A program made the position numbers and the translations under genes. A model generated the notes under the pieces. That model was not told where the DNA came from. It saw only the letters and a program-made list of their open reading frames with translations, and ran no database searches. From Lentibacter sp. XHP0401 (GTDB lineage: Bacteria; Pseudomonadota; Alphaproteobacteria; Rhodobacterales; Rhodobacteraceae), in assembly GCF_025751535.1 (NCBI RefSeq), contig NZ_JAOWLC010000001.1, positions 310,001 to 374,000 on the forward strand: a stretch of DNA of 64,000 nt, read 5' to 3'. This document shows positions 1-64,000 of this stretch, piece after piece. Each line of letters opens with the position of its first letter. Positions within the stretch are counted from its first letter, which is position 1.

Positions 1-1993
1 CGACGCTTTCTGCACGGGCGATTAACTTGTCTTTTTGTGCTAGCGAAAGGTTGCCTCGTGCTCTTACGTAAACGATTGCCATTTCTGGTTCGGACTCTAC
101 GAAAAACTCTGTTCCGTTGTTGTTGGCTCCGTAGTAGCCAAAAACAGACATGACGAAAAAGAAGACAGCGGCAACCGACACGACAGGCATAATCGGGTTG
201 GCCGTGATCAGACGAATGAATGATCCGAAAACTGTGCGTTGACGACCCGCTTTTACAGAGTTGTGCTTCCACTTGATTTGAGTCGCCCCCAACGTCACGG
301 AAGATGCAAAACTCCCCAGCAAGAAAATTGCAAATCCAGGCAACAGAGACATGACACCTTCAAGGGGTGCTATGCCGCCAAATAGATAGCCTGGATTGAG
401 AGTTTGTAATGCGCCAAGGAACACCAGGTATAGTGATGGCAGTACCAATGTCGCACGAAGCCACCAAGGCGCTGCAGCGCGCAAAGCATCGGCGGTGTGA
501 GAAAACAGGCGGCTCATGCGGCCAGTCACGCCTCCCATAACAGGCAGATAAATCAGCGCAACAACGAGTGAGGCTGAAAGCACAAATATGAGGGTCACGG
601 GTAGCATCCCCATGAATTGCCCCGGAACGCCTGGCCAGAACAGCATTGGCAGGAAGGCACAGAGTGTGGTGGCAGTGGAGCTTACAACAGGCCAGAACAT
701 CCGCTTGGCGGCTTCCACATAGGCATGCATCGGACCTGAGCCTTCTGAAATGCGTTTGTCGGCATATTCCACAACAACAATCGCTCCATCGACCAGCATC
801 CCCACGGCGAGAATAAGCCCGAACATAACAATGTTGGAAATGGTTATCCCCATCAGGGCAAGCAGGGCAAAGCAAAGCAGAAAAGAGGTGGGAATGGCGA
901 AGCCGACAAGCAGGGCAGGGCGCACGCCGAGCGAAGCCAGTACGACTATCATTACAAGCGCAATAGCAGTCAGAACCGATCCTTCCAGCTGGGCAATCAT
1001 AGAGCCGACAACGCGTGACTGGTCGTTTGATGTTCCGACATATACTGCTGTTTTCAACTCCGCGGGCCATTCGGCACTGGCCTCTGCAACCACCTTTTTA
1101 ACGGCATCGGCCATATCGAGCAGATTGAAGCCTTTACGTTTGACCACCTGCAACGCTACGGTTGTTTCACCGTTAAAACGAGCAGTCCCCATCCGATCCT
1201 CAAATGTGAGCCTGATCTCGGCCAAATCCCCCAGCGTAACAACGCGATCTCCGTTGACTTTGACGGGAAGGTCGTAAACGTCCTTAGGTTCATTAAAACT
1301 TGATGGAATTTTGACAGAGAACGCACCAGTCGCGCTCTCGACCTCTCCGGCAGCGATGAGCTGATTGTTGTTGCGTACAACGTTGATCAACTCCCCAGCG
1401 GTAACATTGTAGGCCTCAAGGCGGAGCGGGTCGATGATGACTTCCAGCATTTCATCACGTTTGCCCGCGATTCCGGCTTCCAGCACAGCATCAAGACTTT
1501 CGATTTTTTCTTGTAAGTCCTCGGCAACGCGGCCCATCGTCCGTTCTGGCACATCGCCTGTCAGATTTATGATCAGAACCGGAAATTCAGAGAAGTTGAT
1601 TTCTTTTATGGTATATTTCTCTGCTCCTTCAGGGAAATTGGCTTCTGCCGAGTTCATGGCTTCACGAACGTCAGCCATGACAGCTGACTTGTCCCAGCCA
1701 AACTCAAACTCGAGGAAAAGACCCGCGTAGTTTTCTGCAGCTGTTGCGGACATAGATTTAAGGCTGTCCAGATCGGCCAGTTCTGTTTCCATCACTTTAA
1801 CAAGCAGTGTTTCACTGTCGCTGGCTGAGATGCCCGGGAATGGGACGGATATAAACAGCCCAGGAATCTGAATGTCAGGCTCGCCTTCTTTGGGCAGTTT
1901 AGCATAGGCAAAGCCACCAACCAGAAGCGACAAGATAATAAATGCCATGATCATCCGCGCACGTGACGCGGCCCAATCAACCAAGCCCGTCAT
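1..1993 (-). CDS. RND-family efflux permease (HAE1/AcrB-like), C-terminus cut by window edge
   Basis: This is the inner-membrane proton-driven pump of a tripartite efflux system; about 664 codons are visible and the C-terminal part lies outside the window. The N-terminus is a membrane anchor followed by the periplasmic porter region (text such as PEGAEKYTIKEINFSEFPV). The TM4 motif reads GMLVDGAIVVVEY: the first of the two proton-relay aspartates of AcrB (D407/D408) is kept and the second is glycine, as in a subgroup of RND pumps. It starts with ATG at 1993, overlapping the stop of the upstream membrane fusion protein by 4 bp, so the two are translationally coupled. The substrate cannot be read from the sequence; no outer-membrane channel gene is visible. 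Confidence 0.93.
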   Translation of the reverse strand, partial: MTGLVDWAASRARMIMAFIILSLLVGGFAYAKLPKEGEPDIQIPGLFISVPFPGISASDSETLLVKVMETELADLDSLKSMSATAAENYAGLFLEFEFGWDKSAVMADVREAMNSAEANFPEGAEKYTIKEINFSEFPVLIINLTGDVPERTMGRVAEDLQEKIESLDAVLEAGIAGKRDEMLEVIIDPLRLEAYNVTAGELINVVRNNNQLIAAGEVESATGAFSVKIPSSFNEPKDVYDLPVKVNGDRVVTLGDLAEIRLTFEDRMGTARFNGETTVALQVVKRKGFNLLDMADAVKKVVAEASAEWPAELKTAVYVGTSNDQSRVVGSMIAQLEGSVLTAIALVMIVVLASLGVRPALLVGFAIPTSFLLCFALLALMGITISNIVMFGLILAVGMLVDGAIVVVEYADKRISEGSGPMHAYVEAAKRMFWPVVSSTATTLCAFLPMLFWPGVPGQFMGMLPVTLIFVLSASLVVALIYLPVMGGVTGRMSRLFSHTADALRAAAPWWLRATLVLPSLYLVFLGALQTLNPGYLFGGIAPLEGVMSLLPGFAIFLLGSFASSVTLGATQIKWKHNSVKAGRQRTVFGSFIRLITANPIMPVVSVAAVFFFVMSVFGYYGANNNGTEFFVESEPEMAIVYVRARGNLSLAQKDKLIARAESV

Positions 1994-3276
1994 TGCGAAC
2001 CATCCTGAAACTCTGCTGTGACGGGGACGCCATCTATCACATATTCCTGCCCAATGATGATGATGTCGGCACTTTCGGGCAAGCCGCTAAGCCAAACACC
2101 GTCAATGTCATCGCGTAGCAAAGTGACTTCTCGAAAAACGGCGGTCTGTTTCTCATCAATAAGGCGTACGCCAAGCAGACCGTCATTATTAAGGGTTAGG
2201 GCCGACTGTGAAACAAGATGAGCCGAGCGACCTTCTGCTGCAATAACAATTTCTGTGGTCTGTCCGTCACGTATTTCTAGGTTTGGGTTGCGAACTTCGA
2301 TTTCAACACGAAATGTACGTGTCAGAGGATCTGCGCTACGCCCCAAAAAGCTGACTGTGCCTGAAAGCTCCTGACCTGTCGTCAAGCGGCCGCCAGCATT
2401 AGCACCTACCTTGATACGGCTTACCTGTGCTTCAGGGACAAAGCCTACAAGTTTGACAGGATCAAGCTGGATGACGGTCGCGCAGGCTCCGCCTGGCTGA
2501 ATAAGTGCTCCAAGCTCGGCGGTGTCACTTTCCAGCAACCCGCCAAAAGGGGCTTTTATCTTAAGCCGCGAAATTTCTTTTTCGGCAGCGGCCACATTTG
2601 CCTCGGCAGACTCAATGGCAGCTTGAACTCCAAGCATGCCAGACTGCGCAGTCTTCAAGGACGCTTCTGCCACTTTGACATTCGCCTCAGCCCCACGCAC
2701 CGAAGCTGCGGTTGAGGCGACACGCGTGTCAGAAGCAAATCCACCTTTTGAAAGCGTTCGCGCCGCGTTGTCGTTGATTTCAGCTTCTTCCAATTGGGCT
2801 TTTGCTTGTTCCAGCTGTGCTTCGGCGCGTGGAATTTGAGCTTGGGTTTCCGGAATACGCGCCATTGCTTCAGCTAGGCGGGCTTGTGCTTCGGCAAGGC
2901 TTGATCCGCGTGTGCCGGGATCTAGTTGGCAAAGGATTTGTCCTTGCTCTACAAATGCGCCCTTGCGTAGCGGCTCCGATATTACCAGCCCAGATGTTTC
3001 TGCCCGCACGTCCACCTGGCGCGCAGCTTCGGTTTGGCCACGCAATACTATCGCACTATCGATTTCGCGTGCATTTGAGTGAATTGCGATAACGCCCACG
3101 CGTCTGCCGGCTGTCTCTTCTGAACTGGAGGGTGAAGTGCTTGCCGCTTCGGATGAGGTTTGTGTTTTTGAAATATTGTTGCCTCGGGCTAATGATAGGA
3201 GAGCCTCGCGCTCGACGACGAGATAGAATAAAAATATTGTGACAATGATGGCCGTTAGGACTGGAATGATCCGCAT
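1990..3276 (-). CDS. Periplasmic adaptor (membrane fusion protein) of RND efflux pump
   Basis: A 428-residue HlyD/MFP-family adaptor that links the RND permease to an outer-membrane channel. Residues 1-25 form a hydrophobic membrane anchor (LTAIIVTIFLFYLVV). A low-complexity Ser/Thr linker follows, then a barrel-sandwich half with VDVRAETSGLV, a long Ala/Glu-rich alpha-helical hairpin, the second half with KIKAPFGGLLE, and a beta-barrel region. I start it at the ATG at 3276, which begins with the signal anchor and has AAGGCG upstream; a longer in-frame start at 3330 would add 18 residues unlike a signal. The gene overlaps the permease start by 4 bp (ATGA). The 238-bp gap to the divergent gene at 3515 must hold the promoter. 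Confidence 0.9.
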   Translation of the reverse strand: MRIIPVLTAIIVTIFLFYLVVEREALLSLARGNNISKTQTSSEAASTSPSSSEETAGRRVGVIAIHSNAREIDSAIVLRGQTEAARQVDVRAETSGLVISEPLRKGAFVEQGQILCQLDPGTRGSSLAEAQARLAEAMARIPETQAQIPRAEAQLEQAKAQLEEAEINDNAARTLSKGGFASDTRVASTAASVRGAEANVKVAEASLKTAQSGMLGVQAAIESAEANVAAAEKEISRLKIKAPFGGLLESDTAELGALIQPGGACATVIQLDPVKLVGFVPEAQVSRIKVGANAGGRLTTGQELSGTVSFLGRSADPLTRTFRVEIEVRNPNLEIRDGQTTEIVIAAEGRSAHLVSQSALTLNNDGLLGVRLIDEKQTAVFREVTLLRDDIDGVWLSGLPESADIIIIGQEYVIDGVPVTAEFQDGSQ

Positions 3277-3514
3277 CTTTTCGCCTTGTTTTGGCAGGTA
3301 GAGGACCCTGCCTTGGAGTGATGAAACCACTTTATTACATTGCTTCGCAAATAAATCAGATTCATTCAGCTGTCCAGTTTACTCTAGGTTGCCCGGTTCG
3401 TCATCATATGGGTTTCAGTGTGGTTAGGTTTGCGATGGGACGCCGATCTTTAAGGCAGGCCTTGGCAGGCGCATGTTGAGGCTGTAAGAGGGGGAAAATA
3501 GTGGGGGCAAACGC

Positions 3515-4180
3515 TTGAGCGATACCGATAGTTTTATTGAAGAAGTTACGGAAGAAGTTCGCCGTGATCGCCTATTCGCTTGGGTGAAGCGTTACGGCTG
3601 GATCGTGATTTGTGTTGTGCTTCTGACTGTAGGAGCAGCAGCCTTCTACGAATACCGCAAAGCGCAATCAACCGCGCAGGCACAAGCCTTCGGTGATAAC
3701 GTATTGGCGGCCCTTGATAGTAACGCGGCAGAAGAACGTGCACTGGCGCTAGCCGGAATTGAGACCGGTGCTGACGGATCAGCCTCTGTGCTTGGGCTCT
3801 TGCGTGCGAAAGAGTTGTTTGAAGCGGGCAATATTGCCGATGCCAAGGCTGCTCTTCAGCAGGTTTCGGATGATTCTACCGCACCATTGGTTTACCGCCA
3901 AGTCGCTACGTTCAAGTTGCTGGCATTGCAAACGGATGATTTGAGCGTTGAAGAGCGCAGTGCCGGGTATCAGGCATTGATCGGCGGCAACCCGCAGCTC
4001 GGAGTCTTGGCTGAAGAGCAACTTGCGCTTCTTGACATCGAGCAAGGCAAAACAAAAGAAGCGATTGCAGCGCTGAATTCCATCGTTCAAGATGCAGAAG
4101 CAACTGCGGGGCTTAAGCGGCGTGCAACCCAGCTTATTATCGCACTGGGCGGTGAGTTAACCGACGTTCTTGTTGAATAA
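3515..4180 (+). CDS. TPR-like single-pass membrane protein (YfgM/TPR_21 type)
   Basis: A 221-residue protein with a cytoplasmic acidic N-terminus, one transmembrane helix at about residues 27-46 (WIVICVVLLTVGAAAFYEY) and a periplasmic helical TPR-like domain rich in Ala and Glu. This is the architecture of YfgM, which sits next to bamB and der in many proteobacteria, exactly as here. YfgM is known as a partner of the Sec translocon and periplasmic chaperones; whether this copy does the same is inference. The only usable start is TTG at 3515, preceded by a G-rich stretch about 8 bp upstream; the upstream GTG at 3501 runs into a stop. bamB follows after 56 bp on the same strand. Confidence 0.82.
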   Translation: MSDTDSFIEEVTEEVRRDRLFAWVKRYGWIVICVVLLTVGAAAFYEYRKAQSTAQAQAFGDNVLAALDSNAAEERALALAGIETGADGSASVLGLLRAKELFEAGNIADAKAALQQVSDDSTAPLVYRQVATFKLLALQTDDLSVEERSAGYQALIGGNPQLGVLAEEQLALLDIEQGKTKEAIAALNSIVQDAEATAGLKRRATQLIIALGGELTDVLVE

Positions 4181-4236
4181 CGCACCAACGGGTGACTATG
4201 AAGAGAGCGACAGAAGAGGCTGAAGGGAAGATCAAT

Positions 4237-5583
4237 ATGAAATCTGGTTCGCGTAAGTCGGGCATGTTGTCTCTTCTCGCAGGTGGAGCTGCCCTTTTAT
4301 TGCTCAGCGCCTGTGAAGAACCCGAAGTTGTTCTGGCGGGCAAGCGGGAGGCACTCCGCGCTGAAGAGAGCAATGCAAATACCCCTGTTGCGGCACGTTC
4401 GATGGAGAACCGCTCTCTTGCTGTATCGCTTGTTGCGCCACAAAATAATGCAGGCTGGTTTCAGCGTCATAATAGCCCTCACACCCGAGTTTCCCATCCT
4501 GCATTTTCGGGGGCTCTAGAGCCACTTTGGAGTGCGGACATCGGAGCAGGGGACAGCCGCTCTGGCCGTATAACCTCCGAGCCGGTGGTTGCTGCAGGTA
4601 AAGTTTTCACACTTGATTCCGAGGCGCGCGTAACCGCGACATCGGTTAGCGGAGCGCCGGTCTGGAACATTAGCCTCGTTCCGCCACGGGATGCCGCACG
4701 GGATGCGACTGGGGGCGGTATCGCCTTTGCGGATGGCGCGTTGTTTGTGTCTTCAGGTTTTGGTTTGGTCACGGCTCTTGATGCCAATACTGGGCAAGAA
4801 CTGTGGCAGCAAAAGCTTCAGGCCTCGGCAACTGGTATGCCTACGGTGAAAGACGGGATCGTTTATCTCGTTGCTGGAGATTCAACTGCGTGGGCGCTGG
4901 ATACAAATTCTGGCCGCATTCTTTGGCAACTAGGGTCGGCTGCGGACAAAAACAATGTCCTTGGCGGGCCAGCGCCTGCTGTGAACGACAATCTGGTTGT
5001 ATTTTCATTTGGCTCAAACGAGTTGCAGGCCGCATTTCGACAGGGTGGGCTTCGTATTTGGGATGCCGCGATCTCGGGCCAACGGGTTGGGTTTTCACGT
5101 AGCCGAATTACTGATATCACGGGTGATCCAGTAATAGTCGGTGATAAAATCTACGCGGGAACGTTCTCTGGGCGCACTGTTGCACTAGATACTGCGAGCG
5201 GCGAACGGATTTGGACAGCTGAAGAAGGCCCCATGAGTCCTGTCTGGGTGGCAGGTGGTTCTGTCTTTATGGTCACCGACAATAACGAGTTGGTTCGGTT
5301 GGATGCGACCAATGGTGAGCGTATATGGGGCACAAAACTTCCGTTCTTTGTGAAAGACCGACCCAAACGCCAAAAAACAGTATTTACTCACTATGGCCCT
5401 GTTCTGGCTGGCGGGCGCCTCTACGTGGCTTCGAATGATGGTTTAATCCGAGTGTTCAACCCTGAAGACGGAAGCCTTATAAAAACTGGCGAGCTTCCAA
5501 GCGGCGCAGCTACTAGCCCAGTTTTTGCGGGCGGGGTTATGTATGTTGTCAATCGCAAGGGTCAACTTTTCGCTTTCCGTTGA
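4237..5583 (+). CDS. bamB: Outer-membrane assembly lipoprotein BamB
   Basis: A 448-residue lipoprotein of the BAM complex, which folds beta-barrel proteins into the outer membrane. The N-terminus is a lipoprotein signal ending in LLLLSAC, with Cys as the lipidated residue. The rest is a PQQ-type beta-propeller with recurring blades: ALDANTGQELW, ALDTNSGRILW, ALDTASGERIW and RLDATNGERIW. I chose the ATG at 4237, which has GAAGGGAAG about 8 bp upstream and opens directly into the signal peptide; the in-frame ATG at 4192 adds 15 charged residues and has no good ribosome site. It lies between the TPR protein and der, the usual order. Confidence 0.92.
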   Translation: MKSGSRKSGMLSLLAGGAALLLLSACEEPEVVLAGKREALRAEESNANTPVAARSMENRSLAVSLVAPQNNAGWFQRHNSPHTRVSHPAFSGALEPLWSADIGAGDSRSGRITSEPVVAAGKVFTLDSEARVTATSVSGAPVWNISLVPPRDAARDATGGGIAFADGALFVSSGFGLVTALDANTGQELWQQKLQASATGMPTVKDGIVYLVAGDSTAWALDTNSGRILWQLGSAADKNNVLGGPAPAVNDNLVVFSFGSNELQAAFRQGGLRIWDAAISGQRVGFSRSRITDITGDPVIVGDKIYAGTFSGRTVALDTASGERIWTAEEGPMSPVWVAGGSVFMVTDNNELVRLDATNGERIWGTKLPFFVKDRPKRQKTVFTHYGPVLAGGRLYVASNDGLIRVFNPEDGSLIKTGELPSGAATSPVFAGGVMYVVNRKGQLFAFR

Positions 5584-5629
5584 CCTGAATGTAAGTTAGT
5601 TGCGTCTTTTCGCGACTGGAGCGCTAATC

Positions 5630-7084
5630 ATGAGTTTTACACTGGCCATTGTCGGCCGGCCTAATGTCGGCAAATCGACCTTGTTCAACCGTCTGGTTGG
5701 CAAGCGGCTTGCTTTGGTTGACGACCAACCAGGTGTAACAAGGGATCTGCGCGAGGGTGAAGCCAAACTTGGCGATCTACGGTTTACAGTAATCGATACT
5801 GCCGGCTTGGAAGACGCAACGGACGACTCTTTGCAAGGGCGTATGCGTCGCTTGACTGAGCGTGCAGTCGAGATGGCTGATGCATGCCTCTTCATGATTG
5901 ATGCTCGCATGGGGGTGACGCCTACCGACGAAGTGTTTGCTGATATTTTACGTCGTAAGGGCAAGCCCGTTTTTGTGGCTGCCAACAAAGCTGAAGGCAT
6001 GGCGGCAGATGCGGGCGTAATGGAGGCGTATGGCCTTGGTATAGGTGAGCCAATTCGGCTTTCAGCCGAGCACGGTGAGGGGCTAAACGAGCTATATTCT
6101 GCGCTCATGCCAATGGCTGACGCTTTTGAAGAGCGCGCCAAGGAAATCGCTCCTGATGTGGACGTTACGGTAGATGATGAGGACGATGTTCCAGATCATA
6201 CACCGACGATCAAACGCCCCTTGCAGGTTGCAGTTGTGGGCCGCCCCAACGCGGGTAAATCTACGCTGATCAACAAAATACTTGGTGAAGACCGCCTTCT
6301 GACCGGCCCGGAAGCTGGCATCACGCGTGACGCGATTTCGCTGACACTGGAGTGGTCAGGGACGCCAGTACGAATTTTTGATACCGCTGGCATGCGCAAA
6401 AAGGCGAAGGTGCAGGACAAGCTTGAAAAGCTTTCGGTCTCTGATGGTTTGCGGGCAGTAAAATTTGCTGAAGTCGTGGTTGTTCTGCTTGATGCTGCCA
6501 TTCCTTTTGAGCAACAAGATTTACGTATTGCCGATTTGGCCGAACGTGAAGGTCGCGCTGTAGTTGTGGCGGTGAACAAGTGGGATATCGAAGACGAGAA
6601 GCAGGATAAGCTTCGTGATTTGAAAGAATCATTCACACGTCTGCTGCCGCAACTTCGAGGGGCCCCCCTTATCACCGTATCAGCTAAAACCGGACGAGGC
6701 CTTGAGCGTTTACATGATGCAATCGTGAAAGCGCATGATGTTTGGAACAAGCGGATCAGCACGGCGCACCTCAATCGCTGGCTTGATGGAATGGTGCAAG
6801 CGCACCCGCCGCCCGCTCCGCAAGGAAAGCGCATCAAGCTGCGCTATATGACGCAAGCTAAAACTCGTCCGCCGGGGTTTGTAGTGATGTGTTCGCACCC
6901 GGACAAAATGCCAACAGCTTATTCACGCTATCTAGTGAACGGGTTGCGCGAAGACTTTGATATGCCAGGAACGCCTATTCGCCTCTACATCCGTGGGCAG
7001 GGCGATGCCAATCCTTATAAGGGCAAGAAGAAGCCGGGTCCTTCGAAACTTCGAAAGCATACTCTTGGTAAGAAGAAAGATTAA
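5630..7084 (+). CDS. der: Ribosome biogenesis GTPase Der (EngA)
   Basis: A 484-residue GTPase with two tandem G domains followed by a KH-like domain, needed for 50S subunit maturation. The first P-loop GRPNVGKST is near residue 8 and the second, GRPNAGKST, near residue 204. DTAG (G3) and NKAE/NKWD (G4) motifs follow in each domain, and an acidic linker (VDDEDDVPD) separates them. The ATG at 5630 is preceded by GGAG; the TTG at 5600 would prepend 10 residues that are not part of the family. It follows bamB by 46 bp, so the TPR protein, bamB and der look like one operon. The stop overlaps that of the convergent gene by 4 bp. Confidence 0.97.
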
Positions 7085-7785
7085 GAGCGTCGGTGTTTCA
7101 GTGTTGCGAGGGTTAGATAGGCAATTCCAACGCTCGCCAGCCCGATCACGCTTGTATTGACTGGCTCAAAGTTGCTGATAATCACGCCAACAAGCGCCCA
7201 GATTACTGCCAATGGGTAAGCTAACGTATCAGGGCGCGCTTTTTGCATGGCGACAGCAATAGCAAGCGCTATTGCAAGCCCGATGAAGGCAGCGGTGGTT
7301 TGGGATGTGTAGCCATATCCTGCGAGCAGTAAGCCAATAGAAACCGAAGAGGCCGCAGTAAGCCAACCGGCATAGGCTCCGATAGGTTCGCGCTGCCACC
7401 ATCTGTCAGTGGAGCCGCTTCTGGCAAGTGCAGCAAGCGCGCCGATCAGCATGACCCAGATGAGCGCTGTTGCCCATATAACGGAAAGCTGCGCAACCGC
7501 GATCCAGGAGGCGCCCACAGCAAGGCTGACAAAAAGCGCAGGTCGGCCATCTTCCCAAGTTCCATCATCGGCCCGGCTGAATAAGCCGAACCCTGTTCCC
7601 AGGATGAGCCAAATATAGATTAGCCCCCAAATGGAAAATGCGTAGCCTGCAGGTTGAATGGGCGGGTTTTCCTGAGGAACGGGGAATTGACTGGCCTCAA
7701 ATCCATTGAAACCACTCGTCATAAACGGGGAGACCGCAAAAAAGACTGCGGCAACAAAAGTCATAATGGCGAATATGCGCTTCAT
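7081..7785 (-). CDS. TspO/MBR-related tryptophan-rich membrane protein
   Basis: A 234-residue polytopic membrane protein with about six or seven hydrophobic helices, richer in Trp than an average membrane protein ([26 protein letters not shown]). The segments [20 protein letters not shown] and [15 protein letters not shown] resemble the TspO/MBR tryptophan-rich sensory protein family, whose classical members of about 160 residues bind porphyrins. The extra length marks it as one of the longer relatives. Function is not shown here. It is transcribed alone, convergent with der, with a 32-bp gap from serS, which could be co-transcribed upstream of it. Confidence 0.75.
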
Positions 7786-7817
7786 TGAATTACCCTATGC
7801 ATTGTGACCCCGTCACT

Positions 7818-9110
7818 TCAAGCCAGAGTGCCATCTGCATTTAAAACCGTGCGTCCACCAAGGTAAGGTGTAAGAGCCGCAGGAATCGATACTGAACCAT
7901 TCTGCTGCTGCCCGTTTTCCAACACTGCAATAAGCGCGCGCCCAACCGCAAGCCCGGACCCGTTGAGTGTATGAACATATTGTGGCTTGCCGCCGTCAGC
8001 CGGCTTGAAGCGCGCCTGCATGCGGCGGGCTTGGAAATCACCACAAACAGATACAGAGCTGATCTCGCGGTATTTACCCTGCCCGGGAAGCCAGACTTCA
8101 ATATCATGCGTCTTGATCGCTCCAAACCCTATGTCACCGGTGCAGAGAATGACTGTTCGGTAAGGTAGCCCGAGCTTCTCAAGAATGCCCTCTGCACAAC
8201 GCGTCATGCGGTCGTGTTCGATAAGGCTTTCGTCAGGGTGAGTGATGGAGACCATTTCGACTTTCTCGAACTGATGCTGTCGCAACATGCCTGAAGTGTC
8301 GCGTCCAGCGCTTCCGGCTTCCGAACGAAAGCACTGGGTATGAGCCACATAACGACGGGGTAGGGAGCTTTGCTCCAAAGTTGTCCCGTTTACCATATTC
8401 GTCAAAGGAACCTCAGCAGTTGGCACAAGCCACCAGCCATTTGTCGTCTGGTAGCTGTCTTCGCCAAATTTTGGTAACTGTCCTGTACCATACATCATTT
8501 CTTCTTTGACGAGCACAGGGGCCCATGTCTCCTCGAGGCCATTCTCTTCAATATGCGTGTCGAGCATGAACTGCGCCAGTGCCCTGTGAAGACGCGCTAT
8601 TGAACCGGACAAAACAACAAAACGGCTGCCAGATAACTTGGCTGCGGTTTCAAAATCCATACCCGTTTTAACGGCTTCAATTTCAAAGTGCTCGCGGGCT
8701 TCGAAATCAATTTCGCGTGGGGTGCCCCAGTGGCGGATTTCGACGTTGTCGTTTTCGTCTGCGCCATCGGGGACATCGTTGTGCACTAAATTCGGCAAGC
8801 TGGAGAGCATTTCGTAAAGCTGATTGTCGAGCGCTTTCGCAGATGCTTGCAACTCTGAAACTTCGGCCTTTTTTGCGGCGACTTCCTCGCGCAGGTTATT
8901 GAAAGCGGTTTCGTCCCCTGCGGCTTTCGCGGCACCGATGTCTTTTGCTGCTTTGTTTTGAGAGGCTTGAGCAGTCTCTGCGGCCAGTATCATCATTCGT
9001 CGTTCCTCATCAAGCTTGAGGACGTCGGCTGAAACGGGCGTGAGGCCACGGCGTTGCATGGCCGCGTCAAAGGCGCTCGGATTGTCTCTGATAGCGCGAA
9101 TGTCGTGCAT
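7818..9110 (-). CDS. serS: Seryl-tRNA synthetase
   Basis: A class II aminoacyl-tRNA synthetase of 430 residues, the normal family length. Residues 1-105 form the antiparallel coiled-coil tRNA-binding arm ([13 protein letters not shown] onward, rich in Ala/Lys/Glu). The catalytic core follows with motif 2 around [21 protein letters not shown] and motif 3 around [15 protein letters not shown] near the C-terminus. It starts with ATG at 9110 ([14 protein letters not shown]), the standard serS opening. It is divergent from yajC; the roughly 185-bp gap must carry promoters for both directions. Confidence 0.97.
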
Positions 9111-9295
9111 CTTTTGTGTCCTTCTGCGAAATGAGTCTGTTTTGCTGTCTTATGGCCGATTTAGCTGCCTGAGGTAAACGGGTGATTGTGCGCCTTTGGG
9201 ATTTCCCATTGCCCATTGCAAACATAACTGTTCGGGCATAGGTAGGGCTGAATTTGAAGGGCTTTGCCCAAAACCAGACCACGACGGGGGCGCAT

Positions 9296-9574
9296 ATGAG
9301 ACCTGGTGACTTGCTGATGTTGGCCGCGATTTTCGCGATCATGTACTTTCTTTTGATCCGACCACAGCAAAAGAAAATGAAAGAACACCAACAAATGATC
9401 GAGAACATCCGCCGCGGTGATCAAGTGATTACGCAGGGCGGGATCATCGGCAAGGTTGTAAAAGTGCGTGATGATGGCGAACTCGAAGTCGAGATTGCCG
9501 ACGGTGTCAAAGTCCGCGTGATCAAAGGTACGGTCGCGCAGGTGCTTAATAAAACCGAACCAGCCAAAGCGTAA
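9296..9574 (+). CDS. yajC: Sec translocon accessory protein YajC
   Basis: A 92-residue single-pass membrane protein that associates with SecDF. One N-terminal helix (LLMLAAIFAIMYFLLI) is followed by the signature RPQQKKMKEHQQM and a small cytoplasmic beta-rich domain (GDQVITQGGIIGKV). The ATG at 9296 has GGGGG about 6 bp upstream and is preferred over a TTG 42 bp upstream. It heads the yajC-secD-secF group, with secD 38 bp downstream. Confidence 0.95.
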   Translation: MRPGDLLMLAAIFAIMYFLLIRPQQKKMKEHQQMIENIRRGDQVITQGGIIGKVVKVRDDGELEVEIADGVKVRVIKGTVAQVLNKTEPAKA

Positions 9575-9612
9575 GCTTTCAAACCGACAAAAAAGACGGG
9601 GCAGAGCTACCA

Positions 9613-11274
9613 ATGCTTCAGATTGATTCATGGAAACGAGTGCTGATCTGGCTCGTCGTTGCTGTAGGGCTTTTGTTTGCCTTGCCGAACGGATTTTACA
9701 CGCGGGTCGAAACTCACAACGATGCTGTAAAAGCAATCGAGGCAGGTGGGGCCGCTTCCAGCCTTAAAGAGCAGGCTGCACTTTGGCCAGAGTTTCTACC
9801 GTCGGGCTTGGTGAACCTCGGGCTTGATTTGCGGGGAGGCGCGCATCTGCTTGCCGAGGTAAAGGTTCAGGATGTATATGCCGCTCGCATCAAGGGGATG
9901 TGGCCCGAAATTCGTGACCTTCTGAGGGAAGAGCGTGATACTGTTGGCACGGTGCGGCTCCAGAACAGCAACGATAAAGAGCTGCGTATCCGTATTTCCA
10001 AACCTGAAGAGCTTCAGAATGCCGCTAGTCTGATCCGCGGTCTTGCACGCCCTGTGACAAGCTTGGCGGGTGCGGGAGCAAACGATATTGAGGTGAATGT
10101 TGAAGGCGAAAGTCTTGTCGTCCGTCTCTCGGAAGCCGAAATGCTTGCAACCGACGAGCGCACAGTGCGTCAGTCTCTTGAAATTATTCGCCGCAGGATT
10201 GATGAAGTTGGAACGCGCGAGCCCACGATCCAGCGCCAGGGAGGGGACCGTATCCTCATTCAGGTTCCTGGCCTCGGAAGCGCTGCAGAATTAAAAGAGA
10301 TTATCGGAACAACTGCGCAGCTAACCTTTCATTCTGTTGTGAGTCGCGCTTCCAGTGCCGATGCCCCTGCGGGGGCGGGCAACTATGTCTTGCCGTCGAT
10401 AGATGAGGAGGGGGTGTTTTACATCCTCGAAGAAGCGTCTGTCGTTACAGGCGAAGATCTGGTCGATGCGCAACCTGATTTTGACCAGAATGGTCGCCCC
10501 GCTGTTTCGTTCCGCTTTAACACCTCTGGCGCTCGACGTTTTGGAGATTACACAGCCGAAAACATCGGTTCTCCTTTTGCGATTGTTTTGGACCGTGAAG
10601 TGATCTCAGCCCCTGTTATCCAAAGCCACATTGCCGGCGGATCGGGTATTATCACAGGAAATTTCACGCTTGAAGAAAGCACTAATCTGGCCGTGCTTTT
10701 GCGCGCGGGTGCCTTGCCTGCTGGACTCGAGTTTCTGGAAGAGCGCACCATCGGGCCTGAATTGGGCGCCGATAGTATTGAAGCCGGCAAAATCGCCTGC
10801 ATCGTCGCATTTGCGGGCGTGTTGTTGTTTATGGTCATGAGCTACGGCTTGTTTGGTGTATTTGCCAATATCGCTCTTGTCATAAATGTTGTGCTTATCT
10901 TCGCACTGCTCTCTATGTTGGGGGCAACACTTACGCTCCCCGGGATTGCAGGGATTGTCCTCACGATCGGCATGGCCGTTGATGCAAACGTGCTTGTCTT
11001 CGAGCGGATACGAGAAGAGTTGAAGTCTGCAAAAGGGCCAGCCCGGGCGATTGATCTCGGCTATGAAAAGGCTCTTTCGGCGATTGTCGACGCCAATATC
11101 ACGACCTTTATTACGGCTGTTATCCTTTACGCTGTCGGCTCTGGCCCTGTACGAGGTTTTGCGATCACCTTGGGGCTTGGTATCCTGACATCCGTTTTCA
11201 CCGCGATCTTCGTAACACGCCTTATCGTTGTTATTTGGTTCGAGCGCCGCAAACCTAAAACGCTGGAGGTTTGA
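9613..11274 (+). CDS. secD: Protein translocase subunit SecD
   Basis: A 553-residue RND-like inner-membrane protein that uses the proton gradient to assist late stages of Sec export. It has an N-terminal helix (WLVVAVGLLFALPNGFY), the conserved LGLDLRGGAHLL segment, a large periplasmic domain with RRRIDEVGTREPTIQRQG, and a C-terminal block of five helices. Typical late motifs include FTLEESTNLAVLLRAGALPA and VLTIGMAVDANVLVFERIREE. The length is normal for the family. secF starts 3 bp after the stop. Confidence 0.97.
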   Translation: MLQIDSWKRVLIWLVVAVGLLFALPNGFYTRVETHNDAVKAIEAGGAASSLKEQAALWPEFLPSGLVNLGLDLRGGAHLLAEVKVQDVYAARIKGMWPEIRDLLREERDTVGTVRLQNSNDKELRIRISKPEELQNAASLIRGLARPVTSLAGAGANDIEVNVEGESLVVRLSEAEMLATDERTVRQSLEIIRRRIDEVGTREPTIQRQGGDRILIQVPGLGSAAELKEIIGTTAQLTFHSVVSRASSADAPAGAGNYVLPSIDEEGVFYILEEASVVTGEDLVDAQPDFDQNGRPAVSFRFNTSGARRFGDYTAENIGSPFAIVLDREVISAPVIQSHIAGGSGIITGNFTLEESTNLAVLLRAGALPAGLEFLEERTIGPELGADSIEAGKIACIVAFAGVLLFMVMSYGLFGVFANIALVINVVLIFALLSMLGATLTLPGIAGIVLTIGMAVDANVLVFERIREELKSAKGPARAIDLGYEKALSAIVDANITTFITAVILYAVGSGPVRGFAITLGLGILTSVFTAIFVTRLIVVIWFERRKPKTLEV

Positions 11275-11277
11275 CCC

Positions 11278-12246
11278 ATGCGATTGAGACTTGTTCCACA
11301 AGAGACAAACTGGGATTTTTTTGCGCGCTATAAGCTATGGCTGGGCATCTCTGCTATTATGATGGTTATTGCGTTTGTAAGTTTTCTTTTGCAGGGCTTG
11401 AACTATGGCATCGATTTCCGCGGAGGCACGACAATCCGCACAGATAGCACACAGCCGGTTGTGATTGCCGATTACCGAGAAGCGATTGAGCCTCTTCAGC
11501 TTGGGGACATCACGATCACTGAAGTCTTCGACCCAACGTTTGGAGAAGACAAGAATGTCGCTATGATACGCATTCAAGCGCAGGATGGCGAAGAGGCGGT
11601 TACGACCGAGGTGATTGAAACAGTCCACACAGCACTAAAAACTGTCGCCTCCGATATAACCTTTAGCTCTGTTGAAAGCGTCGGCCCAAAGGTCTCTGGG
11701 GAGCTTATTCAAACAGCTGTAATTGCAGTGCTTTTAGCAATCGGGGCGGTTCTTATCTATATCTGGCTTCGCTTTGAATGGCAGTTCGCCGTCGGTGCGG
11801 TGGTTGCTTTGGTGCATGACGTGTTATTGACCATCGGGATTTTCTCCGAGCTTCAGATACGTTTTGATTTGGCGATCATTGCAGCGCTTCTGACAATCGT
11901 TGGCTATTCGCTTAACGATACGGTTGTTGTGTTTGACCGTGTTCGAGAAAACCTTCGCAAGTATAAGCAGAAGCCGCTCAAAGACGTTATGAATCTTTCA
12001 ATCAATGAAACGCTCAGTCGTACTATGATGACATCGGTCACAACACTGCTTGCCCTTTTTGCTCTGTTCATGCTTGGTGGTGACGTCATCCGTGGCTTTG
12101 TCTTTGCTATGATCTGGGGTGTTATCGTCGGAACATACAGTTCTGTTTTCGTGGCTTCTACGATCCTTCTTTGGCTTGGTGTCAAGCGCGACTGGTCAAA
12201 GCCTGATGGCACAACGGGGAACCAATTCGCGAATGTAGATGCCTGA
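11278..12246 (+). CDS. secF: Protein translocase subunit SecF
   Basis: A 322-residue partner of SecD. It shows the N-terminal helix, the FLLQGLNYGIDFRGGTTI motif, a periplasmic domain and five C-terminal helices including GYSLNDTVVVFDRVREN and the conserved NETLSRTMMTS. It begins 3 bp after secD and its last 8 bp overlap the next gene, so the block is probably one transcript. The length is standard. Confidence 0.97.
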   Translation: MRLRLVPQETNWDFFARYKLWLGISAIMMVIAFVSFLLQGLNYGIDFRGGTTIRTDSTQPVVIADYREAIEPLQLGDITITEVFDPTFGEDKNVAMIRIQAQDGEEAVTTEVIETVHTALKTVASDITFSSVESVGPKVSGELIQTAVIAVLLAIGAVLIYIWLRFEWQFAVGAVVALVHDVLLTIGIFSELQIRFDLAIIAALLTIVGYSLNDTVVVFDRVRENLRKYKQKPLKDVMNLSINETLSRTMMTSVTTLLALFALFMLGGDVIRGFVFAMIWGVIVGTYSSVFVASTILLWLGVKRDWSKPDGTTGNQFANVDA

Positions 12247-12991
12247 AGCACTACACCAGGCTTTAGGCCAACATGGCCTATTGCTTCTTGTGCTGACGGT
12301 GTTTGTTGCGGGTGTCGTTCGCGGGTTTTCGGGCTTTGGCACTGCAATGGTGTTTATCCCTGTAGCAAGCAAATTTATCGAGCCTGTTTGGGTTCTGGTC
12401 GCTTTAACTGTTATGGATGTACTTGGGCCTATACCAAACTTGCCAAAAGCATGGCGTGATGGTGAGCCAAAGGATGTTGCGCGTCTCGGTATGGCCACGA
12501 TCGTTGCCTTGCCATTCGGGTTGGCCCTGCTTTTTGCCGTTCCTGTTGAAGTCTTTCGTTATTTAGTCGCCGCGCTGGCAATCATCGTGCCAATCTCCCT
12601 TTTGGCAGGCCTGCGCTATAAGGGGCAGCTTACACCTTTTGTGCTTTATGCTGGAGGGGCTGTTGCGGGGATAACAGGCGGCGCAGCAGGGCTTCCTGGG
12701 CCGCCTGTTATAATGCTTTATGCCGCGAGTATGAAACCTGTCCGAAGCATTCGGGCTAACACCATGATGTACCTATTCCTGTTTGATATCGCTCTTCTGT
12801 CTTGGCTTTTCTTTCAGGATAAGCTTGAAGCGGTTCCAATCTGGCTTGGGCTATTGTTTTTCGCACCAGCAATATTGGGAAACATTGTTGGTGCAACCCT
12901 CTTTGATCCTTCACGAGAAAAGCAGTATCGAGGTATAGCCTATTGTATCATCTTGCTTGCGGCGCTGACATCACTTCCACTATGGGACTAA
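12239..12991 (+). CDS. TSUP-family permease (TauE/SafE-like)
   Basis: A 250-residue membrane protein of the sulfite exporter TauE/SafE (TSUP) family. Two related halves each carry a Gly/Phe/Pro-rich signature: VRGFSGFGTAMVFIPV near the N-terminus and GGAAGLPGPPVIMLY in the middle. About seven or eight helices are visible. The start lies within the end of secF (8-bp overlap), pointing to translational coupling. Family members move sulfite, sulfonates or other small organic anions; the substrate here is unknown and the link to Sec genes is probably positional. Confidence 0.85.
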   Translation: MPEALHQALGQHGLLLLVLTVFVAGVVRGFSGFGTAMVFIPVASKFIEPVWVLVALTVMDVLGPIPNLPKAWRDGEPKDVARLGMATIVALPFGLALLFAVPVEVFRYLVAALAIIVPISLLAGLRYKGQLTPFVLYAGGAVAGITGGAAGLPGPPVIMLYAASMKPVRSIRANTMMYLFLFDIALLSWLFFQDKLEAVPIWLGLLFFAPAILGNIVGATLFDPSREKQYRGIAYCIILLAALTSLPLWD

Positions 12992-13348
12992 ATGATGAAA
13001 CTCACTGAAATGCAGTTCAACGAGGCGCAACCCGTCGATGGTTATGGCCCAGGCTATTTCCGCATCGGTGGCCAAAGGGTTGATGGTGGCATTTTGCTTA
13101 CAGCTTCTAAAGTGCGCTCCTGGGAAGGATACGCTGATGTGGAAAACCTTTTGTCTCTCCAGGGCAACGTGGATGTGATATTCATTGGCACAGGTGCCGA
13201 GATATCTCATTTGCCTACTGACTTGCGAGAGCGCATCGAAAAGGCGGGCATGGGTGTTGAAATCATGAATTCACCCGCTGCCTGTCGCACTTACAATGTG
13301 CTTGCGGCGGAAGGGCGGCGTGTTGCCCTTGCTGCTTTACCGGTGTGA
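12992..13348 (+). CDS. Mth938-domain protein (DUF498), NDUFAF3-like
   Basis: A 118-residue soluble protein of the Mth938/DUF498 family. It shows YGPGYFRIGGQRVDGGILL, then DVIFIGTGAEISHLP and the end motif MNSPAACRTYNVLAAEGRRVALAALPV, which are typical of the family. The mitochondrial member NDUFAF3 is an assembly factor of respiratory complex I, and alphaproteobacterial relatives are plausible ancestors of it. The gene starts directly after the TSUP stop with two consecutive ATG codons (12992 or 12995). It lies between secDF and ccm genes, all involved in building membrane or periplasmic proteins. Confidence 0.88.
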   Translation: MMKLTEMQFNEAQPVDGYGPGYFRIGGQRVDGGILLTASKVRSWEGYADVENLLSLQGNVDVIFIGTGAEISHLPTDLRERIEKAGMGVEIMNSPAACRTYNVLAAEGRRVALAALPV

Positions 13349-13356
13349 AAGGTTAG

Positions 13357-13977
13357 ATGATGGAACTTGTGGTCGACAATCTCGGCGTGGCGCGTGGGGG
13401 TATACCTGTCCTAGAGGGCGTAAGTTTTTCTGTGAGCGCGGGGCAGGCGCTTGTTTTGCGTGGCCCCAACGGTATCGGCAAGACAACTTTGCTACGCACT
13501 CTGGCAGGCTTGCAGGCGCCGCTGTCGGGCAAGATCAGCCTTGATCGTGAAGCGATGGCTTATGCCGCACATGTCGATGGGATCAAAACGACTCTGACTG
13601 TTGAGGAAAACCTTCACTTTTGGGCAAGTGTTTTTGATGTACCCGAAATTGAAAGCGCGATTTCTGCTTTCGAATTGGAGGCATTGCGAACGCGGTCCGC
13701 GGGTATGCTGTCTGCTGGCCAAAAGCGCCGCTTGGGTTTGGCACGGCTTATGGTGACCGGTCGTCCTGTCTGGATTCTGGATGAGCCGACCGTTTCTCTT
13801 GATCAAGCGGCTGTTGCGATGTTCGGTGAGGTGATAAAAAGACACCTTGCCAGCGGTGGAATGGCGATTATGGCAACGCATATCGACCTCGGATTGGAAG
13901 ATGCTGTTACCTTTGATCTTGGACACTTGAAAGCAACCTCGAACCTTGCAGAAAACTTTGACGAGGCCTTCCTATGA
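13357..13977 (+). CDS. ccmA: Cytochrome c maturation ATP-binding protein CcmA
   Basis: A 206-residue ABC ATPase of the CcmABCD heme-handling complex. The Walker A motif is [11 protein letters not shown] at about residues 35-45, the signature is [14 protein letters not shown], and Walker B is VWILDEPTV. The gene begins 8 bp after the Mth938 protein with ATGATG and ends 4 bp inside ccmB. The small single-domain size is normal for CcmA. Confidence 0.95.
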
Positions 13978-14630
13978 TGGCACTTCTGAAACGTGACATG
14001 CGCCTTGCTGTGCGTGCTGGCGGTGGCTTCGGACTTGGGCTTTCGTTTTTTCTTATAGTCGTCGTGCTCATTCCCTTTGGTGTTGGCCCTGAAACAGGCC
14101 TTCTTGGGCGGATTGCCCCCGGAGTTCTTTGGGTCGCAGCACTGTTGGCGTGCTTGCTCTCGCTCGATAGAGTTTTTTCGCTTGATTTCGAAGACGGCTC
14201 GTTGGACCTCTTGGCAACATCTCCTTTGCCGCTAGAAGGGGTTGTTGCCATTAAAGCTATTGCGCACTGGTTGACGACGGGCCTGCCTCTGGTCTTCGCG
14301 GCTCCTGTCTTTGCATTGTTGATGAGCCTTCCCGTAAATGGGTACTCGGCTCTTGTCGTCTCGCTTTTTTTGGGCACGCCAGCGCTTTCTGTAATAGGCG
14401 CTTTCGGTGCAGCACTTACTGTGGGCATCAAGCGTGGGGGGCTACTCCTTAGTCTCTTGGTTTTGCCACTCTATGTGCCGACACTCATTTTCGGAGCGGA
14501 AGTTTCGCGCCGTGGAGCGGAGGGGCAAGACTACACAACACCGCTTCTCATGCTTGCTGGCGTAAGCTTTGCTGCTTTGGCTCTACTGCCATTTGCGAGC
14601 GCCGCTGTGTTGAGGGTGAACTTGCGCTAA
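13974..14630 (+). CDS. ccmB: Heme exporter membrane protein CcmB
   Basis: A 218-residue polytopic membrane protein with six predicted helices, the permease partner of CcmA. The [20 protein letters not shown] segment and the Gly/Leu-rich final helices match CcmB. It overlaps ccmA by 4 bp (ATGA) and is followed after about 70 bp by ccmC. Confidence 0.94.
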
Positions 14631-14700
14631 TGTGACATCTCGGCACTGGAAATTCTTTTCAAATTCAGGCATGGGAATACGTGAAAAGAGGAAGTGTTAT

Positions 14701-15432
14701 ATGGCGTCGATTTGGGAATATGCGAACCCGCTCAAGTTCATGCGGACAAGCGAAACGATTTTACCGTTTGTTGCTTGGGGAGCATCGATTTGTCTGGTTG
14801 TGGGGTTGATTTGGGGCTTTTTCTTTACTCCTGATGACTTTCGCCAAGGCTCGACTGTGAAAATTTTCTACATTCATGTCCCAAGTGCGATGATGGCCAT
14901 CAATATCTGGGTAATGATGCTAATCACGTCACTTGTTTGGATCATTCGGCGGCATCATGTGAGTGCTCTCGCTGCGCGTGCAGCGGCACCCATCGGAGCA
15001 GTTATGACGCTTATCGCACTCTATACTGGTGCTGTTTGGGGGCAGCCAATGTGGGGCACTTGGTGGGCTTGGGATCCAAGACTGACTTCATTCCTGATCC
15101 TGTTTCTCTTCTATTTGGGGTATATGGCTCTTTGGGCCGCGATCGAAAATGATGACACAGCGGCCGATCTTACAAGTGTGCTTTGCCTCGTTGGGTCAGT
15201 GTTCGCGCTGTTGTCGCGTTATGCGGTTAACTTCTGGAACCAAGGTCTGCATCAGGGCGCTTCACTTTCCCTTGATAAGCAAGAAAACGTAGCGGATGTA
15301 TTCTGGTATCCCGCTCTTGTGGCTATAGCTGGCTTTGTGCTTCTTTTCGTCACCTTGGTTATTATTCGTACCAACACTGAAATCAGAGCCAGACGCTCGC
15401 GAGCGTTGCTGGCTAGGGAGCGTATGAGTTGA
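14701..15432 (+). CDS. ccmC: Heme-delivery protein CcmC
   Basis: A 243-residue membrane protein that loads heme onto CcmE during cytochrome c maturation. The periplasmic tryptophan-rich heme-binding motif WGTWWAWDPRLTS is present, with six helices around it. I place the start at the ATG at 14701 (MASIWEYANPLKFM), preceded by GAGGAAG at good spacing; the ATG at 14632 would add 23 residues foreign to the family. The stop shares one base with the ccmD start. Confidence 0.95.
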   Translation: MASIWEYANPLKFMRTSETILPFVAWGASICLVVGLIWGFFFTPDDFRQGSTVKIFYIHVPSAMMAINIWVMMLITSLVWIIRRHHVSALAARAAAPIGAVMTLIALYTGAVWGQPMWGTWWAWDPRLTSFLILFLFYLGYMALWAAIENDDTAADLTSVLCLVGSVFALLSRYAVNFWNQGLHQGASLSLDKQENVADVFWYPALVAIAGFVLLFVTLVIIRTNTEIRARRSRALLARERMS

Positions 15433-15587
15433 TGCCTGACCTAGGGAAATATGCAGCGGAAGTCTTGTCAGCCTATGGCGTGTCTATCGCACTTCTTTTG
15501 GGAATTGTCTGGGCGAGCCTCGCGCGCTCTAAGCGTGTGAAAGCCGAGCTTGATGCAATCGAGAAGCGGAGATCAGAAAATGGCTAA
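15432..15587 (+). CDS. ccmD: Heme exporter small subunit CcmD
   Basis: A 51-residue membrane peptide (MPDLGKYAAEVLSAYG at the start), one helix and a charged tail ending AELDAIEKRRSENG. CcmD is needed to release holo-CcmE from CcmC. It is shorter than most automatic gene callers report, but position and pattern fit well. Its ATG shares the A of the ccmC stop (TGATG), and its last 8 bp overlap the ccmG start. Confidence 0.92.
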   Translation: MPDLGKYAAEVLSAYGVSIALLLGIVWASLARSKRVKAELDAIEKRRSENG

Positions 15588-16122
15588 GCTCTCTCCGATG
15601 ATGCTGGCTCCTCCCGTGATCTTTCTTGGATTGGCGGTTCTGATGTTCGTGGGGCTTCAACGCGAAGACCCCGACTCGCTTCCTTCGGCACTGGAAGGAA
15701 AGCCCGCACCTGCTGTAATGGTTTCTGGTCTGGGCGGGAAGAGCGCCTTCAATGACCAGACACTACGTGACGGTGAGGTGAAACTAGTTAACTTTTGGGC
15801 GAGTTGGTGTGCCCCATGCCGCGTAGAACATCCGCAACTTGAAGAACTGGCTTCTGAAGGGATCGCGATATACGGGGTGAATTATAAAGATAAAGCTCCC
15901 AATGCGCTCAAATTTTTGAAAGACCTTGGTGATCCGTATAAAGCCATTGGTGCAGATGAATCAGGGCGCATGGCGTTGAACTGGGGTGTTTATGGCGTTC
16001 CTGAAACTTATGTGATTTCGGGTGACGGAACCATAGTTTTACGCTTCGCTGGACCTATAACCAAGCGTGTGATCGCAGAGACAATTCGCCCTGCAATCGC
16101 ACGCGCACATGGAGGCTCATAA
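15580..16122 (+). CDS. ccmG: Thiol:disulfide interchange protein CcmG/DsbE
   Basis: A 180-residue membrane-anchored periplasmic thioredoxin-fold protein that reduces apocytochrome c cysteines. An N-terminal anchor (LAPPVIFLGLAVLMFVGL) precedes the active site WASWCAPC, with cysteines at residues 77 and 80. The Gly-Val-Pro loop (YGVPETYVI) is further downstream. The ATG at 15580 is inside ccmD. It is the last gene of the run from yajC, and the next gene is convergent and begins at the following base. Confidence 0.95.
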   Translation: MAKLSPMMLAPPVIFLGLAVLMFVGLQREDPDSLPSALEGKPAPAVMVSGLGGKSAFNDQTLRDGEVKLVNFWASWCAPCRVEHPQLEELASEGIAIYGVNYKDKAPNALKFLKDLGDPYKAIGADESGRMALNWGVYGVPETYVISGDGTIVLRFAGPITKRVIAETIRPAIARAHGGS

Positions 16123-17337
16123 TCACTCAGCCAAACTGGTTTCGATGTGGTTGGAGCGCTCTAGTGTTCTGTGAACTGGGCATTTGTCCGCAATCTCTAG
16201 GAGCTTTTGCCGCTGCTCTGCTGTGAGGTTACCCTCCAATCTGATTTTACGTTGAAAGCGGTCAATTTTTTCGCCAGAACTGCTGCTTGCGTCTTGCGCG
16301 TGAACTTTCTCGTGGCACACGTCGACGCTGACATGATCAAGAGGCCAACCCTTTCTGCGCGCATACATACGGATGGTCATCGAAGTACATGCGCCAAGCC
16401 CTGCACTGACAAACCCATAAGGGCTCATACCTCTGTTCGTACCGCCGTAGGCTTCTGGTTCATCAGCAAGAGTATGGTGGTGTGGGCCAGACATGATGTC
16501 TTGCAAGAAGCCTTTCGGATCAGCCTCGCTGACACGCGTAATCCCTTCGGGCGCGCCCGGTGGTGGAGCGGGAGCGCGTAAATCAAGATAGCGCGTTACC
16601 CAAGAGCTGATCACTTCGGCGGCATATTCGGCATCCTGAGGATTGGTGATCAGATGATCGGCATCATCTAGGGTGATAAAACTCTTTGGGTGCTTGGCTG
16701 CGAGAAAGATTGACGCCGCATTATCGATGCTGACGATCTCGTCTCTGGGCGCATGCAAGACAAGTAGAGCCTTACCGAGTGTGCTAATCGCTTCATCTAG
16801 CTTGTGACTGGAGATATCGTTCAGAAAGCTCTCGTTGATGGTAAAGCTGCGCCCCCCCAAACAGACGTCTGCAGAGCCGGTTTCGGAAATCTCCGCGTGC
16901 TTGTGGGCGAAGTTTTCGGTAACGTGATCCGGTTCGAAGGGTGCGCCAATTGTGACAACCGCCTTTGCAGATTGAATGCTTTTGGCCGCAGCAATAACCG
17001 CCGCACCACCGAGACTATGGCCGATCAAGATATCAGGCGCAAAACCTTGTTCGCTCATAGAAACTGCTGCGGCTTTCAAATCATCTATATTGGTTGAAAA
17101 GCCGGTGTTTGAAAATTCACCTTCGGAGTGCCCAAGCCCTGTGAAATCAAACCGTAAAACAGCAATACCATGCGCTGTGAGGCGCTGTGCTATGCGGCGT
17201 GCAGCTGCTATATCTTTGGAGCAGGTGAAGCAATGCGCGAACAGGGCATTTCCGAGGTGTGGCCCTTCGGGAAGGTCGAGCCTCGCACAAAGCGAATGCC
17301 CCTCAGGGCTCATAAACGTAAATCTCTTCGTCGGCAT
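16123..17337 (-). CDS. Fused alpha/beta hydrolase and OsmC-family protein
   Basis: A 404-residue two-domain protein. Residues 1-255 are an alpha/beta hydrolase with nucleophile elbow GHSLGG, a likely acid in HAPRDEIVSID and the histidine in DDADHLI. Residues 270-404 are an OsmC/Ohr-like domain with ACTSMTIRMYARRKGWPLDHV and the cysteine-bearing KCPVHRTL. OsmC-type proteins reduce organic hydroperoxides with a Cys pair; this fused form is known in several proteobacteria, but its substrate is not settled. The stop abuts the convergent ccmG stop. A monocistronic promoter in the 226-bp gap upstream is likely. Confidence 0.9.
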   Translation of the reverse strand: MPTKRFTFMSPEGHSLCARLDLPEGPHLGNALFAHCFTCSKDIAAARRIAQRLTAHGIAVLRFDFTGLGHSEGEFSNTGFSTNIDDLKAAAVSMSEQGFAPDILIGHSLGGAAVIAAAKSIQSAKAVVTIGAPFEPDHVTENFAHKHAEISETGSADVCLGGRSFTINESFLNDISSHKLDEAISTLGKALLVLHAPRDEIVSIDNAASIFLAAKHPKSFITLDDADHLITNPQDAEYAAEVISSWVTRYLDLRAPAPPPGAPEGITRVSEADPKGFLQDIMSGPHHHTLADEPEAYGGTNRGMSPYGFVSAGLGACTSMTIRMYARRKGWPLDHVSVDVCHEKVHAQDASSSSGEKIDRFQRKIRLEGNLTAEQRQKLLEIADKCPVHRTLERSNHIETSLAE

Positions 17338-17563
17338 GTCTGTTCCTTCTAGGCTATGCTTGAAGGGTAAGAGCGTAAACTGCTCAGTGCTAGCCTTGTG
17401 ACGAAGCTGTCACGCTGATGTGACGATTGATTCAGCTAGGTTTTGAACTTGCTTCAAGAAAAAACTGATACTGCTTCAAGTAACTTGGCGCAGGATTACC
17501 CTTGGATTGTCCGTAGTATCGAGCTTGAATGCAACAATAAGAAATCACCTCCGGGGGTAGACC

Positions 17564-18394
17564 GTGACAAAATCAGATTACTATGTGCCGCAAGGCGGTC
17601 TTGCTCCCCAAACGCAGCTCCTCACAGACAGGGCAATGTTTACAGAAGCTTATGCGGTGATCCCGAAAGGGACGTTCAGTGACATTGTCACGAGCTTATT
17701 GCCTTTTTGGGAAGGCGCGCGCTTTTGGGTCATCGCTCGGCCGTTGTCTGGTTTTGCAGAAACGTTCTCGCAATACATTGCGGAAGTTCAGCCCAACGGT
17801 GGGAGCGAGCAACCTGAGACAGAAGCCGGCGTGCAATCCGTTATATTCGTGGTCGGCGGGGGGCTGACGCTGACTATTGATGGTATGCAACACCAGCTTG
17901 AGGCTGGGGGCTATGCTTATATCCCGGCCGAGGCGCAGTGGGCACTACGCAATAACACGGAAGATGCCGTGCGTTTTCACTGGGTTCGTAAACGCTATGA
18001 GGCCGTTGAAGGACTTGATGCGCCGGGCGCTTTTGTCACCAATGAGAAGGCCCTAGCGCCAAATCCGATGCCTGGGACAGGGGGTAAATGGTCAACAACG
18101 CGCTTTGTTGATCCCTCTGATCTTCGCCACGACATGCATGTGAATATCGTAACTTTTCAACCTGGTGCGGTAATTCCTTTTGCTGAAACGCACGTTATGG
18201 AACATGGGCTATACGTTTTGGAGGGTAAAGCTGTCTACCGTCTCAATCAGGATTGGGTCGAAGTAGAAGCTGGAGATTTTATGTGGCTTCGAGCGTTTTG
18301 TCCGCAAGCTTGCTATGCGGGTGGGCCTGGTCCATTCCGTTACCTGCTATATAAAGATGTAAACAGGCACATGAAGTTCCCTGCTAATTTCTGA
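17564..18394 (+). CDS. allE: (S)-ureidoglycine aminohydrolase
   Basis: A 276-residue bicupin protein that converts (S)-ureidoglycine to (S)-ureidoglycolate and ammonia in allantoin breakdown. Two cupin halves are visible: GVQSVIFVVGGGLTLTIDG in the first, and PFAETHVMEHGLYVLEGKAV, with the metal-ligand histidines and glutamate, in the second. It starts with GTG at 17564, with GGGGG just upstream. Adjacent allA, puuE-uraD, uraH and puuD support the assignment. A strong terminator follows at 18422. Confidence 0.92.
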   Translation: MTKSDYYVPQGGLAPQTQLLTDRAMFTEAYAVIPKGTFSDIVTSLLPFWEGARFWVIARPLSGFAETFSQYIAEVQPNGGSEQPETEAGVQSVIFVVGGGLTLTIDGMQHQLEAGGYAYIPAEAQWALRNNTEDAVRFHWVRKRYEAVEGLDAPGAFVTNEKALAPNPMPGTGGKWSTTRFVDPSDLRHDMHVNIVTFQPGAVIPFAETHVMEHGLYVLEGKAVYRLNQDWVEVEAGDFMWLRAFCPQACYAGGPGPFRYLLYKDVNRHMKFPANF

Positions 18395-18421
18395 TATCGA
18401 TAGTTCAGGGTTCCAACAGAA

Positions 18422-18456
18422 AACCGGCGCCTCATGTGAGCGCCGGTTAATTTTTT
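18422..18456. terminator. Rho-independent terminator between allE and the NCS2 permease
   Basis: A 9-bp perfect inverted repeat, AACCGGCGC at 18422-18430 and GCGCCGGTT at 18440-18448, is followed by TAATTTTTT. It lies between two convergent genes and may serve both, though the T-run favours the + strand gene allE. Confidence 0.88.
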
Positions 18457-18465
18457 CAGGGATTT

Positions 18466-19902
18466 TTAGACGTGATCGTCCTTCTTAAGGGATCCATATC
18501 CATGGCCGGCGTGCCCGCCGGAGACTTCCTCTGTAGCTTCATCTGCCAACTCTTCGGGCAAAACCAGGTTGAGTACTATGGCTATAGCGGCGGCTGGGAG
18601 GAGGCCGGATGTTAGCAAAACTTGCGCGGTAGACCCCATGTGCTGAAGCGCATCCGGCTCAAGTTGCAAACCAAGGCCAATCGAGAGCGCGATTGCGAAA
18701 ATTACCATGTTGCGCCGGTTCCAGTTTACGTCAGAGAGCATTGATATACCCGCAGCGACAACCATACCAAACATGACAATTACCCCCCCTCCCAAGACTT
18801 CAATCGGGACAGTGCGAATGACACCGCCGACTTTGGGGATCAATCCGCAGATAATAAGAAAGATGGCCCCACAAGTCACAACATGGCGGCTCATGACACC
18901 GGTCATCGCAATAAGGCCGACGTTCTGGCTGAACGAGGTGTTGGGGAAGCCACCGAAAATACCAGCGAGAGCCGTTCCAATCCCGTCAGCATAGGTCGCG
19001 CCTTGGATTTCCCTGTCGGTTGCTTCACGGTTAGCTCCGCCTTTACAAATACCCGAAACATCGCCGACAGTTTCAATTGCTGAGATGAATGCCATCAAAC
19101 AAAAGCCGATAACTGCAGCTGCTGAAAACTCGAAGCCATACCTGAAGGGATCTGGCAGTGCAAAAGCCGCGGATCTTTCCCAAGATGTTGCAATTGCCTC
19201 AAACGTGAGCATGCCAACGGCCAAAGCATAGATGTAGCCAACGATAAGGCCGATCAGAACAGCCGAGATTGAAAGCATACCACGTGTAAAAAACTTAAGC
19301 CCAAGGGTCACCACGATCACAACAAGCGCTGCCGACCAGTTGAGAAGCGAGCCATACTCAGGCGTTCCGATGGCAGGCACTCCACCAGCTGCATATTGGA
19401 TGCCAACTTTCACGAGCGCGAGACCAATCATTGTTACAACAAGACCCGTAACAAGGGGAGGAAGAGCAAAGCGGATTTTCCCGATGAATGTCCCTAAAAG
19501 TGCGTGAAAGAGGCCGCCGACAATCACACCGCCGAATAGGGCTGCAAGGGCATCGACACCCTTGCCTGCCACCAGTGGAATCATAATTGGCAGAAATGCG
19601 AATGACGTGCCTTGGACTATAGGTAAGCCAGCTCCGATGGGGCCAAGCGTAATTGTCTGCAACAGTGTCGCTACGCCTGCAAAAAGCATCGACATCTGAA
19701 TAAGATAGAGCAGCTCCGGGAAATCAGGAGAGTTTGATCCAAACCCAAACCCTGCTGCTCCCGCAACGATGATTGCGGGTGTTACGTTAGAGACAAACAT
19801 CGCCAAGACATGTTGAATGCCCAGTGGAATCGCTTTTGCGAGTGCAGGTGTATAATTTGGGTCCCTAAGTTGTTCAGGTGTCCCTATTGAATTTTCAGCC
19901 AT
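18466..19902 (-). CDS. NCS2-family nucleobase (urate/xanthine) permease
   Basis: A 478-residue symporter with about 14 helices of the nucleobase:cation symporter-2 family. Signatures include GLPIVQGTSFAFLP, SAIETVGDVSGIC in the substrate site and the C-terminal GGGVIVMFGMV. The C-terminus is His/Gly rich (SGGHAGHGYGSLKKDDH). Its place in the urate cluster suggests it imports urate or xanthine; the family alone cannot separate these. AAAGGAGA precedes the ATG, and the gene follows allA by 52 bp on the same strand. Confidence 0.93.
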   Translation of the reverse strand: MAENSIGTPEQLRDPNYTPALAKAIPLGIQHVLAMFVSNVTPAIIVAGAAGFGFGSNSPDFPELLYLIQMSMLFAGVATLLQTITLGPIGAGLPIVQGTSFAFLPIMIPLVAGKGVDALAALFGGVIVGGLFHALLGTFIGKIRFALPPLVTGLVVTMIGLALVKVGIQYAAGGVPAIGTPEYGSLLNWSAALVVIVVTLGLKFFTRGMLSISAVLIGLIVGYIYALAVGMLTFEAIATSWERSAAFALPDPFRYGFEFSAAAVIGFCLMAFISAIETVGDVSGICKGGANREATDREIQGATYADGIGTALAGIFGGFPNTSFSQNVGLIAMTGVMSRHVVTCGAIFLIICGLIPKVGGVIRTVPIEVLGGGVIVMFGMVVAAGISMLSDVNWNRRNMVIFAIALSIGLGLQLEPDALQHMGSTAQVLLTSGLLPAAAIAIVLNLVLPEELADEATEEVSGGHAGHGYGSLKKDDHV

Positions 19903-19954
19903 GTCTGTCTCTCCTTTTGACTGTTGGTAAGTCTGCTTCTGTTGGCAGTTGCTT

Positions 19955-20446
19955 TTATGTCTGACTTTTCACGATGTATGGTGTCGTAAACCAGTGCTCT
20001 TCGAGGTTTGGGCTTTCTCCAATGCAGTCTATCACAATATATTGCCCGGCTTCCCCCAACGGGGCGAGGACACCATGCCAGACATTACGGTGTATGTTTA
20101 TGGATTGATGTGGCTTCGAGATGAACACGCGTGGTTTTGCAGGTTTGCCATTGTTATCTTCAGCAACGCTCACAATCATCGGAACACCTGATAAAGGCAC
20201 AAAGGCTTGGCTGCCTTCTGGATGGCGCTCCATCATATCCAACTCATAGGGTAACGAACGCGCTTTTGCATCAAATAGGCTGATACCAGCGCGGCCTGAT
20301 CCAAAATCAAGGTTTGCAAGGTCGTGATAGCGTCCGCACATACCTTGGTTGATGATCCTGTCTGCTTCGCCATGTCGCTCGATTATATCCCCAAACGATG
20401 AGAAGGCCTCAGCCGTAAGAGGCGCAGGGGCAAGCTGTATGCTCAT
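19955..20446 (-). CDS. allA: Ureidoglycolate lyase
   Basis: A 163-residue cupin-like enzyme that splits (S)-ureidoglycolate into glyoxylate and urea, the last step of the allantoin route. The motifs MMERHPEGSQAFVPLSG and NIHRNVWHGVLAPLG are characteristic. It overlaps the end of puuE-uraD by 4 bp, so both are translationally coupled. Length is normal. Confidence 0.95.
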   Translation of the reverse strand: MSIQLAPAPLTAEAFSSFGDIIERHGEADRIINQGMCGRYHDLANLDFGSGRAGISLFDAKARSLPYELDMMERHPEGSQAFVPLSGVPMIVSVAEDNNGKPAKPRVFISKPHQSINIHRNVWHGVLAPLGEAGQYIVIDCIGESPNLEEHWFTTPYIVKSQT

Positions 20447-21858
20447 GACAGAAGATCCTGTAGCCGAAACTGGGCAATACGTTCGACCTGACGACAGGCT
20501 GTTTCAAGCTCCGTCACGTGGTCGTTCCCAATTCTGGTTTGGAAGGAACTTAGTATGGAGGTTTTGTCATGGTCTCGGACAGCAATGATGAATGGGAAGC
20601 CAAATTTTTCTACATACTTCACATTGAGCATGGTGAATGTTTCGCGTTCTACATCGGTGAGATAATCAAGACCCGCACTGGCTTGCTCGGCTGTGCTTTC
20701 AGCAGTCAGTTGCCCTGCGGCGGCAAGTTTACCTGCCAAATCAGGGTGTGCATTGAGAACGCGGAGACGTTCTGCATCAGTGGCGGTTCTGAAAATGCGA
20801 CAAAGAGCATTGTGAACACCAGCGGCACAATCATGTGCAGGGCCAAGTTCCAACTCCCACGCACGCTCCGCAATCCAAGGGGAGTGCTCGAAAATCGAGC
20901 CGTATAGCTGCACGAACCGCTCGCGGCTCATCTCGCTTGGGCGCTCGCGACGTGTGTATGGGTGCTCCGTGGCCCAGTGTTGTGCAATCTCAAGGCGGCG
21001 GGGCGTCCAGACACCTTGGTGGTTTTGGACATGTTCAATAAAGCGCTTGAGGCCCGCGAGCTTTCCCGGTCGGCCAACAAGGCGACAGTGCAAACCAACC
21101 GACATCATAGCGGGCCGTCCAGCACAGCCCTCGGCGTATAGCGTGTCGAAGGCGTCAACCAGATATTGCCCGAAATCATCACCAGTGACCCAGCCCGGGG
21201 CAGTTGCGAAGCGCATGTCGTTGGCTTCAAGCGTATAGGGGATAATCAACTGGCTGCGTTTGCCAACTTCGAGCCAATAGGGCATATCATCATCGTAAGT
21301 GTCTGAAATATAATCGAACTGATCTGTTTCAGCCGCTAGTTTGACAGTGTTCTGCGAGCAACGCCCCGTATACCAGCCACGCGGCGCTTCTCCCACAACC
21401 TCGGTGTGCAGGCGGATGGCCTCGTCAATGGCAGCGCGCTCTTCCGCTTCGCTCATATCTTTATGTTCGACCCATTTGAGCCCGTGGCTTGCAATTTCCC
21501 ACCCCGCGTCTTTCATGGCCTGTACTTGTTCAGGGCTACGCGCCAACGCAGTGGCGACGCCGTAAATCGTGAGCGGAATACGGTGCTCAGTGAACAGCCT
21601 GTGTAGACGCCAGAAACCGGCGCGCGCGCCATACTCGTAGATAGACTCCATGTTCCAATGACGCTGGCGTGGCCATTGCGTTGCACCAGGAATATCTGAC
21701 AAGAACGCTTCCGAGGCCGCATCGCCATGCAGAACACAGTTTTCGCCTCCTTCCTCGTAGTTCAATACAAACTGAACAGCAATTTTGGCGGAACTTGGCC
21801 ATTTTGGGTTAGGCGCGTTTGGTCCATAGCCGCGCATGTCGCGAAGGTAGCGTTTCAC
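20443..21858 (-). CDS. puuE: Fused allantoinase (PuuE) and OHCU decarboxylase (UraD)
   Basis: A 471-residue bifunctional enzyme. Residues 1-305 are a polysaccharide-deacetylase-fold allantoinase (NYEEGGE, ASHGLKWVEH, RGWYTGRCS, MMSVGLHCRLVGRPGK). Residues 310-471 are a 2-oxo-4-hydroxy-4-carboxy-5-ureidoimidazoline decarboxylase with IFEHSPWIAERAW and LNAHPDLAGKL. UraD makes (S)-allantoin and PuuE opens it to allantoate, so the fusion joins two successive steps. I start at the GTG at 21858, with AAGGAG about 8 bp upstream; the ATG 39 bp upstream only adds Lys/Arg-rich residues overlapping that ribosome site. It is the first gene of a leftward operon with allA and the permease. Confidence 0.95.
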   Translation of the reverse strand: MKRYLRDMRGYGPNAPNPKWPSSAKIAVQFVLNYEEGGENCVLHGDAASEAFLSDIPGATQWPRQRHWNMESIYEYGARAGFWRLHRLFTEHRIPLTIYGVATALARSPEQVQAMKDAGWEIASHGLKWVEHKDMSEAEERAAIDEAIRLHTEVVGEAPRGWYTGRCSQNTVKLAAETDQFDYISDTYDDDMPYWLEVGKRSQLIIPYTLEANDMRFATAPGWVTGDDFGQYLVDAFDTLYAEGCAGRPAMMSVGLHCRLVGRPGKLAGLKRFIEHVQNHQGVWTPRRLEIAQHWATEHPYTRRERPSEMSRERFVQLYGSIFEHSPWIAERAWELELGPAHDCAAGVHNALCRIFRTATDAERLRVLNAHPDLAGKLAAAGQLTAESTAEQASAGLDYLTDVERETFTMLNVKYVEKFGFPFIIAVRDHDKTSILSSFQTRIGNDHVTELETACRQVERIAQFRLQDLLS

Positions 21859-22001
21859 CTTTTTCTCCTTGGTTTTTCTACTTTTAACCCTAAACAACGC
21901 CTTCAGGTTTCTCTATTTTTTTGAAAGAGCTTTTTGTCTGTTACTGATGTATTCACCTGCATTTAGCGGTCATTAGCTATGATAAGTTACAGGAGGCGTA
22001 A

Positions 22002-22355
22002 ATGTCAGGATATCTAACAACTCATGTGCTCGATACAGCGCGCGGCTGCCCTGCGGCAGGCTTGAAGATCGAATTATTTCGAATTGAGGGCGATGCTCGC
22101 AAATATCTACGTAGTGCTGTTACGAACAGCGATGGCCGAACCGATGAGCAGATACTTCCAGCTTCCGAGTTTTTGGTCGGGACTTATGAACTCGTCTTCC
22201 ATGCGGGAGCATACTTTGATGCTACGGCCGTGCCGCCTGAAGAGCCACGCTTTCTTGATGTGGTTCCGTTGCGGTTCGGCATATCCGAGGCAGCACACTA
22301 TCATGTGCCGCTGCTGCTCTCGCCGTTTGGATATTCTACCTACCGTGGCAGTTAA
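22002..22355 (+). CDS. uraH: 5-hydroxyisourate hydrolase
   Basis: A 117-residue transthyretin-like enzyme converting 5-hydroxyisourate, the product of urate oxidation, to OHCU. It has the N-terminal [15 protein letters not shown] and the diagnostic C-terminal YRGS. AGGAGG lies 6 bp before the ATG. It is divergent from puuE-uraD, and its stop overlaps the convergent LysR gene by 4 bp. Confidence 0.97.
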
Positions 22356-23257
22356 GAGGGCATTTCTGTGGTGATGTGATCAACCATAAAGTCGATAAAC
22401 AACCTAGCCTTAGGATCTTGCTTGCGGCGGTGCATATAAAGGCAAGCAAGCTGAATCGGCAAAGGAGGCTCGCTCTCTAGTACGGGAACAAGCCGCCCAT
22501 TTGCCAAGTGCTCGTGAACCTCAAAAACCGGCTTCAGTATGATACCGTTTCCCTCAAGCGCCCAGTTTGTAAGGATTTCGCCATGGTCTGTTTCAAATGG
22601 CCCTGAAACAGTGACACGGCGGGCTCCTTCAGGTGACACCAAAGGCCATTGAAACTCTGGTGCGCCAGGGTACCGTAGATTCAGGCAATCATGCGCATCG
22701 GTTTTTAACTCGTCGCTGCTTTGTGGCATCCCCCGTGCTTTTATATAGTCGGGCGAGGCACATAGCACGCGGGGACAATCGGCAATCTTGCGAATGCGCA
22801 GGTTACTGTCCTCAGGCACACCTAAGAAAAACGCAGCATCAAGGCCCTCAGCAGCCAAATCAAGTTTTCGGTCTGACAGGCGCAACCTGATATTGATTAG
22901 CGGAAAAAGTGCATGAAACTTGGGAACAGCAGGGGCGATGAACTTCTGCCCCACCCCTAAGGGGGCTGCCACGTAAAGCGTCCCCCGCGGAGAACGGGTG
23001 ATATCGTTGATGTCTGCTTCAGCCTCTTCGACGGCCTCGATGATCTTCAGGGCACCTTTGTAAAATGTGTTGCCTTGCTCTGTAGGGTTGAGCAAACGCG
23101 TCGTGCGTTGAAACAGCCTTACACCAAGATGATCTTCGAGTTGTGAGATACGGGAAGAGGCGACAGCCGCCGAAATTCTTAGATCTCGTGCCGCAGCTGA
23201 CATATTGCCAAGCTCAAAAACCCTTACAAAGGTCTGAATATTGTCCAGATAGGCCAT
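22352..23257 (-). CDS. LysR-family transcriptional regulator
   Basis: A 301-residue regulator with an N-terminal winged helix-turn-helix (residues 1-60: [32 protein letters not shown]) and a C-terminal ligand-binding domain. It is divergent from puuD across a 99-bp gap and sits inside the urate cluster, so control of urate genes is a reasonable inference. The ligand is not evident. Confidence 0.92.
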
Positions 23258-23293
23258 CTATTGTTCGACTTTTTTTGAAGCTGCTTGGAAGTT

Positions 23294-23330
23294 TTCTAGA
23301 ATACACGTTAAGTGGCTTGTAAGCTAGCTT
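23294..23330. promoter_or_regulatory. Candidate operator region between the LysR gene and puuD
   Basis: The 99-bp divergent gap holds two perfect palindromes: TTCTAGAA at 23294-23301 and AAGCTAGCTT at 23321-23330, 27 bp apart from start to start. LysR regulators commonly bind such sites in the gap next to their own gene. No binding is shown, and the palindromes are short. Confidence 0.35.
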
Positions 23331-23356
23331 CCAGTGGAAAAGCCTAAGGAAACAAA

Positions 23357-24616
23357 ATGCACGAATTTGCTATCATGTGGGAATGGATTTCGTTTGCGGT
23401 CCGTTGGCTACATGTCATCACGGCAATCGCTTGGATTGGTTCGTCTTTTTATTTTATCGCGCTTGATTTGGGATTGCGAAAGGGGCTGCATTTGCCCGTA
23501 GGCGCGCATGGCGAAGAGTGGCAGGTGCATGGCGGTGGCTTTTATCACATCCAGAAATACCTCGTAGCACCAGAAAATATGCCTGATCATTTGACGTGGT
23601 TCAAATGGGAAAGCTATGCGACATGGCTCTCGGGAGCTGCTCTTTTGATGATCGTCTATTGGGTCGGTGGCGAGCTTTATCTGATAGATGCATCCAAAGC
23701 AGATTTGAGCCTCTTACAAGGCATCCTGATTTCTGCTGGCTCGCTCACAATCGGTTGGGTGGTTTACGATTTCCTCTGCAAATCGAGACTTGGAGAAAAA
23801 CCGACGATCCTGATGCTTCTTCTCTTCACTCTGCTTGTTGTGATGGGCTGGGGATATGATCAGATATTCACAGGTCGCGCGACGCTTTTGCATCTCGGTG
23901 CGTTCACGGCAACAATTATGACAGCCAATGTTTTCGCCATCATCATGCCTAACCAGCGCATCGTCGTGAAAGATTTGCAAGAAGGCCGAGTGCCTGATGC
24001 AAAGTACGGCAAGATCGCAAAGCTGCGTTCAACGCATAACAACTACCTGACACTACCTGTTATCTTTCTTATGCTCTCCAATCATTACCCGCTGGCCTTT
24101 GCGTCCGAGTATAATTGGATTATTGCCGCTTTGGTCTTTTTGATGGGAGTGACTATCCGTCACTATTTCAACAGCTTACATGCCCGTGCAGGCAATCCGA
24201 TCTGGACATGGCTTGTCACGGCGCTCCTCTTTCTGGCAATTATCTGGCTCTCAACAGCACCGCTGAAATACAACACCGTTGAAGATGCCGAAGTGCGTGG
24301 GTTGACCAAAACGGAACAGGTATTCGCAAGTGCCGAGGGTTTTGATGAAATTCAGGATATCGTTTTGGGGCGATGCTCTATGTGCCATGCGCGTGAAACC
24401 TTTTATGAAGGCGTGCGCATCGCTCCCAAAGGCATTCACCTTGAAACCACGGCGGATATTGTTAGTCATGCCCGCGAGATCTATTTACAAGCAGGCATGA
24501 CACGGGCAATGCCGCCCGCAAATGTCACCTTCATTGAGCCCGAGGAACGTGCTCTGATCGTGAAATGGTATCGCAACGCCGCAAGGAACGTTCCATTTTT
24601 CCTCGCTTCAAACTAA
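23357..24616 (+). CDS. puuD: Urate hydroxylase PuuD (membrane-bound urate oxidase with cytochrome c domain)
   Basis: A 419-residue membrane protein that oxidises urate to 5-hydroxyisourate and passes electrons to the respiratory chain instead of making hydrogen peroxide. About eight helices precede a short C-terminal cytochrome c domain with heme motif CSMCH near residues 339-343. The axial Met is probably in ITRAMPPANVT or the nearby GMTRAMPP. AAGGAA stands about 8 bp before the ATG. The ccm genes a few kb away would supply heme attachment. It is the first enzyme of the route served by uraH, uraD and puuE. Confidence 0.93.
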   Translation: MHEFAIMWEWISFAVRWLHVITAIAWIGSSFYFIALDLGLRKGLHLPVGAHGEEWQVHGGGFYHIQKYLVAPENMPDHLTWFKWESYATWLSGAALLMIVYWVGGELYLIDASKADLSLLQGILISAGSLTIGWVVYDFLCKSRLGEKPTILMLLLFTLLVVMGWGYDQIFTGRATLLHLGAFTATIMTANVFAIIMPNQRIVVKDLQEGRVPDAKYGKIAKLRSTHNNYLTLPVIFLMLSNHYPLAFASEYNWIIAALVFLMGVTIRHYFNSLHARAGNPIWTWLVTALLFLAIIWLSTAPLKYNTVEDAEVRGLTKTEQVFASAEGFDEIQDIVLGRCSMCHARETFYEGVRIAPKGIHLETTADIVSHAREIYLQAGMTRAMPPANVTFIEPEERALIVKWYRNAARNVPFFLASN

Positions 24617-24632
24617 AGTTCCACAGCCGAGT

Positions 24633-25973
24633 TCATAACCCCATCAAAGCCTGATCAAAGGGATAGGTTGTGAGGTTTTCATAACCATCTTCAGTGATTA
24701 AGACCTGATCTTCAAGTTTGATCGAGAAATCTCCGCCAACCGCGCCAACAGCTGCTTCGACACATAACACCATACCCGGCTCCAGAGCGTAATCAAAAGC
24801 GCCCGGAACAGCTTTATCCGGGTAAGCAACGAGCGGCCATTCATCACACAAGCCAACACCGTGCATCAGGCAGCCGTATTTTTGCGCCTGAAACTGGTCA
24901 TCAAGACGATGACTGTTGGCCGAAAGCTCAGGGATCGTGATGCCCGGTTTCAGCATCTCCATATTGGTCATGATGTGCTCATGTGCGTGCTGCATTGCAT
25001 AGATCATATCTGGCCGGGGTTTTTTATCACCGATCCACCATGTCCTGCTGATATCAATGCAAATTCCGTAAGAGCCGATAAGGTCAGTATCAAAAGCCAC
25101 AATCTCGTTGTTCTGTACAATACGCGGTCCGCACTCCTGAAACCAGGGGTTGGTGCGCGGCCCCGAGGCTAATAGGCGGGTTTCGATCCATTCGCCACCG
25201 CGTTTAATGTTTTCGGCATGTAGTACGGCCCAGATATCATCTTCCGATACAGTTCCACTGGCAACATTATCGCGCGCAAAGTCTTCCATCGCTTTTACAG
25301 CTGTCTCGCAAGCATGGTTGGCACAGCGCATCGCCAGTATCTCGTCTGGCCCCTTTACAGAGCGCGTTTTCTCGGTGACTTCTTCACCTTCCATAATTTC
25401 AAAGCCCTGTGCCTCAAGCGCGCGATAGCCATGCAGCATGGCCTTATCAACCGCGAGTCGCTTGTTCGTGCCCGCATGCTCCTCCATCAATATGCGCACC
25501 TCATTGGCAAAAATATCTGCTGCTACATCCAGTTTGTCGCCACGGTCGAAATAAAACAAATCGGCGCCCGAGCGTTGCTCGCGTACCAGCGGATTGAACT
25601 CCGACAGAAAGGGGGAGTTCTTATAATCCCAAATCACCATATAGCCATCGGCACAGAGCAAAACGGCTCGAAACGGATTGTGCGTGTTCCAAAGCTGCAT
25701 GTTGGTGCTGTCCGTGGCGTAGCGGATATTGAGCGGATCAAACATCAGAAGCCCGCCATATCCTCTCTGAACGATGGCTTGTGTGAGCCGCTTCCAACGA
25801 AAATCCCGCATCACTTCAAGGTTGGGTGGTGTTAGGCCGGCGGCCTCCCATTCCCGAAATGCCAATTGTGTTGGCCCGATCTCGACACGGTTGTTGTCGT
25901 TTGGTGTGCCGTCAGCCAGAACCACGCCTTTTGTCGGATCGATTTTACGAGTGTCCCGATAGTTTTTGTTCAT
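24633..25973 (-). CDS. dddP: DMSP lyase DddP (M24 metallopeptidase family)
   Basis: A 446-residue enzyme of the M24 fold that cleaves dimethylsulfoniopropionate to DMS and acrylate. The six expected metal ligands fall at Asp295, Asp297, Asp307, His371, Glu406 and Glu421, the same numbering I recall for characterised roseobacter DddP. Asp377, the proposed catalytic base, is also present in HGVGLCDEWP. The N-terminal domain (RYATDSTNMQLWNTHNPFRA) is typical of this family and unlike creatinase. It stands alone, convergent with puuD with a 16-bp gap; no acrylate or other ddd genes are visible nearby. Confidence 0.93.
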   Translation of the reverse strand: MNKNYRDTRKIDPTKGVVLADGTPNDNNRVEIGPTQLAFREWEAAGLTPPNLEVMRDFRWKRLTQAIVQRGYGGLLMFDPLNIRYATDSTNMQLWNTHNPFRAVLLCADGYMVIWDYKNSPFLSEFNPLVREQRSGADLFYFDRGDKLDVAADIFANEVRILMEEHAGTNKRLAVDKAMLHGYRALEAQGFEIMEGEEVTEKTRSVKGPDEILAMRCANHACETAVKAMEDFARDNVASGTVSEDDIWAVLHAENIKRGGEWIETRLLASGPRTNPWFQECGPRIVQNNEIVAFDTDLIGSYGICIDISRTWWIGDKKPRPDMIYAMQHAHEHIMTNMEMLKPGITIPELSANSHRLDDQFQAQKYGCLMHGVGLCDEWPLVAYPDKAVPGAFDYALEPGMVLCVEAAVGAVGGDFSIKLEDQVLITEDGYENLTTYPFDQALMGL

Positions 25974-26183
25974 CGTAGAGCCTCCATTTAGACAACTCTG
26001 CGAAGTATACGTTTTTCAAGCCAGCTTGTTTGCGCCCCGCATGCGTCGTTTTTGTATAGTAGGGGCGCGCTGATTAGCACCGGACTCTGCCTTTATGCGC
26101 AAGTGCCAACGATGAAGAAGCGTCAGCCAAGGACAAACACCAAGGCTCTGGAAAGTCGTCATATAAACCGACAGTCGCGGGTC

Positions 26184-26978
26184 TCAACCGTCGATTCTTG
26201 CCCCCATGATCGCAAGCGATTGCTGGTAAACAGTCGCCGCGTTCCATTCCTTTAACACGGCGTAGTTTGGCTGTCCTTGTTGGTAGCCTTGTCCAGGTTT
26301 CCAGCCTTTTTGGCGTAAAAAATTAGCTGTCGAGGCGAGCGCATCTGATTGATTGTAGAAGTCGACGACTCCATCACCGTTACCATCAATACCATATCTC
26401 AAAGCATTCCCTGGTAAAAACTGGGTATGACCGAGCTCTCCGTGCTTTGCGCCCTTTGTGCTTGAACTGATCGAGCCTTGATCAACCAACCTCAGTGCTC
26501 CAATCGCATGGGGTTCAAAAAAAGCCGAGCGGCGGCAATCATAGGTCAACGTAACGATCGCGGAAACGACCTCGGTATCCCCCATAAAACCGCCAAAGGC
26601 AGTTTCCATTCCGTGAATGGCAATAATTACGCCCGCAGGCACGCCGAAGTGTTTCTCAAGGCTGGCATAGAAACTGGCATTTTGCGCCTTACGCTTGCGG
26701 CCTTGTGCGATAATTGTGTCGGTCCCGCGCACTTGCATGAACTTTTCCAAGCTATACTTAAAGCTCTTCTGATTGCGGTCAGCTGCTATCGTTCTGTTGG
26801 CATATGTTGAATTAGCAAGCGCTTGCAGCCCTCGCGCCTGGACTCCCGCGTTCTGTGCCGTTTTAGAGAAATCAGCTTTCCAGGCATCGAAGCCCGAAGA
26901 TGTGTTTCCACAGGGAGCAGCGAAGGAGGGAGAAGCAAAAAAAACACTGATAATGAGAGATTTGACAGAAGCACGCAT
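26184..26978 (-). CDS. Lytic murein transglycosylase (MltB-like)
   Basis: A 264-residue exported protein of the SLT_2/MltB family that cleaves peptidoglycan. A signal peptide (SVKSLIISVFFASPSFA) leads to the mature protein at APCGN. The catalytic glutamate is in AIHGMETAFGGFMGD, and GELGHTQFLPGNALRYG follows. I begin at the ATG at 26978, which opens directly into the signal peptide; the ATG 45 bp upstream gives a charged, unlikely prefix. The gene precedes nothing on its strand but the dddP upstream gap; the Hsp70-like gene is 66 bp upstream and co-directional. Confidence 0.88.
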   Translation of the reverse strand: MRASVKSLIISVFFASPSFAAPCGNTSSGFDAWKADFSKTAQNAGVQARGLQALANSTYANRTIAADRNQKSFKYSLEKFMQVRGTDTIIAQGRKRKAQNASFYASLEKHFGVPAGVIIAIHGMETAFGGFMGDTEVVSAIVTLTYDCRRSAFFEPHAIGALRLVDQGSISSSTKGAKHGELGHTQFLPGNALRYGIDGNGDGVVDFYNQSDALASTANFLRQKGWKPGQGYQQGQPNYAVLKEWNAATVYQQSLAIMGARIDG

Positions 26979-27044
26979 ATGACAATCCAGTTTGTGAATA
27001 TTCTTATAGATAACGTAGCGCATTGCCCCGTTATTTCCAGAAAT

Positions 27045-28274
27045 TTAACGCGCGGAAGCCAGTGCAAGGCCGCTAGCAACGGCTGTGAGAGCGTTTTGAG
27101 CGTCAAGCCGCGCATTGGGGCAGAGCGTGGATAGCTCGGATTGAAGCAGGTTCATGAGCGAACTGCCGCCAACCAACACGACACGGGTGATGTCGTATGT
27201 TGGAACATCGGCGAGCTTCAGTGCCGCATGTGCACTTTGCCTTATGTCTGAGACGAGTGGTGTGAGCGCAGAATTCAGAACGCCCAAGGGGATGGTTACA
27301 TTCAGGCCGGTTTCAACCATCGACAGGTTGATCTTGGCGTTCGCAATCTCGTCATTGCCAGCTATTTTTCCGCGTTCGACTGCGAAGGCAACATCGTGCC
27401 CTAGTTCATACTCCAGCACGCTAACAAGACGTGCGAGCTTGTCTGGCTCTTTAGCAAACTGGGCTAAGTCAGCCGCCAACTTGCGTGTTTCGGGCGCATA
27501 GACAAAGGGGATGAGTTGCCATGTGGCCAGCTCATTAAATATTCGCCTAGGGGCAGTGTGCGTTTCGGGGCCAAAGCTGTTGCGAATCTCGCTGCCTGCG
27601 CCAAACATGGGCATGACGGTTTCAATGCTGATCTGTCGGTCGAAGTCCGTACCCCCGAGGCGTAGGCCGTGTGACACGAGTATGTTGGTTTCACCTGCGG
27701 CATCTTGATGGAAAACGGTAAAGTCAGATGTGCCGCCGCCGATATCTGCTATCAGTCCGTAACCCTCCACATTGGAGGCGGCGCGTAAAGCGGCCACGGG
27801 TTCATGCATGAAGCGGACACTTTTGAAGCCTGCCTCAAGGTAACATGTACGTAAATCGTTCTCTGCTTGCGCATCACGGGCCATATCTGCCGAGTGAAAA
27901 TAAACTGGGCGGCCAGAGAGAACCTCTGAGAATGTATACCCTGTGGCTGCTTCAGCCCGTTGTTTTATCTGCGCGATAAAGCGTGTGATGACCGAGGCAA
28001 AAGTGAGCCGCTCTCCACCCAGTCTACGCGACTCGTGCAAGAGAGGTGTTCCCAGCAGACTCTTGAGCGCGCGCAAGAAACGGCCTTCCTGACCATTGAT
28101 CAGTGCGCGCACGGCGCGATGTCCGATTTGCATATTTTTAGTGTAAGGATCGAAGAAAACAGCCGTAGGCAGGGTGCTCTCGCCGGGCTCCAATTCGATC
28201 AGCCACGGTGCGCCGTTGACGCTGACGCCAGCGGCTGAGTTCGATGTTCCGAAGTCGATCCCGAGGGTGTGCAT
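27045..28274 (-). CDS. Hsp70-family ATPase (YegD-like)
   Basis: A 409-residue protein consisting essentially of the actin-like ATPase domain of Hsp70. It has phosphate loop LGIDFGTSNSAAGV at the start, IADIGGGTSDFTVF in the middle and VVLVGGSSLMNLLQ near the end. No peptide-binding domain follows, as in YegD. The ATG at 28274 opens straight into the first motif; an ATG at 28310 would add 12 residues and neither start has a strong ribosome site. The role is unknown beyond the family. Confidence 0.88.
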   Translation of the reverse strand: MHTLGIDFGTSNSAAGVSVNGAPWLIELEPGESTLPTAVFFDPYTKNMQIGHRAVRALINGQEGRFLRALKSLLGTPLLHESRRLGGERLTFASVITRFIAQIKQRAEAATGYTFSEVLSGRPVYFHSADMARDAQAENDLRTCYLEAGFKSVRFMHEPVAALRAASNVEGYGLIADIGGGTSDFTVFHQDAAGETNILVSHGLRLGGTDFDRQISIETVMPMFGAGSEIRNSFGPETHTAPRRIFNELATWQLIPFVYAPETRKLAADLAQFAKEPDKLARLVSVLEYELGHDVAFAVERGKIAGNDEIANAKINLSMVETGLNVTIPLGVLNSALTPLVSDIRQSAHAALKLADVPTYDITRVVLVGGSSLMNLLQSELSTLCPNARLDAQNALTAVASGLALASAR

Positions 28275-28343
28275 TTGCGTGGCTTTCAAGTGTGGAAAGT
28301 TGCGAAACATAGCCTAGATGGCCAATGCGTCAAGCCAATAGAA

Positions 28344-28369
28344 AAAGGCGCCCCGAGTGGAGCGCCTTT
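28344..28369 (-). terminator. Terminator downstream of glnA
   Basis: An 8-bp perfect stem, AAAGGCGC at 28344-28351 and GCGCCTTT at 28362-28369, is followed on the minus strand by TTTTTC. It lies about 20 bp after the glnA stop and before the Hsp70-like gene, so it should end the glnB-glnA transcript. Confidence 0.85.
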
Positions 28370-28387
28370 GACTTAAGTTTCAATTGC

Positions 28388-29794
28388 TTAGCAGCTATAA
28401 TACATGCCAAACTCTACAGGGTGAGGCGTGTGCTCATAGTGCTGCACTTCTTCCATCTTCAAATCGATATATCCTTCGATTTGATCCTTAGTGAACACGT
28501 CACCCGCAAGCAGGAAGTCATGGTCAGCTTTAAGGCAATCGAGCGCTTCGCGAAGTGAACCGCAAACTGTTGGAATGCCTTCGAGTTCTTCCGCAGGAAG
28601 ATCATAGAGGTTTTTATCCATCGCTTCACCCGGGTCGATCTTGTTTTTGATCCCGTCCAGGCCAGCCATAAGCAGGGCTGCGAAGCACAGATATGGGTTG
28701 GCTGAAGGGTCAGGGAAGCGAGCCTCAACACGCTTGGCTTTGGGCGATTCAGTCCATGGAATGCGAACACAGCCCGAACGGTTGCGCGCAGAGTAGGCGC
28801 GCAGAACCGGTGCTTCAAACCCTGGGATCAAACGCTTGTAGCTGTTTGTTGATGGGTTGGTGAAGGCGTTGAGCGTTTTCGCGTGTTTCAGGATGCCGCC
28901 AATAAAATAGAGCGCTTCTTGGCTCAAGTCTGCATATTTGTCGCCCGCAAACAAGGGTTTGCCATCTTTCCATATAGACATGTTCACGTGCATGCCTGTT
29001 CCATTGTCACCGTAAATTGGCTTAGGCATAAAGGTGGCTGATTTGCCGTAAGCATGCGCCACGTTATGGATTACATACTTATATTTCTGGATTTCATCGG
29101 CTTGTTTTGTCAGCGTGCCGAAAATCAGACCAAGCTCATGCTGACAGCTGGCAACTTCGTGGTGATGCTTGTCAACTTTCATACCGAGGCTCTTCATCGT
29201 TGAGAGCATCTCCGAACGCAGGTCTTGCGCATCGTCAATCGGGTTTACAGGGAAGTAACCGCCCTTGAGCCCGGGGCGGTGGCCTGTGTTGCCCATCTCG
29301 TACTCGGTGTCAGTGTTCCACGAACCATCGATCGCATCAACTTCGTATGATACTTTGTTGATCTTGTTTTCAAAGCGCACGTCATCAAAGATGAAAAACT
29401 CGGCCTCAGGGCCCATGTAGGCAACGTCACCAATTCCAGATTCGATCAAGTATGACTCGGCTTTTTGTGCCGTTCCACGCGGGTCGCGACCATAGGACTC
29501 GCCTGTGTCTGGCTCAACAATTGAGCAGTGAAGGCAGAGCGTTTTCTCGGCATAAAATGGGTCGATATATGCGCTGTCAGTAGCCGCGATCAATTTCATG
29601 TCGGAGTTTTCAATGGACTTCCAGCCAGCGATAGAAGATCCGTCAAACATAAAGCCTTCTTCAAGGAAGTCTTCGTCAACCAGATCGACATCGACAGTTA
29701 CGTGCTGAAGTTTGCCTCGGATATCTGTAAAGCGGATGTCGACGTAAGCGACTTCTTCATCTTTTAGCGTCTTGAGAACGTCTTTAATACTCAT
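28388..29794 (-). CDS. glnA: Type I glutamine synthetase
   Basis: A 468-residue GSI enzyme making glutamine from glutamate and ammonia with ATP. Landmarks include [23 protein letters not shown], the [10 protein letters not shown] segment and the adenylylation site NLYDLPAEE near the C-terminus, which indicates control by an adenylyltransferase. I use the ATG at 29794 ([17 protein letters not shown]) with GGACC upstream; the open frame continues 58 codons further but reads through the glnB intergenic gap. It lies 34 bp after glnB, a common alphaproteobacterial order. Confidence 0.97.
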
Positions 29795-29828
29795 TCGCTT
29801 GGTCCTTCTCGTTTTGGAAATGTTTGGA

Positions 29829-30242
<414 letters not shown>

Positions 30243-30272
30243 TTAAGGCGGGACATGCTTGCCACATTGATG

Positions 30273-30300
30273 TATGCCTATTTTTTAGTCGATAGGCATA
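30273..30300. promoter_or_regulatory. Perfect 9-bp inverted repeat upstream of glnB
   Basis: TATGCCTAT at 30273-30281 and ATAGGCATA at 30292-30300 are exact inverse copies with a 10-bp spacer. It lies about 106 bp upstream of glnB on one side and 36 bp upstream of the old epimerase start on the other. It may be an operator, or a weak hairpin with a T-run. It does not match the NtrC consensus (TGCACC-N5-GGTGCA). Confidence 0.4.
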
Positions 30301-30335
30301 AAATTATGGCAACCATGAATCGGAGGGTGCGATGC

Positions 30336-30566
30336 ATGACAGACATACTCACAGCGGCCCTGATACGAGCGAGAGAGCCGGCCGTGATTGAGTCGGGGCA
30401 GGGCACTGGTTTGGAGTAGATGGAGTGCGCAGGTGCAGAATAGGCCGATCGGCTTTGCCTGTATGGTATAATCATGACATATCATGCCTCTCAGCCAATT
30501 CACATCGTGCCGCATCTATCGGATGCTAAGTTGGACATCGTTGATACTGGACTTTAGGGGGCAAAG
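30336..30566 (+). pseudogene. Decayed remnant of NAD(P)HX epimerase (NnrE) domain
   Basis: This 77-codon stretch is in frame with the dehydratase that follows and looks like the two ends of a YjeF N-terminal epimerase domain with the middle missing. It starts with a well placed GGAGGG and ATG: MTDILTAALIRA, then ...IESGQGTGLE, stop, MECAGAE, stop. An intact domain commonly opens like MTxILTAxQMRAxE...SGxVTGLELMERAG. The right end, KLDIVDTGL then stop, matches the usual GKLVVKDIGL ending of the domain. A normal domain has about 210 residues, so roughly 130 have been lost, and three in-frame stops block translation. The identification rests on my reading of short segments. Confidence 0.7.
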
Positions 30567-31442
30567 ATGAGCCGAGCACCAAAGCAAATCAATCAAAGCG
30601 TAGTTCGCATGGCAGGATTGCGCAAAGATAAGGATCACAAATTCGATTATGGTCATGCGCTCCTTTTGTCAGGCGGAGCGGGGAAAACCGGCGCAGCGCG
30701 TCTTGCTGCAAGAGGTGCGTTGCGGATCGGCGCGGGGATAGTGACGCTTGGCGTGCCCGGATCGGCGCAGATGGAGGTGGCGTCGCATGTGACTTCGATT
30801 ATGCTGACGCGTGCTGGAACGGGTGAGGAGTTGTTGGGGGTTTTGCGAGATAAACGGATCAATGCGCTTTGCCTCGGGCCTGGGCTTGGGCTTGAACGGG
30901 CGCGCGAACTTGTGCCTTTAGCGCTTGGTTTCAAGCGGGCAACAGTGCTCGATGCAGATGCGTTGAGTGCCTTCAAGAGTGATCCGACTGAACTGTTTTG
31001 TATGCTACATGACAAGTGCGTTCTCACGCCTCACAGCGGAGAGTTTGAGCGGCTGTTTCCCGATATTGCGAAAAAATTGAGCCTCGTAACTGACGAGGGA
31101 TCTACCTGCTCAAAGGCTGATGCCGCGAGGGAGGCCGCGGCTCGTGCGGGTTGTGTTGTGCTATATAAAGGGGCTGACACTATTATCGCCGCACCGGACG
31201 GAGCGTGCAGCCTTAATGAGGCCCGTTGTGAACGAGCAGTTCCGTGGATGGCCACGGCGGGAGCAGGGGATGTGTTGGCAGGCTTTATCACAGGGCTACT
31301 CGCACGCGGGTTCAGCCCGATGCAAGCCGCAGAAACGGGGGCGTGGCTGCATGTGGAATGCGCACGTAGTTTTGGTGCCGGCCTTATCGCCGAGGACCTG
31401 CCCGAAGAACTACCACAAGTTTTCAAACAGTTGGGTTTTTAA
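30567..31442 (+). CDS. nnrD: ADP/ATP-dependent NAD(P)HX dehydratase (YjeF C-terminal domain only)
   Basis: A 291-residue ribokinase-fold enzyme that repairs hydrated NAD(P)H. It shows DYGHALLLSGGAGKTGAARL, ALCLGPGLGL, LDADALSAF, LTPHSGEFERLF and the nucleotide-binding WMATAGAGDVLAGF. In most relatives it is the second half of a bifunctional protein with the epimerase; here only the dehydratase is open. The new ATG at 30567 follows an in-frame stop by only four codons and has AGGGGG upstream, so translation can restart independently. The stop overlaps the convergent Hint gene by 4 bp. Confidence 0.92.
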   Translation: MSRAPKQINQSVVRMAGLRKDKDHKFDYGHALLLSGGAGKTGAARLAARGALRIGAGIVTLGVPGSAQMEVASHVTSIMLTRAGTGEELLGVLRDKRINALCLGPGLGLERARELVPLALGFKRATVLDADALSAFKSDPTELFCMLHDKCVLTPHSGEFERLFPDIAKKLSLVTDEGSTCSKADAAREAAARAGCVVLYKGADTIIAAPDGACSLNEARCERAVPWMATAGAGDVLAGFITGLLARGFSPMQAAETGAWLHVECARSFGAGLIAEDLPEELPQVFKQLGF

Positions 31443-31927
31443 GCTGCGGCTCGCAGTGCGCCCTGTGTGAGCTCGCAAGCCAACTCAAGCCCGTCTGCAT
31501 AAATGACATGTGTGGCGTCAAACACGAGTTGGAACAGTTTTGTGTTTTGAATGCCTGCGGTGCGGACAAACTCGCCATCAACTAGATCCTCGGCCGCGAC
31601 AAGAGCCTGCTTTTGCCCCGTTAATGCCACTGACCGCCAGTCTCGCAGTAGCAGTTTTTGCTCTGCGGCGATCTTTGTGTCTTCGTCGGGTTTGTTATGG
31701 CCGAGCGAGCCGCCCATAATCCAGACCATTGCGCATTCAACTTCAAAAACATGAATCTCTCGCAAAACGGCCATGCCAGTATCTCGCGTGATTACACGGT
31801 CTCCCACGCTGAGAAACTCGACTGGCAATTCGCCATCCAAAGTTAGTATTTTACTGCCAATCACAAAGCCGGAGTGTCTGGATAGACTCCGAGTCTGCGC
31901 AGAGTCTTCTGCTGAAAAGGGCTTCAT
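31439..31927 (-). CDS. Stand-alone Hint-domain protein, catalytic Cys position not conserved
   Basis: A 162-residue protein that is little more than a Hint (hedgehog/intein) domain: FVIGSKILTLDGELPVEFLSVGDRVITRD is its block A. Canonical Hint domains of this class open with CFxxGT; here the corresponding position reads GF, so the usual nucleophile is absent, although a Ser is adjacent (HSGF). Self-cleavage is therefore doubtful. No signal peptide or secretion repeat is attached. The role is unknown. The gene is single and convergent with nnrD. Confidence 0.75.
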   Translation of the reverse strand: MKPFSAEDSAQTRSLSRHSGFVIGSKILTLDGELPVEFLSVGDRVITRDTGMAVLREIHVFEVECAMVWIMGGSLGHNKPDEDTKIAAEQKLLLRDWRSVALTGQKQALVAAEDLVDGEFVRTAGIQNTKLFQLVFDATHVIYADGLELACELTQGALRAAA

Positions 31928-32065
31928 TTTGCACCCGTATGTTTTTACTGCCTCAGTTTTTTAGCTAGGATAAGGCAACAAACGGTAAATGTCGCGGCTT
32001 TTTTCTCTTGGTGCTTACAGTTTTCTCTCGCAAGCACCAAAGGGCTTTGTTAAAGACACTTTGAT

Positions 32066-32149
32066 GCGGGTGTGGCGGAATTGGTAGACGCACCAGATTT
32101 AGGTTCTGGCGCCTTTGGCGTGGGGGTTCGAGTCCCTTCACCCGCACCA
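32066..32149 (+). tRNA. tRNA-Leu (anticodon TAG)
   Basis: An 84-nt class II tRNA with acceptor arms GCGGGTG and CACCCGC, D-loop GGCGGAATTGGTAGACGC, anticodon arm with TAG, a long variable arm and T-arm GGGGTTCGAGTCCC. CCA is encoded. It reads CUA/CUG-type Leu codons. Confidence 0.96.
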
Positions 32150-32181
32150 ATTTGATTTTTGATCGTAGATGATACAAAGCA

Positions 32182-32209
32182 AAACGCCGCCCCGAAAGGA
32201 GCGGCGTTT
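32182..32209 (-). terminator. Terminator downstream of rpmE (possibly also tRNA-Leu)
   Basis: A 9-bp perfect stem, AAACGCCGC at 32182-32190 and GCGGCGTTT at 32201-32209, lies 25 bp after the rpmE stop. A short T-run stands on the minus-strand side, and a looser TTGTTGTTTC on the plus side, so it could act in both directions. Confidence 0.75.
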
Positions 32210-32233
32210 GTTGTTTCAGAATGCAGCAGCTGC

Positions 32234-32455
32234 TCAGAAGCCGAGGCCTTCGTATTTCTTTTTGAACTTCGATACGCGTCCGCCAGCGTCGAGCAGGCGC
32301 GAGTTGCCGCCTGTCCAAGCAGGGTGCACCGTCGGGTCGATATCAAGTGAAAGCGTGTCGCCTTCTTTGCCCCATGTTGAGCGCACCTTGAATGTCGAGC
32401 CATCGGTCATTTTGACTTCGATGAAGTGGTAATCGGGGTGAATTTCTTTTTTCAT
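32234..32455 (-). CDS. rpmE: 50S ribosomal protein L31
   Basis: A 73-residue ribosomal protein ([19 protein letters not shown], then [13 protein letters not shown]). It lacks the cysteine quartet of zinc-binding L31, so it is the C-minus, zinc-independent form usual in alphaproteobacteria. It follows rplS by 14 bp. Confidence 0.95.
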
Positions 32456-32469
32456 GGTCTCTCTCCCGC

Positions 32470-32847
32470 TTACGCTTCTGCGCGTGGCTTGTAGTTGGTG
32501 ACTTCTGCGATACGTGCAGATTTGCCGCGACGTGCGCGAAGATAGTAAAGTTTGGCGCGACGAACGCGACCGCGGCGCACAACTGTGATCTCGTCGATGT
32601 TTGTCGAGTGGAGCGGGAAAACCCGTTCTACACCTTCGCCGAAGCTGATTTTGCGCACGGTAAACGAGCCGTCGATGCCTTTGCCGTTTTTACGGCTGAT
32701 GCAAACGCCTTCGTAGTTTTGCACACGTGTGCGCGCGCCTTCGGTTACTTTGAAGCCGACGCGGATTGTGTCGCCAGCTTTGAAGTCGGGGATGTTTTTC
32801 CCCAGCTCAGCAATCTGCTCAGCTTCAATTTCTCTCAGAAGGTCCAT
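32470..32847 (-). CDS. rplS: 50S ribosomal protein L19
   Basis: A 125-residue ribosomal protein located at the 30S/50S interface ([56 protein letters not shown]). AGGAG lies just upstream of the ATG. It follows trmD after about 227 bp; trmD-rplS is the classical order, but rpsP and rimM are not next to trmD here. Confidence 0.97.
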
Positions 32848-32867
32848 TGACCATCTCCTAATATTGC

Positions 32868-32884
32868 TCGTGGTTTTCCCACGA
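32868..32884 (-). promoter_or_regulatory. Small hairpin in the rplS leader
   Basis: TCGTGG at 32868-32873 and CCACGA at 32879-32884 form a perfect 6-bp stem with a 5-nt loop, about 20 bp upstream of the rplS ATG and its AGGAG. It could be part of a ribosomal-protein leader, but it is short and I see no further conserved structure in the 227-bp trmD-rplS gap. Confidence 0.25.
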
Positions 32885-33074
32885 AGTTTTCTCGCGTCCT
32901 GTCGCTCCGTGTCTTCTCTCGGGTCCGCAATTTGCGCCCGCCGGAGTCAGTCCGACATTGCTTGTCATCGCTTTTGTGCAAAGAGATGCGCCGAAGAAAG
33001 CGCACAGCACAAATTGCCCAGAGCCACAAAAGTGATTCCGAACTTGCGCGTTCTAGGCGTGATAGAGCTTTAGA

Positions 33075-33893
33075 TCAAGGCTTATCGGAGGCTTTTCTGT
33101 CCAAATGCGCCTGCCACATATCTGGTCGGCGGGCTTTGGTGATCTCTTCAGACATGTGTTTGCGCCATTTGGCGATTTCGCCATGATGGCCTGACATGAG
33201 CACATCGGGAATGTCGCGGCCGTTCCATTCGGCCGGTTTGGTATATTGCGGATACTCCAGCAGGCCGTTCGAGTGGCTTTCTTCCTCGGCGCTTTCAGCA
33301 TTGCCGAGCACTCCGGGGATCAGGCGCACAGAGGCATCGAGCAGCGCTTGCGCGGCGATTTCACCACCTGTCAGGACATAATCGCCCATAGATACCTCAA
33401 CCACGCCATACTGCTCCAGAACCCGCTCATCTACCCCTTCAAAGCGTCCGCAAAGAAGTGTAACGCCTTGGCCTGCCGCGAGGCTTTTGGCCATGGCTTG
33501 CGTGAAGGGCTTTCCTCGGGGGCTCATATAAATAAGGGGGAGAGGCGCTTGCGCGCGCTTTCGGGCCGCTTCAATCGCGGCACTCACAACATCGGCGCGA
33601 AGCACCATGCCCGCACCGCCGCCTGCGGGGGTGTCATCGACATTGCGGTGTTTGCCGATCCCGAAGGGGCGCAGATCAATCGCATCAAGCTGCCACAGCC
33701 CGTCTTTAAGCGCCTTGCCTGTGAGGCTTTGGCCCAGCACGCCCGGGAAGGCATCGGGGAACAGGGTGATCACTTGTGCAGTCCAGACATTGGCAAGTTG
33801 CTCGTCTTCCATCAATGCACGAGGCTTGAAAGAGGGGCGGATCGCCTTGCGACCGTGCGATTTATTCTGGGTTTTTTCGGGCGTATCACTCAT
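33075..33893 (-). CDS. trmD: tRNA (guanine37-N1)-methyltransferase
   Basis: A 272-residue SPOUT methyltransferase that makes m1G37. It has the trefoil-knot motifs [15 protein letters not shown] and [17 protein letters not shown], plus the C-terminal [13 protein letters not shown]. The N-terminal 35 residues are a basic extension before the usual [14 protein letters not shown] opening. It is downstream of the aspartic protease with a 9-bp gap and upstream of rplS. Confidence 0.97.
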
Positions 33894-33902
33894 GAGGCAG
33901 GC

Positions 33903-34478
33903 TTAGCGCTCAAGGCGAAGCATGTCACGGGTGATAATGATCTTCTCGTAACGCCGAAGGTAGCTCATTCCGAGAAGGGAGCCTGAAAGCTCACCTTCGT
34001 TAACATAGGCCCGCACATTCTCGTCGGTGATGCCATCGACATCAAAACTAGCGAGGACGACAGGGGCAATTCGCACCGTGCCGTTGGCCGTATTGGCTGT
34101 GTGTATATAGGCCAACCGATCGGCATCGAGTCCTGCGCGGGCAGCATCTTCCTGACTGAGCACGATGCCCGACGCTCCGGTATCGACAACAAATTGAACT
34201 TCAGTGCCATTGATCTGTGCGGTGAGGTAGTAGTGCCCGTTTGCTTCACGCGGCAGTTCAATGACGCCTTGAGATAGGTTTACGCTCTGAGTGTTACGAA
34301 AAGGTGAAACCAGCGTGTCGCCGAAGTTGAAGATGGCAAGGGCAACAGTCAGAACCATAATCCAGCGCATTATTTCCCGTCCCAAGGGGGTCATCCCCTC
34401 GCGTTGGGGCCAGAGCCGCCAGAGCGCCAGCGCGGAAACAACCAACGCCAGAACAAAGAGGCCGCCCCAAAGCCCCAT
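33903..34478 (-). CDS. Membrane-anchored retropepsin-like aspartic protease (TIGR02281 type)
   Basis: A 191-residue protein with two N-terminal transmembrane helices (GLFVLALVVSALALW and MRWIMVLTVALAIFNF) and a single-domain aspartic protease with active site VVDTGASGIVLS. The second family motif, GSLLGMSYLRRYE, is also present. These proteases act as dimers; substrates are unknown. It lies between marC (3-bp gap) and trmD. Confidence 0.87.
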   Translation of the reverse strand: MGLWGGLFVLALVVSALALWRLWPQREGMTPLGREIMRWIMVLTVALAIFNFGDTLVSPFRNTQSVNLSQGVIELPREANGHYYLTAQINGTEVQFVVDTGASGIVLSQEDAARAGLDADRLAYIHTANTANGTVRIAPVVLASFDVDGITDENVRAYVNEGELSGSLLGMSYLRRYEKIIITRDMLRLER

Positions 34479-34481
34479 GGC

Positions 34482-35111
34482 TTAAACGCTAACGAAGCTG
34501 AAGTCGCGCAAGCCGTCGAGCACGAACTGCACCGCAAGAGCGGCGAGCAACATCCCGAGAAGGCGCGTGGCCACGTTGATGCCGGTCTTTCCTAGGGCCC
34601 GCTCAAGCAGGGCCGAGGCCTGCAATGAAATGAAAACAACAAGGAGCACAACCGCTGTCATGCCGATTACGGTGAAAGTGCCAGTAATACCTGGCACTTG
34701 GCCGGCCAGCAGGATCACCGTGGCAATCGCTCCCGGGCCAGCCAGCAAAGGCACGGCAAGCGGAAATACCGACGGATCATGGCTTGGGTCGGGTTCGTCA
34801 CCGGCCTGATCTTCGCGGCGCTTGGTGCGGCGCTCAAACAGCATTTCAAGGGCGGTGAGGAACAAGAGAATACCACCTGCCACGCGAAATGCGGGCATAG
34901 AGATACCTATGAAATGCATGAGGGCTTCGCCAAAGACAGTGAACGCCGCGAGGATGAAGAATGCTACGAGGCATGCTCTGAGCGCGATCCGGCGGCGCTG
35001 TTGCGCTGGCGTGCCTTGGGTCATGGTCGCGAAAATGGGAGTTAGGGCGATCGGGTCAATGATTACAAAAAGCGTGGCGAAGGCTGAAATAATGAAGGCT
35101 GTGGTGATCAT
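34482..35111 (-). CDS. MarC-family integral membrane protein
   Basis: A 209-residue protein with six predicted helices and the family patterns FVIIDPIALTPIFATMTQG, FRVAGGILLFLTALEMLF and AVPLLAGPGAIATVI. The MarC/YchE family is sometimes called neutral amino-acid transporter, but function is poorly established. It overlaps the ABC-F gene by 4 bp and so is coupled to it. Confidence 0.92.
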   Translation of the reverse strand: MITTAFIISAFATLFVIIDPIALTPIFATMTQGTPAQQRRRIALRACLVAFFILAAFTVFGEALMHFIGISMPAFRVAGGILLFLTALEMLFERRTKRREDQAGDEPDPSHDPSVFPLAVPLLAGPGAIATVILLAGQVPGITGTFTVIGMTAVVLLVVFISLQASALLERALGKTGINVATRLLGMLLAALAVQFVLDGLRDFSFVSV

Positions 35112-36958
35112 GCTTCGGCCTCCTCAAGTTTTGCCAGGGCGCTTTCCCAGAGCGATTCTGCACGTTTAAGGGCTGTTTTCAACTCGCTGTCTTTGCGCTG
35201 AAGCTCGGGAACGGCGTGTTTGCGCTCTGAATAGAGCGTTGGATCGGCCAGCATTTCGTCCATGCGGGCGCGCATTCTTTCAAGTTTTTCAACGCGCTCT
35301 TCACATTTTCTGACCTCGGAGCGCAGTTCCAGAACAGATTGGCGCGGCGCGCGTTTGGGCTTGGCCGGCTTTTGCGCCTCAATCTTTTTTTCAGATTTTT
35401 TTTCAGGCGCTCCAAGCAGCATGCCGCGGTAGGTTTCGAGATCGCCCTGATAAGGATTGACCGCGCCGTCTTTGACCAGCCAGAGGCGGTCGGCGACAAG
35501 GCTTAGGAGGTGCATATCGTGGCTGACAAGAATGACCGCGCCTGTGTAGGCGGTGAGGGCCTCAACCAGCGCTTCGCGGCTTTCGATATCAAGGTGGTTT
35601 GTCGGCTCATCGAGGATGAGCAGATGCGGAGCATCAATTGTGGCGAGCATGAGCGAAAGCCGCGCCTTTTGGCCGCCCGAAAGCTTACCCACCAGTGTTT
35701 CGGCCTGTTCCGAGCCGATCCCGAAGCCGCCAAGGCGGGCACGCAGGCGCGGGGGTGTTTCCGTGGGGCGCAAGCGGCGGATGTGGTCAATCGGGGTTTC
35801 ATCAATGTGCAGCTCGTCTACCTGATGCTGGGCGAAGAAGCCGACACGCAGCTTGGAAGAGGTCACCATCTGGCCGCGCATAAGCTCAAGCCGCCCGGAA
35901 AGCAGCTTGGAGAGCGTTGACTTGCCCTCACCGTTACGGCCCAGAAGCGCGATGCGGTCATCCTGGTCAATGCGCAGATCAAGGTTTGAGAGGATCGCCT
36001 TGCCGTCATAACCTACAGCGCCGCCTTCGATGCGGATGATCGGCGGCGAAAGCTCTTCGGGCGAGGGGAAGGTGAAGCGCTTGAGCGCAGCTTCCTGCGG
36101 GGTTGTGATTGGCTTGAGCTTGGCGATGGCCTTGATGCGGGACTGGGCCTGAACGGCCTTGGAGGCTTTCGCACGGAAGCGATCAACGAAGCTCTGGAGA
36201 TGAGCCTTGCGGGCTTCGATCTTTTTGTTCTCGGAGGCCGCCACAGCGAGCCGCGCGGCACGGGTTTCTGCGAAGGTGTCGTAGGGGCCTTGGTAGAGCG
36301 TCAGTTTTTTGTCTTCCAAGTGCAGGATCGCGCCGACTGCGCGGTTCAGCAACTCGCGGTCGTGGCTGACGATCAGCACGGTATGGGGGTATTTCGCCAG
36401 ATAGCTTTCAAGCCAAAGCGCACCTTCTAGGTCGAGATAGTTTGTCGGCTCATCGAGCAGCAGGAGATCGGGTTCGGAGAAGAGCACCGCCGCCAGCGCG
36501 ACGCGCATCCGCCAGCCACCCGAGAAGGCCGAGCAGGGCTCGTGCATTTCATCGGCGGTAAAGCCAAGGCCGCGCAGGATGGTTGACGCGCGGGCCTCGG
36601 CGCTCCAGGCGTCGATATCGGCAAGGCGGGTCTGCACTTCGGCAATGCGGGCGGGGTCTGTGCTGGTGTCAGCCAGAAGCGCTGCGCGCTCGGTATCAGC
36701 GGCCAGAACCGTGTTGAGCAGCGAGACTTCGTTGCCGGGCACTTCCTGAGCCACGCCGCCGATGCGGGCACGCGAGGGTAGGGTGAAGGAGCCCGTATCA
36801 AGCGGCATTTCACCACGGATCACGCGGAACAGCGTGGTCTTGCCCGTGCCGTTGCGCCCGACGAGGCCAACTTTGTGACCTGTCGGTATGGTGACCGAGG
36901 CATCTTCGATGAGTGTGCGGCCTGCGACCGAGTATGATATGTTTTCAAGCTTGAGCAT
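35108..36958 (-). CDS. ABC-F family ATPase (Uup/YheS type)
   Basis: A 616-residue soluble protein with two ABC domains and no membrane part. Walker A motifs are GRNGTGKTTLF and GRNGEGKSTLS; signatures are FSGGWRMRVAL and LSGGQKARLSL; Walker B regions are LLLLDEPTNYLDL and LLILDEPTNHLDI. A linker of about 80 residues and a C-terminal coiled coil (LELRSEVRKCEERVEKLERM) are as in YheS/Uup. ABC-F proteins act on ribosomes. It is the first gene of the leftward group to rpmE. Confidence 0.95.
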   Translation of the reverse strand: MLKLENISYSVAGRTLIEDASVTIPTGHKVGLVGRNGTGKTTLFRVIRGEMPLDTGSFTLPSRARIGGVAQEVPGNEVSLLNTVLAADTERAALLADTSTDPARIAEVQTRLADIDAWSAEARASTILRGLGFTADEMHEPCSAFSGGWRMRVALAAVLFSEPDLLLLDEPTNYLDLEGALWLESYLAKYPHTVLIVSHDRELLNRAVGAILHLEDKKLTLYQGPYDTFAETRAARLAVAASENKKIEARKAHLQSFVDRFRAKASKAVQAQSRIKAIAKLKPITTPQEAALKRFTFPSPEELSPPIIRIEGGAVGYDGKAILSNLDLRIDQDDRIALLGRNGEGKSTLSKLLSGRLELMRGQMVTSSKLRVGFFAQHQVDELHIDETPIDHIRRLRPTETPPRLRARLGGFGIGSEQAETLVGKLSGGQKARLSLMLATIDAPHLLILDEPTNHLDIESREALVEALTAYTGAVILVSHDMHLLSLVADRLWLVKDGAVNPYQGDLETYRGMLLGAPEKKSEKKIEAQKPAKPKRAPRQSVLELRSEVRKCEERVEKLERMRARMDEMLADPTLYSERKHAVPELQRKDSELKTALKRAESLWESALAKLEEAEA

Positions 36959-37090
36959 CCGCGCGACTTAGCAGAGCCTTGCGTGCCTTGCTAGAGGCGA
37001 AGCGCAAGGGCATGAAAGCATCCACACGAATACTTGTGAGGCGGAGGAAAGAGGCGTAACCCTCTACAAGTCAAACACAGGTTAACAAAA

Positions 37091-38266
37091 ATGCAGCCGC
37101 GCCAGCCAAAACTGATTACGCTCATACTGCTGACAGCGATTTCTGTGCTGTCGCTCAATATGTTCTTGCCCTCGCTGGCGCAGATGGCGGGCAGTTTAGA
37201 GGTGAGCTACGCCGTGATATCGGTTGCGGTGGGCGGATATATGGTTGTCTCCTCCGTGTTGCAGCTGATTATCGGGCCGCTTTCGGATATGTACGGGCGC
37301 AGGCCTGTGATCCTTGCGGGGATGGCTATTTTTACGCTCGCCTCCCTTGGCTGCTATCTGTCGAGCAATGTCTGGCTGTTTCTGGCGTTCCGGATGACAC
37401 AGGGCGCGGTAATCTCGGGGATGGTTCTCAGCCGTGCTGTGGTGCGCGATATTGCTCCGCCTCAGGAGGCTGCAAGGCTTTTGGGTGTGATCGGAACGGC
37501 GATGGCGCTGGCTCCGCTGATGGGGCCTGTTTTGGGCGGCTTTCTGGGGGAGACTTTTGGCTGGCGCTCCAACTTTATCGCCTATGCGCTTATGGGCGCC
37601 GTTATGCTGGCTCTGTCCTGGCGCGACCTGGCGGAGACAAATCTCACCCCTTCGGACAGCTTTACCGCACAGTTCCGCTCCTACCCCGAGCTTGTGAAAA
37701 ACAAGGTTTTCTGGGCCTATTGCCTGTGCCTGATTGGCTCTGTGGGCGGATTTTACGCCTTTCTCGGCGGAGCGGCTCTTGTTGGAGAAGGGCTCTTTGG
37801 TCTTACGCCCTCGCAGCTTGGCATTGGTATCGGTTCGATCTCGGCGGGCTTTATGCTTGGCAACTTTCTGACAGGTGCGCTTTCAGGTAAAGTAAGTATG
37901 CTGGAGCTCATGCTTTGGGGGCGCTTGTCAGCCACCTTCGGGCCACTTGCGATTATCTGCATCATGGCGCTTGGCGCGATGAACTTCTGGGTGATGTTTG
38001 TAGGGGCGATCTTTGTCGGCCTTGGCAACGGGCTCACGCTGCCTGCGGCCAACGCGGGGGTGATGTCGGTTAACCCGAGGCTGGCGGGAAGCGCTTCGGG
38101 GCTTTCCGGCGCGATTACTATCATGGGTGGGGCAGGGGCCACGGCGCTCACAGGTGCTCTTGCGGGCGGACCTCTCGGGGCCTTTGTGCTCCTTGGGTTG
38201 ATGGCGGCAAGTTCGGGCATCGGGCTGTTGGCAGTGCTCTGGATCGGACAGCTGGAGCGCGCTTAA
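37091..38266 (+). CDS. Bcr/CflA-type multidrug efflux MFS transporter
   Basis: A 391-residue transporter with 12 predicted helices. The motif A loop reads GPLSDMYGRRPVIL, motif B region FRMTQGAVISGMVLSRAVVRDI, and motif C LMGPVLGGFLGETFGWRSNF; these fit the Bcr/CflA drug-resistance subgroup. The start is the ATG at 37091 following TTAACAAAA without a strong ribosome site. It is a single gene divergent from the ABC-F gene. Confidence 0.92.
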   Translation: MQPRQPKLITLILLTAISVLSLNMFLPSLAQMAGSLEVSYAVISVAVGGYMVVSSVLQLIIGPLSDMYGRRPVILAGMAIFTLASLGCYLSSNVWLFLAFRMTQGAVISGMVLSRAVVRDIAPPQEAARLLGVIGTAMALAPLMGPVLGGFLGETFGWRSNFIAYALMGAVMLALSWRDLAETNLTPSDSFTAQFRSYPELVKNKVFWAYCLCLIGSVGGFYAFLGGAALVGEGLFGLTPSQLGIGIGSISAGFMLGNFLTGALSGKVSMLELMLWGRLSATFGPLAIICIMALGAMNFWVMFVGAIFVGLGNGLTLPAANAGVMSVNPRLAGSASGLSGAITIMGGAGATALTGALAGGPLGAFVLLGLMAASSGIGLLAVLWIGQLERA

Positions 38267-38345
38267 CTAGCGCTTTTCAAACGCTATGCCGCGTGATAGC
38301 AGAGCGCCAAATCAACCTTCATCAAAGCAACAGGAGCCTTAGCAC

Positions 38346-38768
38346 ATGGCCATTCAACGCACATTCTCGATCATCAAACCAGACGCAACAAAGCGTAACC
38401 TCACAGGCAAGATTGCCGCGAAATTCGAAGAAGCGGGTCTACGCATCGTCGCGTCAAAGCGCATCCAGCTGACATTGGCACAAGCCCAGCAGTTTTACGG
38501 TGTTCACAAAGACCGCCCCTTCTTTGGCGAGCTTTGCGAATTCATGATCTCCGAGCCTATCGTTGTTCAGGTTCTGGAAGGTGAAGACGCGATTGCAAAA
38601 AACCGTGAAGTTATGGGCGCAACAAATCCGGCTGACGCGGCTGACGGCACAATCCGCAAAGAGTTCGCTCTTTCAATCGGTGAAAACTCGGTTCACGGTT
38701 CGGACGCGCCTGAGACAGCGGCAGAAGAAATTGCCTTCTTCTTCTCGGGTCTTGAGCTTGTAGGCTAA
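38346..38768 (+). CDS. ndk: Nucleoside diphosphate kinase
   Basis: A 140-residue enzyme with the standard start [19 protein letters not shown] and the phosphorylated histidine in [10 protein letters not shown] (about residue 117). It balances NTP pools. AGGAG stands upstream. Its stop overlaps the convergent TfoX-like gene by 4 bp. Confidence 0.98.
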
Positions 38769-39097
38769 GCCTTCTTTTCGACCACACCGATCGCATCAAG
38801 GGCCGCCTCAAGCTGAGAGCGGCCCTTATCATGCTTGCTGGCTTTCAAAGCATCAAAAGCCATGCGAAGTTCTTGTTTTTCCTTACCTTTACAGTCATTC
38901 CACGGGCGGCCCTGAAGGGCCATATGCAAGACGTAGTAACCGATGAAGTGGGGGCGTGTGCCTGTCGCAAGCAGCCGAGCGTAGGCCGCGTCTGCGCCAA
39001 GCGTGCGCAGTTCTTCGGCCGAGGAAATGCCTGCCTTGAGAAAAGCGGCTTCCATGGCAGGGCCGAGATTGCGGATGCTGGATATGGGCGTGCTCAT
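38765..39097 (-). CDS. TfoX C-terminal domain protein
   Basis: A 110-residue protein corresponding to the C-terminal helix-hairpin-like domain of TfoX/Sxy ([36 protein letters not shown], given in parts as [13 protein letters not shown] and [11 protein letters not shown]). The N-terminal TfoX domain is absent. TfoX promotes competence in gammaproteobacteria; there is no reason to assume that role here. Confidence 0.85.
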
Positions 39098-39133
39098 GGT
39101 GCGAGTTTAAGACGCGGCACGCGGGCTGTCACC

Positions 39134-39241
39134 TTAAAGCGAGGCGTAGTCGGTGATGACAGGCTTTTTTGGGTTCGGGCGCGGTGTGGGGCGCTCGCGG
39201 GCCTCTTTGGGGGCAGGGGTCTGTGGCTGTGAAGTTGGCAT
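39134..39241 (-). CDS. Possible 35-residue Pro-rich peptide
   Basis: A short frame (MPTSQPQTPAPKEARERP..., ending KKPVITDYASL) with a perfect AGGAGG 5 bp before its ATG. The composition, rich in Pro, Lys and Arg, is not that of random antisense. I do not recognise a family. It lies between the TfoX-like gene and the tRNA-Asp pair. Confidence 0.45.
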   Translation of the reverse strand: MPTSQPQTPAPKEARERPTPRPNPKKPVITDYASL

Positions 39242-39453
39242 GGTGGCCTCCTCATGGCATTTGCTAGATTGGTTAAAATTCGTGTCTAAATGTGCCGAGC
39301 AGGGGGCTGGAATGTGGCAAAATTGTGAAACGCCATGAGGCGTGACCTGTGAGGCACAATTTTTGCACAAACAACAGGTTTACGCGCTTGACGCGGGCAG
39401 GGGCTGCGCATATGACCTCCCTCACGCTTTGGAGCATCCGAAGTGTGCAGTGA

Positions 39454-39530
39454 GCGGTTGTAGCTCAGTTGGTTAGAGTACCGGCCTGTCACGCCGGGGG
39501 TCGCGGGTTCGAGCCCCGTCAACCGCGCCA
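39454..39530 (+). tRNA. tRNA-Asp (anticodon GTC), copy 1
   Basis: A 77-nt tRNA with acceptor arms GCGGTTG and CAACCGC, D-arm AGCTCAGTTGGTTAGAGT, anticodon stem CGGCC/GCCGG around GTC, T-arm CGGGTTCGAGCCCCG, and encoded CCA. A second almost identical copy follows after 32 bp. Confidence 0.96.
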
Positions 39531-39562
39531 CACTGCACTTGAGGATGCCTTGAAGCCGATGC

Positions 39563-39639
39563 GCGGTTGTAGCTCAGCTGGTTAGAGTACCGGCCTGTCA
39601 CGCCGGGGGTCGCGGGTTCGAGCCCCGTCAACCGCGCCA
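39563..39639 (+). tRNA. tRNA-Asp (anticodon GTC), copy 2
   Basis: Identical to the first copy except for one D-loop base (AGCTGG instead of AGTTGG). Encoded CCA. The tandem pair is probably one transcript. Confidence 0.96.
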
Positions 39640-39663
39640 CTTTTCTTTTCTAAGAGGTCTGAA

Positions 39664-39891
39664 ATGCGAGACGCTTTGAAAAATATTTCATGGCTCGTCG
39701 TATTTATTTTGATGCTGACTTTGGGCCTCGCGCCGTTTGTTCCCGAACCGCATATCTGGGAAAAGTTGAAAATGTTATCTGCGGGCGAGTTGCGCGCGGG
39801 GATTGATGTTTTTGACCTCTTTATGCATGGCGCGCCGTTTCTTTTGGCGGGGGCGAAGCTGGTTGAGCAATTCACCCGCCCAACAAATTGA
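39664..39891 (+). CDS. Small two-helix membrane protein, conserved hypothetical
   Basis: A 75-residue protein with helices at about residues 9-24 (SWLVVFILMLTLGLAPF) and 50-66 (LFMHGAPFLLAGAKLV). The LTLGLAPFVPEPHIWEKLKML segment (shown in full at residues 18-38) is a pattern I associate with a small roseobacter family sometimes mislabelled RND transporter. AGAGG precedes the ATG. Function unknown. Confidence 0.75.
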   Translation: MRDALKNISWLVVFILMLTLGLAPFVPEPHIWEKLKMLSAGELRAGIDVFDLFMHGAPFLLAGAKLVEQFTRPTN

Positions 39892-39956
39892 TTCTCATTT
39901 TGCTGCTTAGGGGTTAAAGCTGTCTGAAACGCCCGAACAACAGAGCGAGCAGAGAC

Positions 39957-40841
39957 ATGGCCAATCCTTCAAAATACAAGATTGCAGCTGTCACCATGCT
40001 GCGCGACGACCTTTTTTTTCTGAAGATCTGGCTCGATTATTACGGCGAGATGCTGGGGCGGGAGAACTGCTACATCGTCAACCACGGGCATACCCCCGAG
40101 GTGGCCGAGATGGCCAAGGGGTGCAATATCATCGGTATTCCGGGCGACCATCATAAGAACTTCGATATGAAGCGCTGGCGACTTCTCAACAACATTGTCC
40201 AAGGGCTGAACGCTTACCATGACCATGTAATCGTGGGCGATGTGGACGAGCTTGTGGTGCTTGATCCCGAGCTTGGGAGCCTGCCTGACTTCCTTACAAA
40301 GCAAAAGCAGCGGCAGGTCATTACGCCTTTGGGGCTGGAAGTTATCCACAGGATAGACATTGAGGAAAAGCCGATTGAAAACAAGGTTCTCGGGCCGAGA
40401 ACTCATGTAAGAATTGCGCCGCATTATTCCAAACCTTGTATCATTTCGGCGGGGGTCAAGATTGCCCGTGGGGGGCATTTTACCCAGTATGAGAAGATCA
40501 ACGCGCCTGAGGGGCTTTATCTCTTTCACCTCAAGTTCTGCGACTTTGGCGAATACAGCCGCGCGATGGACCGTCGCAATGCGATTACCGAGGAAATCGG
40601 TGCAACCAAAAAGGAGGCGGCGATTGGCGGTCACTGGTTTGCCGATGCGCGCGGGGAAGATCGTGAAGTCTTTGAAACCATAGGAAAATTCCAGATGGAA
40701 GCGGGGTTTGACGTGAGCCCTTACCGTCAGGCCATGATCGACAGTTTCGAGCCGCGCGGGGACACGGGGTTTTATCACTTCGAGCGGCCTGATTATGAGG
40801 TGCAGTTCCAGCTTCCAGAGCGGTTTTCCGGGGTTTTCTGA
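39957..40841 (+). CDS. Glycosyltransferase family 2-like protein
   Basis: A 294-residue protein that opens with IAAVTMLRDDLFFLKIWLDYY, the pattern of the Glyco_tranf_2_4 group. A DxD-like element is in VGDVDELVVLDPE (about residues 93-97). No membrane helix or signal is visible, so it acts in the cytoplasm. Substrate and product are unknown; no other polysaccharide gene is near. Confidence 0.85.
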   Translation: MANPSKYKIAAVTMLRDDLFFLKIWLDYYGEMLGRENCYIVNHGHTPEVAEMAKGCNIIGIPGDHHKNFDMKRWRLLNNIVQGLNAYHDHVIVGDVDELVVLDPELGSLPDFLTKQKQRQVITPLGLEVIHRIDIEEKPIENKVLGPRTHVRIAPHYSKPCIISAGVKIARGGHFTQYEKINAPEGLYLFHLKFCDFGEYSRAMDRRNAITEEIGATKKEAAIGGHWFADARGEDREVFETIGKFQMEAGFDVSPYRQAMIDSFEPRGDTGFYHFERPDYEVQFQLPERFSGVF

Positions 40842-40889
40842 ACTGCGTTAACGAATGACCTGTAGGCGCTGATTCCAGGGGGGTGATAT

Positions 40890-40919
40890 GCGTGCACAGG
40901 GCGTGCACCATGCGTGCAC
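40890..40919. repeat. Three GCGTGCAC direct repeats at exact 11-bp period
   Basis: GCGTGCAC occurs at 40890-40897, 40901-40908 and 40912-40919, each followed by a 3-bp spacer (AGG, CAT, CGC). The 11-bp period places them on one face of the helix. Each core contains the palindrome GTGCAC. They lie in the 176-bp gap between the glycosyltransferase and pdhC, where transcription converges, so a role is not obvious. Confidence 0.7.
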
Positions 40920-41017
40920 CGCCAAAACAGGGCTTTTCGACACCCCCCAAACGTAAACGCCGCGCACGGGCGGTTAGCTTCATGCGCGACGTTTGGTAAG
41001 GTTTGAGCCGTGTAAGC

Positions 41018-42322
41018 TTAAGCGAGCATCGCCATCGGGTTTTCGAGGTTGTCGACGATGTGCTTGAGCAACTCGGCCCCAAGCGCGCCGTCAATGACGC
41101 GGTGATCGACCGACATCGTGACCGACATGACGGTGGCCACGACCACTTCGCCCTCAGCATTTACCACCGGCTTTTTGATGCCTGCGCCCACGGCGAGGAT
41201 GCCTGCGTGGGGCGGATTGACGATGGCATCGAAGTTGTCGATTCCCATCATACCGAGATTTGAAATGGCGAAGCTGCCGCCCTGATACTCGTGCGGCGCA
41301 AGTTTGCGGTCGCGCGCGCGGGCGGCGAGGTCTTTCATCTCGGTTGAAAGCGCGGAGAGTGATTTCATCTCGGCGTTCTGCAAGACGGGAGTGAAGAGGC
41401 CACCCTCGATCGCCACGGCCACGGCCACGTCGGAGGCTTTCATTTGGAGCACGCGATCACCTGCCCAGACGGCATTGGCCGAAGGCACGGCCTGAAGCGC
41501 GAGGGCTGTGGCCTTGATGATGAAGTCGTTGACCGACAGCTTCACGCCACGGCCCTCAAGCTGCTTGTTGAGCTGGGCGCGGAAAGCCATGAGCTCGTCA
41601 AGCTTGATATCGCGGCGCAGGTAGAAGTGCGGCACGGTCTGCTTGGCCTCGGTAAGGCGTGCGGCGATGGTTTTGCGCATTCCGTCGAGTTTGACTTCTT
41701 CGTAGTCGCGGCCCTCGTAGGCGCGGGCGACCTGATTGGCGCTCGGGCTTGTGGGCATGGCGGGTTTGTCTGCGGCAGGGGCTGTTGCGGCCTTTGGCGC
41801 TTCTGCGGCACCTGGCTTGGCGTCTTGCACGTCGGCTTTGACAATCCGGCCTTTGGGGCCCGAGCCTGTGACATTGGCCAGATCAAGGCCTTTGTCGGCG
41901 GCGATGCGGCGTGCGAGGGGCGAGGCGAAGATGCGCTCGCCGTCTTTTCTGGGCGCGGCGGGAGCAGCGGATGCAGTCCCGGATTTTGGCGCGGGGGCGG
42001 CCTCCGCTTTTTCTTCGTTGGCTGTTGGTGCGGCGTCTTTCTTGGGGGCTGCGCTTTTGCCGATGTCATCGGCGCTTTCGCCTTCTTCAAGCAGAACGGC
42101 GATGGCGGTGTTTACCTTCACGCCTTCGGTGCCTTCAGAAATAAGGATTTTGCCGATGACGCCTTCATCAACAGCTTCAAACTCCATTGTCGCTTTGTCG
42201 GTTTCGATCTCGCACATGATATCTCCGGAGGAGACGGTATCGCCTTCCTTGACGAGCCATTTTGCGAGTGTGCCTTCTTCCATCGTGGGCGAAAGGGCGG
42301 GCATGAGGATTTCTGTTGGCAT
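41018..42322 (-). CDS. pdhC: Pyruvate dehydrogenase E2, dihydrolipoamide acetyltransferase
   Basis: A 434-residue E2 with one lipoyl domain (residues 1-80, [12 protein letters not shown] with the lipoyl lysine), an Ala/Pro-rich linker, a peripheral subunit-binding domain ([17 protein letters not shown]) and a catalytic acetyltransferase domain ending near [16 protein letters not shown] with the catalytic His. It takes acetyl groups from E1 to CoA. It follows pdhB by 11 bp. Confidence 0.97.
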
Positions 42323-42333
42323 GACGCGCTCCC

Positions 42334-43701
42334 TTAGCGGTAGGTGACTTGTTTGACGGCTTCGACAACTTCGTCGGTTGTGACCAGCGCGTGTTTTTCA
42401 AGGTTGGCCGCGTAGGGCATGGGCACATCCTTGCCTGCGCAGTTGATCACGGGGGCGTCGAGATAGTCAAACGCGCGTTGCATGATCGTGGCGGAGATAT
42501 GGTTGCCTATGGAGCCGACGGGGAAGCCTTCTTCCACGGTGACGCAGCGGTTGGTTTTCATGACCGAAGCCAGCACCGTGTCGTAATCAATCGGGCGCAG
42601 GGTGCGCAGATCAATCACCTCGGCTTCTATTCCATCTTCTGCAAGCTTTTCAGCGGCTTCGAGCGCATAGCTCATGCCGATGCCGAAGCTGACGATGGTG
42701 ACATCAGAGCCTTCGCGCCAGATGCGGGCCTTGCCGAAGGGAACGGTGTAATCATCCATGACAGGCACATCGAAGCTCTTGCCATAGAGGATCTCGTTTT
42801 CGAGGAAAATCACGGGGTTGGGATCGCGGATCGCGGTTTTCATGAGGCCTTTATAATCAGAGGCCGAGTAGGGCATGACAACCTTGAGGCCCGGGATTTG
42901 GGCATACCATGCGGCGTAGTCTTGCGAGTGCTGCGCACCGACGCGGGCGGCGGCACCGTTGGGGCCACGGAAGACCATGGGAGCGCCCATCTGGCCGCCG
43001 GACATGTAGAGCGTCTTGGCGGCAGAGTTGATAATATGATCAATGGCTTGCATGGCGAAGTTGAAAGTCATGAACTCCACGATCGGCTTGAGGCCACCGA
43101 AGGCCGCGCCTGTGGCGATGCCTGCAAAGCCATGCTCGGTGATGGGCGTGTCGATGACGCGCTTTGAACCAAACTCGTCGAGCATCCCTTGGGAGATTTT
43201 GTAAGCGCCTTGGTATTCGGCGACTTCCTCACCCATGAGAAACACGCTGTCGTCGCGGCGCATTTCTTCGGACATGGCATCGCGCAGGGCTTCGCGCACG
43301 GTTTGTTGCTTAAGCTCTGTGCCTTCGGGCCAGTCCGGTGTCTGGTCGCCCTTGGGAGCCTCGGCGGCGGGCTGGGCGGCCACGGGGGCATCGGCCTTCT
43401 GGGCTTTGGGCGCGTCCTGTTTTTCCTCTTTGGGGGCTTCGCTTGCGCTCATGTCTTCGCCTTCTTCGCCGATGATGGCGATGGCGGTGTTGACTTTCAC
43501 ACCCTCGGTGCCTTCGGCAATGAGGATTTTGCCGATGACGCCTTCATCGACGGCTTCAAACTCCATCGTGGCTTTGTCGGTTTCGATCTCGGCGAGGATA
43601 TCGCCGGATTTTACAGTATCGCCTTCTTTGACCATCCATTTGGCCAGCGTGCCTTCTTCCATGGTGGGCGAGAGGGCGGGCATGAGAATTTCGGTTGCCA
43701 T
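42334..43701 (-). CDS. pdhB: Pyruvate dehydrogenase E1 beta with N-terminal lipoyl domain
   Basis: A 455-residue subunit. Residues 1-80 form a lipoyl domain that differs from that of E2 at only about nine of 82 positions, followed by an Ala/Lys/Pro-rich linker and the E1 beta transketolase fold ([42 protein letters not shown]). The extra lipoyl domain is a hallmark of alphaproteobacterial PDH. It lies between pdhA (14-bp gap) and pdhC. Confidence 0.97.
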
Positions 43702-43715
43702 TGTGTGTGTCTCCC

Positions 43716-44726
43716 TCAGGCTTCTTGCGGAATTTCGTCGGCGTAAATGTCTGTCCAGAGTTCGCTCAGGTCAGGCTCGGGGCTGTCTTTGGCGAATTCG
43801 GCGGAGGCGTTGACGATCTCTTTGATGTCTTTGTCGATGGCTTTGAGTTCGTCCTCTGTGGCGTGTTTGCCTTGCAGAAGCATCGCGCGGATGTTTTCGA
43901 TCGGGTCACGCTCCTCGCGCATTTTCTGGACTTCTTCGCGGGTGCGGTATTTGGCCGGATCGGACATGGAGTGCCCACGGTAGCGGTAGGTTTTGACTTC
44001 GAGGATATAGGGGCCATCGCCAGCGCGGCAGTGGGCTGTGGCTTTTTCCGAGGCGGCCTTGACGGCCAGAACATCCATACCATCAACAATCTCGCCGGGG
44101 ATTCCGAAGGCCTCGCCGCGGGTGTGCAGATCCGGGGTGGAAGTGGAGCGGGCCTGAGCTGTGCCCATGGCGTATTGGTTGTTCTCGATTACGAAAATGA
44201 CCGGCAGCTTCCAGAGTGCGGCCATGTTGAAGGTTTCGTAAATCTGGCCCTGATTGGCCGCGCCATCACCGAAATAAGTAAAGGTGACGTTGTCATTGCC
44301 TTTATACTTGTCGGAAAACGCGAGGCCCGCGCCAAGCGGCACTTGCGCGCCGACGATGCCATGGCCGCCGTAAAAATGCTTCTCTTTGGAGAACATGTGC
44401 ATAGAGCCGCCCTTGCCTTTGGAATAGCCGCCTTCACGGCCTGTCAGCTCGGCCATCACGCCGTTCGGGTCCATTCCGCAGGCGAGCATGTGACCATGAT
44501 CGCGGTAGGAGGTGATGCGCTTGTCACCTTCTTTGGCCGCGGCCTCAAGGCCGACAACGACAGCTTCCTGACCGATGTAGAGGTGACAGAAACCACCGAT
44601 GAGCCCCATGCCGTAGAGCTGTCCGGCCTTCTCCTCGAATCGCCGGATGAGCAGCATATCGTGGTAGTAGGTTTTAAGCTCTTCAGCAGAAGTATTTGAT
44701 TTTGCTTTTGTTTTACGGGCGGCCAT
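43716..44726 (-). CDS. pdhA: Pyruvate dehydrogenase E1 alpha
   Basis: A 336-residue thiamine-diphosphate enzyme that decarboxylates pyruvate. The ThDP-binding motif [20 protein letters not shown](K)[10 protein letters not shown] runs at about residues 168-198 (GDGAANQGQ and VIFVIENN are the key parts), and the phosphorylation-loop equivalent [11 protein letters not shown] is present. It heads pdhABC. The gap upstream is shared with the divergent antitoxin gene. Confidence 0.97.
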
Positions 44727-44990
44727 GCGCTGCGTCCCCCTTCGGTCACAATTAGTTTAGCGTTAAACCAATAATAACACGAAATTATCTTGCGTGGCGA
44801 GGGTTTATTTGAGGGAGGCAGGAGGGCGCTTGCGCTATAACGGGCTGCGGACGCGGCAAGTACGGCCCGTGCGCTTTGCGAGAAAGGGATTGCCCGCCGG
44901 TCGCCCCGGATGCGCGCAGGGTGGTTTCTCTTGAAAATGCTTGCGACAAGTGTCATGTATTTGGCGACATATGACGAAAGGAGAGCCGAG

Positions 44991-45497
44991 ATGGTTATGA
45001 CAGCTGCGGTCAGCGGGGCCGTTGCGCCGCGCGCTTCGGGTCAACCCGAGAATGACACGATCCGCGCCTATCGTTTGCTCGGCGGGGGCAAAACCATGAA
45101 GCAGCCTGTGCGCACGGCACTTGAGGCGCATGATTTGATTGTGAAGGGCATTCCCTCGAAATCCTTGTTGCACCTTGTCGAGGGGGTGCATGTTCTGGCG
45201 ACGGGAGATGTGCTGAACAAGGCGATCGGTATCAGCATTCGCACGTTGCAACGCCACAAGGCGAGTGCGAAGCAAAAGCCGCTATCGACAGAGCAGAGCA
45301 GCCGCGCGTGGCGCTTTGCAGAGATTATTGCGCAGGCCACGGATGTTATGGGCACACAGGAGGCGGCGGAGGCGTGGCTTCTGGAGCCTGCGATGGGCCT
45401 CGGGAATCGCAGGCCGATTGATCTTCTGTCCTCAACTGCGGGAACAGAAGCTGTTGAAAACCACCTGACGCGCCTGGAATACGGGGTTTATGTGTGA
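44991..45497 (+). CDS. Xre/MbcA/ParS-type antitoxin
   Basis: A 168-residue antitoxin of the Xre-RES type II family. The N-terminal half has the helix-turn-helix-like region (LLHLVEGVHVLATGDVLNKAIGISIRTLQRH in parts), and the C-terminal half the DUF2384 toxin-binding domain (AEIIAQATDVMGTQEAAEAWL, PAMGLGNRRPIDLLSS). AAAGGAG stands 7 bp before the ATG at 44991; the frame is open for 27 codons upstream but lacks a good start there. Its end overlaps the toxin start by 4 bp. Confidence 0.9.
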   Translation: MVMTAAVSGAVAPRASGQPENDTIRAYRLLGGGKTMKQPVRTALEAHDLIVKGIPSKSLLHLVEGVHVLATGDVLNKAIGISIRTLQRHKASAKQKPLSTEQSSRAWRFAEIIAQATDVMGTQEAAEAWLLEPAMGLGNRRPIDLLSSTAGTEAVENHLTRLEYGVYV

Positions 45498-45991
45498 CGC
45501 CGCTTCCACCGCCTCTTGGCACGGGCGAACTGCGGCTCTGGCGGCTGGATGCCGAGCGCCATGCGAGCGGGTGGAGCACAGGCGAGGGGGCTTACCGCGT
45601 GGGCGGGCGCTGGAACTCAAAGGGGGTTCGGGCTGTCTATGCGGCGGTTGATCCTGCCTGTGCGATTTTGGAAGTGGCTGTGCATAAGGGCTTCAAGGCG
45701 CTCGACACGGCGCCGCATGTGCTGACCTCGGCAATGGTATGTGACTTGAGCGAGGTTCATGTGCTGGGATTTGAGGATATTCCAAACCCCAACTGGTGCG
45801 TGCCCGGCGCACACGGCCCCGGACAGCAGGCCTTTGGCGACGCGCTTTTGGCGACACATCTGTTTACGCTCGTGCCTTCGACAGTTTCGCGGCACAGTTG
45901 GAACCTGATTTTCGATGCGAACCGTGTTGAGGGGCAGTTTGACGATGTGCAGCAGGAGCGCTTTGCGCTTGATCCGCGGCTGCACCGGTAA
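45494..45991 (+). CDS. RES-domain toxin
   Basis: A 165-residue RES protein (LRLWRLDAERHASGW, YRVGGRWNSKGVRAVY, ACAILEVAVHK). The conserved Arg, Tyr and Glu of the family are probably Arg17, Tyr49 and Glu60. RES toxins degrade NAD+ or modify cellular targets by ADP-ribosylation-type chemistry. It starts with GTG at 45494 overlapping the antitoxin stop (GTGA). All key positions look intact, so the toxin is probably functional and controlled by its partner. Confidence 0.9.
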   Translation: MTPLPPPLGTGELRLWRLDAERHASGWSTGEGAYRVGGRWNSKGVRAVYAAVDPACAILEVAVHKGFKALDTAPHVLTSAMVCDLSEVHVLGFEDIPNPNWCVPGAHGPGQQAFGDALLATHLFTLVPSTVSRHSWNLIFDANRVEGQFDDVQQERFALDPRLHR

Positions 45992-46017
45992 ATCGGTAAG
46001 CACCGGTAAATCGGTAA
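45982..46017. repeat. 18-bp perfect tandem duplication over the RES stop codon
   Basis: The 18-bp unit GCACCGGTAAATCGGTAA occurs twice without spacer at 45982-45999 and 46000-46017. The toxin stop codon lies within the first unit, so the duplication does not change the protein. Confidence 0.95.
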
Positions 46018-46030
46018 AAGGTGTCGGGTT

Positions 46031-46339
46031 TTAACGAATAACGATTTCGTCGGCGCGCACGTAGCCGAGCATGTCGCGGGCGCGCTCGGAGAGCAGGTCA
46101 AGATCAAGGAAATCATCGGAGAGGCGCGTGGTAAGATTTTCCATGCGCGCGACACGAGCTTCAAGGGCTGCCAGTTCGACGGCAAGTTTCTTTTGCTCGG
46201 CTTCGATCTCGGCGCGGCGGAAGAGGCCGTAATCGCCCTGAATGGCGGCGAAGGTAAAGTAGAGCGTAAGGCTGAACGCCACGGCAAAGAACACAAGAGA
46301 TCCAACGGCGGGTGGATTGCGTGTGCTGGAAATGCTCAT
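46031..46339 (-). CDS. ftsB: FtsB-like septum formation initiator (DivIC family)
   Basis: A 102-residue bitopic protein. A helix near residues 12-29 (VGSLVFFAVAFSLTLYF) is followed by a coiled coil (AEIEAEQKKLAVELAALEARVARMENLT in parts) and ends with LSERARDMLGYVRADEIVI. This is the FtsB/DivIC pattern of the division complex. I choose the ATG at 46339 over an earlier one that would add 50 residues without family support. In roseobacters it usually stands directly upstream of pdhA; here the toxin-antitoxin pair separates them. Confidence 0.87.
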   Translation of the reverse strand: MSISSTRNPPAVGSLVFFAVAFSLTLYFTFAAIQGDYGLFRRAEIEAEQKKLAVELAALEARVARMENLTTRLSDDFLDLDLLSERARDMLGYVRADEIVIR

Positions 46340-46512
46340 CTTGCTGCTTGCCTCATGCGCGCTTTTAGCGGGCTTTGTTTTGTCTGCCTCTGACGGGCTT
46401 TGAACACTTTGCCAAAAGTGGCGAGGATTTGGAAGCTGTGACGCAAGGTTGGGGTTGGCTTTGATTGCGTGGCGAGTCCTAAATGCCACAATAGCGCAAG
46501 GGAGAGGGACGC

Positions 46513-46956
46513 ATGAAAACTTATGGGGATTATGAGGCGCGGGTGCGCGAGAGCTTTGCGCGCCAGAAGATGATGGGGCAGCTGAAGGTTGTGCTTTTGG
46601 AGGTGCGCGCCGGCGAAGTTGTGTTCGAGATGCCGTTTCAGGATGCGTTCACCCAGCAGCACGGGTTTATGCACGCGGGCGCGATGACAACGGCGCTCGA
46701 TACGGCGGCGGGGTTTGCGGCCTATTCGGTGATGCCTGCAGATGCGGGGGTGTTGACGATCGAACTTAAAGTCTCGCTGATGCGCCCTGCACGAGCGCCG
46801 CGCTTTCGCATTGTCGGGCGGGTTTTGAAGCCCGGGCGGAGCGTGACGTTTACCGAGGCGGTGGCCTACGGGCTGGACAATGACGCGGAAGTTGAAGTGG
46901 CGCGGCTGACGGCGAGTATGATGGTTGTGAGCGGGCGTGACGAGGTGACGGGGTGA
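46513..46956 (+). CDS. PaaI-family hotdog thioesterase
   Basis: A 147-residue single hotdog-fold protein (QQHGFMHAGAMTTALDTAAGFAA in parts, LTIELKVSLMRPA). The HGGxxxxxxDxxxG-like core is present as HAGAMTTALDTAAG. It probably hydrolyses an acyl- or aryl-CoA; the substrate is not evident. Confidence 0.9.
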   Translation: MKTYGDYEARVRESFARQKMMGQLKVVLLEVRAGEVVFEMPFQDAFTQQHGFMHAGAMTTALDTAAGFAAYSVMPADAGVLTIELKVSLMRPARAPRFRIVGRVLKPGRSVTFTEAVAYGLDNDAEVEVARLTASMMVVSGRDEVTG

Positions 46957-46965
46957 GCTGATTTC

Positions 46966-47070
46966 GAATTTTCGCTGCGCGAAAATCCGACCGGCCGGGG
47001 GCTCTGCCCCCTAGATTCAAAAGCTGTAGGGCTTTTGAATCCTGCCCCCGAGGTATTTTTGAACAGAAGA
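46966..47070 (+). repeat. Hairpin-rich intergenic element, copy 1 (convergent gap)
   Basis: It begins CGAATTTTCGCTGCGCGAAAA, an inverted repeat, continues with TCCGACCGGC and the hairpin GGGGGCTCTGCCCCC, then a second hairpin TTCAAAAGC...GGGCTTTTGAA, and ends CCGAGGTATTTTTGAACAG. It lies between the convergent thioesterase and pgk. Same layout as the copies at 49625, 56951 and 61195. Confidence 0.75.
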
Positions 47071-47110
47071 AGATTAAGTGCGGTTCGGCGGGTTTGACGA
47101 GCCGCCCGGT

Positions 47111-48304
47111 TCAGCCGCCGAGGGCTGCCACGCCGGGGAGGGTTTTGCCTTCCATCCATTCAAGGAAGGCTCCGCCGGCTGTCGAGATATAGCTGAAATC
47201 ATCGGCGGCGTCTGCGGCGTTGAGCGCGGCCACGGTATCGCCTCCGCCTGCAACGGTGACGAGCGCGCCCTGTCGGGTGAGGGCTGCGGCTTTGCGGGCG
47301 GCGGCCATTGTGGCTCTGTCAAAAGGTTCGATTTCGAATGCGCCGAGCGGGCCGTTCCAGATCAGCGTTTTCAAACCTTCGAAAGCGGTGAGGATGGCTG
47401 CAGTGCTGGCTGTGCCTGCGTCGAGGACCATTTGATCACCCTCAAGCGCGGTGTCGGCGGCGAGGGGGAGGTTTTCGTAATCTGCGCCAGCCTTGAAGGC
47501 GCGGGCCACGGCACCGTCTGAGGGCAACAGAATTTGACAGCCTGTGGATTTGGCTTTTTCCATGATCTCGCGGGCGGTGGGCAGCATTTCATTCTCGACC
47601 AGCGATGCGCCGAGGTCGGCGCCTTCGGCCATGAGGAAGGTGTTGGCCATGCCGCCGCCGATGATGAGCACATCAAGTTTTTCAACGAGGTTTGAGAGCA
47701 GGTCGAGCTTGGTGCTGACTTTTGCGCCGCCCACAACCGCGCCGACGGGGCGCTTGGGCTTGGCGAGGGCGCTTTCGAGCGCTTCAAGCTCGGCTTGCAT
47801 GAGGCGGCCCGCGCAGGAGGGGAGGTGATGGGCCACACCTTCGGTGGAGGCATGGGCGCGATGCGCGGCTGAGAAAGCATCGTTGCAGTAGACATCGGCG
47901 AGGCCTGCGAGGCGCTTGGCGAATTCGGGGTCGTTGGCCTCTTCTCCGGGGTGAAAACGGATGTTCTCGATCAGGATCACCTCGGCGGCGCGGGCCTCTT
48001 CTGTGAGGTTTTCCGCGCCTTCGAGGGTTTCGATAAAGGAGACCGTGTGGCCCAGGGCTTTTTCGAGCGCGGGAAGCACGACACGCAGGCTCATATCCAG
48101 CACGACCTTGCCTTTCGGGCGGCCGAAATGGGCGATGAGCAGCGGTGTGCCACCTTTGGCGAGGATTGCTTCGACTGTGGGCACGATGCGCTCGATGCGG
48201 GTGGCATCGGAGACCACGCCGTTTTGCACAGGCACGTTGATATCGACGCGGGTGAGCACGCGCTTGCCCTTAAGGTCTAAGTCATCCAGCGTCTTCCAGC
48301 CCAT
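47111..48304 (-). CDS. pgk: Phosphoglycerate kinase
   Basis: A 397-residue glycolytic/gluconeogenic enzyme. Landmarks are [18 protein letters not shown], the [12 protein letters not shown] segment and the nucleotide loop [12 protein letters not shown]. The ATG at 48304 ([18 protein letters not shown]) has AGGAG upstream; the ATG at 48358 adds 18 residues outside the family. It is transcribed singly leftward. Confidence 0.97.
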
Positions 48305-48463
48305 CGGGGTGCTCCTCTTGATCTCGTTTGCGGTGGGGTTTGGCGGGATTGTGCGCAATCGTCAAGCACTGGAAGCACCGAGGTTGGCACTCGGGCTTGC
48401 CGAGCGGGGCTTTGGCGCTTAGGTAATCACAATCAATTTGACCAGAGCACCGAGGAGCGCCCG

Positions 48464-48970
48464 ATGGCCGACTATAAAGACCCCGAAAACACGATCCTGA
48501 TTGAACTCAAGGACGGCACAGTTGTTGTTGAACTGATGCCCGATATCGCGCCCGGGCATTGCGAGCGGATGAAAGAGCTCGCGCGTGCCGGAAAATACGA
48601 CAACGTGGCCTTTCACCGTGTGATTGACGGCTTTATGGCCCAGACAGGCGATGTGCAACATGCCAACATGGAAGTGGATTATAACCCGAGCCGCGCCGGC
48701 ACGGGGGGCTCTGATTTGCCCGACCTGAAAGCCGAGTTTGGCCGTATTCCACATGCGCGCGGCAGCATTGGTGCGGCGCGTTCGGCCAACCCGAACTCGG
48801 CAAACAGCCAGTTTTTCATCAATTTCAAGGACAATGATTTCCTTAACGGGCAATACACCGTTTACGGGCAGGTCACCTCCGGTATGGAGCATGTGGACAA
48901 GATCGCCAGAGGCGAGCCACCTGTGAATCCTGACCGTATGATCAGCGTGAAGGTGGCCGCCGATGCGTAA
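48464..48970 (+). CDS. Cytoplasmic cyclophilin-type peptidyl-prolyl isomerase
   Basis: A 168-residue cyclophilin with FHRVIDGFMAQTGD (catalytic Arg) and NSANSQFFINFKDNDFLNG. No signal peptide, so it acts in the cytoplasm (PpiB-like). It overlaps the next cyclophilin gene by 8 bp. Confidence 0.95.
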   Translation: MADYKDPENTILIELKDGTVVVELMPDIAPGHCERMKELARAGKYDNVAFHRVIDGFMAQTGDVQHANMEVDYNPSRAGTGGSDLPDLKAEFGRIPHARGSIGAARSANPNSANSQFFINFKDNDFLNGQYTVYGQVTSGMEHVDKIARGEPPVNPDRMISVKVAADA

Positions 48971-49517
48971 GCTTGCATATGTCGCCGCCTTGCTTGCGGC
49001 CAGTCCGGCGCTTGCCACGGGCCTCAAGATCGAGGTTGCGGGCGAAGGTGCGAACGGTGTGATCATGATTGATCTGCTGGAAGAGGTTGCGCCCAAACAT
49101 GTCGAGCAGATTGCATCGCTTGCGGCAGAGGGCCAGTATGACGGCGTGGCTTTTCACCGCGTGATTGAAGGCTTTATGGCACAGACCGGTGATGTTGTGA
49201 ACGGCAAGGTCGAAGGCGGCAATATGGCGATGGCCGGCACGGGCGGCTCCGACCGCGGTGATCTTGTGGCGGAGTTTTCCGAAATTCCTTACGAGCGCGG
49301 AATTGTCGGTATGGCGCGCAGTGCTGACCCGAACAGCGCCAACAGCCAGTTTTTCATCATGTTCACCGAGTATCCTTCGCTGAACGGGCAATACACTGTT
49401 GTGGGCCGCGTGACCGAGGGGCTTGATGTGCTCGATAAGATCAAGCTGGGCAAGGGGCGCAACGGCGCTGTGATTGGCGCGCCTGATTATATGAAGAGCG
49501 TGACAGTCACCGAGTGA
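48963..49517 (+). CDS. Exported cyclophilin-type peptidyl-prolyl isomerase
   Basis: A 184-residue cyclophilin with signal peptide (KLAYVAALLAASPALA), FHRVIEGFMAQTGDVV and NSANSQFFIMFTEYPSLNG. It is the periplasmic partner (PpiA-like) of the gene upstream, and the pair probably arose by duplication. A terminator follows. Confidence 0.94.
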   Translation: MRKLAYVAALLAASPALATGLKIEVAGEGANGVIMIDLLEEVAPKHVEQIASLAAEGQYDGVAFHRVIEGFMAQTGDVVNGKVEGGNMAMAGTGGSDRGDLVAEFSEIPYERGIVGMARSADPNSANSQFFIMFTEYPSLNGQYTVVGRVTEGLDVLDKIKLGKGRNGAVIGAPDYMKSVTVTE

Positions 49518-49540
49518 CGCGGTTTTAACCGGAATTTAAG

Positions 49541-49568
49541 GGGCGGTTCCGGTGGAGCCGCCCTTTTT
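49541..49568 (+). terminator. Terminator of the cyclophilin pair
   Basis: GGGCGG at 49541-49546 pairs with CCGCCC at 49558-49563, followed by TTTTTG. It lies 23 bp after the stop. Confidence 0.85.
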
Positions 49569-49624
49569 GTTTGTGTGCGGAACGGGGCGAATAGGCAAAA
49601 GGCGCGCCTTGCGGCGCACAGGTT

Positions 49625-49728
49625 TTGCGGTGCGCTCCGCGAACTTCGTTCTGCGGAACGCGCCGCTTTGAGCGAGGGGGTTTCACCCCCTCGCGCTCCC
49701 CCAGGATATTTTTGCAATAAGAAAGGTT
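49625..49728 (+). repeat. Hairpin-rich intergenic element, copy 2 (convergent gap)
   Basis: It contains paired GC-rich stems (GCGGAACGCGCCGC region and CGAGGGGGTTTCACCCCCTCG) and ends CCCCCAGGATATTTTTGCAATAAGAAAG. That tail is shared with the other copies. It separates the convergent cyclophilin and MttB-like genes. Confidence 0.7.
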
Positions 49729-51278
49729 TATGTGTTGAGGTGGATGGCGAAACGCGCGCGGATGGCGGCATCGGTGGCGGGATCGAAAGCCGAGGGCGCA
49801 CGGCGCGAGAGGATATCGAGTTTGCGTGCGGTGGCTTTCTCGACGAGGTCGGGTTTGTCTTTCTCGACCCATTCCTTTGGAGAGGTCCTGTCGCCCAGTG
49901 TCGGGTAGACATGATCGGTTTGCATGCGGCTCAGGGTGCACTCTGTGCCGAGGTAGTGGCCCGGGCCGCCGAGGCAGACTTCGCGCATCTGGTCGAGGGC
50001 CAATGTGGTATCATCAACCTCGATGCCGCGCACACAGCGTTGGGCCTGACCGATGATATCATCCGCAAGAATGAGGCTTTCGTGGCAGAAGCCGAGCAGG
50101 GAAGCGTGCATACCTGCGGCCTCATAGACCATGTTGCAGCCTGCGAGACCTGCCATGACATTGGAGCACATTTGCTCCCAACCTGCTTGCATATCAGGGA
50201 GTTTACTATCGCTTGCGCCACCAGCAGCTCCGCCGGGGAGGCCGTAGAACTTGTGCATTTGCGCGCAGCCTGCGGAGAGCAGAGCCTGCTCGCCCGAGCC
50301 GACTGTCATCGCGCCTGTGCGCAGATCGAGGCCGAAGGGCCATGTGCCGAAGATGGCGGGGTGGCCGGGTGCGATGGCGTTGACATAGACAATGCCTGCG
50401 AGGCACTCGGCTGTGGCTTGAACGATGGCGCCTGCGATGGTGCTGGGGGCGGTGGCACCGGCCATGCCGGCGGACAGCAGGAGCACGGGCATGCCGCCCT
50501 TGATGCAGGCTTCCATGACTTCGCAGGCTTCTGTCGCGAATTTCATAGGCGGGACGACGAAGCAGTTTGAATTGCTCACGAAGGGTCGCGCGCGCCAGTT
50601 GCTTTCACCGCCTGCGATAAGGTGAAGCATCTCGAAAGCATCAGGCACAAAGGCGGGCTCGGTGAACGAGGTTCCGACGTGTTTGCTTGTGCCCGAGCAG
50701 CAGGCGTAGATTGTGTTGAGGTCCATCTCGCGGTTGTCTGTTATATCGCGGCAGACCATGGGGCGCTGCACGAAATGCACGTTATCAAGTGCGTGCGCGA
50801 TGCGGGCGGCATCGTGCAGGTCTTGCACGGTGCTGTGACGGTAACTGCGCCCGTCGGGCTCGACCATGTTGACGGCCGCGCCTGCTGTGCCGTAGTGCAC
50901 GCGCGCGCCCTCAAGCTGCATGTCATATTGCGGCTCGCGGCCAAAGAGGGTGATGGTTTTCGCGGCTTTGGCGAGCATATCCTCCACCAGCGGGCGAGGG
51001 AAGCGGATGCGGCCGTCATCGCCCAGAATGGCCCCTGCGCCTGTGAGGATTTCGACGCCTGAGGCGGGCGCATCGGCGAGGCCGATGGTTTCGAGCGCTT
51101 CGAGGGCGGCCTCGTGGATTTTGAGCACATCGGCCCCGGTGAGCGGCTTGTAGCGGCCGCCTTCCATCCCGGCGCGGATCGGGCGGGTGGCGGCATCAAG
51201 CGGCGCGGCGCGGGCGGCACGGCGGGCATTGCGGCCACCTGAGCGGGCGGAGGTCTTCATTGGGGTTTGGTCGGTCAT
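49728..51278 (-). CDS. MttB-like (trimethylamine methyltransferase family) protein, non-pyrrolysine
   Basis: A 516-residue member of the MttB superfamily (HYGTAGAAVNMVEPDG, LLSAGMAGATAPSTIAGAIV, AIFGTWPFGLDLRTGAM). The methanogen enzyme uses pyrrolysine from an in-frame TAG; here the frame is uninterrupted, so it belongs to the non-Pyl subgroup, whose known members demethylate glycine betaine or related quaternary amines with a corrinoid protein. No corrinoid protein gene is within the window. The N-terminus is Ala/Arg rich. The substrate is unknown. Confidence 0.87.
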   Translation of the reverse strand: MTDQTPMKTSARSGGRNARRAARAAPLDAATRPIRAGMEGGRYKPLTGADVLKIHEAALEALETIGLADAPASGVEILTGAGAILGDDGRIRFPRPLVEDMLAKAAKTITLFGREPQYDMQLEGARVHYGTAGAAVNMVEPDGRSYRHSTVQDLHDAARIAHALDNVHFVQRPMVCRDITDNREMDLNTIYACCSGTSKHVGTSFTEPAFVPDAFEMLHLIAGGESNWRARPFVSNSNCFVVPPMKFATEACEVMEACIKGGMPVLLLSAGMAGATAPSTIAGAIVQATAECLAGIVYVNAIAPGHPAIFGTWPFGLDLRTGAMTVGSGEQALLSAGCAQMHKFYGLPGGAAGGASDSKLPDMQAGWEQMCSNVMAGLAGCNMVYEAAGMHASLLGFCHESLILADDIIGQAQRCVRGIEVDDTTLALDQMREVCLGGPGHYLGTECTLSRMQTDHVYPTLGDRTSPKEWVEKDKPDLVEKATARKLDILSRRAPSAFDPATDAAIRARFAIHLNT

Positions 51279-51504
51279 GGCGGGCGTCCTTGTGGGGGTG
51301 TTACGGGTTTGACTTTGAGTTCAAACGCGCAACGGGCCACCACGGGCCGCGCGGCCACGCTCTGCACCGATGGTGCGGATCACCAGAGTAATAGTGCAAA
51401 ACGGAGCCTGCATGGCGCGCCTTTCAAGGACTGTGCCTTGATTAGGGCGCGTTAAGAGGGCCGATTCTGTCTTAAGTGCGACATTCTGTCGTTTTTGGGA
51501 GGGG

Positions 51505-52680
51505 TTAAGTGAGGCTTGCTGTGAAGGCGGCGATCTCTTTGATGGCGGCTTCAAAGGGCGCATCGGGGATTGTCATAGCGATACGGACATGGCCGGCGGC
51601 GGCAGGGCCGAAACTTTCACCCGGCATGACGGCGATGCCGCGCGCCATAAGGAGCTTGTCTGCAAAGTCATCGCCCGAGAGGCCTGTCGCGCGGATATCG
51701 AGCATGAGATACATGGCGCCCGAGGGGGGCGAGAGGCGGATTGCGTTCTGACCTGCGAGGGCTTTTTGGGCGAGAAGGCGGCGGCGCTGGAAGGGCGCGG
51801 CGATCTCTTCTTCAAAAGATTCGCCAAGGCCGAGCGCGAAGAGGGCGGCTTGTTGTGTGAAACCTGCGACGCCGTAGTTTGTATTGGTCAGCAAGTTCAG
51901 CACATGGGGCATGGCACTGTCTGGCCCGACGAGCCATCCGACGCGGCTGCCTGTCATTGCGTGACTTTTGGACATGGAGCCGACGACAAATGTGCGTTCT
52001 TCCATGCCTTCAAGAGAGCGGATGCTGATATGCTCGCCCTCCCAGACCTGGGTGTCGTAGACTTCATCGGAAATCACGATGAGGTCGTGCTTTTTGGCGA
52101 CAGCGGCGATGGCTTCCAGCGTGTCGCGGCCATAGACCGCGCCTGTGGGGTTGTTGGGGGAGTTGATGAGCAGGGCTTTGGCGCCTGACTCTGCGGCGGC
52201 GGCATCGAGCGCTTCGAATGTGGGCAGAAAGCCGTTGTCGGCCTCGGCTGTCACGCTTTTTGGGATACCGCCGACCGAGCGGATGGTGCCGGGGTAGGTG
52301 GCATAGTAGGGGGTGATATAGAGCGCGATATCGCCCGCATCGAGGCAGGCACGGAAGGCGGCGAAGAGCGCGGCCTGGCCGCCTGCGGTGATCAGCACAT
52401 TGTCTGTTGTGGTTGGCACGCCTGTGCGGGTGGCAAGGCGTTTGGCCACGGTTTCGCGCAACGTGTCGATCCCCGGGACCATGGCGTAGCCTGTGGCCCC
52501 GCCGAGCGCGGCGGCGTGCATTGCCTCGATGATGCGGGTGTCTGTCTTGATGTCATGCTCGCCGATGGTGAGCTCGGTTATATCATGGCCCTGTGCAATC
52601 ATCTTGCGGGCCTTGATGAAGAGATCCCAGCCGTCGGAGCCGCCGCCTGTTATTGTGGTGATTGTTTTTGACAAGCGCAT
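51505..52680 (-). CDS. PLP-dependent aminotransferase, class I/II
   Basis: A 391-residue fold-type I aminotransferase. PLP-binding features are NSPNNPTGAVY, ISDEVYD and the Lys-bearing SMSKSHAMTGSRVGW, and the substrate Arg is in HVRIAMT. It resembles aspartate/aromatic aminotransferases; the substrate cannot be set. It is divergent from cysS and lies 226 bp downstream-to-upstream from the MttB-like gene on the same strand. Confidence 0.9.
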   Translation of the reverse strand: MRLSKTITTITGGGSDGWDLFIKARKMIAQGHDITELTIGEHDIKTDTRIIEAMHAAALGGATGYAMVPGIDTLRETVAKRLATRTGVPTTTDNVLITAGGQAALFAAFRACLDAGDIALYITPYYATYPGTIRSVGGIPKSVTAEADNGFLPTFEALDAAAAESGAKALLINSPNNPTGAVYGRDTLEAIAAVAKKHDLIVISDEVYDTQVWEGEHISIRSLEGMEERTFVVGSMSKSHAMTGSRVGWLVGPDSAMPHVLNLLTNTNYGVAGFTQQAALFALGLGESFEEEIAAPFQRRRLLAQKALAGQNAIRLSPPSGAMYLMLDIRATGLSGDDFADKLLMARGIAVMPGESFGPAAAGHVRIAMTIPDAPFEAAIKEIAAFTASLT

Positions 52681-52939
52681 GGGGGCCTCGCGGGATTAGG
52701 TGAGTCTCAAGTTGGCCCATGGGCCTGAATTAGGCGGGCAATGTCAACTCAAGCCGCGCGGTTTTTCTTGGCAGGGGCGTATGGATGGGGTATCGCTTTG
52801 TGCATGAGAACGATGATTTGCATTATTTGCTGCATTATTACCTGCTGAGACATCAGGCGGGCCGTTCTTCTTATTCCATCTCAATGTGTAAGTTGTTAAG
52901 TCCGCCGCGAAGGCGCTTTGGCGCGCATGAGGGCCGACC

Positions 52940-54385
52940 ATGACCGAGACAAACAAGACTGCGATCAAGCTATACAACACCAAGACCCGCAAGAAAGAGG
53001 CCTTCGAGCCGATTGATGCGGAGAATGTGCGAATGTATGTCTGCGGGCCGACGGTGTATGACCGTGCGCATATCGGTAATGCGCGGCCTGTGATTGTGTT
53101 TGATACGCTCTACCGGCTGCTGCGCCATGTGTATGGCGAAGAGCATGTAACCTATGTGCGCAATTTCACAGATGTCGATGACAAGATCAACGCCAAGGCG
53201 GCAGAGAGCGGGCGCACGATTGGAGAGATCACGGAAGAGACGATTGCGTGGTATCTGGAAGACATGGCGGCTGTGGGCGCATTGGAGCCGACAAAGATGC
53301 CGCGGGCGACGAACTACATCGCGCAGATGATCGAGATGATCGAGGCGCTGATTGCCAAGGGGCATGCCTATGCCGCCGAGGGCCACGCGCTGTTTCGGGT
53401 GCGCTCTTATGAGAAGTATGGTGTGCTCTCGGGGAGAGACGTGGACGATATGATCGCGGGGGCGCGTGTTGAGGTTGCGCCCTATAAGGAAGACCCGATG
53501 GATTTCGTTTTGTGGAAGCCATCGAGCGACGACCAGCCCGGATGGGAAAGCCCGTGGGGCCGTGGCCGCCCCGGCTGGCACATAGAATGCTCGGCCATGG
53601 CCAAGGCGCTGCTTGGCGATGTCTTTGATATTCATGGCGGCGGGCTAGACCTACAGTTCCCCCACCACGAAGACGAGATCGCCCAGAGCTGCTGTGCCAA
53701 CGGGACAGACGAGATGGCGAAAGTCTGGATGCACAACGAGATGCTGCAGGTCGAGGGCAAGAAGATGTCCAAGTCTTTGGGCAACTTCTTCACTGTGCGC
53801 GATTTGCTGGAGCAGGGCGTGCCGGGGGAGGTGATCAGGTTTGTGTTTTTGAGCACGCATTATCGGAAGCCGATGGACTGGACGGAGAAGAAGCGGGAAG
53901 AGGCGGAGAAGACTCTAACGAAATGGAAGGCGTTAACAAGCGCCTTGTATGATGGAGCAGCAAGATCAGTTGCCAAGACGCCTGTTCCCACCGTAATCAT
54001 CGAGGCATTGGCTGATGATTTGAATACTGCGCTTGCGCTTGCCGAGATGCACAAACTGGCCAAGGACGCTAAACATAGTGAAGAAGCATGTATTCAACTC
54101 GCTGTTTCCATGGCATTTCTCGAAATAGAATGGAGCAGTCCGTGGCAATCCAATTTTGGTTCTTCTTTGGAGAAAATACTCGGTGATCCTGCTCAGCTTG
54201 AACCCTATGAACGGCTCCTTTCAGATGAACGTGAGAAAGCTATGACTACAAAAGACTTTTCAAAGGTGGATCAAATTAAGTCCGCTTTGTTGAGTTCTGG
54301 TCTGGAAGTAAGAATGTCTAAGGCAGGGGTGGAGCTTGATGTTACGCCTGATTTCGACCCATCTAAACTGGAGGGCCTGCTATGA
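52940..54385 (+). CDS. cysS: Cysteinyl-tRNA synthetase
   Basis: A 481-residue class I enzyme with [12 protein letters not shown] (HIGH), a zinc-site region ([24 protein letters not shown]) and KMSKS at about residue 273. The final 160 codons, from about 53920, are clearly lower in GC (about 45% against about 60% before) and differ in codon choice, while the sequence stays open and of normal length. The gene appears functional but mosaic. Confidence 0.96.
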
Positions 54386-54567
54386 CCTCCCCAACCACCC
54401 CAAACCACCCAGCTTGTCTGGGCAGCGCCCGAACCGCCCCCCACGGGGCGGGTGCTTTTTGCGAGCGGCCTGCCGAGCTTGAAACGCATGTGGCTTGGCG
54501 ATGTAGGCATCAGACTGAAAATCGCCCCCTGCGGTTCGGGTGCTGCCCGGACGGGAGCGTATCATGA
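54382..54567 (+). CDS. Possible 61-residue reading frame coupled to cysS and cimA
   Basis: ATG at 54382 overlaps the cysS stop (ATGA), with GGAGGG 7 bp upstream, and the frame's own stop at 54565-54567 overlaps the cimA ATG. The predicted peptide is Pro/Arg/Cys rich ([24 protein letters not shown]) and resembles nothing I know. The double 4-bp overlap may be chance or coupling. Confidence 0.35.
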
Positions 54568-56174
54568 GCCGCGAACGCCTCTATCTCTACGACACTACCC
54601 TGCGGGACGGGCAGCAAACGCAAGGTGTGCAATTCTCTACGCCTGAAAAGCACAAGATCGCGGCGATGCTTGATGCGCTGGGGGTGGACTATATCGAAGG
54701 TGGCTGGCCCGGGGCGAACCCGACGGACAGCGAGTTCTTCGAGACGGCCCCCAAGACGCGCGCCAGGTTCACCGCCTTTGGCATGACCAAACGCGCGGGG
54801 CGCTCGGCTGAAAATGATGATGTGCTCGCCGAGGTGATGAACGCGGGTACAGCGCATGTGTGCCTTGTCGGTAAGACCCATGACTTTCACGTGAAAACGG
54901 CGCTGGGCATAAGCCTTGAAGAGAATGTCGAGAACATCCGTGCAAGCATGGCCTATATCGTCAGCCAAGGGCGCGAGGCGCTGTTTGATGCGGAGCATTT
55001 CTTTGACGGCTACAAGGCCAACGCAGATTATGCTCTGGAGTGCCTCAAGGCGGCCGAGCAAGCCGGTGCGCGCTGGATTGTGCTCTGCGATACCAACGGC
55101 GGGACGCTGCCGCATGAGGTCTACGCGATCACCAAGGCGGTGACACAAGCGGGCATTGCGGGCGACAAGCTTGGTATCCACACGCACAATGATACGGAAA
55201 ACGCCGTGGCTTGCAGCCTTGCGGCGGTTGATGCCGGGGCAAGGCAGGTGCAAGGCACGCTGAACGGACTTGGCGAGCGCTGCGGCAACGCCAACCTCAC
55301 CGCGCTCATTCCGACGCTGCTGTTGAAAGAGCCTTATGCCGGCCAGTTCGAGACAGGCGTGAGCCGTGAGGCGCTGGAAGGCCTCACGCAGGTGAGCCGC
55401 AAGCTGGACGAGATACTCAACCGCGTGCCCATGCGGCAATCGGCCTATGTGGGCGCGAGTGCCTTTGCCCATAAGGCAGGGCTTCATGCCAGCGCGATTT
55501 TGAAAGACCCGAGCACCTATGAGCATATAGCGCCTGAAATGGTGGGCAACGCGCGGATCATCCCGATGTCCAATCAGGCGGGGCAGAGCAACTTGAGGAG
55601 GCGCTTGGAAGAGGCGGGAATCACTGTGAAAAAGGATGATCCCGCGCTGGGGCTGATCCTTGACCAGATCAAGCTGCGCGAGGCCGAGGGCTATACCTAT
55701 GACAGCGCGCAGGCAAGTTTCGAACTTCTGGCGCGACGGGCTTTGGGGCAGATGCCGGAGTTTTTCGAGGTGAAGCGTTACCGCGTGAGCATCGAGCGGC
55801 GCAAGAACAAGTATAACAAATCGGTTTCGCTGTCCGAGGCGGTTGTGGTTGTGAAGGTTGATGGTGAAAAGCGCTTGTCTGTCAGCGAAAGCATGGATGA
55901 GACAGGCTCTGACCGCGGGCCGGTCAATGCACTTTCCAAAGCGCTGGCCAAGGATCTGGGGCGTTATGGCGAGGCCATTGCCGATATGCGGCTTGTCGAT
56001 TTCAAGGTGCGTATCACCCAAGGCGGCACAGAAGCTGTGACACGGGTGATCATCGACAGCGAAGATGATGCGGGCCGGCGCTGGAGCACTGTGGGAGTGT
56101 CTGCCAACATCGTTGATGCGAGCTTTGATGCGCTCTTGGATGCGATCAACTGGAAGCTTTTGCATACCTCATGA
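54564..56174 (+). CDS. cimA: (R)-citramalate synthase
   Basis: A 536-residue enzyme of the HMGL-like/LeuA family that condenses pyruvate with acetyl-CoA on the threonine-independent isoleucine route. Landmarks: YDTTLRDGQQTQGVQFS, GGWPGANPTD, HTHNDTENAVACS, GLGERCGNANL and a C-terminal regulatory domain (RVSIERRKNKYN). I start at the ATG at 54564 with GGGAG upstream. It overlaps the next gene by 4 bp. Confidence 0.95.
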   Translation: MSRERLYLYDTTLRDGQQTQGVQFSTPEKHKIAAMLDALGVDYIEGGWPGANPTDSEFFETAPKTRARFTAFGMTKRAGRSAENDDVLAEVMNAGTAHVCLVGKTHDFHVKTALGISLEENVENIRASMAYIVSQGREALFDAEHFFDGYKANADYALECLKAAEQAGARWIVLCDTNGGTLPHEVYAITKAVTQAGIAGDKLGIHTHNDTENAVACSLAAVDAGARQVQGTLNGLGERCGNANLTALIPTLLLKEPYAGQFETGVSREALEGLTQVSRKLDEILNRVPMRQSAYVGASAFAHKAGLHASAILKDPSTYEHIAPEMVGNARIIPMSNQAGQSNLRRRLEEAGITVKKDDPALGLILDQIKLREAEGYTYDSAQASFELLARRALGQMPEFFEVKRYRVSIERRKNKYNKSVSLSEAVVVVKVDGEKRLSVSESMDETGSDRGPVNALSKALAKDLGRYGEAIADMRLVDFKVRITQGGTEAVTRVIIDSEDDAGRRWSTVGVSANIVDASFDALLDAINWKLLHTS

Positions 56175-56947
56175 CAGAGCCTGTGAATGATCATATAGCC
56201 GCCTGCGCCGAGATCGTCTTCAAGGGCGATCCTGCGCGCTTTCGCGCCGCTATGGCCGCGCCTTTGGGGCTGCGTGAGAAGCTGCTGGTGCTATATGCCT
56301 TTAATGTCGAGGTGGCGCGCGCGCCTTGGGTGACTTCCGAGGCAATGATCGCCGAGATGCGCTTGCAATGGTGGCATGATGCCTTGGGCGAAATCGCCGC
56401 GGGCGGGCAGGTGCGCCGCCATGAGGTTGTCACACCGCTGGCTGATACTCTTTCGCCAGATCAGGCGCTTGGCTTGCAAAGCCTCGTTGAGGCGCGCCGC
56501 TGGGATATCTACCCGGAGCCCTTTGCAGACGAGGCTGCGCTCTGGCAGCACTTGGGCAACACAACCGGTGCCTTGATGCGCACGGGCCTCGGGCTCGCAG
56601 GCGGACAAAGCAACGCGGATCTTGAAGGCGGTTTTCAAGCGATGGGTCTCGCCGGCTGGCTCACAGCTGTGCCCGCTCTTATGGCGCAAAATCGTCACCC
56701 TTTGCCTGATACGTCTGAACCCGCGATTGCACGGCTTGCTCGAGAGGGCCTGTCCAAGCTCAATACCGCGCGCAATCAGGCTATGCCCAAGTTGGCCCGT
56801 CGCGCGCTTCTGGCGGGGTGGCAAACCGAGCCGCTGCTCAAGCTGGCTATGAAAGAGCCTGCTCGTGTTGCGAACGGCACACTTGAACTTGCCCCGTTCC
56901 GCGCCCAGATGCGGCTTGCGCGCTTTGCTTTCACAAATCGCTGGTAG
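56171..56947 (+). CDS. Squalene/phytoene synthase-family protein, NDUFAF6-like
   Basis: A 258-residue all-alpha prenyl-synthase fold. The first motif region is MRLQWWHDALGEI. Where phytoene synthase has its second DxxxD, this protein has AMGLAGWLTAVPALMAQNRHPLP, which matches the pattern of mitochondrial NDUFAF6 (a complex I assembly factor) better than CrtB. No other carotenoid or hopanoid gene is near. The 4-bp overlap with cimA suggests coupling. Confidence 0.82.
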   Translation: MTEPVNDHIAACAEIVFKGDPARFRAAMAAPLGLREKLLVLYAFNVEVARAPWVTSEAMIAEMRLQWWHDALGEIAAGGQVRRHEVVTPLADTLSPDQALGLQSLVEARRWDIYPEPFADEAALWQHLGNTTGALMRTGLGLAGGQSNADLEGGFQAMGLAGWLTAVPALMAQNRHPLPDTSEPAIARLAREGLSKLNTARNQAMPKLARRALLAGWQTEPLLKLAMKEPARVANGTLELAPFRAQMRLARFAFTNRW

Positions 56948-56950
56948 CTT

Positions 56951-57028
56951 TTTTCTTGCTGGAAATATCCCGGGGGTCTGGGGGCAGCGCCCCCAGCTGG
57001 TCGGATTGCGCAAAGCGCAATTCGAAGC
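56951..57028 (-). repeat. Hairpin-rich intergenic element, copy 3 (convergent gap)
   Basis: Read on the minus strand it has the 7-bp hairpin ATTGCGC-TTT-GCGCAAT, then TCCGACCAG, the 8-bp hairpin CTGGGGGC-GCT-GCCCCCAG (56978-56996), and ends GGGATATTTCCAGCAAG. It fills the gap between the convergent NDUFAF6-like and MFS genes. Confidence 0.8.
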
Positions 57029-58336
57029 CTAGTCCTGCGGACGCAGCACCAGCCAGATCAGCGCTCCACCTGCCAGCATGAGGAAAGGTGCCATCGCGAG
57101 GTTTACCGAGACCCAGCCTGCTTGCGCAGACGTTCCCGAGCAGTTCATCAATCCGCCCGAAGCCAGCGACGCCACGAAAACGCCGCCAAAGACGATCAGG
57201 TCGTTCATGCCCTGAACACGTCCGCGCTCATGCGGCTCATGGCTTCCGGCCAGCATTGTGGTTGCGCCGATAAATCCGAAATTCCAGCCAACCCCGAGCA
57301 GAATGAGCGCAACAAAGAAATGCTCGAGATTGACCCCCATCAGCGCCACGGCGCCTGCACCGGCAAGGATCAGGAGGCCGAGGGCCACGATCTTTTCAGC
57401 GCCGAAGCGCGCAATGAGGTGCCCTGTGAAAAAGCTCGGAACATACATTGCCAGCACATGAGCTGTCACGACATAGCCCGCGATAAACTGGAAGCGGTCA
57501 CGCATACTGCCCTCAGGTACAACGCCGGAGATCCAGCCCGGAATTTCCGTTTCACCGCCGACACCACAGCCGACAACGGCAAGCGGTGTGGAGGTCATCA
57601 CGAGGTTCATCAGCGCGTAAGACACCATGGCCGAAATGATTGCGACGGCAACAACCGGCGTTTTGAGGAGTTCCATGCGCGAGCGGCCGCGTGGGGCATC
57701 AACATGAGGGACGGGCGGCTTTGGAATGTCGAGGAACAAAAACAGCAACGAGCCGACGATATTGATTGTCATCACCGTGAGATAGGTGCCCATAAACGGG
57801 ATCGCACCGAAGGCCATCGAGGAATAGTTGCCCAGTTGCGGTCCGATGATCGCGGCGAGGAGACCACCTGCCATGACATAGGAAATCGCTTTGGGGCGGA
57901 ACGCATCCGAGGCGGTATCGGCGGCGGCGAAGCGGTAAAACCCCTGCGCCGACATATAGATACCCGTGATCAGACTGCCGACGAGATAGATGCTGAACGA
58001 AGCATGATAAAGTCCGTAGGCACAAACGGCAGCACCTGTTGCACCCGCGCTGGCACCAAGGATAAAGCCTGCCCGCCGCCCGTAGGCCTGCATAAACCAG
58101 CTGAGCGGCGTGGCTGCCAGCATCGAGCCGAGCACGATCATCGAAATCGGCAAGGTGGCGAAGCAGAGATTTGTGGTGAGCATTTGCCCAGCAAGGCCAC
58201 CGATTGTGAAGATCATCGGCATTTGCGAGCCGAGCAGTGCCTGAGCCAACACCAGAATCCAGACGTTGCGTTTGGCGCGTCTGTGGTTTTCCGGGGTGCT
58301 CTGCGGGTCGTTAACGGGTGAAACTGTCTCTGTCAT
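57029..58336 (-). CDS. MFS transporter
   Basis: A 435-residue transporter with 12 helices and the loop motif QAYGRRAGFILGASAG. A cytoplasmic N-terminus with SPVNDPQSTPENHRRAKRN precedes the first helix. The ATG at 58336 is preferred to one 36 codons upstream. I do not recognise the substrate group. It is single and divergent from tatA. Confidence 0.9.
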   Translation of the reverse strand: MTETVSPVNDPQSTPENHRRAKRNVWILVLAQALLGSQMPMIFTIGGLAGQMLTTNLCFATLPISMIVLGSMLAATPLSWFMQAYGRRAGFILGASAGATGAAVCAYGLYHASFSIYLVGSLITGIYMSAQGFYRFAAADTASDAFRPKAISYVMAGGLLAAIIGPQLGNYSSMAFGAIPFMGTYLTVMTINIVGSLLFLFLDIPKPPVPHVDAPRGRSRMELLKTPVVAVAIISAMVSYALMNLVMTSTPLAVVGCGVGGETEIPGWISGVVPEGSMRDRFQFIAGYVVTAHVLAMYVPSFFTGHLIARFGAEKIVALGLLILAGAGAVALMGVNLEHFFVALILLGVGWNFGFIGATTMLAGSHEPHERGRVQGMNDLIVFGGVFVASLASGGLMNCSGTSAQAGWVSVNLAMAPFLMLAGGALIWLVLRPQD

Positions 58337-58521
58337 ACCAGATTGGCTAGCCCCTTTCCTGCGCCCTCGCAAGCGCGATGTTGCGCTCTGTCTGCCGCAA
58401 CTTGCGCATTTTTCAGTGTGCAAAGCTCTATTGCGTCTTTTCACTTGGGTGCAGAGCGCTTAGATAGGGTCTGCAAAGTTTTCGGCATGGTGCAGCACCA
58501 GCCGACCAAGGGAGACATATC

Positions 58522-58737
58522 ATGCTCAACAATATCGGCCTTCCCGGCCTTCTTCTTATTGCCGTTGTCGTGCTCGTCCTGTTCGGGCGTGGCAAGATTT
58601 CTTCGCTCATGGGCGAAGTCGGCAAAGGCATTACCGCCTTCAAACGCGGTGTCAAAGACGGCACGGAAGAGCTTGAAGACCAGATGGCGGACGAGGCCAA
58701 AGATGTCACGCCTGCTGAAGAAAAAGACAAGGCGTAA
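58522..58737 (+). CDS. tatA: Sec-independent translocase subunit TatA
   Basis: A 71-residue protein with a short N-terminal helix ([18 protein letters not shown]), the [17 protein letters not shown] amphipathic segment and an acidic tail. It forms the pore-forming part of the Tat system. tatB follows after 6 bp. Confidence 0.96.
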
Positions 58738-58743
58738 CGCTAC

Positions 58744-59370
58744 ATGTTTGATCTTGGCTGGACCGAGCTTCTGGTCATTGGCATCGTCGCGTTGATTGTC
58801 GTTGGCCCTAAGGACTTGCCCGTTCTCTTCCGCAAGGCGGGGGAGTTTGTCGGCAAGATGAAGGGCATGGCACGCGAATTTTCCAAGGCCATGAACGATG
58901 CCGCCGACGAAAGCGGCATGCGTGAAACAGCCAAGACTCTGCGCGATGTGACGAACCCCTCGAAGCTGGGCCTTGATTCTGTCAAGGATGCCGTTAAGGA
59001 CGCCGCCAAGTGGGATCCTGAAAGCGAGACAGGCAAGCTGGCCGCAGAGCGACAGGCAAAGCGTGACCGCATGGTGGAAGAGGCCAACGCTTCGGCTGCC
59101 GAGACAGCCAGAAAAGTGCGCGAAGCCCACGCTGCCCGCCTTGAGGCTGAAAACGGCACCGCCGAGGCCAAGCCTGCGAAAAAGCCGGCCGCCAAAAAAA
59201 CGGCTACCAAAAAAGCACCGGCGAAAGCCGCATCAAAGCCGACAGCAGCCAAGGCGCCCGCCGCAAAGACATCACCGGCCAAAAAGCCTGCTGCCAAGAA
59301 GGCCGCCGCGTCAAAGACAGCCGCCAAGAAACCCGCAGCCAAGAAAAAGCCTGCGGCAGATAAAGCATGA
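58744..59370 (+). CDS. tatB: Sec-independent translocase subunit TatB with long Lys/Ala/Pro tail
   Basis: A 208-residue protein. Residues 1-100 match TatB ([32 protein letters not shown] in parts); the remaining half is a low-complexity tail of Ala, Lys and Pro ([20 protein letters not shown]). The tail is longer than in E. coli TatB but of a kind common in alphaproteobacteria. It lies between tatA and tatC. Confidence 0.95.
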
Positions 59371-59377
59371 GTGACAT

Positions 59378-60346
59378 ATGAGCCAGTCTGATACGCCAGA
59401 TGAAATGGATGCTTCCAGCGCTCCGCTGATCGAGCATCTGGCCGAGTTGCGCACGCGGCTCATCCGGTCTGTTCTGGCGTTTATCGTCGGCATCGTGCTG
59501 GCCTTTATGGTGGCCGAGCCGATTCTGCAGTTTTTGCTTGAACCGATTGAAGCCACGCTGCGCACCTTGGGTGATCCTGACCCGACGCTGCAATATACGT
59601 CGCCGCAGGAGTATCTGTTTACGCTTTTCCGTATCTCGATGGTCTTCGGATTTGCGCTGGCCTTCCCTGTGATTGCCTTTCAGATGTGGCGCTTTGTGGC
59701 ACCCGGCCTTTACAAAAACGAGCAGGGGGCTTTCCTGCCGTTTATTCTGGCGTCGCCTGTCATGTTCCTGTTGGGGGCTTCTTTTGCCCAGTTTGTCGTA
59801 ACCCCTTTGGCGATGCAGTTTTTCCTCGGCTTTGCCGATGTGAGCTCGATTTTTGCCAACCTGATGTCACGCACGGTCGAAAACCTTCCCGATGCCAACG
59901 CGGTTGTGCCGGAAAGCTCGGAAGGCTTGAAAATCACTTTCTTCGGTAAGGTTAACGAGAGCCTTGATATCACGCTCAAGTTCATCATTGCCTTTGGCAT
60001 GTGCTTCCAGCTTCCTGTGCTCCTTACGCTGATGGGCAAAGCCGGGCTTGTGAGCGCCGAAGGCCTTGGCGCTGTGCGTAAATACGCAATGGTCGGTATT
60101 CTTCTGCTTGCCGCATTGGTTACGCCGCCGGATGTGATCACCCAGCTTATTCTTTTTACGGTTGTTTATGGTCTCTATGAAATCTCGATTTTGCTGGTTG
60201 CCCGCGTTGAGAAGAAACGCGACGACAAGCTGCGTGAAGAGGGCTATTTCGATGATGAGGACGAGTTTGACGACCCGCTGATGCGCGAGTTTGACGAGGA
60301 CTTGGCTGAAGATGAGGATGAGGACGGCAAGGCGGACAAAAGCTGA
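59378..60346 (+). CDS. tatC: Sec-independent translocase subunit TatC
   Basis: A 322-residue receptor for twin-arginine signals with six helices. The conserved SAPLIEHLAELRTRLIRS, FALAFPVIAFQMWRFVAPGLY and the Glu in FFLGFADVSS regions are present. The acidic C-terminal tail (DEDEFDDPLMREFDEDLAED) is unusually rich in Asp/Glu. The stop overlaps the next ATG by one base. Confidence 0.96.
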   Translation: MSQSDTPDEMDASSAPLIEHLAELRTRLIRSVLAFIVGIVLAFMVAEPILQFLLEPIEATLRTLGDPDPTLQYTSPQEYLFTLFRISMVFGFALAFPVIAFQMWRFVAPGLYKNEQGAFLPFILASPVMFLLGASFAQFVVTPLAMQFFLGFADVSSIFANLMSRTVENLPDANAVVPESSEGLKITFFGKVNESLDITLKFIIAFGMCFQLPVLLTLMGKAGLVSAEGLGAVRKYAMVGILLLAALVTPPDVITQLILFTVVYGLYEISILLVARVEKKRDDKLREEGYFDDEDEFDDPLMREFDEDLAEDEDEDGKADKS

Positions 60347-61185
60347 TGAGTGACGAACTCGCCCGCATAGCTTCCGCACTGGAACGGATGAGCCCGCCGC
60401 CACTGCCTGCACCTGATTTTGCCGCGGCCGATGCTTTCGTTTGGCATGTGGAGCCCGACCGCCTCAGCCCTGTGAAAAAGGTGAGCAAGGTTGATCTGTC
60501 GCTGCTTATCGGCGTAGAGCGTTCGCGCGATACGCTTTTGGAAAACACCCGTCAGTTTGCCCGTGGCCTGCCAGCCAACAACGCGCTGCTCTGGGGCGCG
60601 CGCGGGATGGGCAAAAGCTCTCTCGTCAAGGCGGTTCATGCGCAGGTGCTCAGCGAGAAGCTGCCCCTTAAAGTGGTCGAACTTCAGCGCGAAGATTTGC
60701 CAAGTGTCACACGGCTGTTGAGCCTTTTGCGCAGCACAAGAGACCGTTTCGTGCTGTTTTGTGATGATCTGAGCTTCAGTCATGATGACCAGCATTACAA
60801 ATCGTTGAAAGCGGTTCTGGATGGCGGGATTGAGGGACGGCCCGAGAATGTGGTGTTCTACGCGACGTCCAACCGTCGCCACCTGATGCCGCGCGACATG
60901 ATCGAAAACGAACGCTCAAGTGCCATCAACCCGAGTGAAGCCGTTGAAGAAAAAGTCTCTTTGAGTGATCGTTTCGGCCTCTGGCTTGGCTTTCATCCTT
61001 GCTCGCAAGACGAGTATCTTGCGATGATACACGGCTACTGCGCGCATTTCGGCATCGAGTATGAGCCTGAAAGCCTGCGCGCCGAAGCGATCGAGTGGCA
61101 AGCCACCCGTGGCGCGCGCTCGGGGCGTGTGGCATGGCAATACGTCACCGACCTTGCAGGGCGCAAAGGTGTTGCCTTAAGCTGA
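60346..61185 (+). CDS. DUF815 family AAA-type ATPase
   Basis: A 279-residue P-loop protein. Walker A is GARGMGKSSLVKA, Walker B is RFVLFCDDLSF, and an arginine finger may lie in ATSNRRHLMPRDMI. Its position right after tatC is usual in alphaproteobacteria; whether it takes part in Tat export is not known. Confidence 0.92.
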   Translation: MSDELARIASALERMSPPPLPAPDFAAADAFVWHVEPDRLSPVKKVSKVDLSLLIGVERSRDTLLENTRQFARGLPANNALLWGARGMGKSSLVKAVHAQVLSEKLPLKVVELQREDLPSVTRLLSLLRSTRDRFVLFCDDLSFSHDDQHYKSLKAVLDGGIEGRPENVVFYATSNRRHLMPRDMIENERSSAINPSEAVEEKVSLSDRFGLWLGFHPCSQDEYLAMIHGYCAHFGIEYEPESLRAEAIEWQATRGARSGRVAWQYVTDLAGRKGVALS

Positions 61186-61194
61186 TCCGGCTCT

Positions 61195-61322
61195 TTCTTA
61201 TTGCTTGAAATATCTTGGGCCGTCTCCGCGCAGCAAGTGCGCGCTGTGCGAGCTGCATAGGGGAGTTTGAGGGGAGCTGGTCCCCCTCAAACGGATCGGA
61301 TTTGCGAAGCAAATTCGAAGTT
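61195..61322 (-). repeat. Hairpin-rich intergenic element, copy 4 (convergent gap)
   Basis: On the minus strand it starts TTCGAATTTGCTTCGCAAATCCGA, continues with a GTTTGAGGGGGACC/GGTCCCC-like stem, and ends CAAGATATTTCAAGCAATAAG. It separates the convergent DUF815 and NlpD-like genes and carries the same ends as the other three copies. Confidence 0.78.
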
Positions 61323-62486
61323 TTATTGCAAATAAGGCATGGGATCGACGCTCTCAAAGCCTTTGCGGACTTCAAAGTGCAGATAGGCCGATTCTCCGGA
61401 GCGCACTGTGGCAAGCTTCTGTCCACGGTTCACGCTATCGCCTTTTTTCACAGCGATATTGCCGACATTGGCATAGACCGAGAGCAGATTGTCAGGGTGT
61501 TTCACCACAATGATCGGAACCTGATCGGCGTCTGACGTGATCGCGGCCACTGTGCCGGCGCCTGCTGCGCCGATTGGTGTGCCCGAGGGGGCTGCAATGT
61601 CGATGCCATCGTTTTTGCCCTTGGCGTATTCGCGGATGATTTTACCCCTGACCGGATAGGAAAACTTACCCGAGCCCGCAGATTGAGTCTGGGTTTTGCC
61701 AAGGTCGGGCGTGGCCGTTGCGGCGGCTGTCGCCGTGGGTTTTGTGGTCTCTGCGGGCAGAGGTTTCACCGCGCTTGGCGGTACGGGCGTGGGAGAGCCA
61801 ACGCCCGGCTTTGTGGAGGTGACCTCGGTTTTTCTGGCGGGGGCTTCGCCCAAGGCAGTCGGGATCAGCAGGTATTGGCCTTCACGGATGCCGAAGTCGC
61901 TGCCCAAGCCGTTCCAATCGGCCAGAGAGCGCACTGAAACATTATAAAGTCGTGCAACCGTATAGGCCGACTCGCCGCGCGTGACTTTGTGGCGCACGGG
62001 CTCTACGCCACGCTGTGCTGTGGCGGCGGGTGTTGCTGTTGGCTGGGCGCGGTCGATCGCGCCTTCGGCAAGCTCGGTGATATCTACATTCGGGGGCTGG
62101 ATCGGGCCTGTTGTAATCGCTCCTGTGGCGGGGGAGGGCTCGGCCACGCGGTTGGGCAGGGCGACAACTTCGCCTTGGCGCAGGCTGTCGCCAGTCTGGA
62201 TGCCGTTGTAGCGTGCCAGTTCGTTTGCGTCTGCGCCGATGCGCGCTGCAAGCGTTGCCAGCGTGTCACCACGTTTGGCGACAGCGACCTGATAGTTGGG
62301 ATACGAGATGATCCCGCGGTCATCGGGGCGGGGGCGTGATGTGGTTGCTCCTCGCGCCGCGGCAGACGTATCAGCGCCCGAGCCGAGCTTGCCGCGCAAA
62401 TCCAGATCGAGCGGGCGGTCACAGCCGGCGATCAGGGCGATGGCCGCAGTTGCCGCCAGCAGTCTCAGGGTTAAACCTCTGTTCAT
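61323..62486 (-). CDS. NlpD-like lipoprotein with two LysM domains and degenerate M23 (LytM) domain
   Basis: A 387-residue lipoprotein (lipobox LIAGC). LysM domains are at about residues 66-111 (RGDTLATLAARIGADANELARYNG in parts) and 166-210 (GESAYTVARLYNVSVRSL). The C-terminal M23 domain lacks the metal-ligand histidines: the HxGxD site reads NDGIDIAAPSGTP and the later HxH reads SVYANVG. That is the NlpD/EnvC pattern of amidase activators, not a hydrolase. It lies downstream of pcm with a 60-bp gap. Confidence 0.9.
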   Translation of the reverse strand: MNRGLTLRLLAATAAIALIAGCDRPLDLDLRGKLGSGADTSAAARGATTSRPRPDDRGIISYPNYQVAVAKRGDTLATLAARIGADANELARYNGIQTGDSLRQGEVVALPNRVAEPSPATGAITTGPIQPPNVDITELAEGAIDRAQPTATPAATAQRGVEPVRHKVTRGESAYTVARLYNVSVRSLADWNGLGSDFGIREGQYLLIPTALGEAPARKTEVTSTKPGVGSPTPVPPSAVKPLPAETTKPTATAAATATPDLGKTQTQSAGSGKFSYPVRGKIIREYAKGKNDGIDIAAPSGTPIGAAGAGTVAAITSDADQVPIIVVKHPDNLLSVYANVGNIAVKKGDSVNRGQKLATVRSGESAYLHFEVRKGFESVDPMPYLQ

Positions 62487-62546
62487 CTCGATATCCTCAC
62501 AGCTGCTCTTTGTTGCCAGAGCTTTGTTACTTGTCTGTTTTGGCCC

Positions 62547-63203
62547 TCAGGCCTCCTTACCAAGCCCCTCCAGAAGCGGCACAAACCGCACGGGGCGTAA
62601 TTCTTCATAGTCAAATCCGTCTTCGAGACGCGTCACCTTGATCAGGCTTTGCACCGCATCCGACTGGCCGACCGGCACAATCATGATACCCCCGATTTTG
62701 AGTTGAGCCAAGAGCGGTCCGGGCGGGTCCTCGGCTGCGGCTGTCACGATGATGCGATCAAAGGGCGCCTGCTCGGGCAGGCCGTGGCTTCCATCGCCTG
62801 TGAGGGCGGTCACATTTGTCAGATCAAGCCGCTCGAACAGCGCCTGGGTTTCGCGCACGAGCCGCCTGTGCCGCTCGACGGTGTAAACACGGCGCGCCAG
62901 CTGGCTGAGGATTGCGGCCTGATAGCCCGAGCCTGTGCCGACTTCGAGCACCTTGTCGCGCGGTCCGACTTGCAGCGCCTGTGTCATCAACCCTACGACG
63001 GAGGGCTGCGAAATGGTTTGCCCGCACGCGATTGGCAGGGGGGTGTCCTCATAGGCGCGGCCCTCGAATGTGCCGCGCACAAAGAGGCCACGGTCGATCT
63101 TCTCCATCGCGCCAAGCACCTGTGGATCGGTTACACCTTTGGAGCGCAGTGTATAGAGAAACTGCATTTTCTGCTCTTGAGGTTCCAGCGCAGGGTCATT
63201 CAT
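62547..63203 (-). CDS. pcm: Protein-L-isoaspartate O-methyltransferase
   Basis: A 218-residue SAM-dependent repair enzyme. It shows [15 protein letters not shown], the SAM motif [15 protein letters not shown] and [20 protein letters not shown]. The start overlaps the surE stop by 4 bp. surE-pcm-nlpD is a classical order. Confidence 0.96.
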
Positions 63204-63982
63204 GTTTCGATGCTCTTGAATGCAGACAGCATGTCGTGGGCTGTCAGATCGGCCCGCATGGGAGTGACGGAGATGTAACCGGCAAGGTTTACATCGGCGT
63301 CCGAGCCGGGAGTGGCGGGGACGCGTTGATCATGGCCTTTGATCCAGAGAAAGCGGCGGCCCGAGGGGGAGGAATGCGGCTCGACCCCGAAGGTGACACC
63401 TTGGCGAAAGCCTTGAACAACTGCGCGTGTGCCTTTGACGGCAGCGGCCGGAACCGGCGGGAAATTGACGTTGTAAAACAGGCGGTAGTCTTGCTGGCCT
63501 TTCGGCTCGGCGGCTAGAATTTTGGCCAAAAGCGCTGCACCGTGTTCTTCTGCGGCTTCAAACGGGTTGTCGATTTCATAGTTCTCAGGGCCGAGATACT
63601 GCGAAAGGGCGATTGCGGGCAGACCTTGCAGGGCCGCTTCCATCGCGCCGCCGAGCGTGCCGGAGTAGAGCGCATTTTCGGCAGAGTTGTTGCCACGGTT
63701 GACGCCTGAAAGCACGAGATCGGGGCGCTCCGGCATGATATCGTGCAGCGCAGCAAGCACACAATCGGCGGGAGAGCCTTCCGCCGCGAAGCGGTGCTTG
63801 CCCATTTTCTGGACCATCATCGGGTGCGTGTAGCTGATACAATGGCCAACGCCCGACTGCTCGAACGCGGGAGCGACGACCCAGACTTCCCCATCGGCGC
63901 CTGCCAGATCCCATGCGATCTTTTCGAGCGACTTGAGCCCGGGAGCATTGATGCCGTCGTCATTGGTGAGAAGTATGCGCAT
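63200..63982 (-). CDS. surE: 5'/3'-nucleotidase SurE
   Basis: A 260-residue metal-dependent phosphatase for nucleoside monophosphates. The active site opens with [13 protein letters not shown], and [22 protein letters not shown] follows (key parts SGVNRG and YSGTLGGA). It is the first gene of the surE-pcm-nlpD run; its ATG is 18 bp inside the window edge. Confidence 0.97.
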
Positions 63983-64000
63983 GTGCCCGCCTGCCTGCTG

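Follow-up and report, generated by a model that had tools for sequence, protein, structure and literature searches.

Directly in front of nnrD, the NAD(P)H-hydrate dehydratase gene of Lentibacter sp. XHP0401, lie 77 codons (positions 30336-30566 of the window, the whole 64,000-nucleotide stretch analysed here) that share the frame of nnrD and are broken by stops. What are these codons, and what do they tell us about NAD(P)HX repair, the mending of damaged NAD(P)H, in this organism and its relatives? We find that they are what remains, in frame, of an NAD(P)HX epimerase domain (NnrE) of the kind fused to NnrD in relatives of the same genus. Our explanation, which we hold to be very probable, is a one-time bifunctional nnrE-nnrD gene whose epimerase half has decayed, in a family in which such decay has recurred separately. 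The features of the locus are collected in Table 1.

Table 1. Features of the nnrD locus, in window coordinates.
Feature	Position	Strand	Basis
glnB (PII), divergent neighbour, anchors the locus in relatives	29829-30167	-	ORF
GGAGGG, one-time ribosome-binding site of the fused nnrE-nnrD	30322-30327	+	direct reading
NAD(P)HX epimerase N-terminal remnant, codons 1-34	30336-30437	+	profile E 1.4e-8; tblastn E 1.3e-6
TAG stop 1, codon 28	30417-30419	+	
TAG stop 2, codon 36	30441-30443	+	
Probable epimerase C-terminal remnant (TYH...KLDIVDTGL)	about 30468-30554	+	weak collinear profile match, shuffle test
TAG stop 3, codon 74, immediately 5' of the dehydratase	30555-30557	+	
AGGGGG, likely ribosome-binding site for free-standing nnrD	30556-30561	+	direct reading
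nnrD, NAD(P)H-hydrate dehydratase, 291 aa, intact	30567-31442	+	PF01256, TIGR00196

The remnant and the intact fusions of the genus

Translated between glnB and nnrD, the 77 codons read MTDILTAALIRAREPAVIESGQGTGLE, TAG, MECAGAE, TAG, ADRLCLYGIIMTYHASQPIHIVPHLSDAKLDIVDTGL, TAG and GAK, after which comes the ATG of nnrD, nine bases past the third stop. The preliminary description of this locus had proposed the remnant of an epimerase domain that shares the nnrD frame, with a ribosome site and an ATG kept at its start and with an ATG and AGGGGG belonging to the dehydratase itself. Direct reading bears out both pairs of signals. To recognise the remnant we built an epimerase profile from 69 of 85 relatives (a start-motif filter excluded 16) and ran it on the six-frame window cut into 3,360 overlapping pieces. 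Codons 1-34 matched this profile at E 1.4e-8, while the best unrelated piece of the window reached E 1.2 and the sole further significant match was a piece overlapping codons 1-34. With the same place and the same frame, this match gives the remnant a shared descent with the PF03853 domain of the relatives. The fused gene of the same-genus genome G004, which starts with MTELLTAAQMRAIEQAAIESGEVTGLELMERAGHG and whose epimerase domain ends with ADLTVTFHALKIGHLLGGLWAYNRKVRVADIGL, agrees with the remnant at 22 of the first 34 residues. Across the five intact same-genus genes the agreement is 17-22 of 34, compared with 22-31 of 34 among those five.

The epimerase start is thus secure, and the claim that the final segment (KLDIVDTGL) also survives holds at lower strength. 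This C-terminal remnant can be traced from about 30468 (IIMTYHASQPIHIV...KLDIVDTGL), farther 5' than had been described. Alone it scores about 0 bits, collinear with profile positions 194-224, and over profile positions 180 and beyond its score is equalled in 9 of 2000 shuffles at the codon level and in 3 of 2000 at the base level. It lies in the right place, order and frame, and its significance is gone when position is left aside. We therefore regard it as a probable epimerase remnant, partly on position. In the weak profile alignment the remnant has Q at the likely position of the lysine conserved in the TFHxxKxGH stretch, a stretch that was also aligned between G004 and TM0922; this lysine would correspond to K192 of E. 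coli.

From the epimerase start to the dehydratase core we count 100 codons here, against 253, 257, 257, 258 and 266 in G006, G001, G002, G004 and G003, respectively. Measured on these five intact fusions, 153-166 codons are missing and not about 130 as first estimated, and the lost part takes in the GPGNNGGDG stretch of the relatives. The five fusions share with our locus its place, the dehydratase half, the first 34 codons and the probable last 29; they differ in being intact, whereas the present gene has lost these epimerase codons and carries three stops. The same dehydratase half is also found in the bifunctional YjeF fusion TM0922 (PDB 2ax3), whose host we take to be Thermotoga maritima.

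An intact NnrE-NnrD fusion stands at this locus in five of the six other same-genus genomes, and the sixth (G005) has a gap. Upstream of the dehydratase, all six have PII at 92-98% identity. On the other side of nnrD, and convergent with it, a small Hint_2 (PF13403) protein is encoded at 31439-31927 of the window (minus strand), with a homologue there in all six genomes.

The first 27 codons might instead be a translated leader peptide which couples or controls the translation of nnrD, and so a new small regulatory gene. The good GGAGGG and ATG that are kept, and the nnrD start only nine bases past the third stop, would fit such a role, but we consider it very unlikely: the same codons open a full epimerase in the intact relatives, residues common to these relatives are changed, as the agreement figures given above illustrate, and positions 30140-30700 have no Rfam match. 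Moreover, the corresponding gaps of G005, G123, G223, G048, G393 and G389, read in the three forward frames, showed no recognisable remnant. That the gene is really intact and was misassembled or misread is less probable again, even with a single assembly for the species, since it would require a deletion of about 460-500 bases together with several base changes creating stops, on a contig of 558 kb and between flanks collinear with the relatives. Scarcely credible, finally, is an unrelated short gene or a chance open frame resembling an epimerase start, a reading that could draw on the absence of Pfam and NCBIfam matches, up to E 10, to the 73 residues of the remnant, but that is opposed by the lineage-specific profile, by the correct start position, frame and neighbours, and by the fusion found here in all same-genus relatives other than the one with a gap.

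The surviving dehydratase and the rest of the genome

NnrD matches PF01256 over the full length of the domain (E 1.2e-46, 159.6 bits, cut-off 27) and TIGR00196 at 169 bits (cut-off 129.85). Its alignment keeps GAGDVLAG and TPHSGEF, and we take the GDVLAG and TPHxGE stretches to be active-site motifs. Compared with the same-genus genes its dN/dS is 0.08-0.12 in five computable comparisons, and in the remaining same-genus pairs it is 0.08-0.20, the top values involving the epimerase-less G005; these values are rough because dS is near saturation, and dS was not computable in two of the 21 pairs, one of them being our gene against that of G001. By these sequence measures the dehydratase domain is intact and under purifying selection. 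Free-standing dehydratases with their own start and no epimerase domain are known from structures (PDB 1kyh and 3rph). Compared with these, the free-standing state here is secondary, and traces of the former partner persist.

The preliminary description also raised the question of a second YjeF N-terminal domain elsewhere in the genome. The assembly (G000 in our numbering; 3.71 Mb in 28 contigs, listed as 100% complete) contains none over the cut-off, the best score in a profile search of the whole genome being 12.5 bits, and of 14 control genomes the same search was positive, over the cut-off, in 12. An epimerase that is not homologous to YjeF_N, or a YjeF_N domain that has diverged beyond the reach of the model, could still be present. 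A second dehydratase was considered as well, but the other PF01256 match in the genome belongs to a phosphomethylpyrimidine kinase (312 bits to PF08543).

We also considered whether the dehydratase carries a compensating change. The GPAYSK loop looks altered in all eight epimerase-less genomes when set against 85 epimerase-bearing rows, a comparison set biased towards near relatives. The loop is also variable in 16 mid-distance and 20 distant epimerase-bearing controls, and the idea was dropped.

Loss of the epimerase in the genus and the family

The epimerase is present in five of the seven same-genus genomes and absent in G000 and in G005, which has the same neighbours at the locus. A grouping of these two genomes is rejected with p-AU 1.5e-7 (rpoB, glnA and glnB DNA, data in which the base composition of G001 and G003 deviates from the model), and the pair is recovered in no tree. 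In a 92-row protein tree of glnA, glnB and nnrD G000 joins G006, in the rpoB DNA tree it adjoins G001 and the G002-G004 pair, and in the concatenated DNA tree its position among G001, G005, G006 and the G002-G004 pair is not settled.

To see the wider distribution we surveyed 394 genomes of the family, one per genus (G005 lies outside this set), accepting matches up to E 0.001 for the epimerase model and up to E 1e-5 for the dehydratase model. The epimerase model matches 333 genomes and the dehydratase model 340. When the tables are compared by eye, both genes are found in 327 genomes, a class that includes some partial or broken epimerases, the dehydratase without the epimerase in 13, the epimerase without the dehydratase in six and neither in 48. 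Seven of the 13 dehydratase-only genomes have a resolved locus (G000, G021, G048, G123, G223, G389 and G393), which besides our own genome makes six of 393 genus representatives; four others have weak dehydratase matches (G173, G266, G377 and G414) and two end in a contig end (G027 and G388). The latter two, as well as G236 and G444, were dropped from the dehydratase-only list for a contig end at or near the locus, and the partial or weaker epimerase matches of G287, G039, G220 and G141 were not counted as dehydratase-only.

In six of the seven resolved genomes (not G021), and also in G005, the dehydratase adjoins glnB. The distance from the glnB start to the dehydratase core is 284-468 bases in these seven (G000, G048, G123, G223, G389, G393 and G005), and in the intact G004 it is 944 bases. 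G005 (85% complete), G389 (79% complete) and G123, the latter two without a recognised rpoB, may hold an epimerase in missing sequence. The dehydratase of G021 (L066, 4517-5290) shares 45% identity with its G004 counterpart, lies in a stretch in which no glnB was read and is possibly a relocated or acquired copy.

In two further genomes the dehydratase is intact and the epimerase next to it is broken. In G238 (L061, 2260-4078) the epimerase is split by about 1.2 kb with two transposase-like open frames, presumably of the IS3 type. The epimerase of G340 has two frame changes, which could be sequencing errors. A resolved reverse case, with an intact epimerase and no dehydratase, was not found among the six epimerase-only genomes: G149 and G249 are at contig ends, G332 and G221 have an epimerase fragment beside glnB with no dehydratase found, and G177 and G257 have matches below the cut-off. 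Among named dehydratase records, the best 80 of 487, which come from near relatives, each show a match to the epimerase over 180 or more aligned residues, a statement about match length and not about intactness. That the same half is missing in several relatives suggests that the epimerase is the easier half to live without.

The losses are scattered both in the 92-row protein tree and in a 51-genome rpoB tree, a quick tree in which 15 of 48 branches are open; G123 and G389, without an rpoB match, are placed by the former only. On the rpoB tree the eight epimerase-defective rows among 36 dehydratase-bearing genomes need eight changes. Dehydratase presence needs 15 changes for the 15 rows without it (one of which, G249, is at a contig end), and over all 51 rows the state of the epimerase, intact or not, needs 17 changes for 23 rows. 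These counts depend on sampling and topology because the tree holds only 28 intact genomes, with two outgroups (G075 and G080) assumed to be intact from open frames of 507 and 519 aa.

The survey also showed two other arrangements. The 48 genus representatives with neither gene, about one in eight, include a number listed as 98-100% complete, and the known NAD(P)HX repair seems to be absent in them. In L025 (G026), L023 (G058), L026 (G067) and L033 (G025) the epimerase and the dehydratase lie in different frames or in separate neighbouring genes.

A proposed route of decay and the need for the epimerase

We suggest the following course of events. Most of the epimerase coding region would have been deleted, three stops would have built up in the remnant and the dehydratase half would have survived as a free-standing gene with its own start. 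Since the frame of the remnant is still kept, an in-frame deletion probably came first, with the fusion still read through, and the stops followed after the dehydratase had gained its start, with the caveat that chance alone would leave a third of random remnants in frame. The same decay would have taken place separately several times in this bacterial family.

That the epimerase was lost by deletion and nonsense mutation while the dehydratase was kept, as first proposed, agrees with the remnant, its stops and the five intact relatives. The accompanying claim that epimerisation was probably lost at this locus need not follow from this, because the NAD(P)HX epimers interconvert spontaneously with a half-life of about 40 min (PMC5938422). 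The predicted NnrD, as an enzyme that dehydrates (S)-NAD(P)HX with ADP or ATP, would still remove this epimer, and the R form would most likely reach it through spontaneous epimerisation, for which reason selection could keep the dehydratase and let the epimerase go. In the E. coli K192A mutant, whose epimerase is dead, total NADHX and NADPHX are not significantly raised and growth is normal (PMC5938422), probably owing to spontaneous interconversion of the epimers, although the authors leave open a residual or unknown epimerase activity. The R and cyclic forms could nevertheless accumulate in some cells, given that cyclic NADHX rises slightly in K192A and about 20-fold in epimerase-deficient human fibroblasts, and that the E. 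coli assays detected no spontaneous epimerisation on their time scale (PMC5938422). In humans NAD(P)HX epimerase deficiency is lethal (PMC5938422).

What the epimerase is needed for is under debate, given the spontaneous interconversion of the epimers and the normal growth and total NAD(P)HX of the E. coli mutant (PMC5938422). Dehydratase-only genomes and the dispensability of the epimerase are already known, and our genome adds an example of this known type, seen part-way through its decay. A survey of over 1,600 genomes lists 1,248 with both activities and 168 with the dehydratase alone, the latter resembling the present case; the part of that paper considered here (PMC5938422) gives counts, without the fossils or the repeated loss inside one family that are both seen here. 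We found no report of an epimerase fossil in mid-decay with repeated loss in one genus and family, and no paper on the hydrate epimerase in Rhodobacteraceae, in the literature searched, which was mostly non-subscription and for the former point gives weak evidence.

We lean towards the view that NAD(P)HX repair in this family decays in a preferred order, in which the epimerase goes first and many times independently, the dehydratase is held by selection and elsewhere the whole system is gone. If true, the family would be a natural knock-out set for asking what purpose the epimerase serves, and likewise the vitamin-B6 side role proposed for it. With repeated loss of the epimerase, a retained dehydratase and intact sister species, the need for this enzyme would become testable on natural material. 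As for the vitamin-B6 link, we looked for co-loss and found none: pdxJ (TIGR00559) and TIGR00044, which we take to be the YggS family, are present in all 24 genomes checked, with or without the epimerase, so that loss of the epimerase is not tied to losing these two vitamin-B6-related genes.
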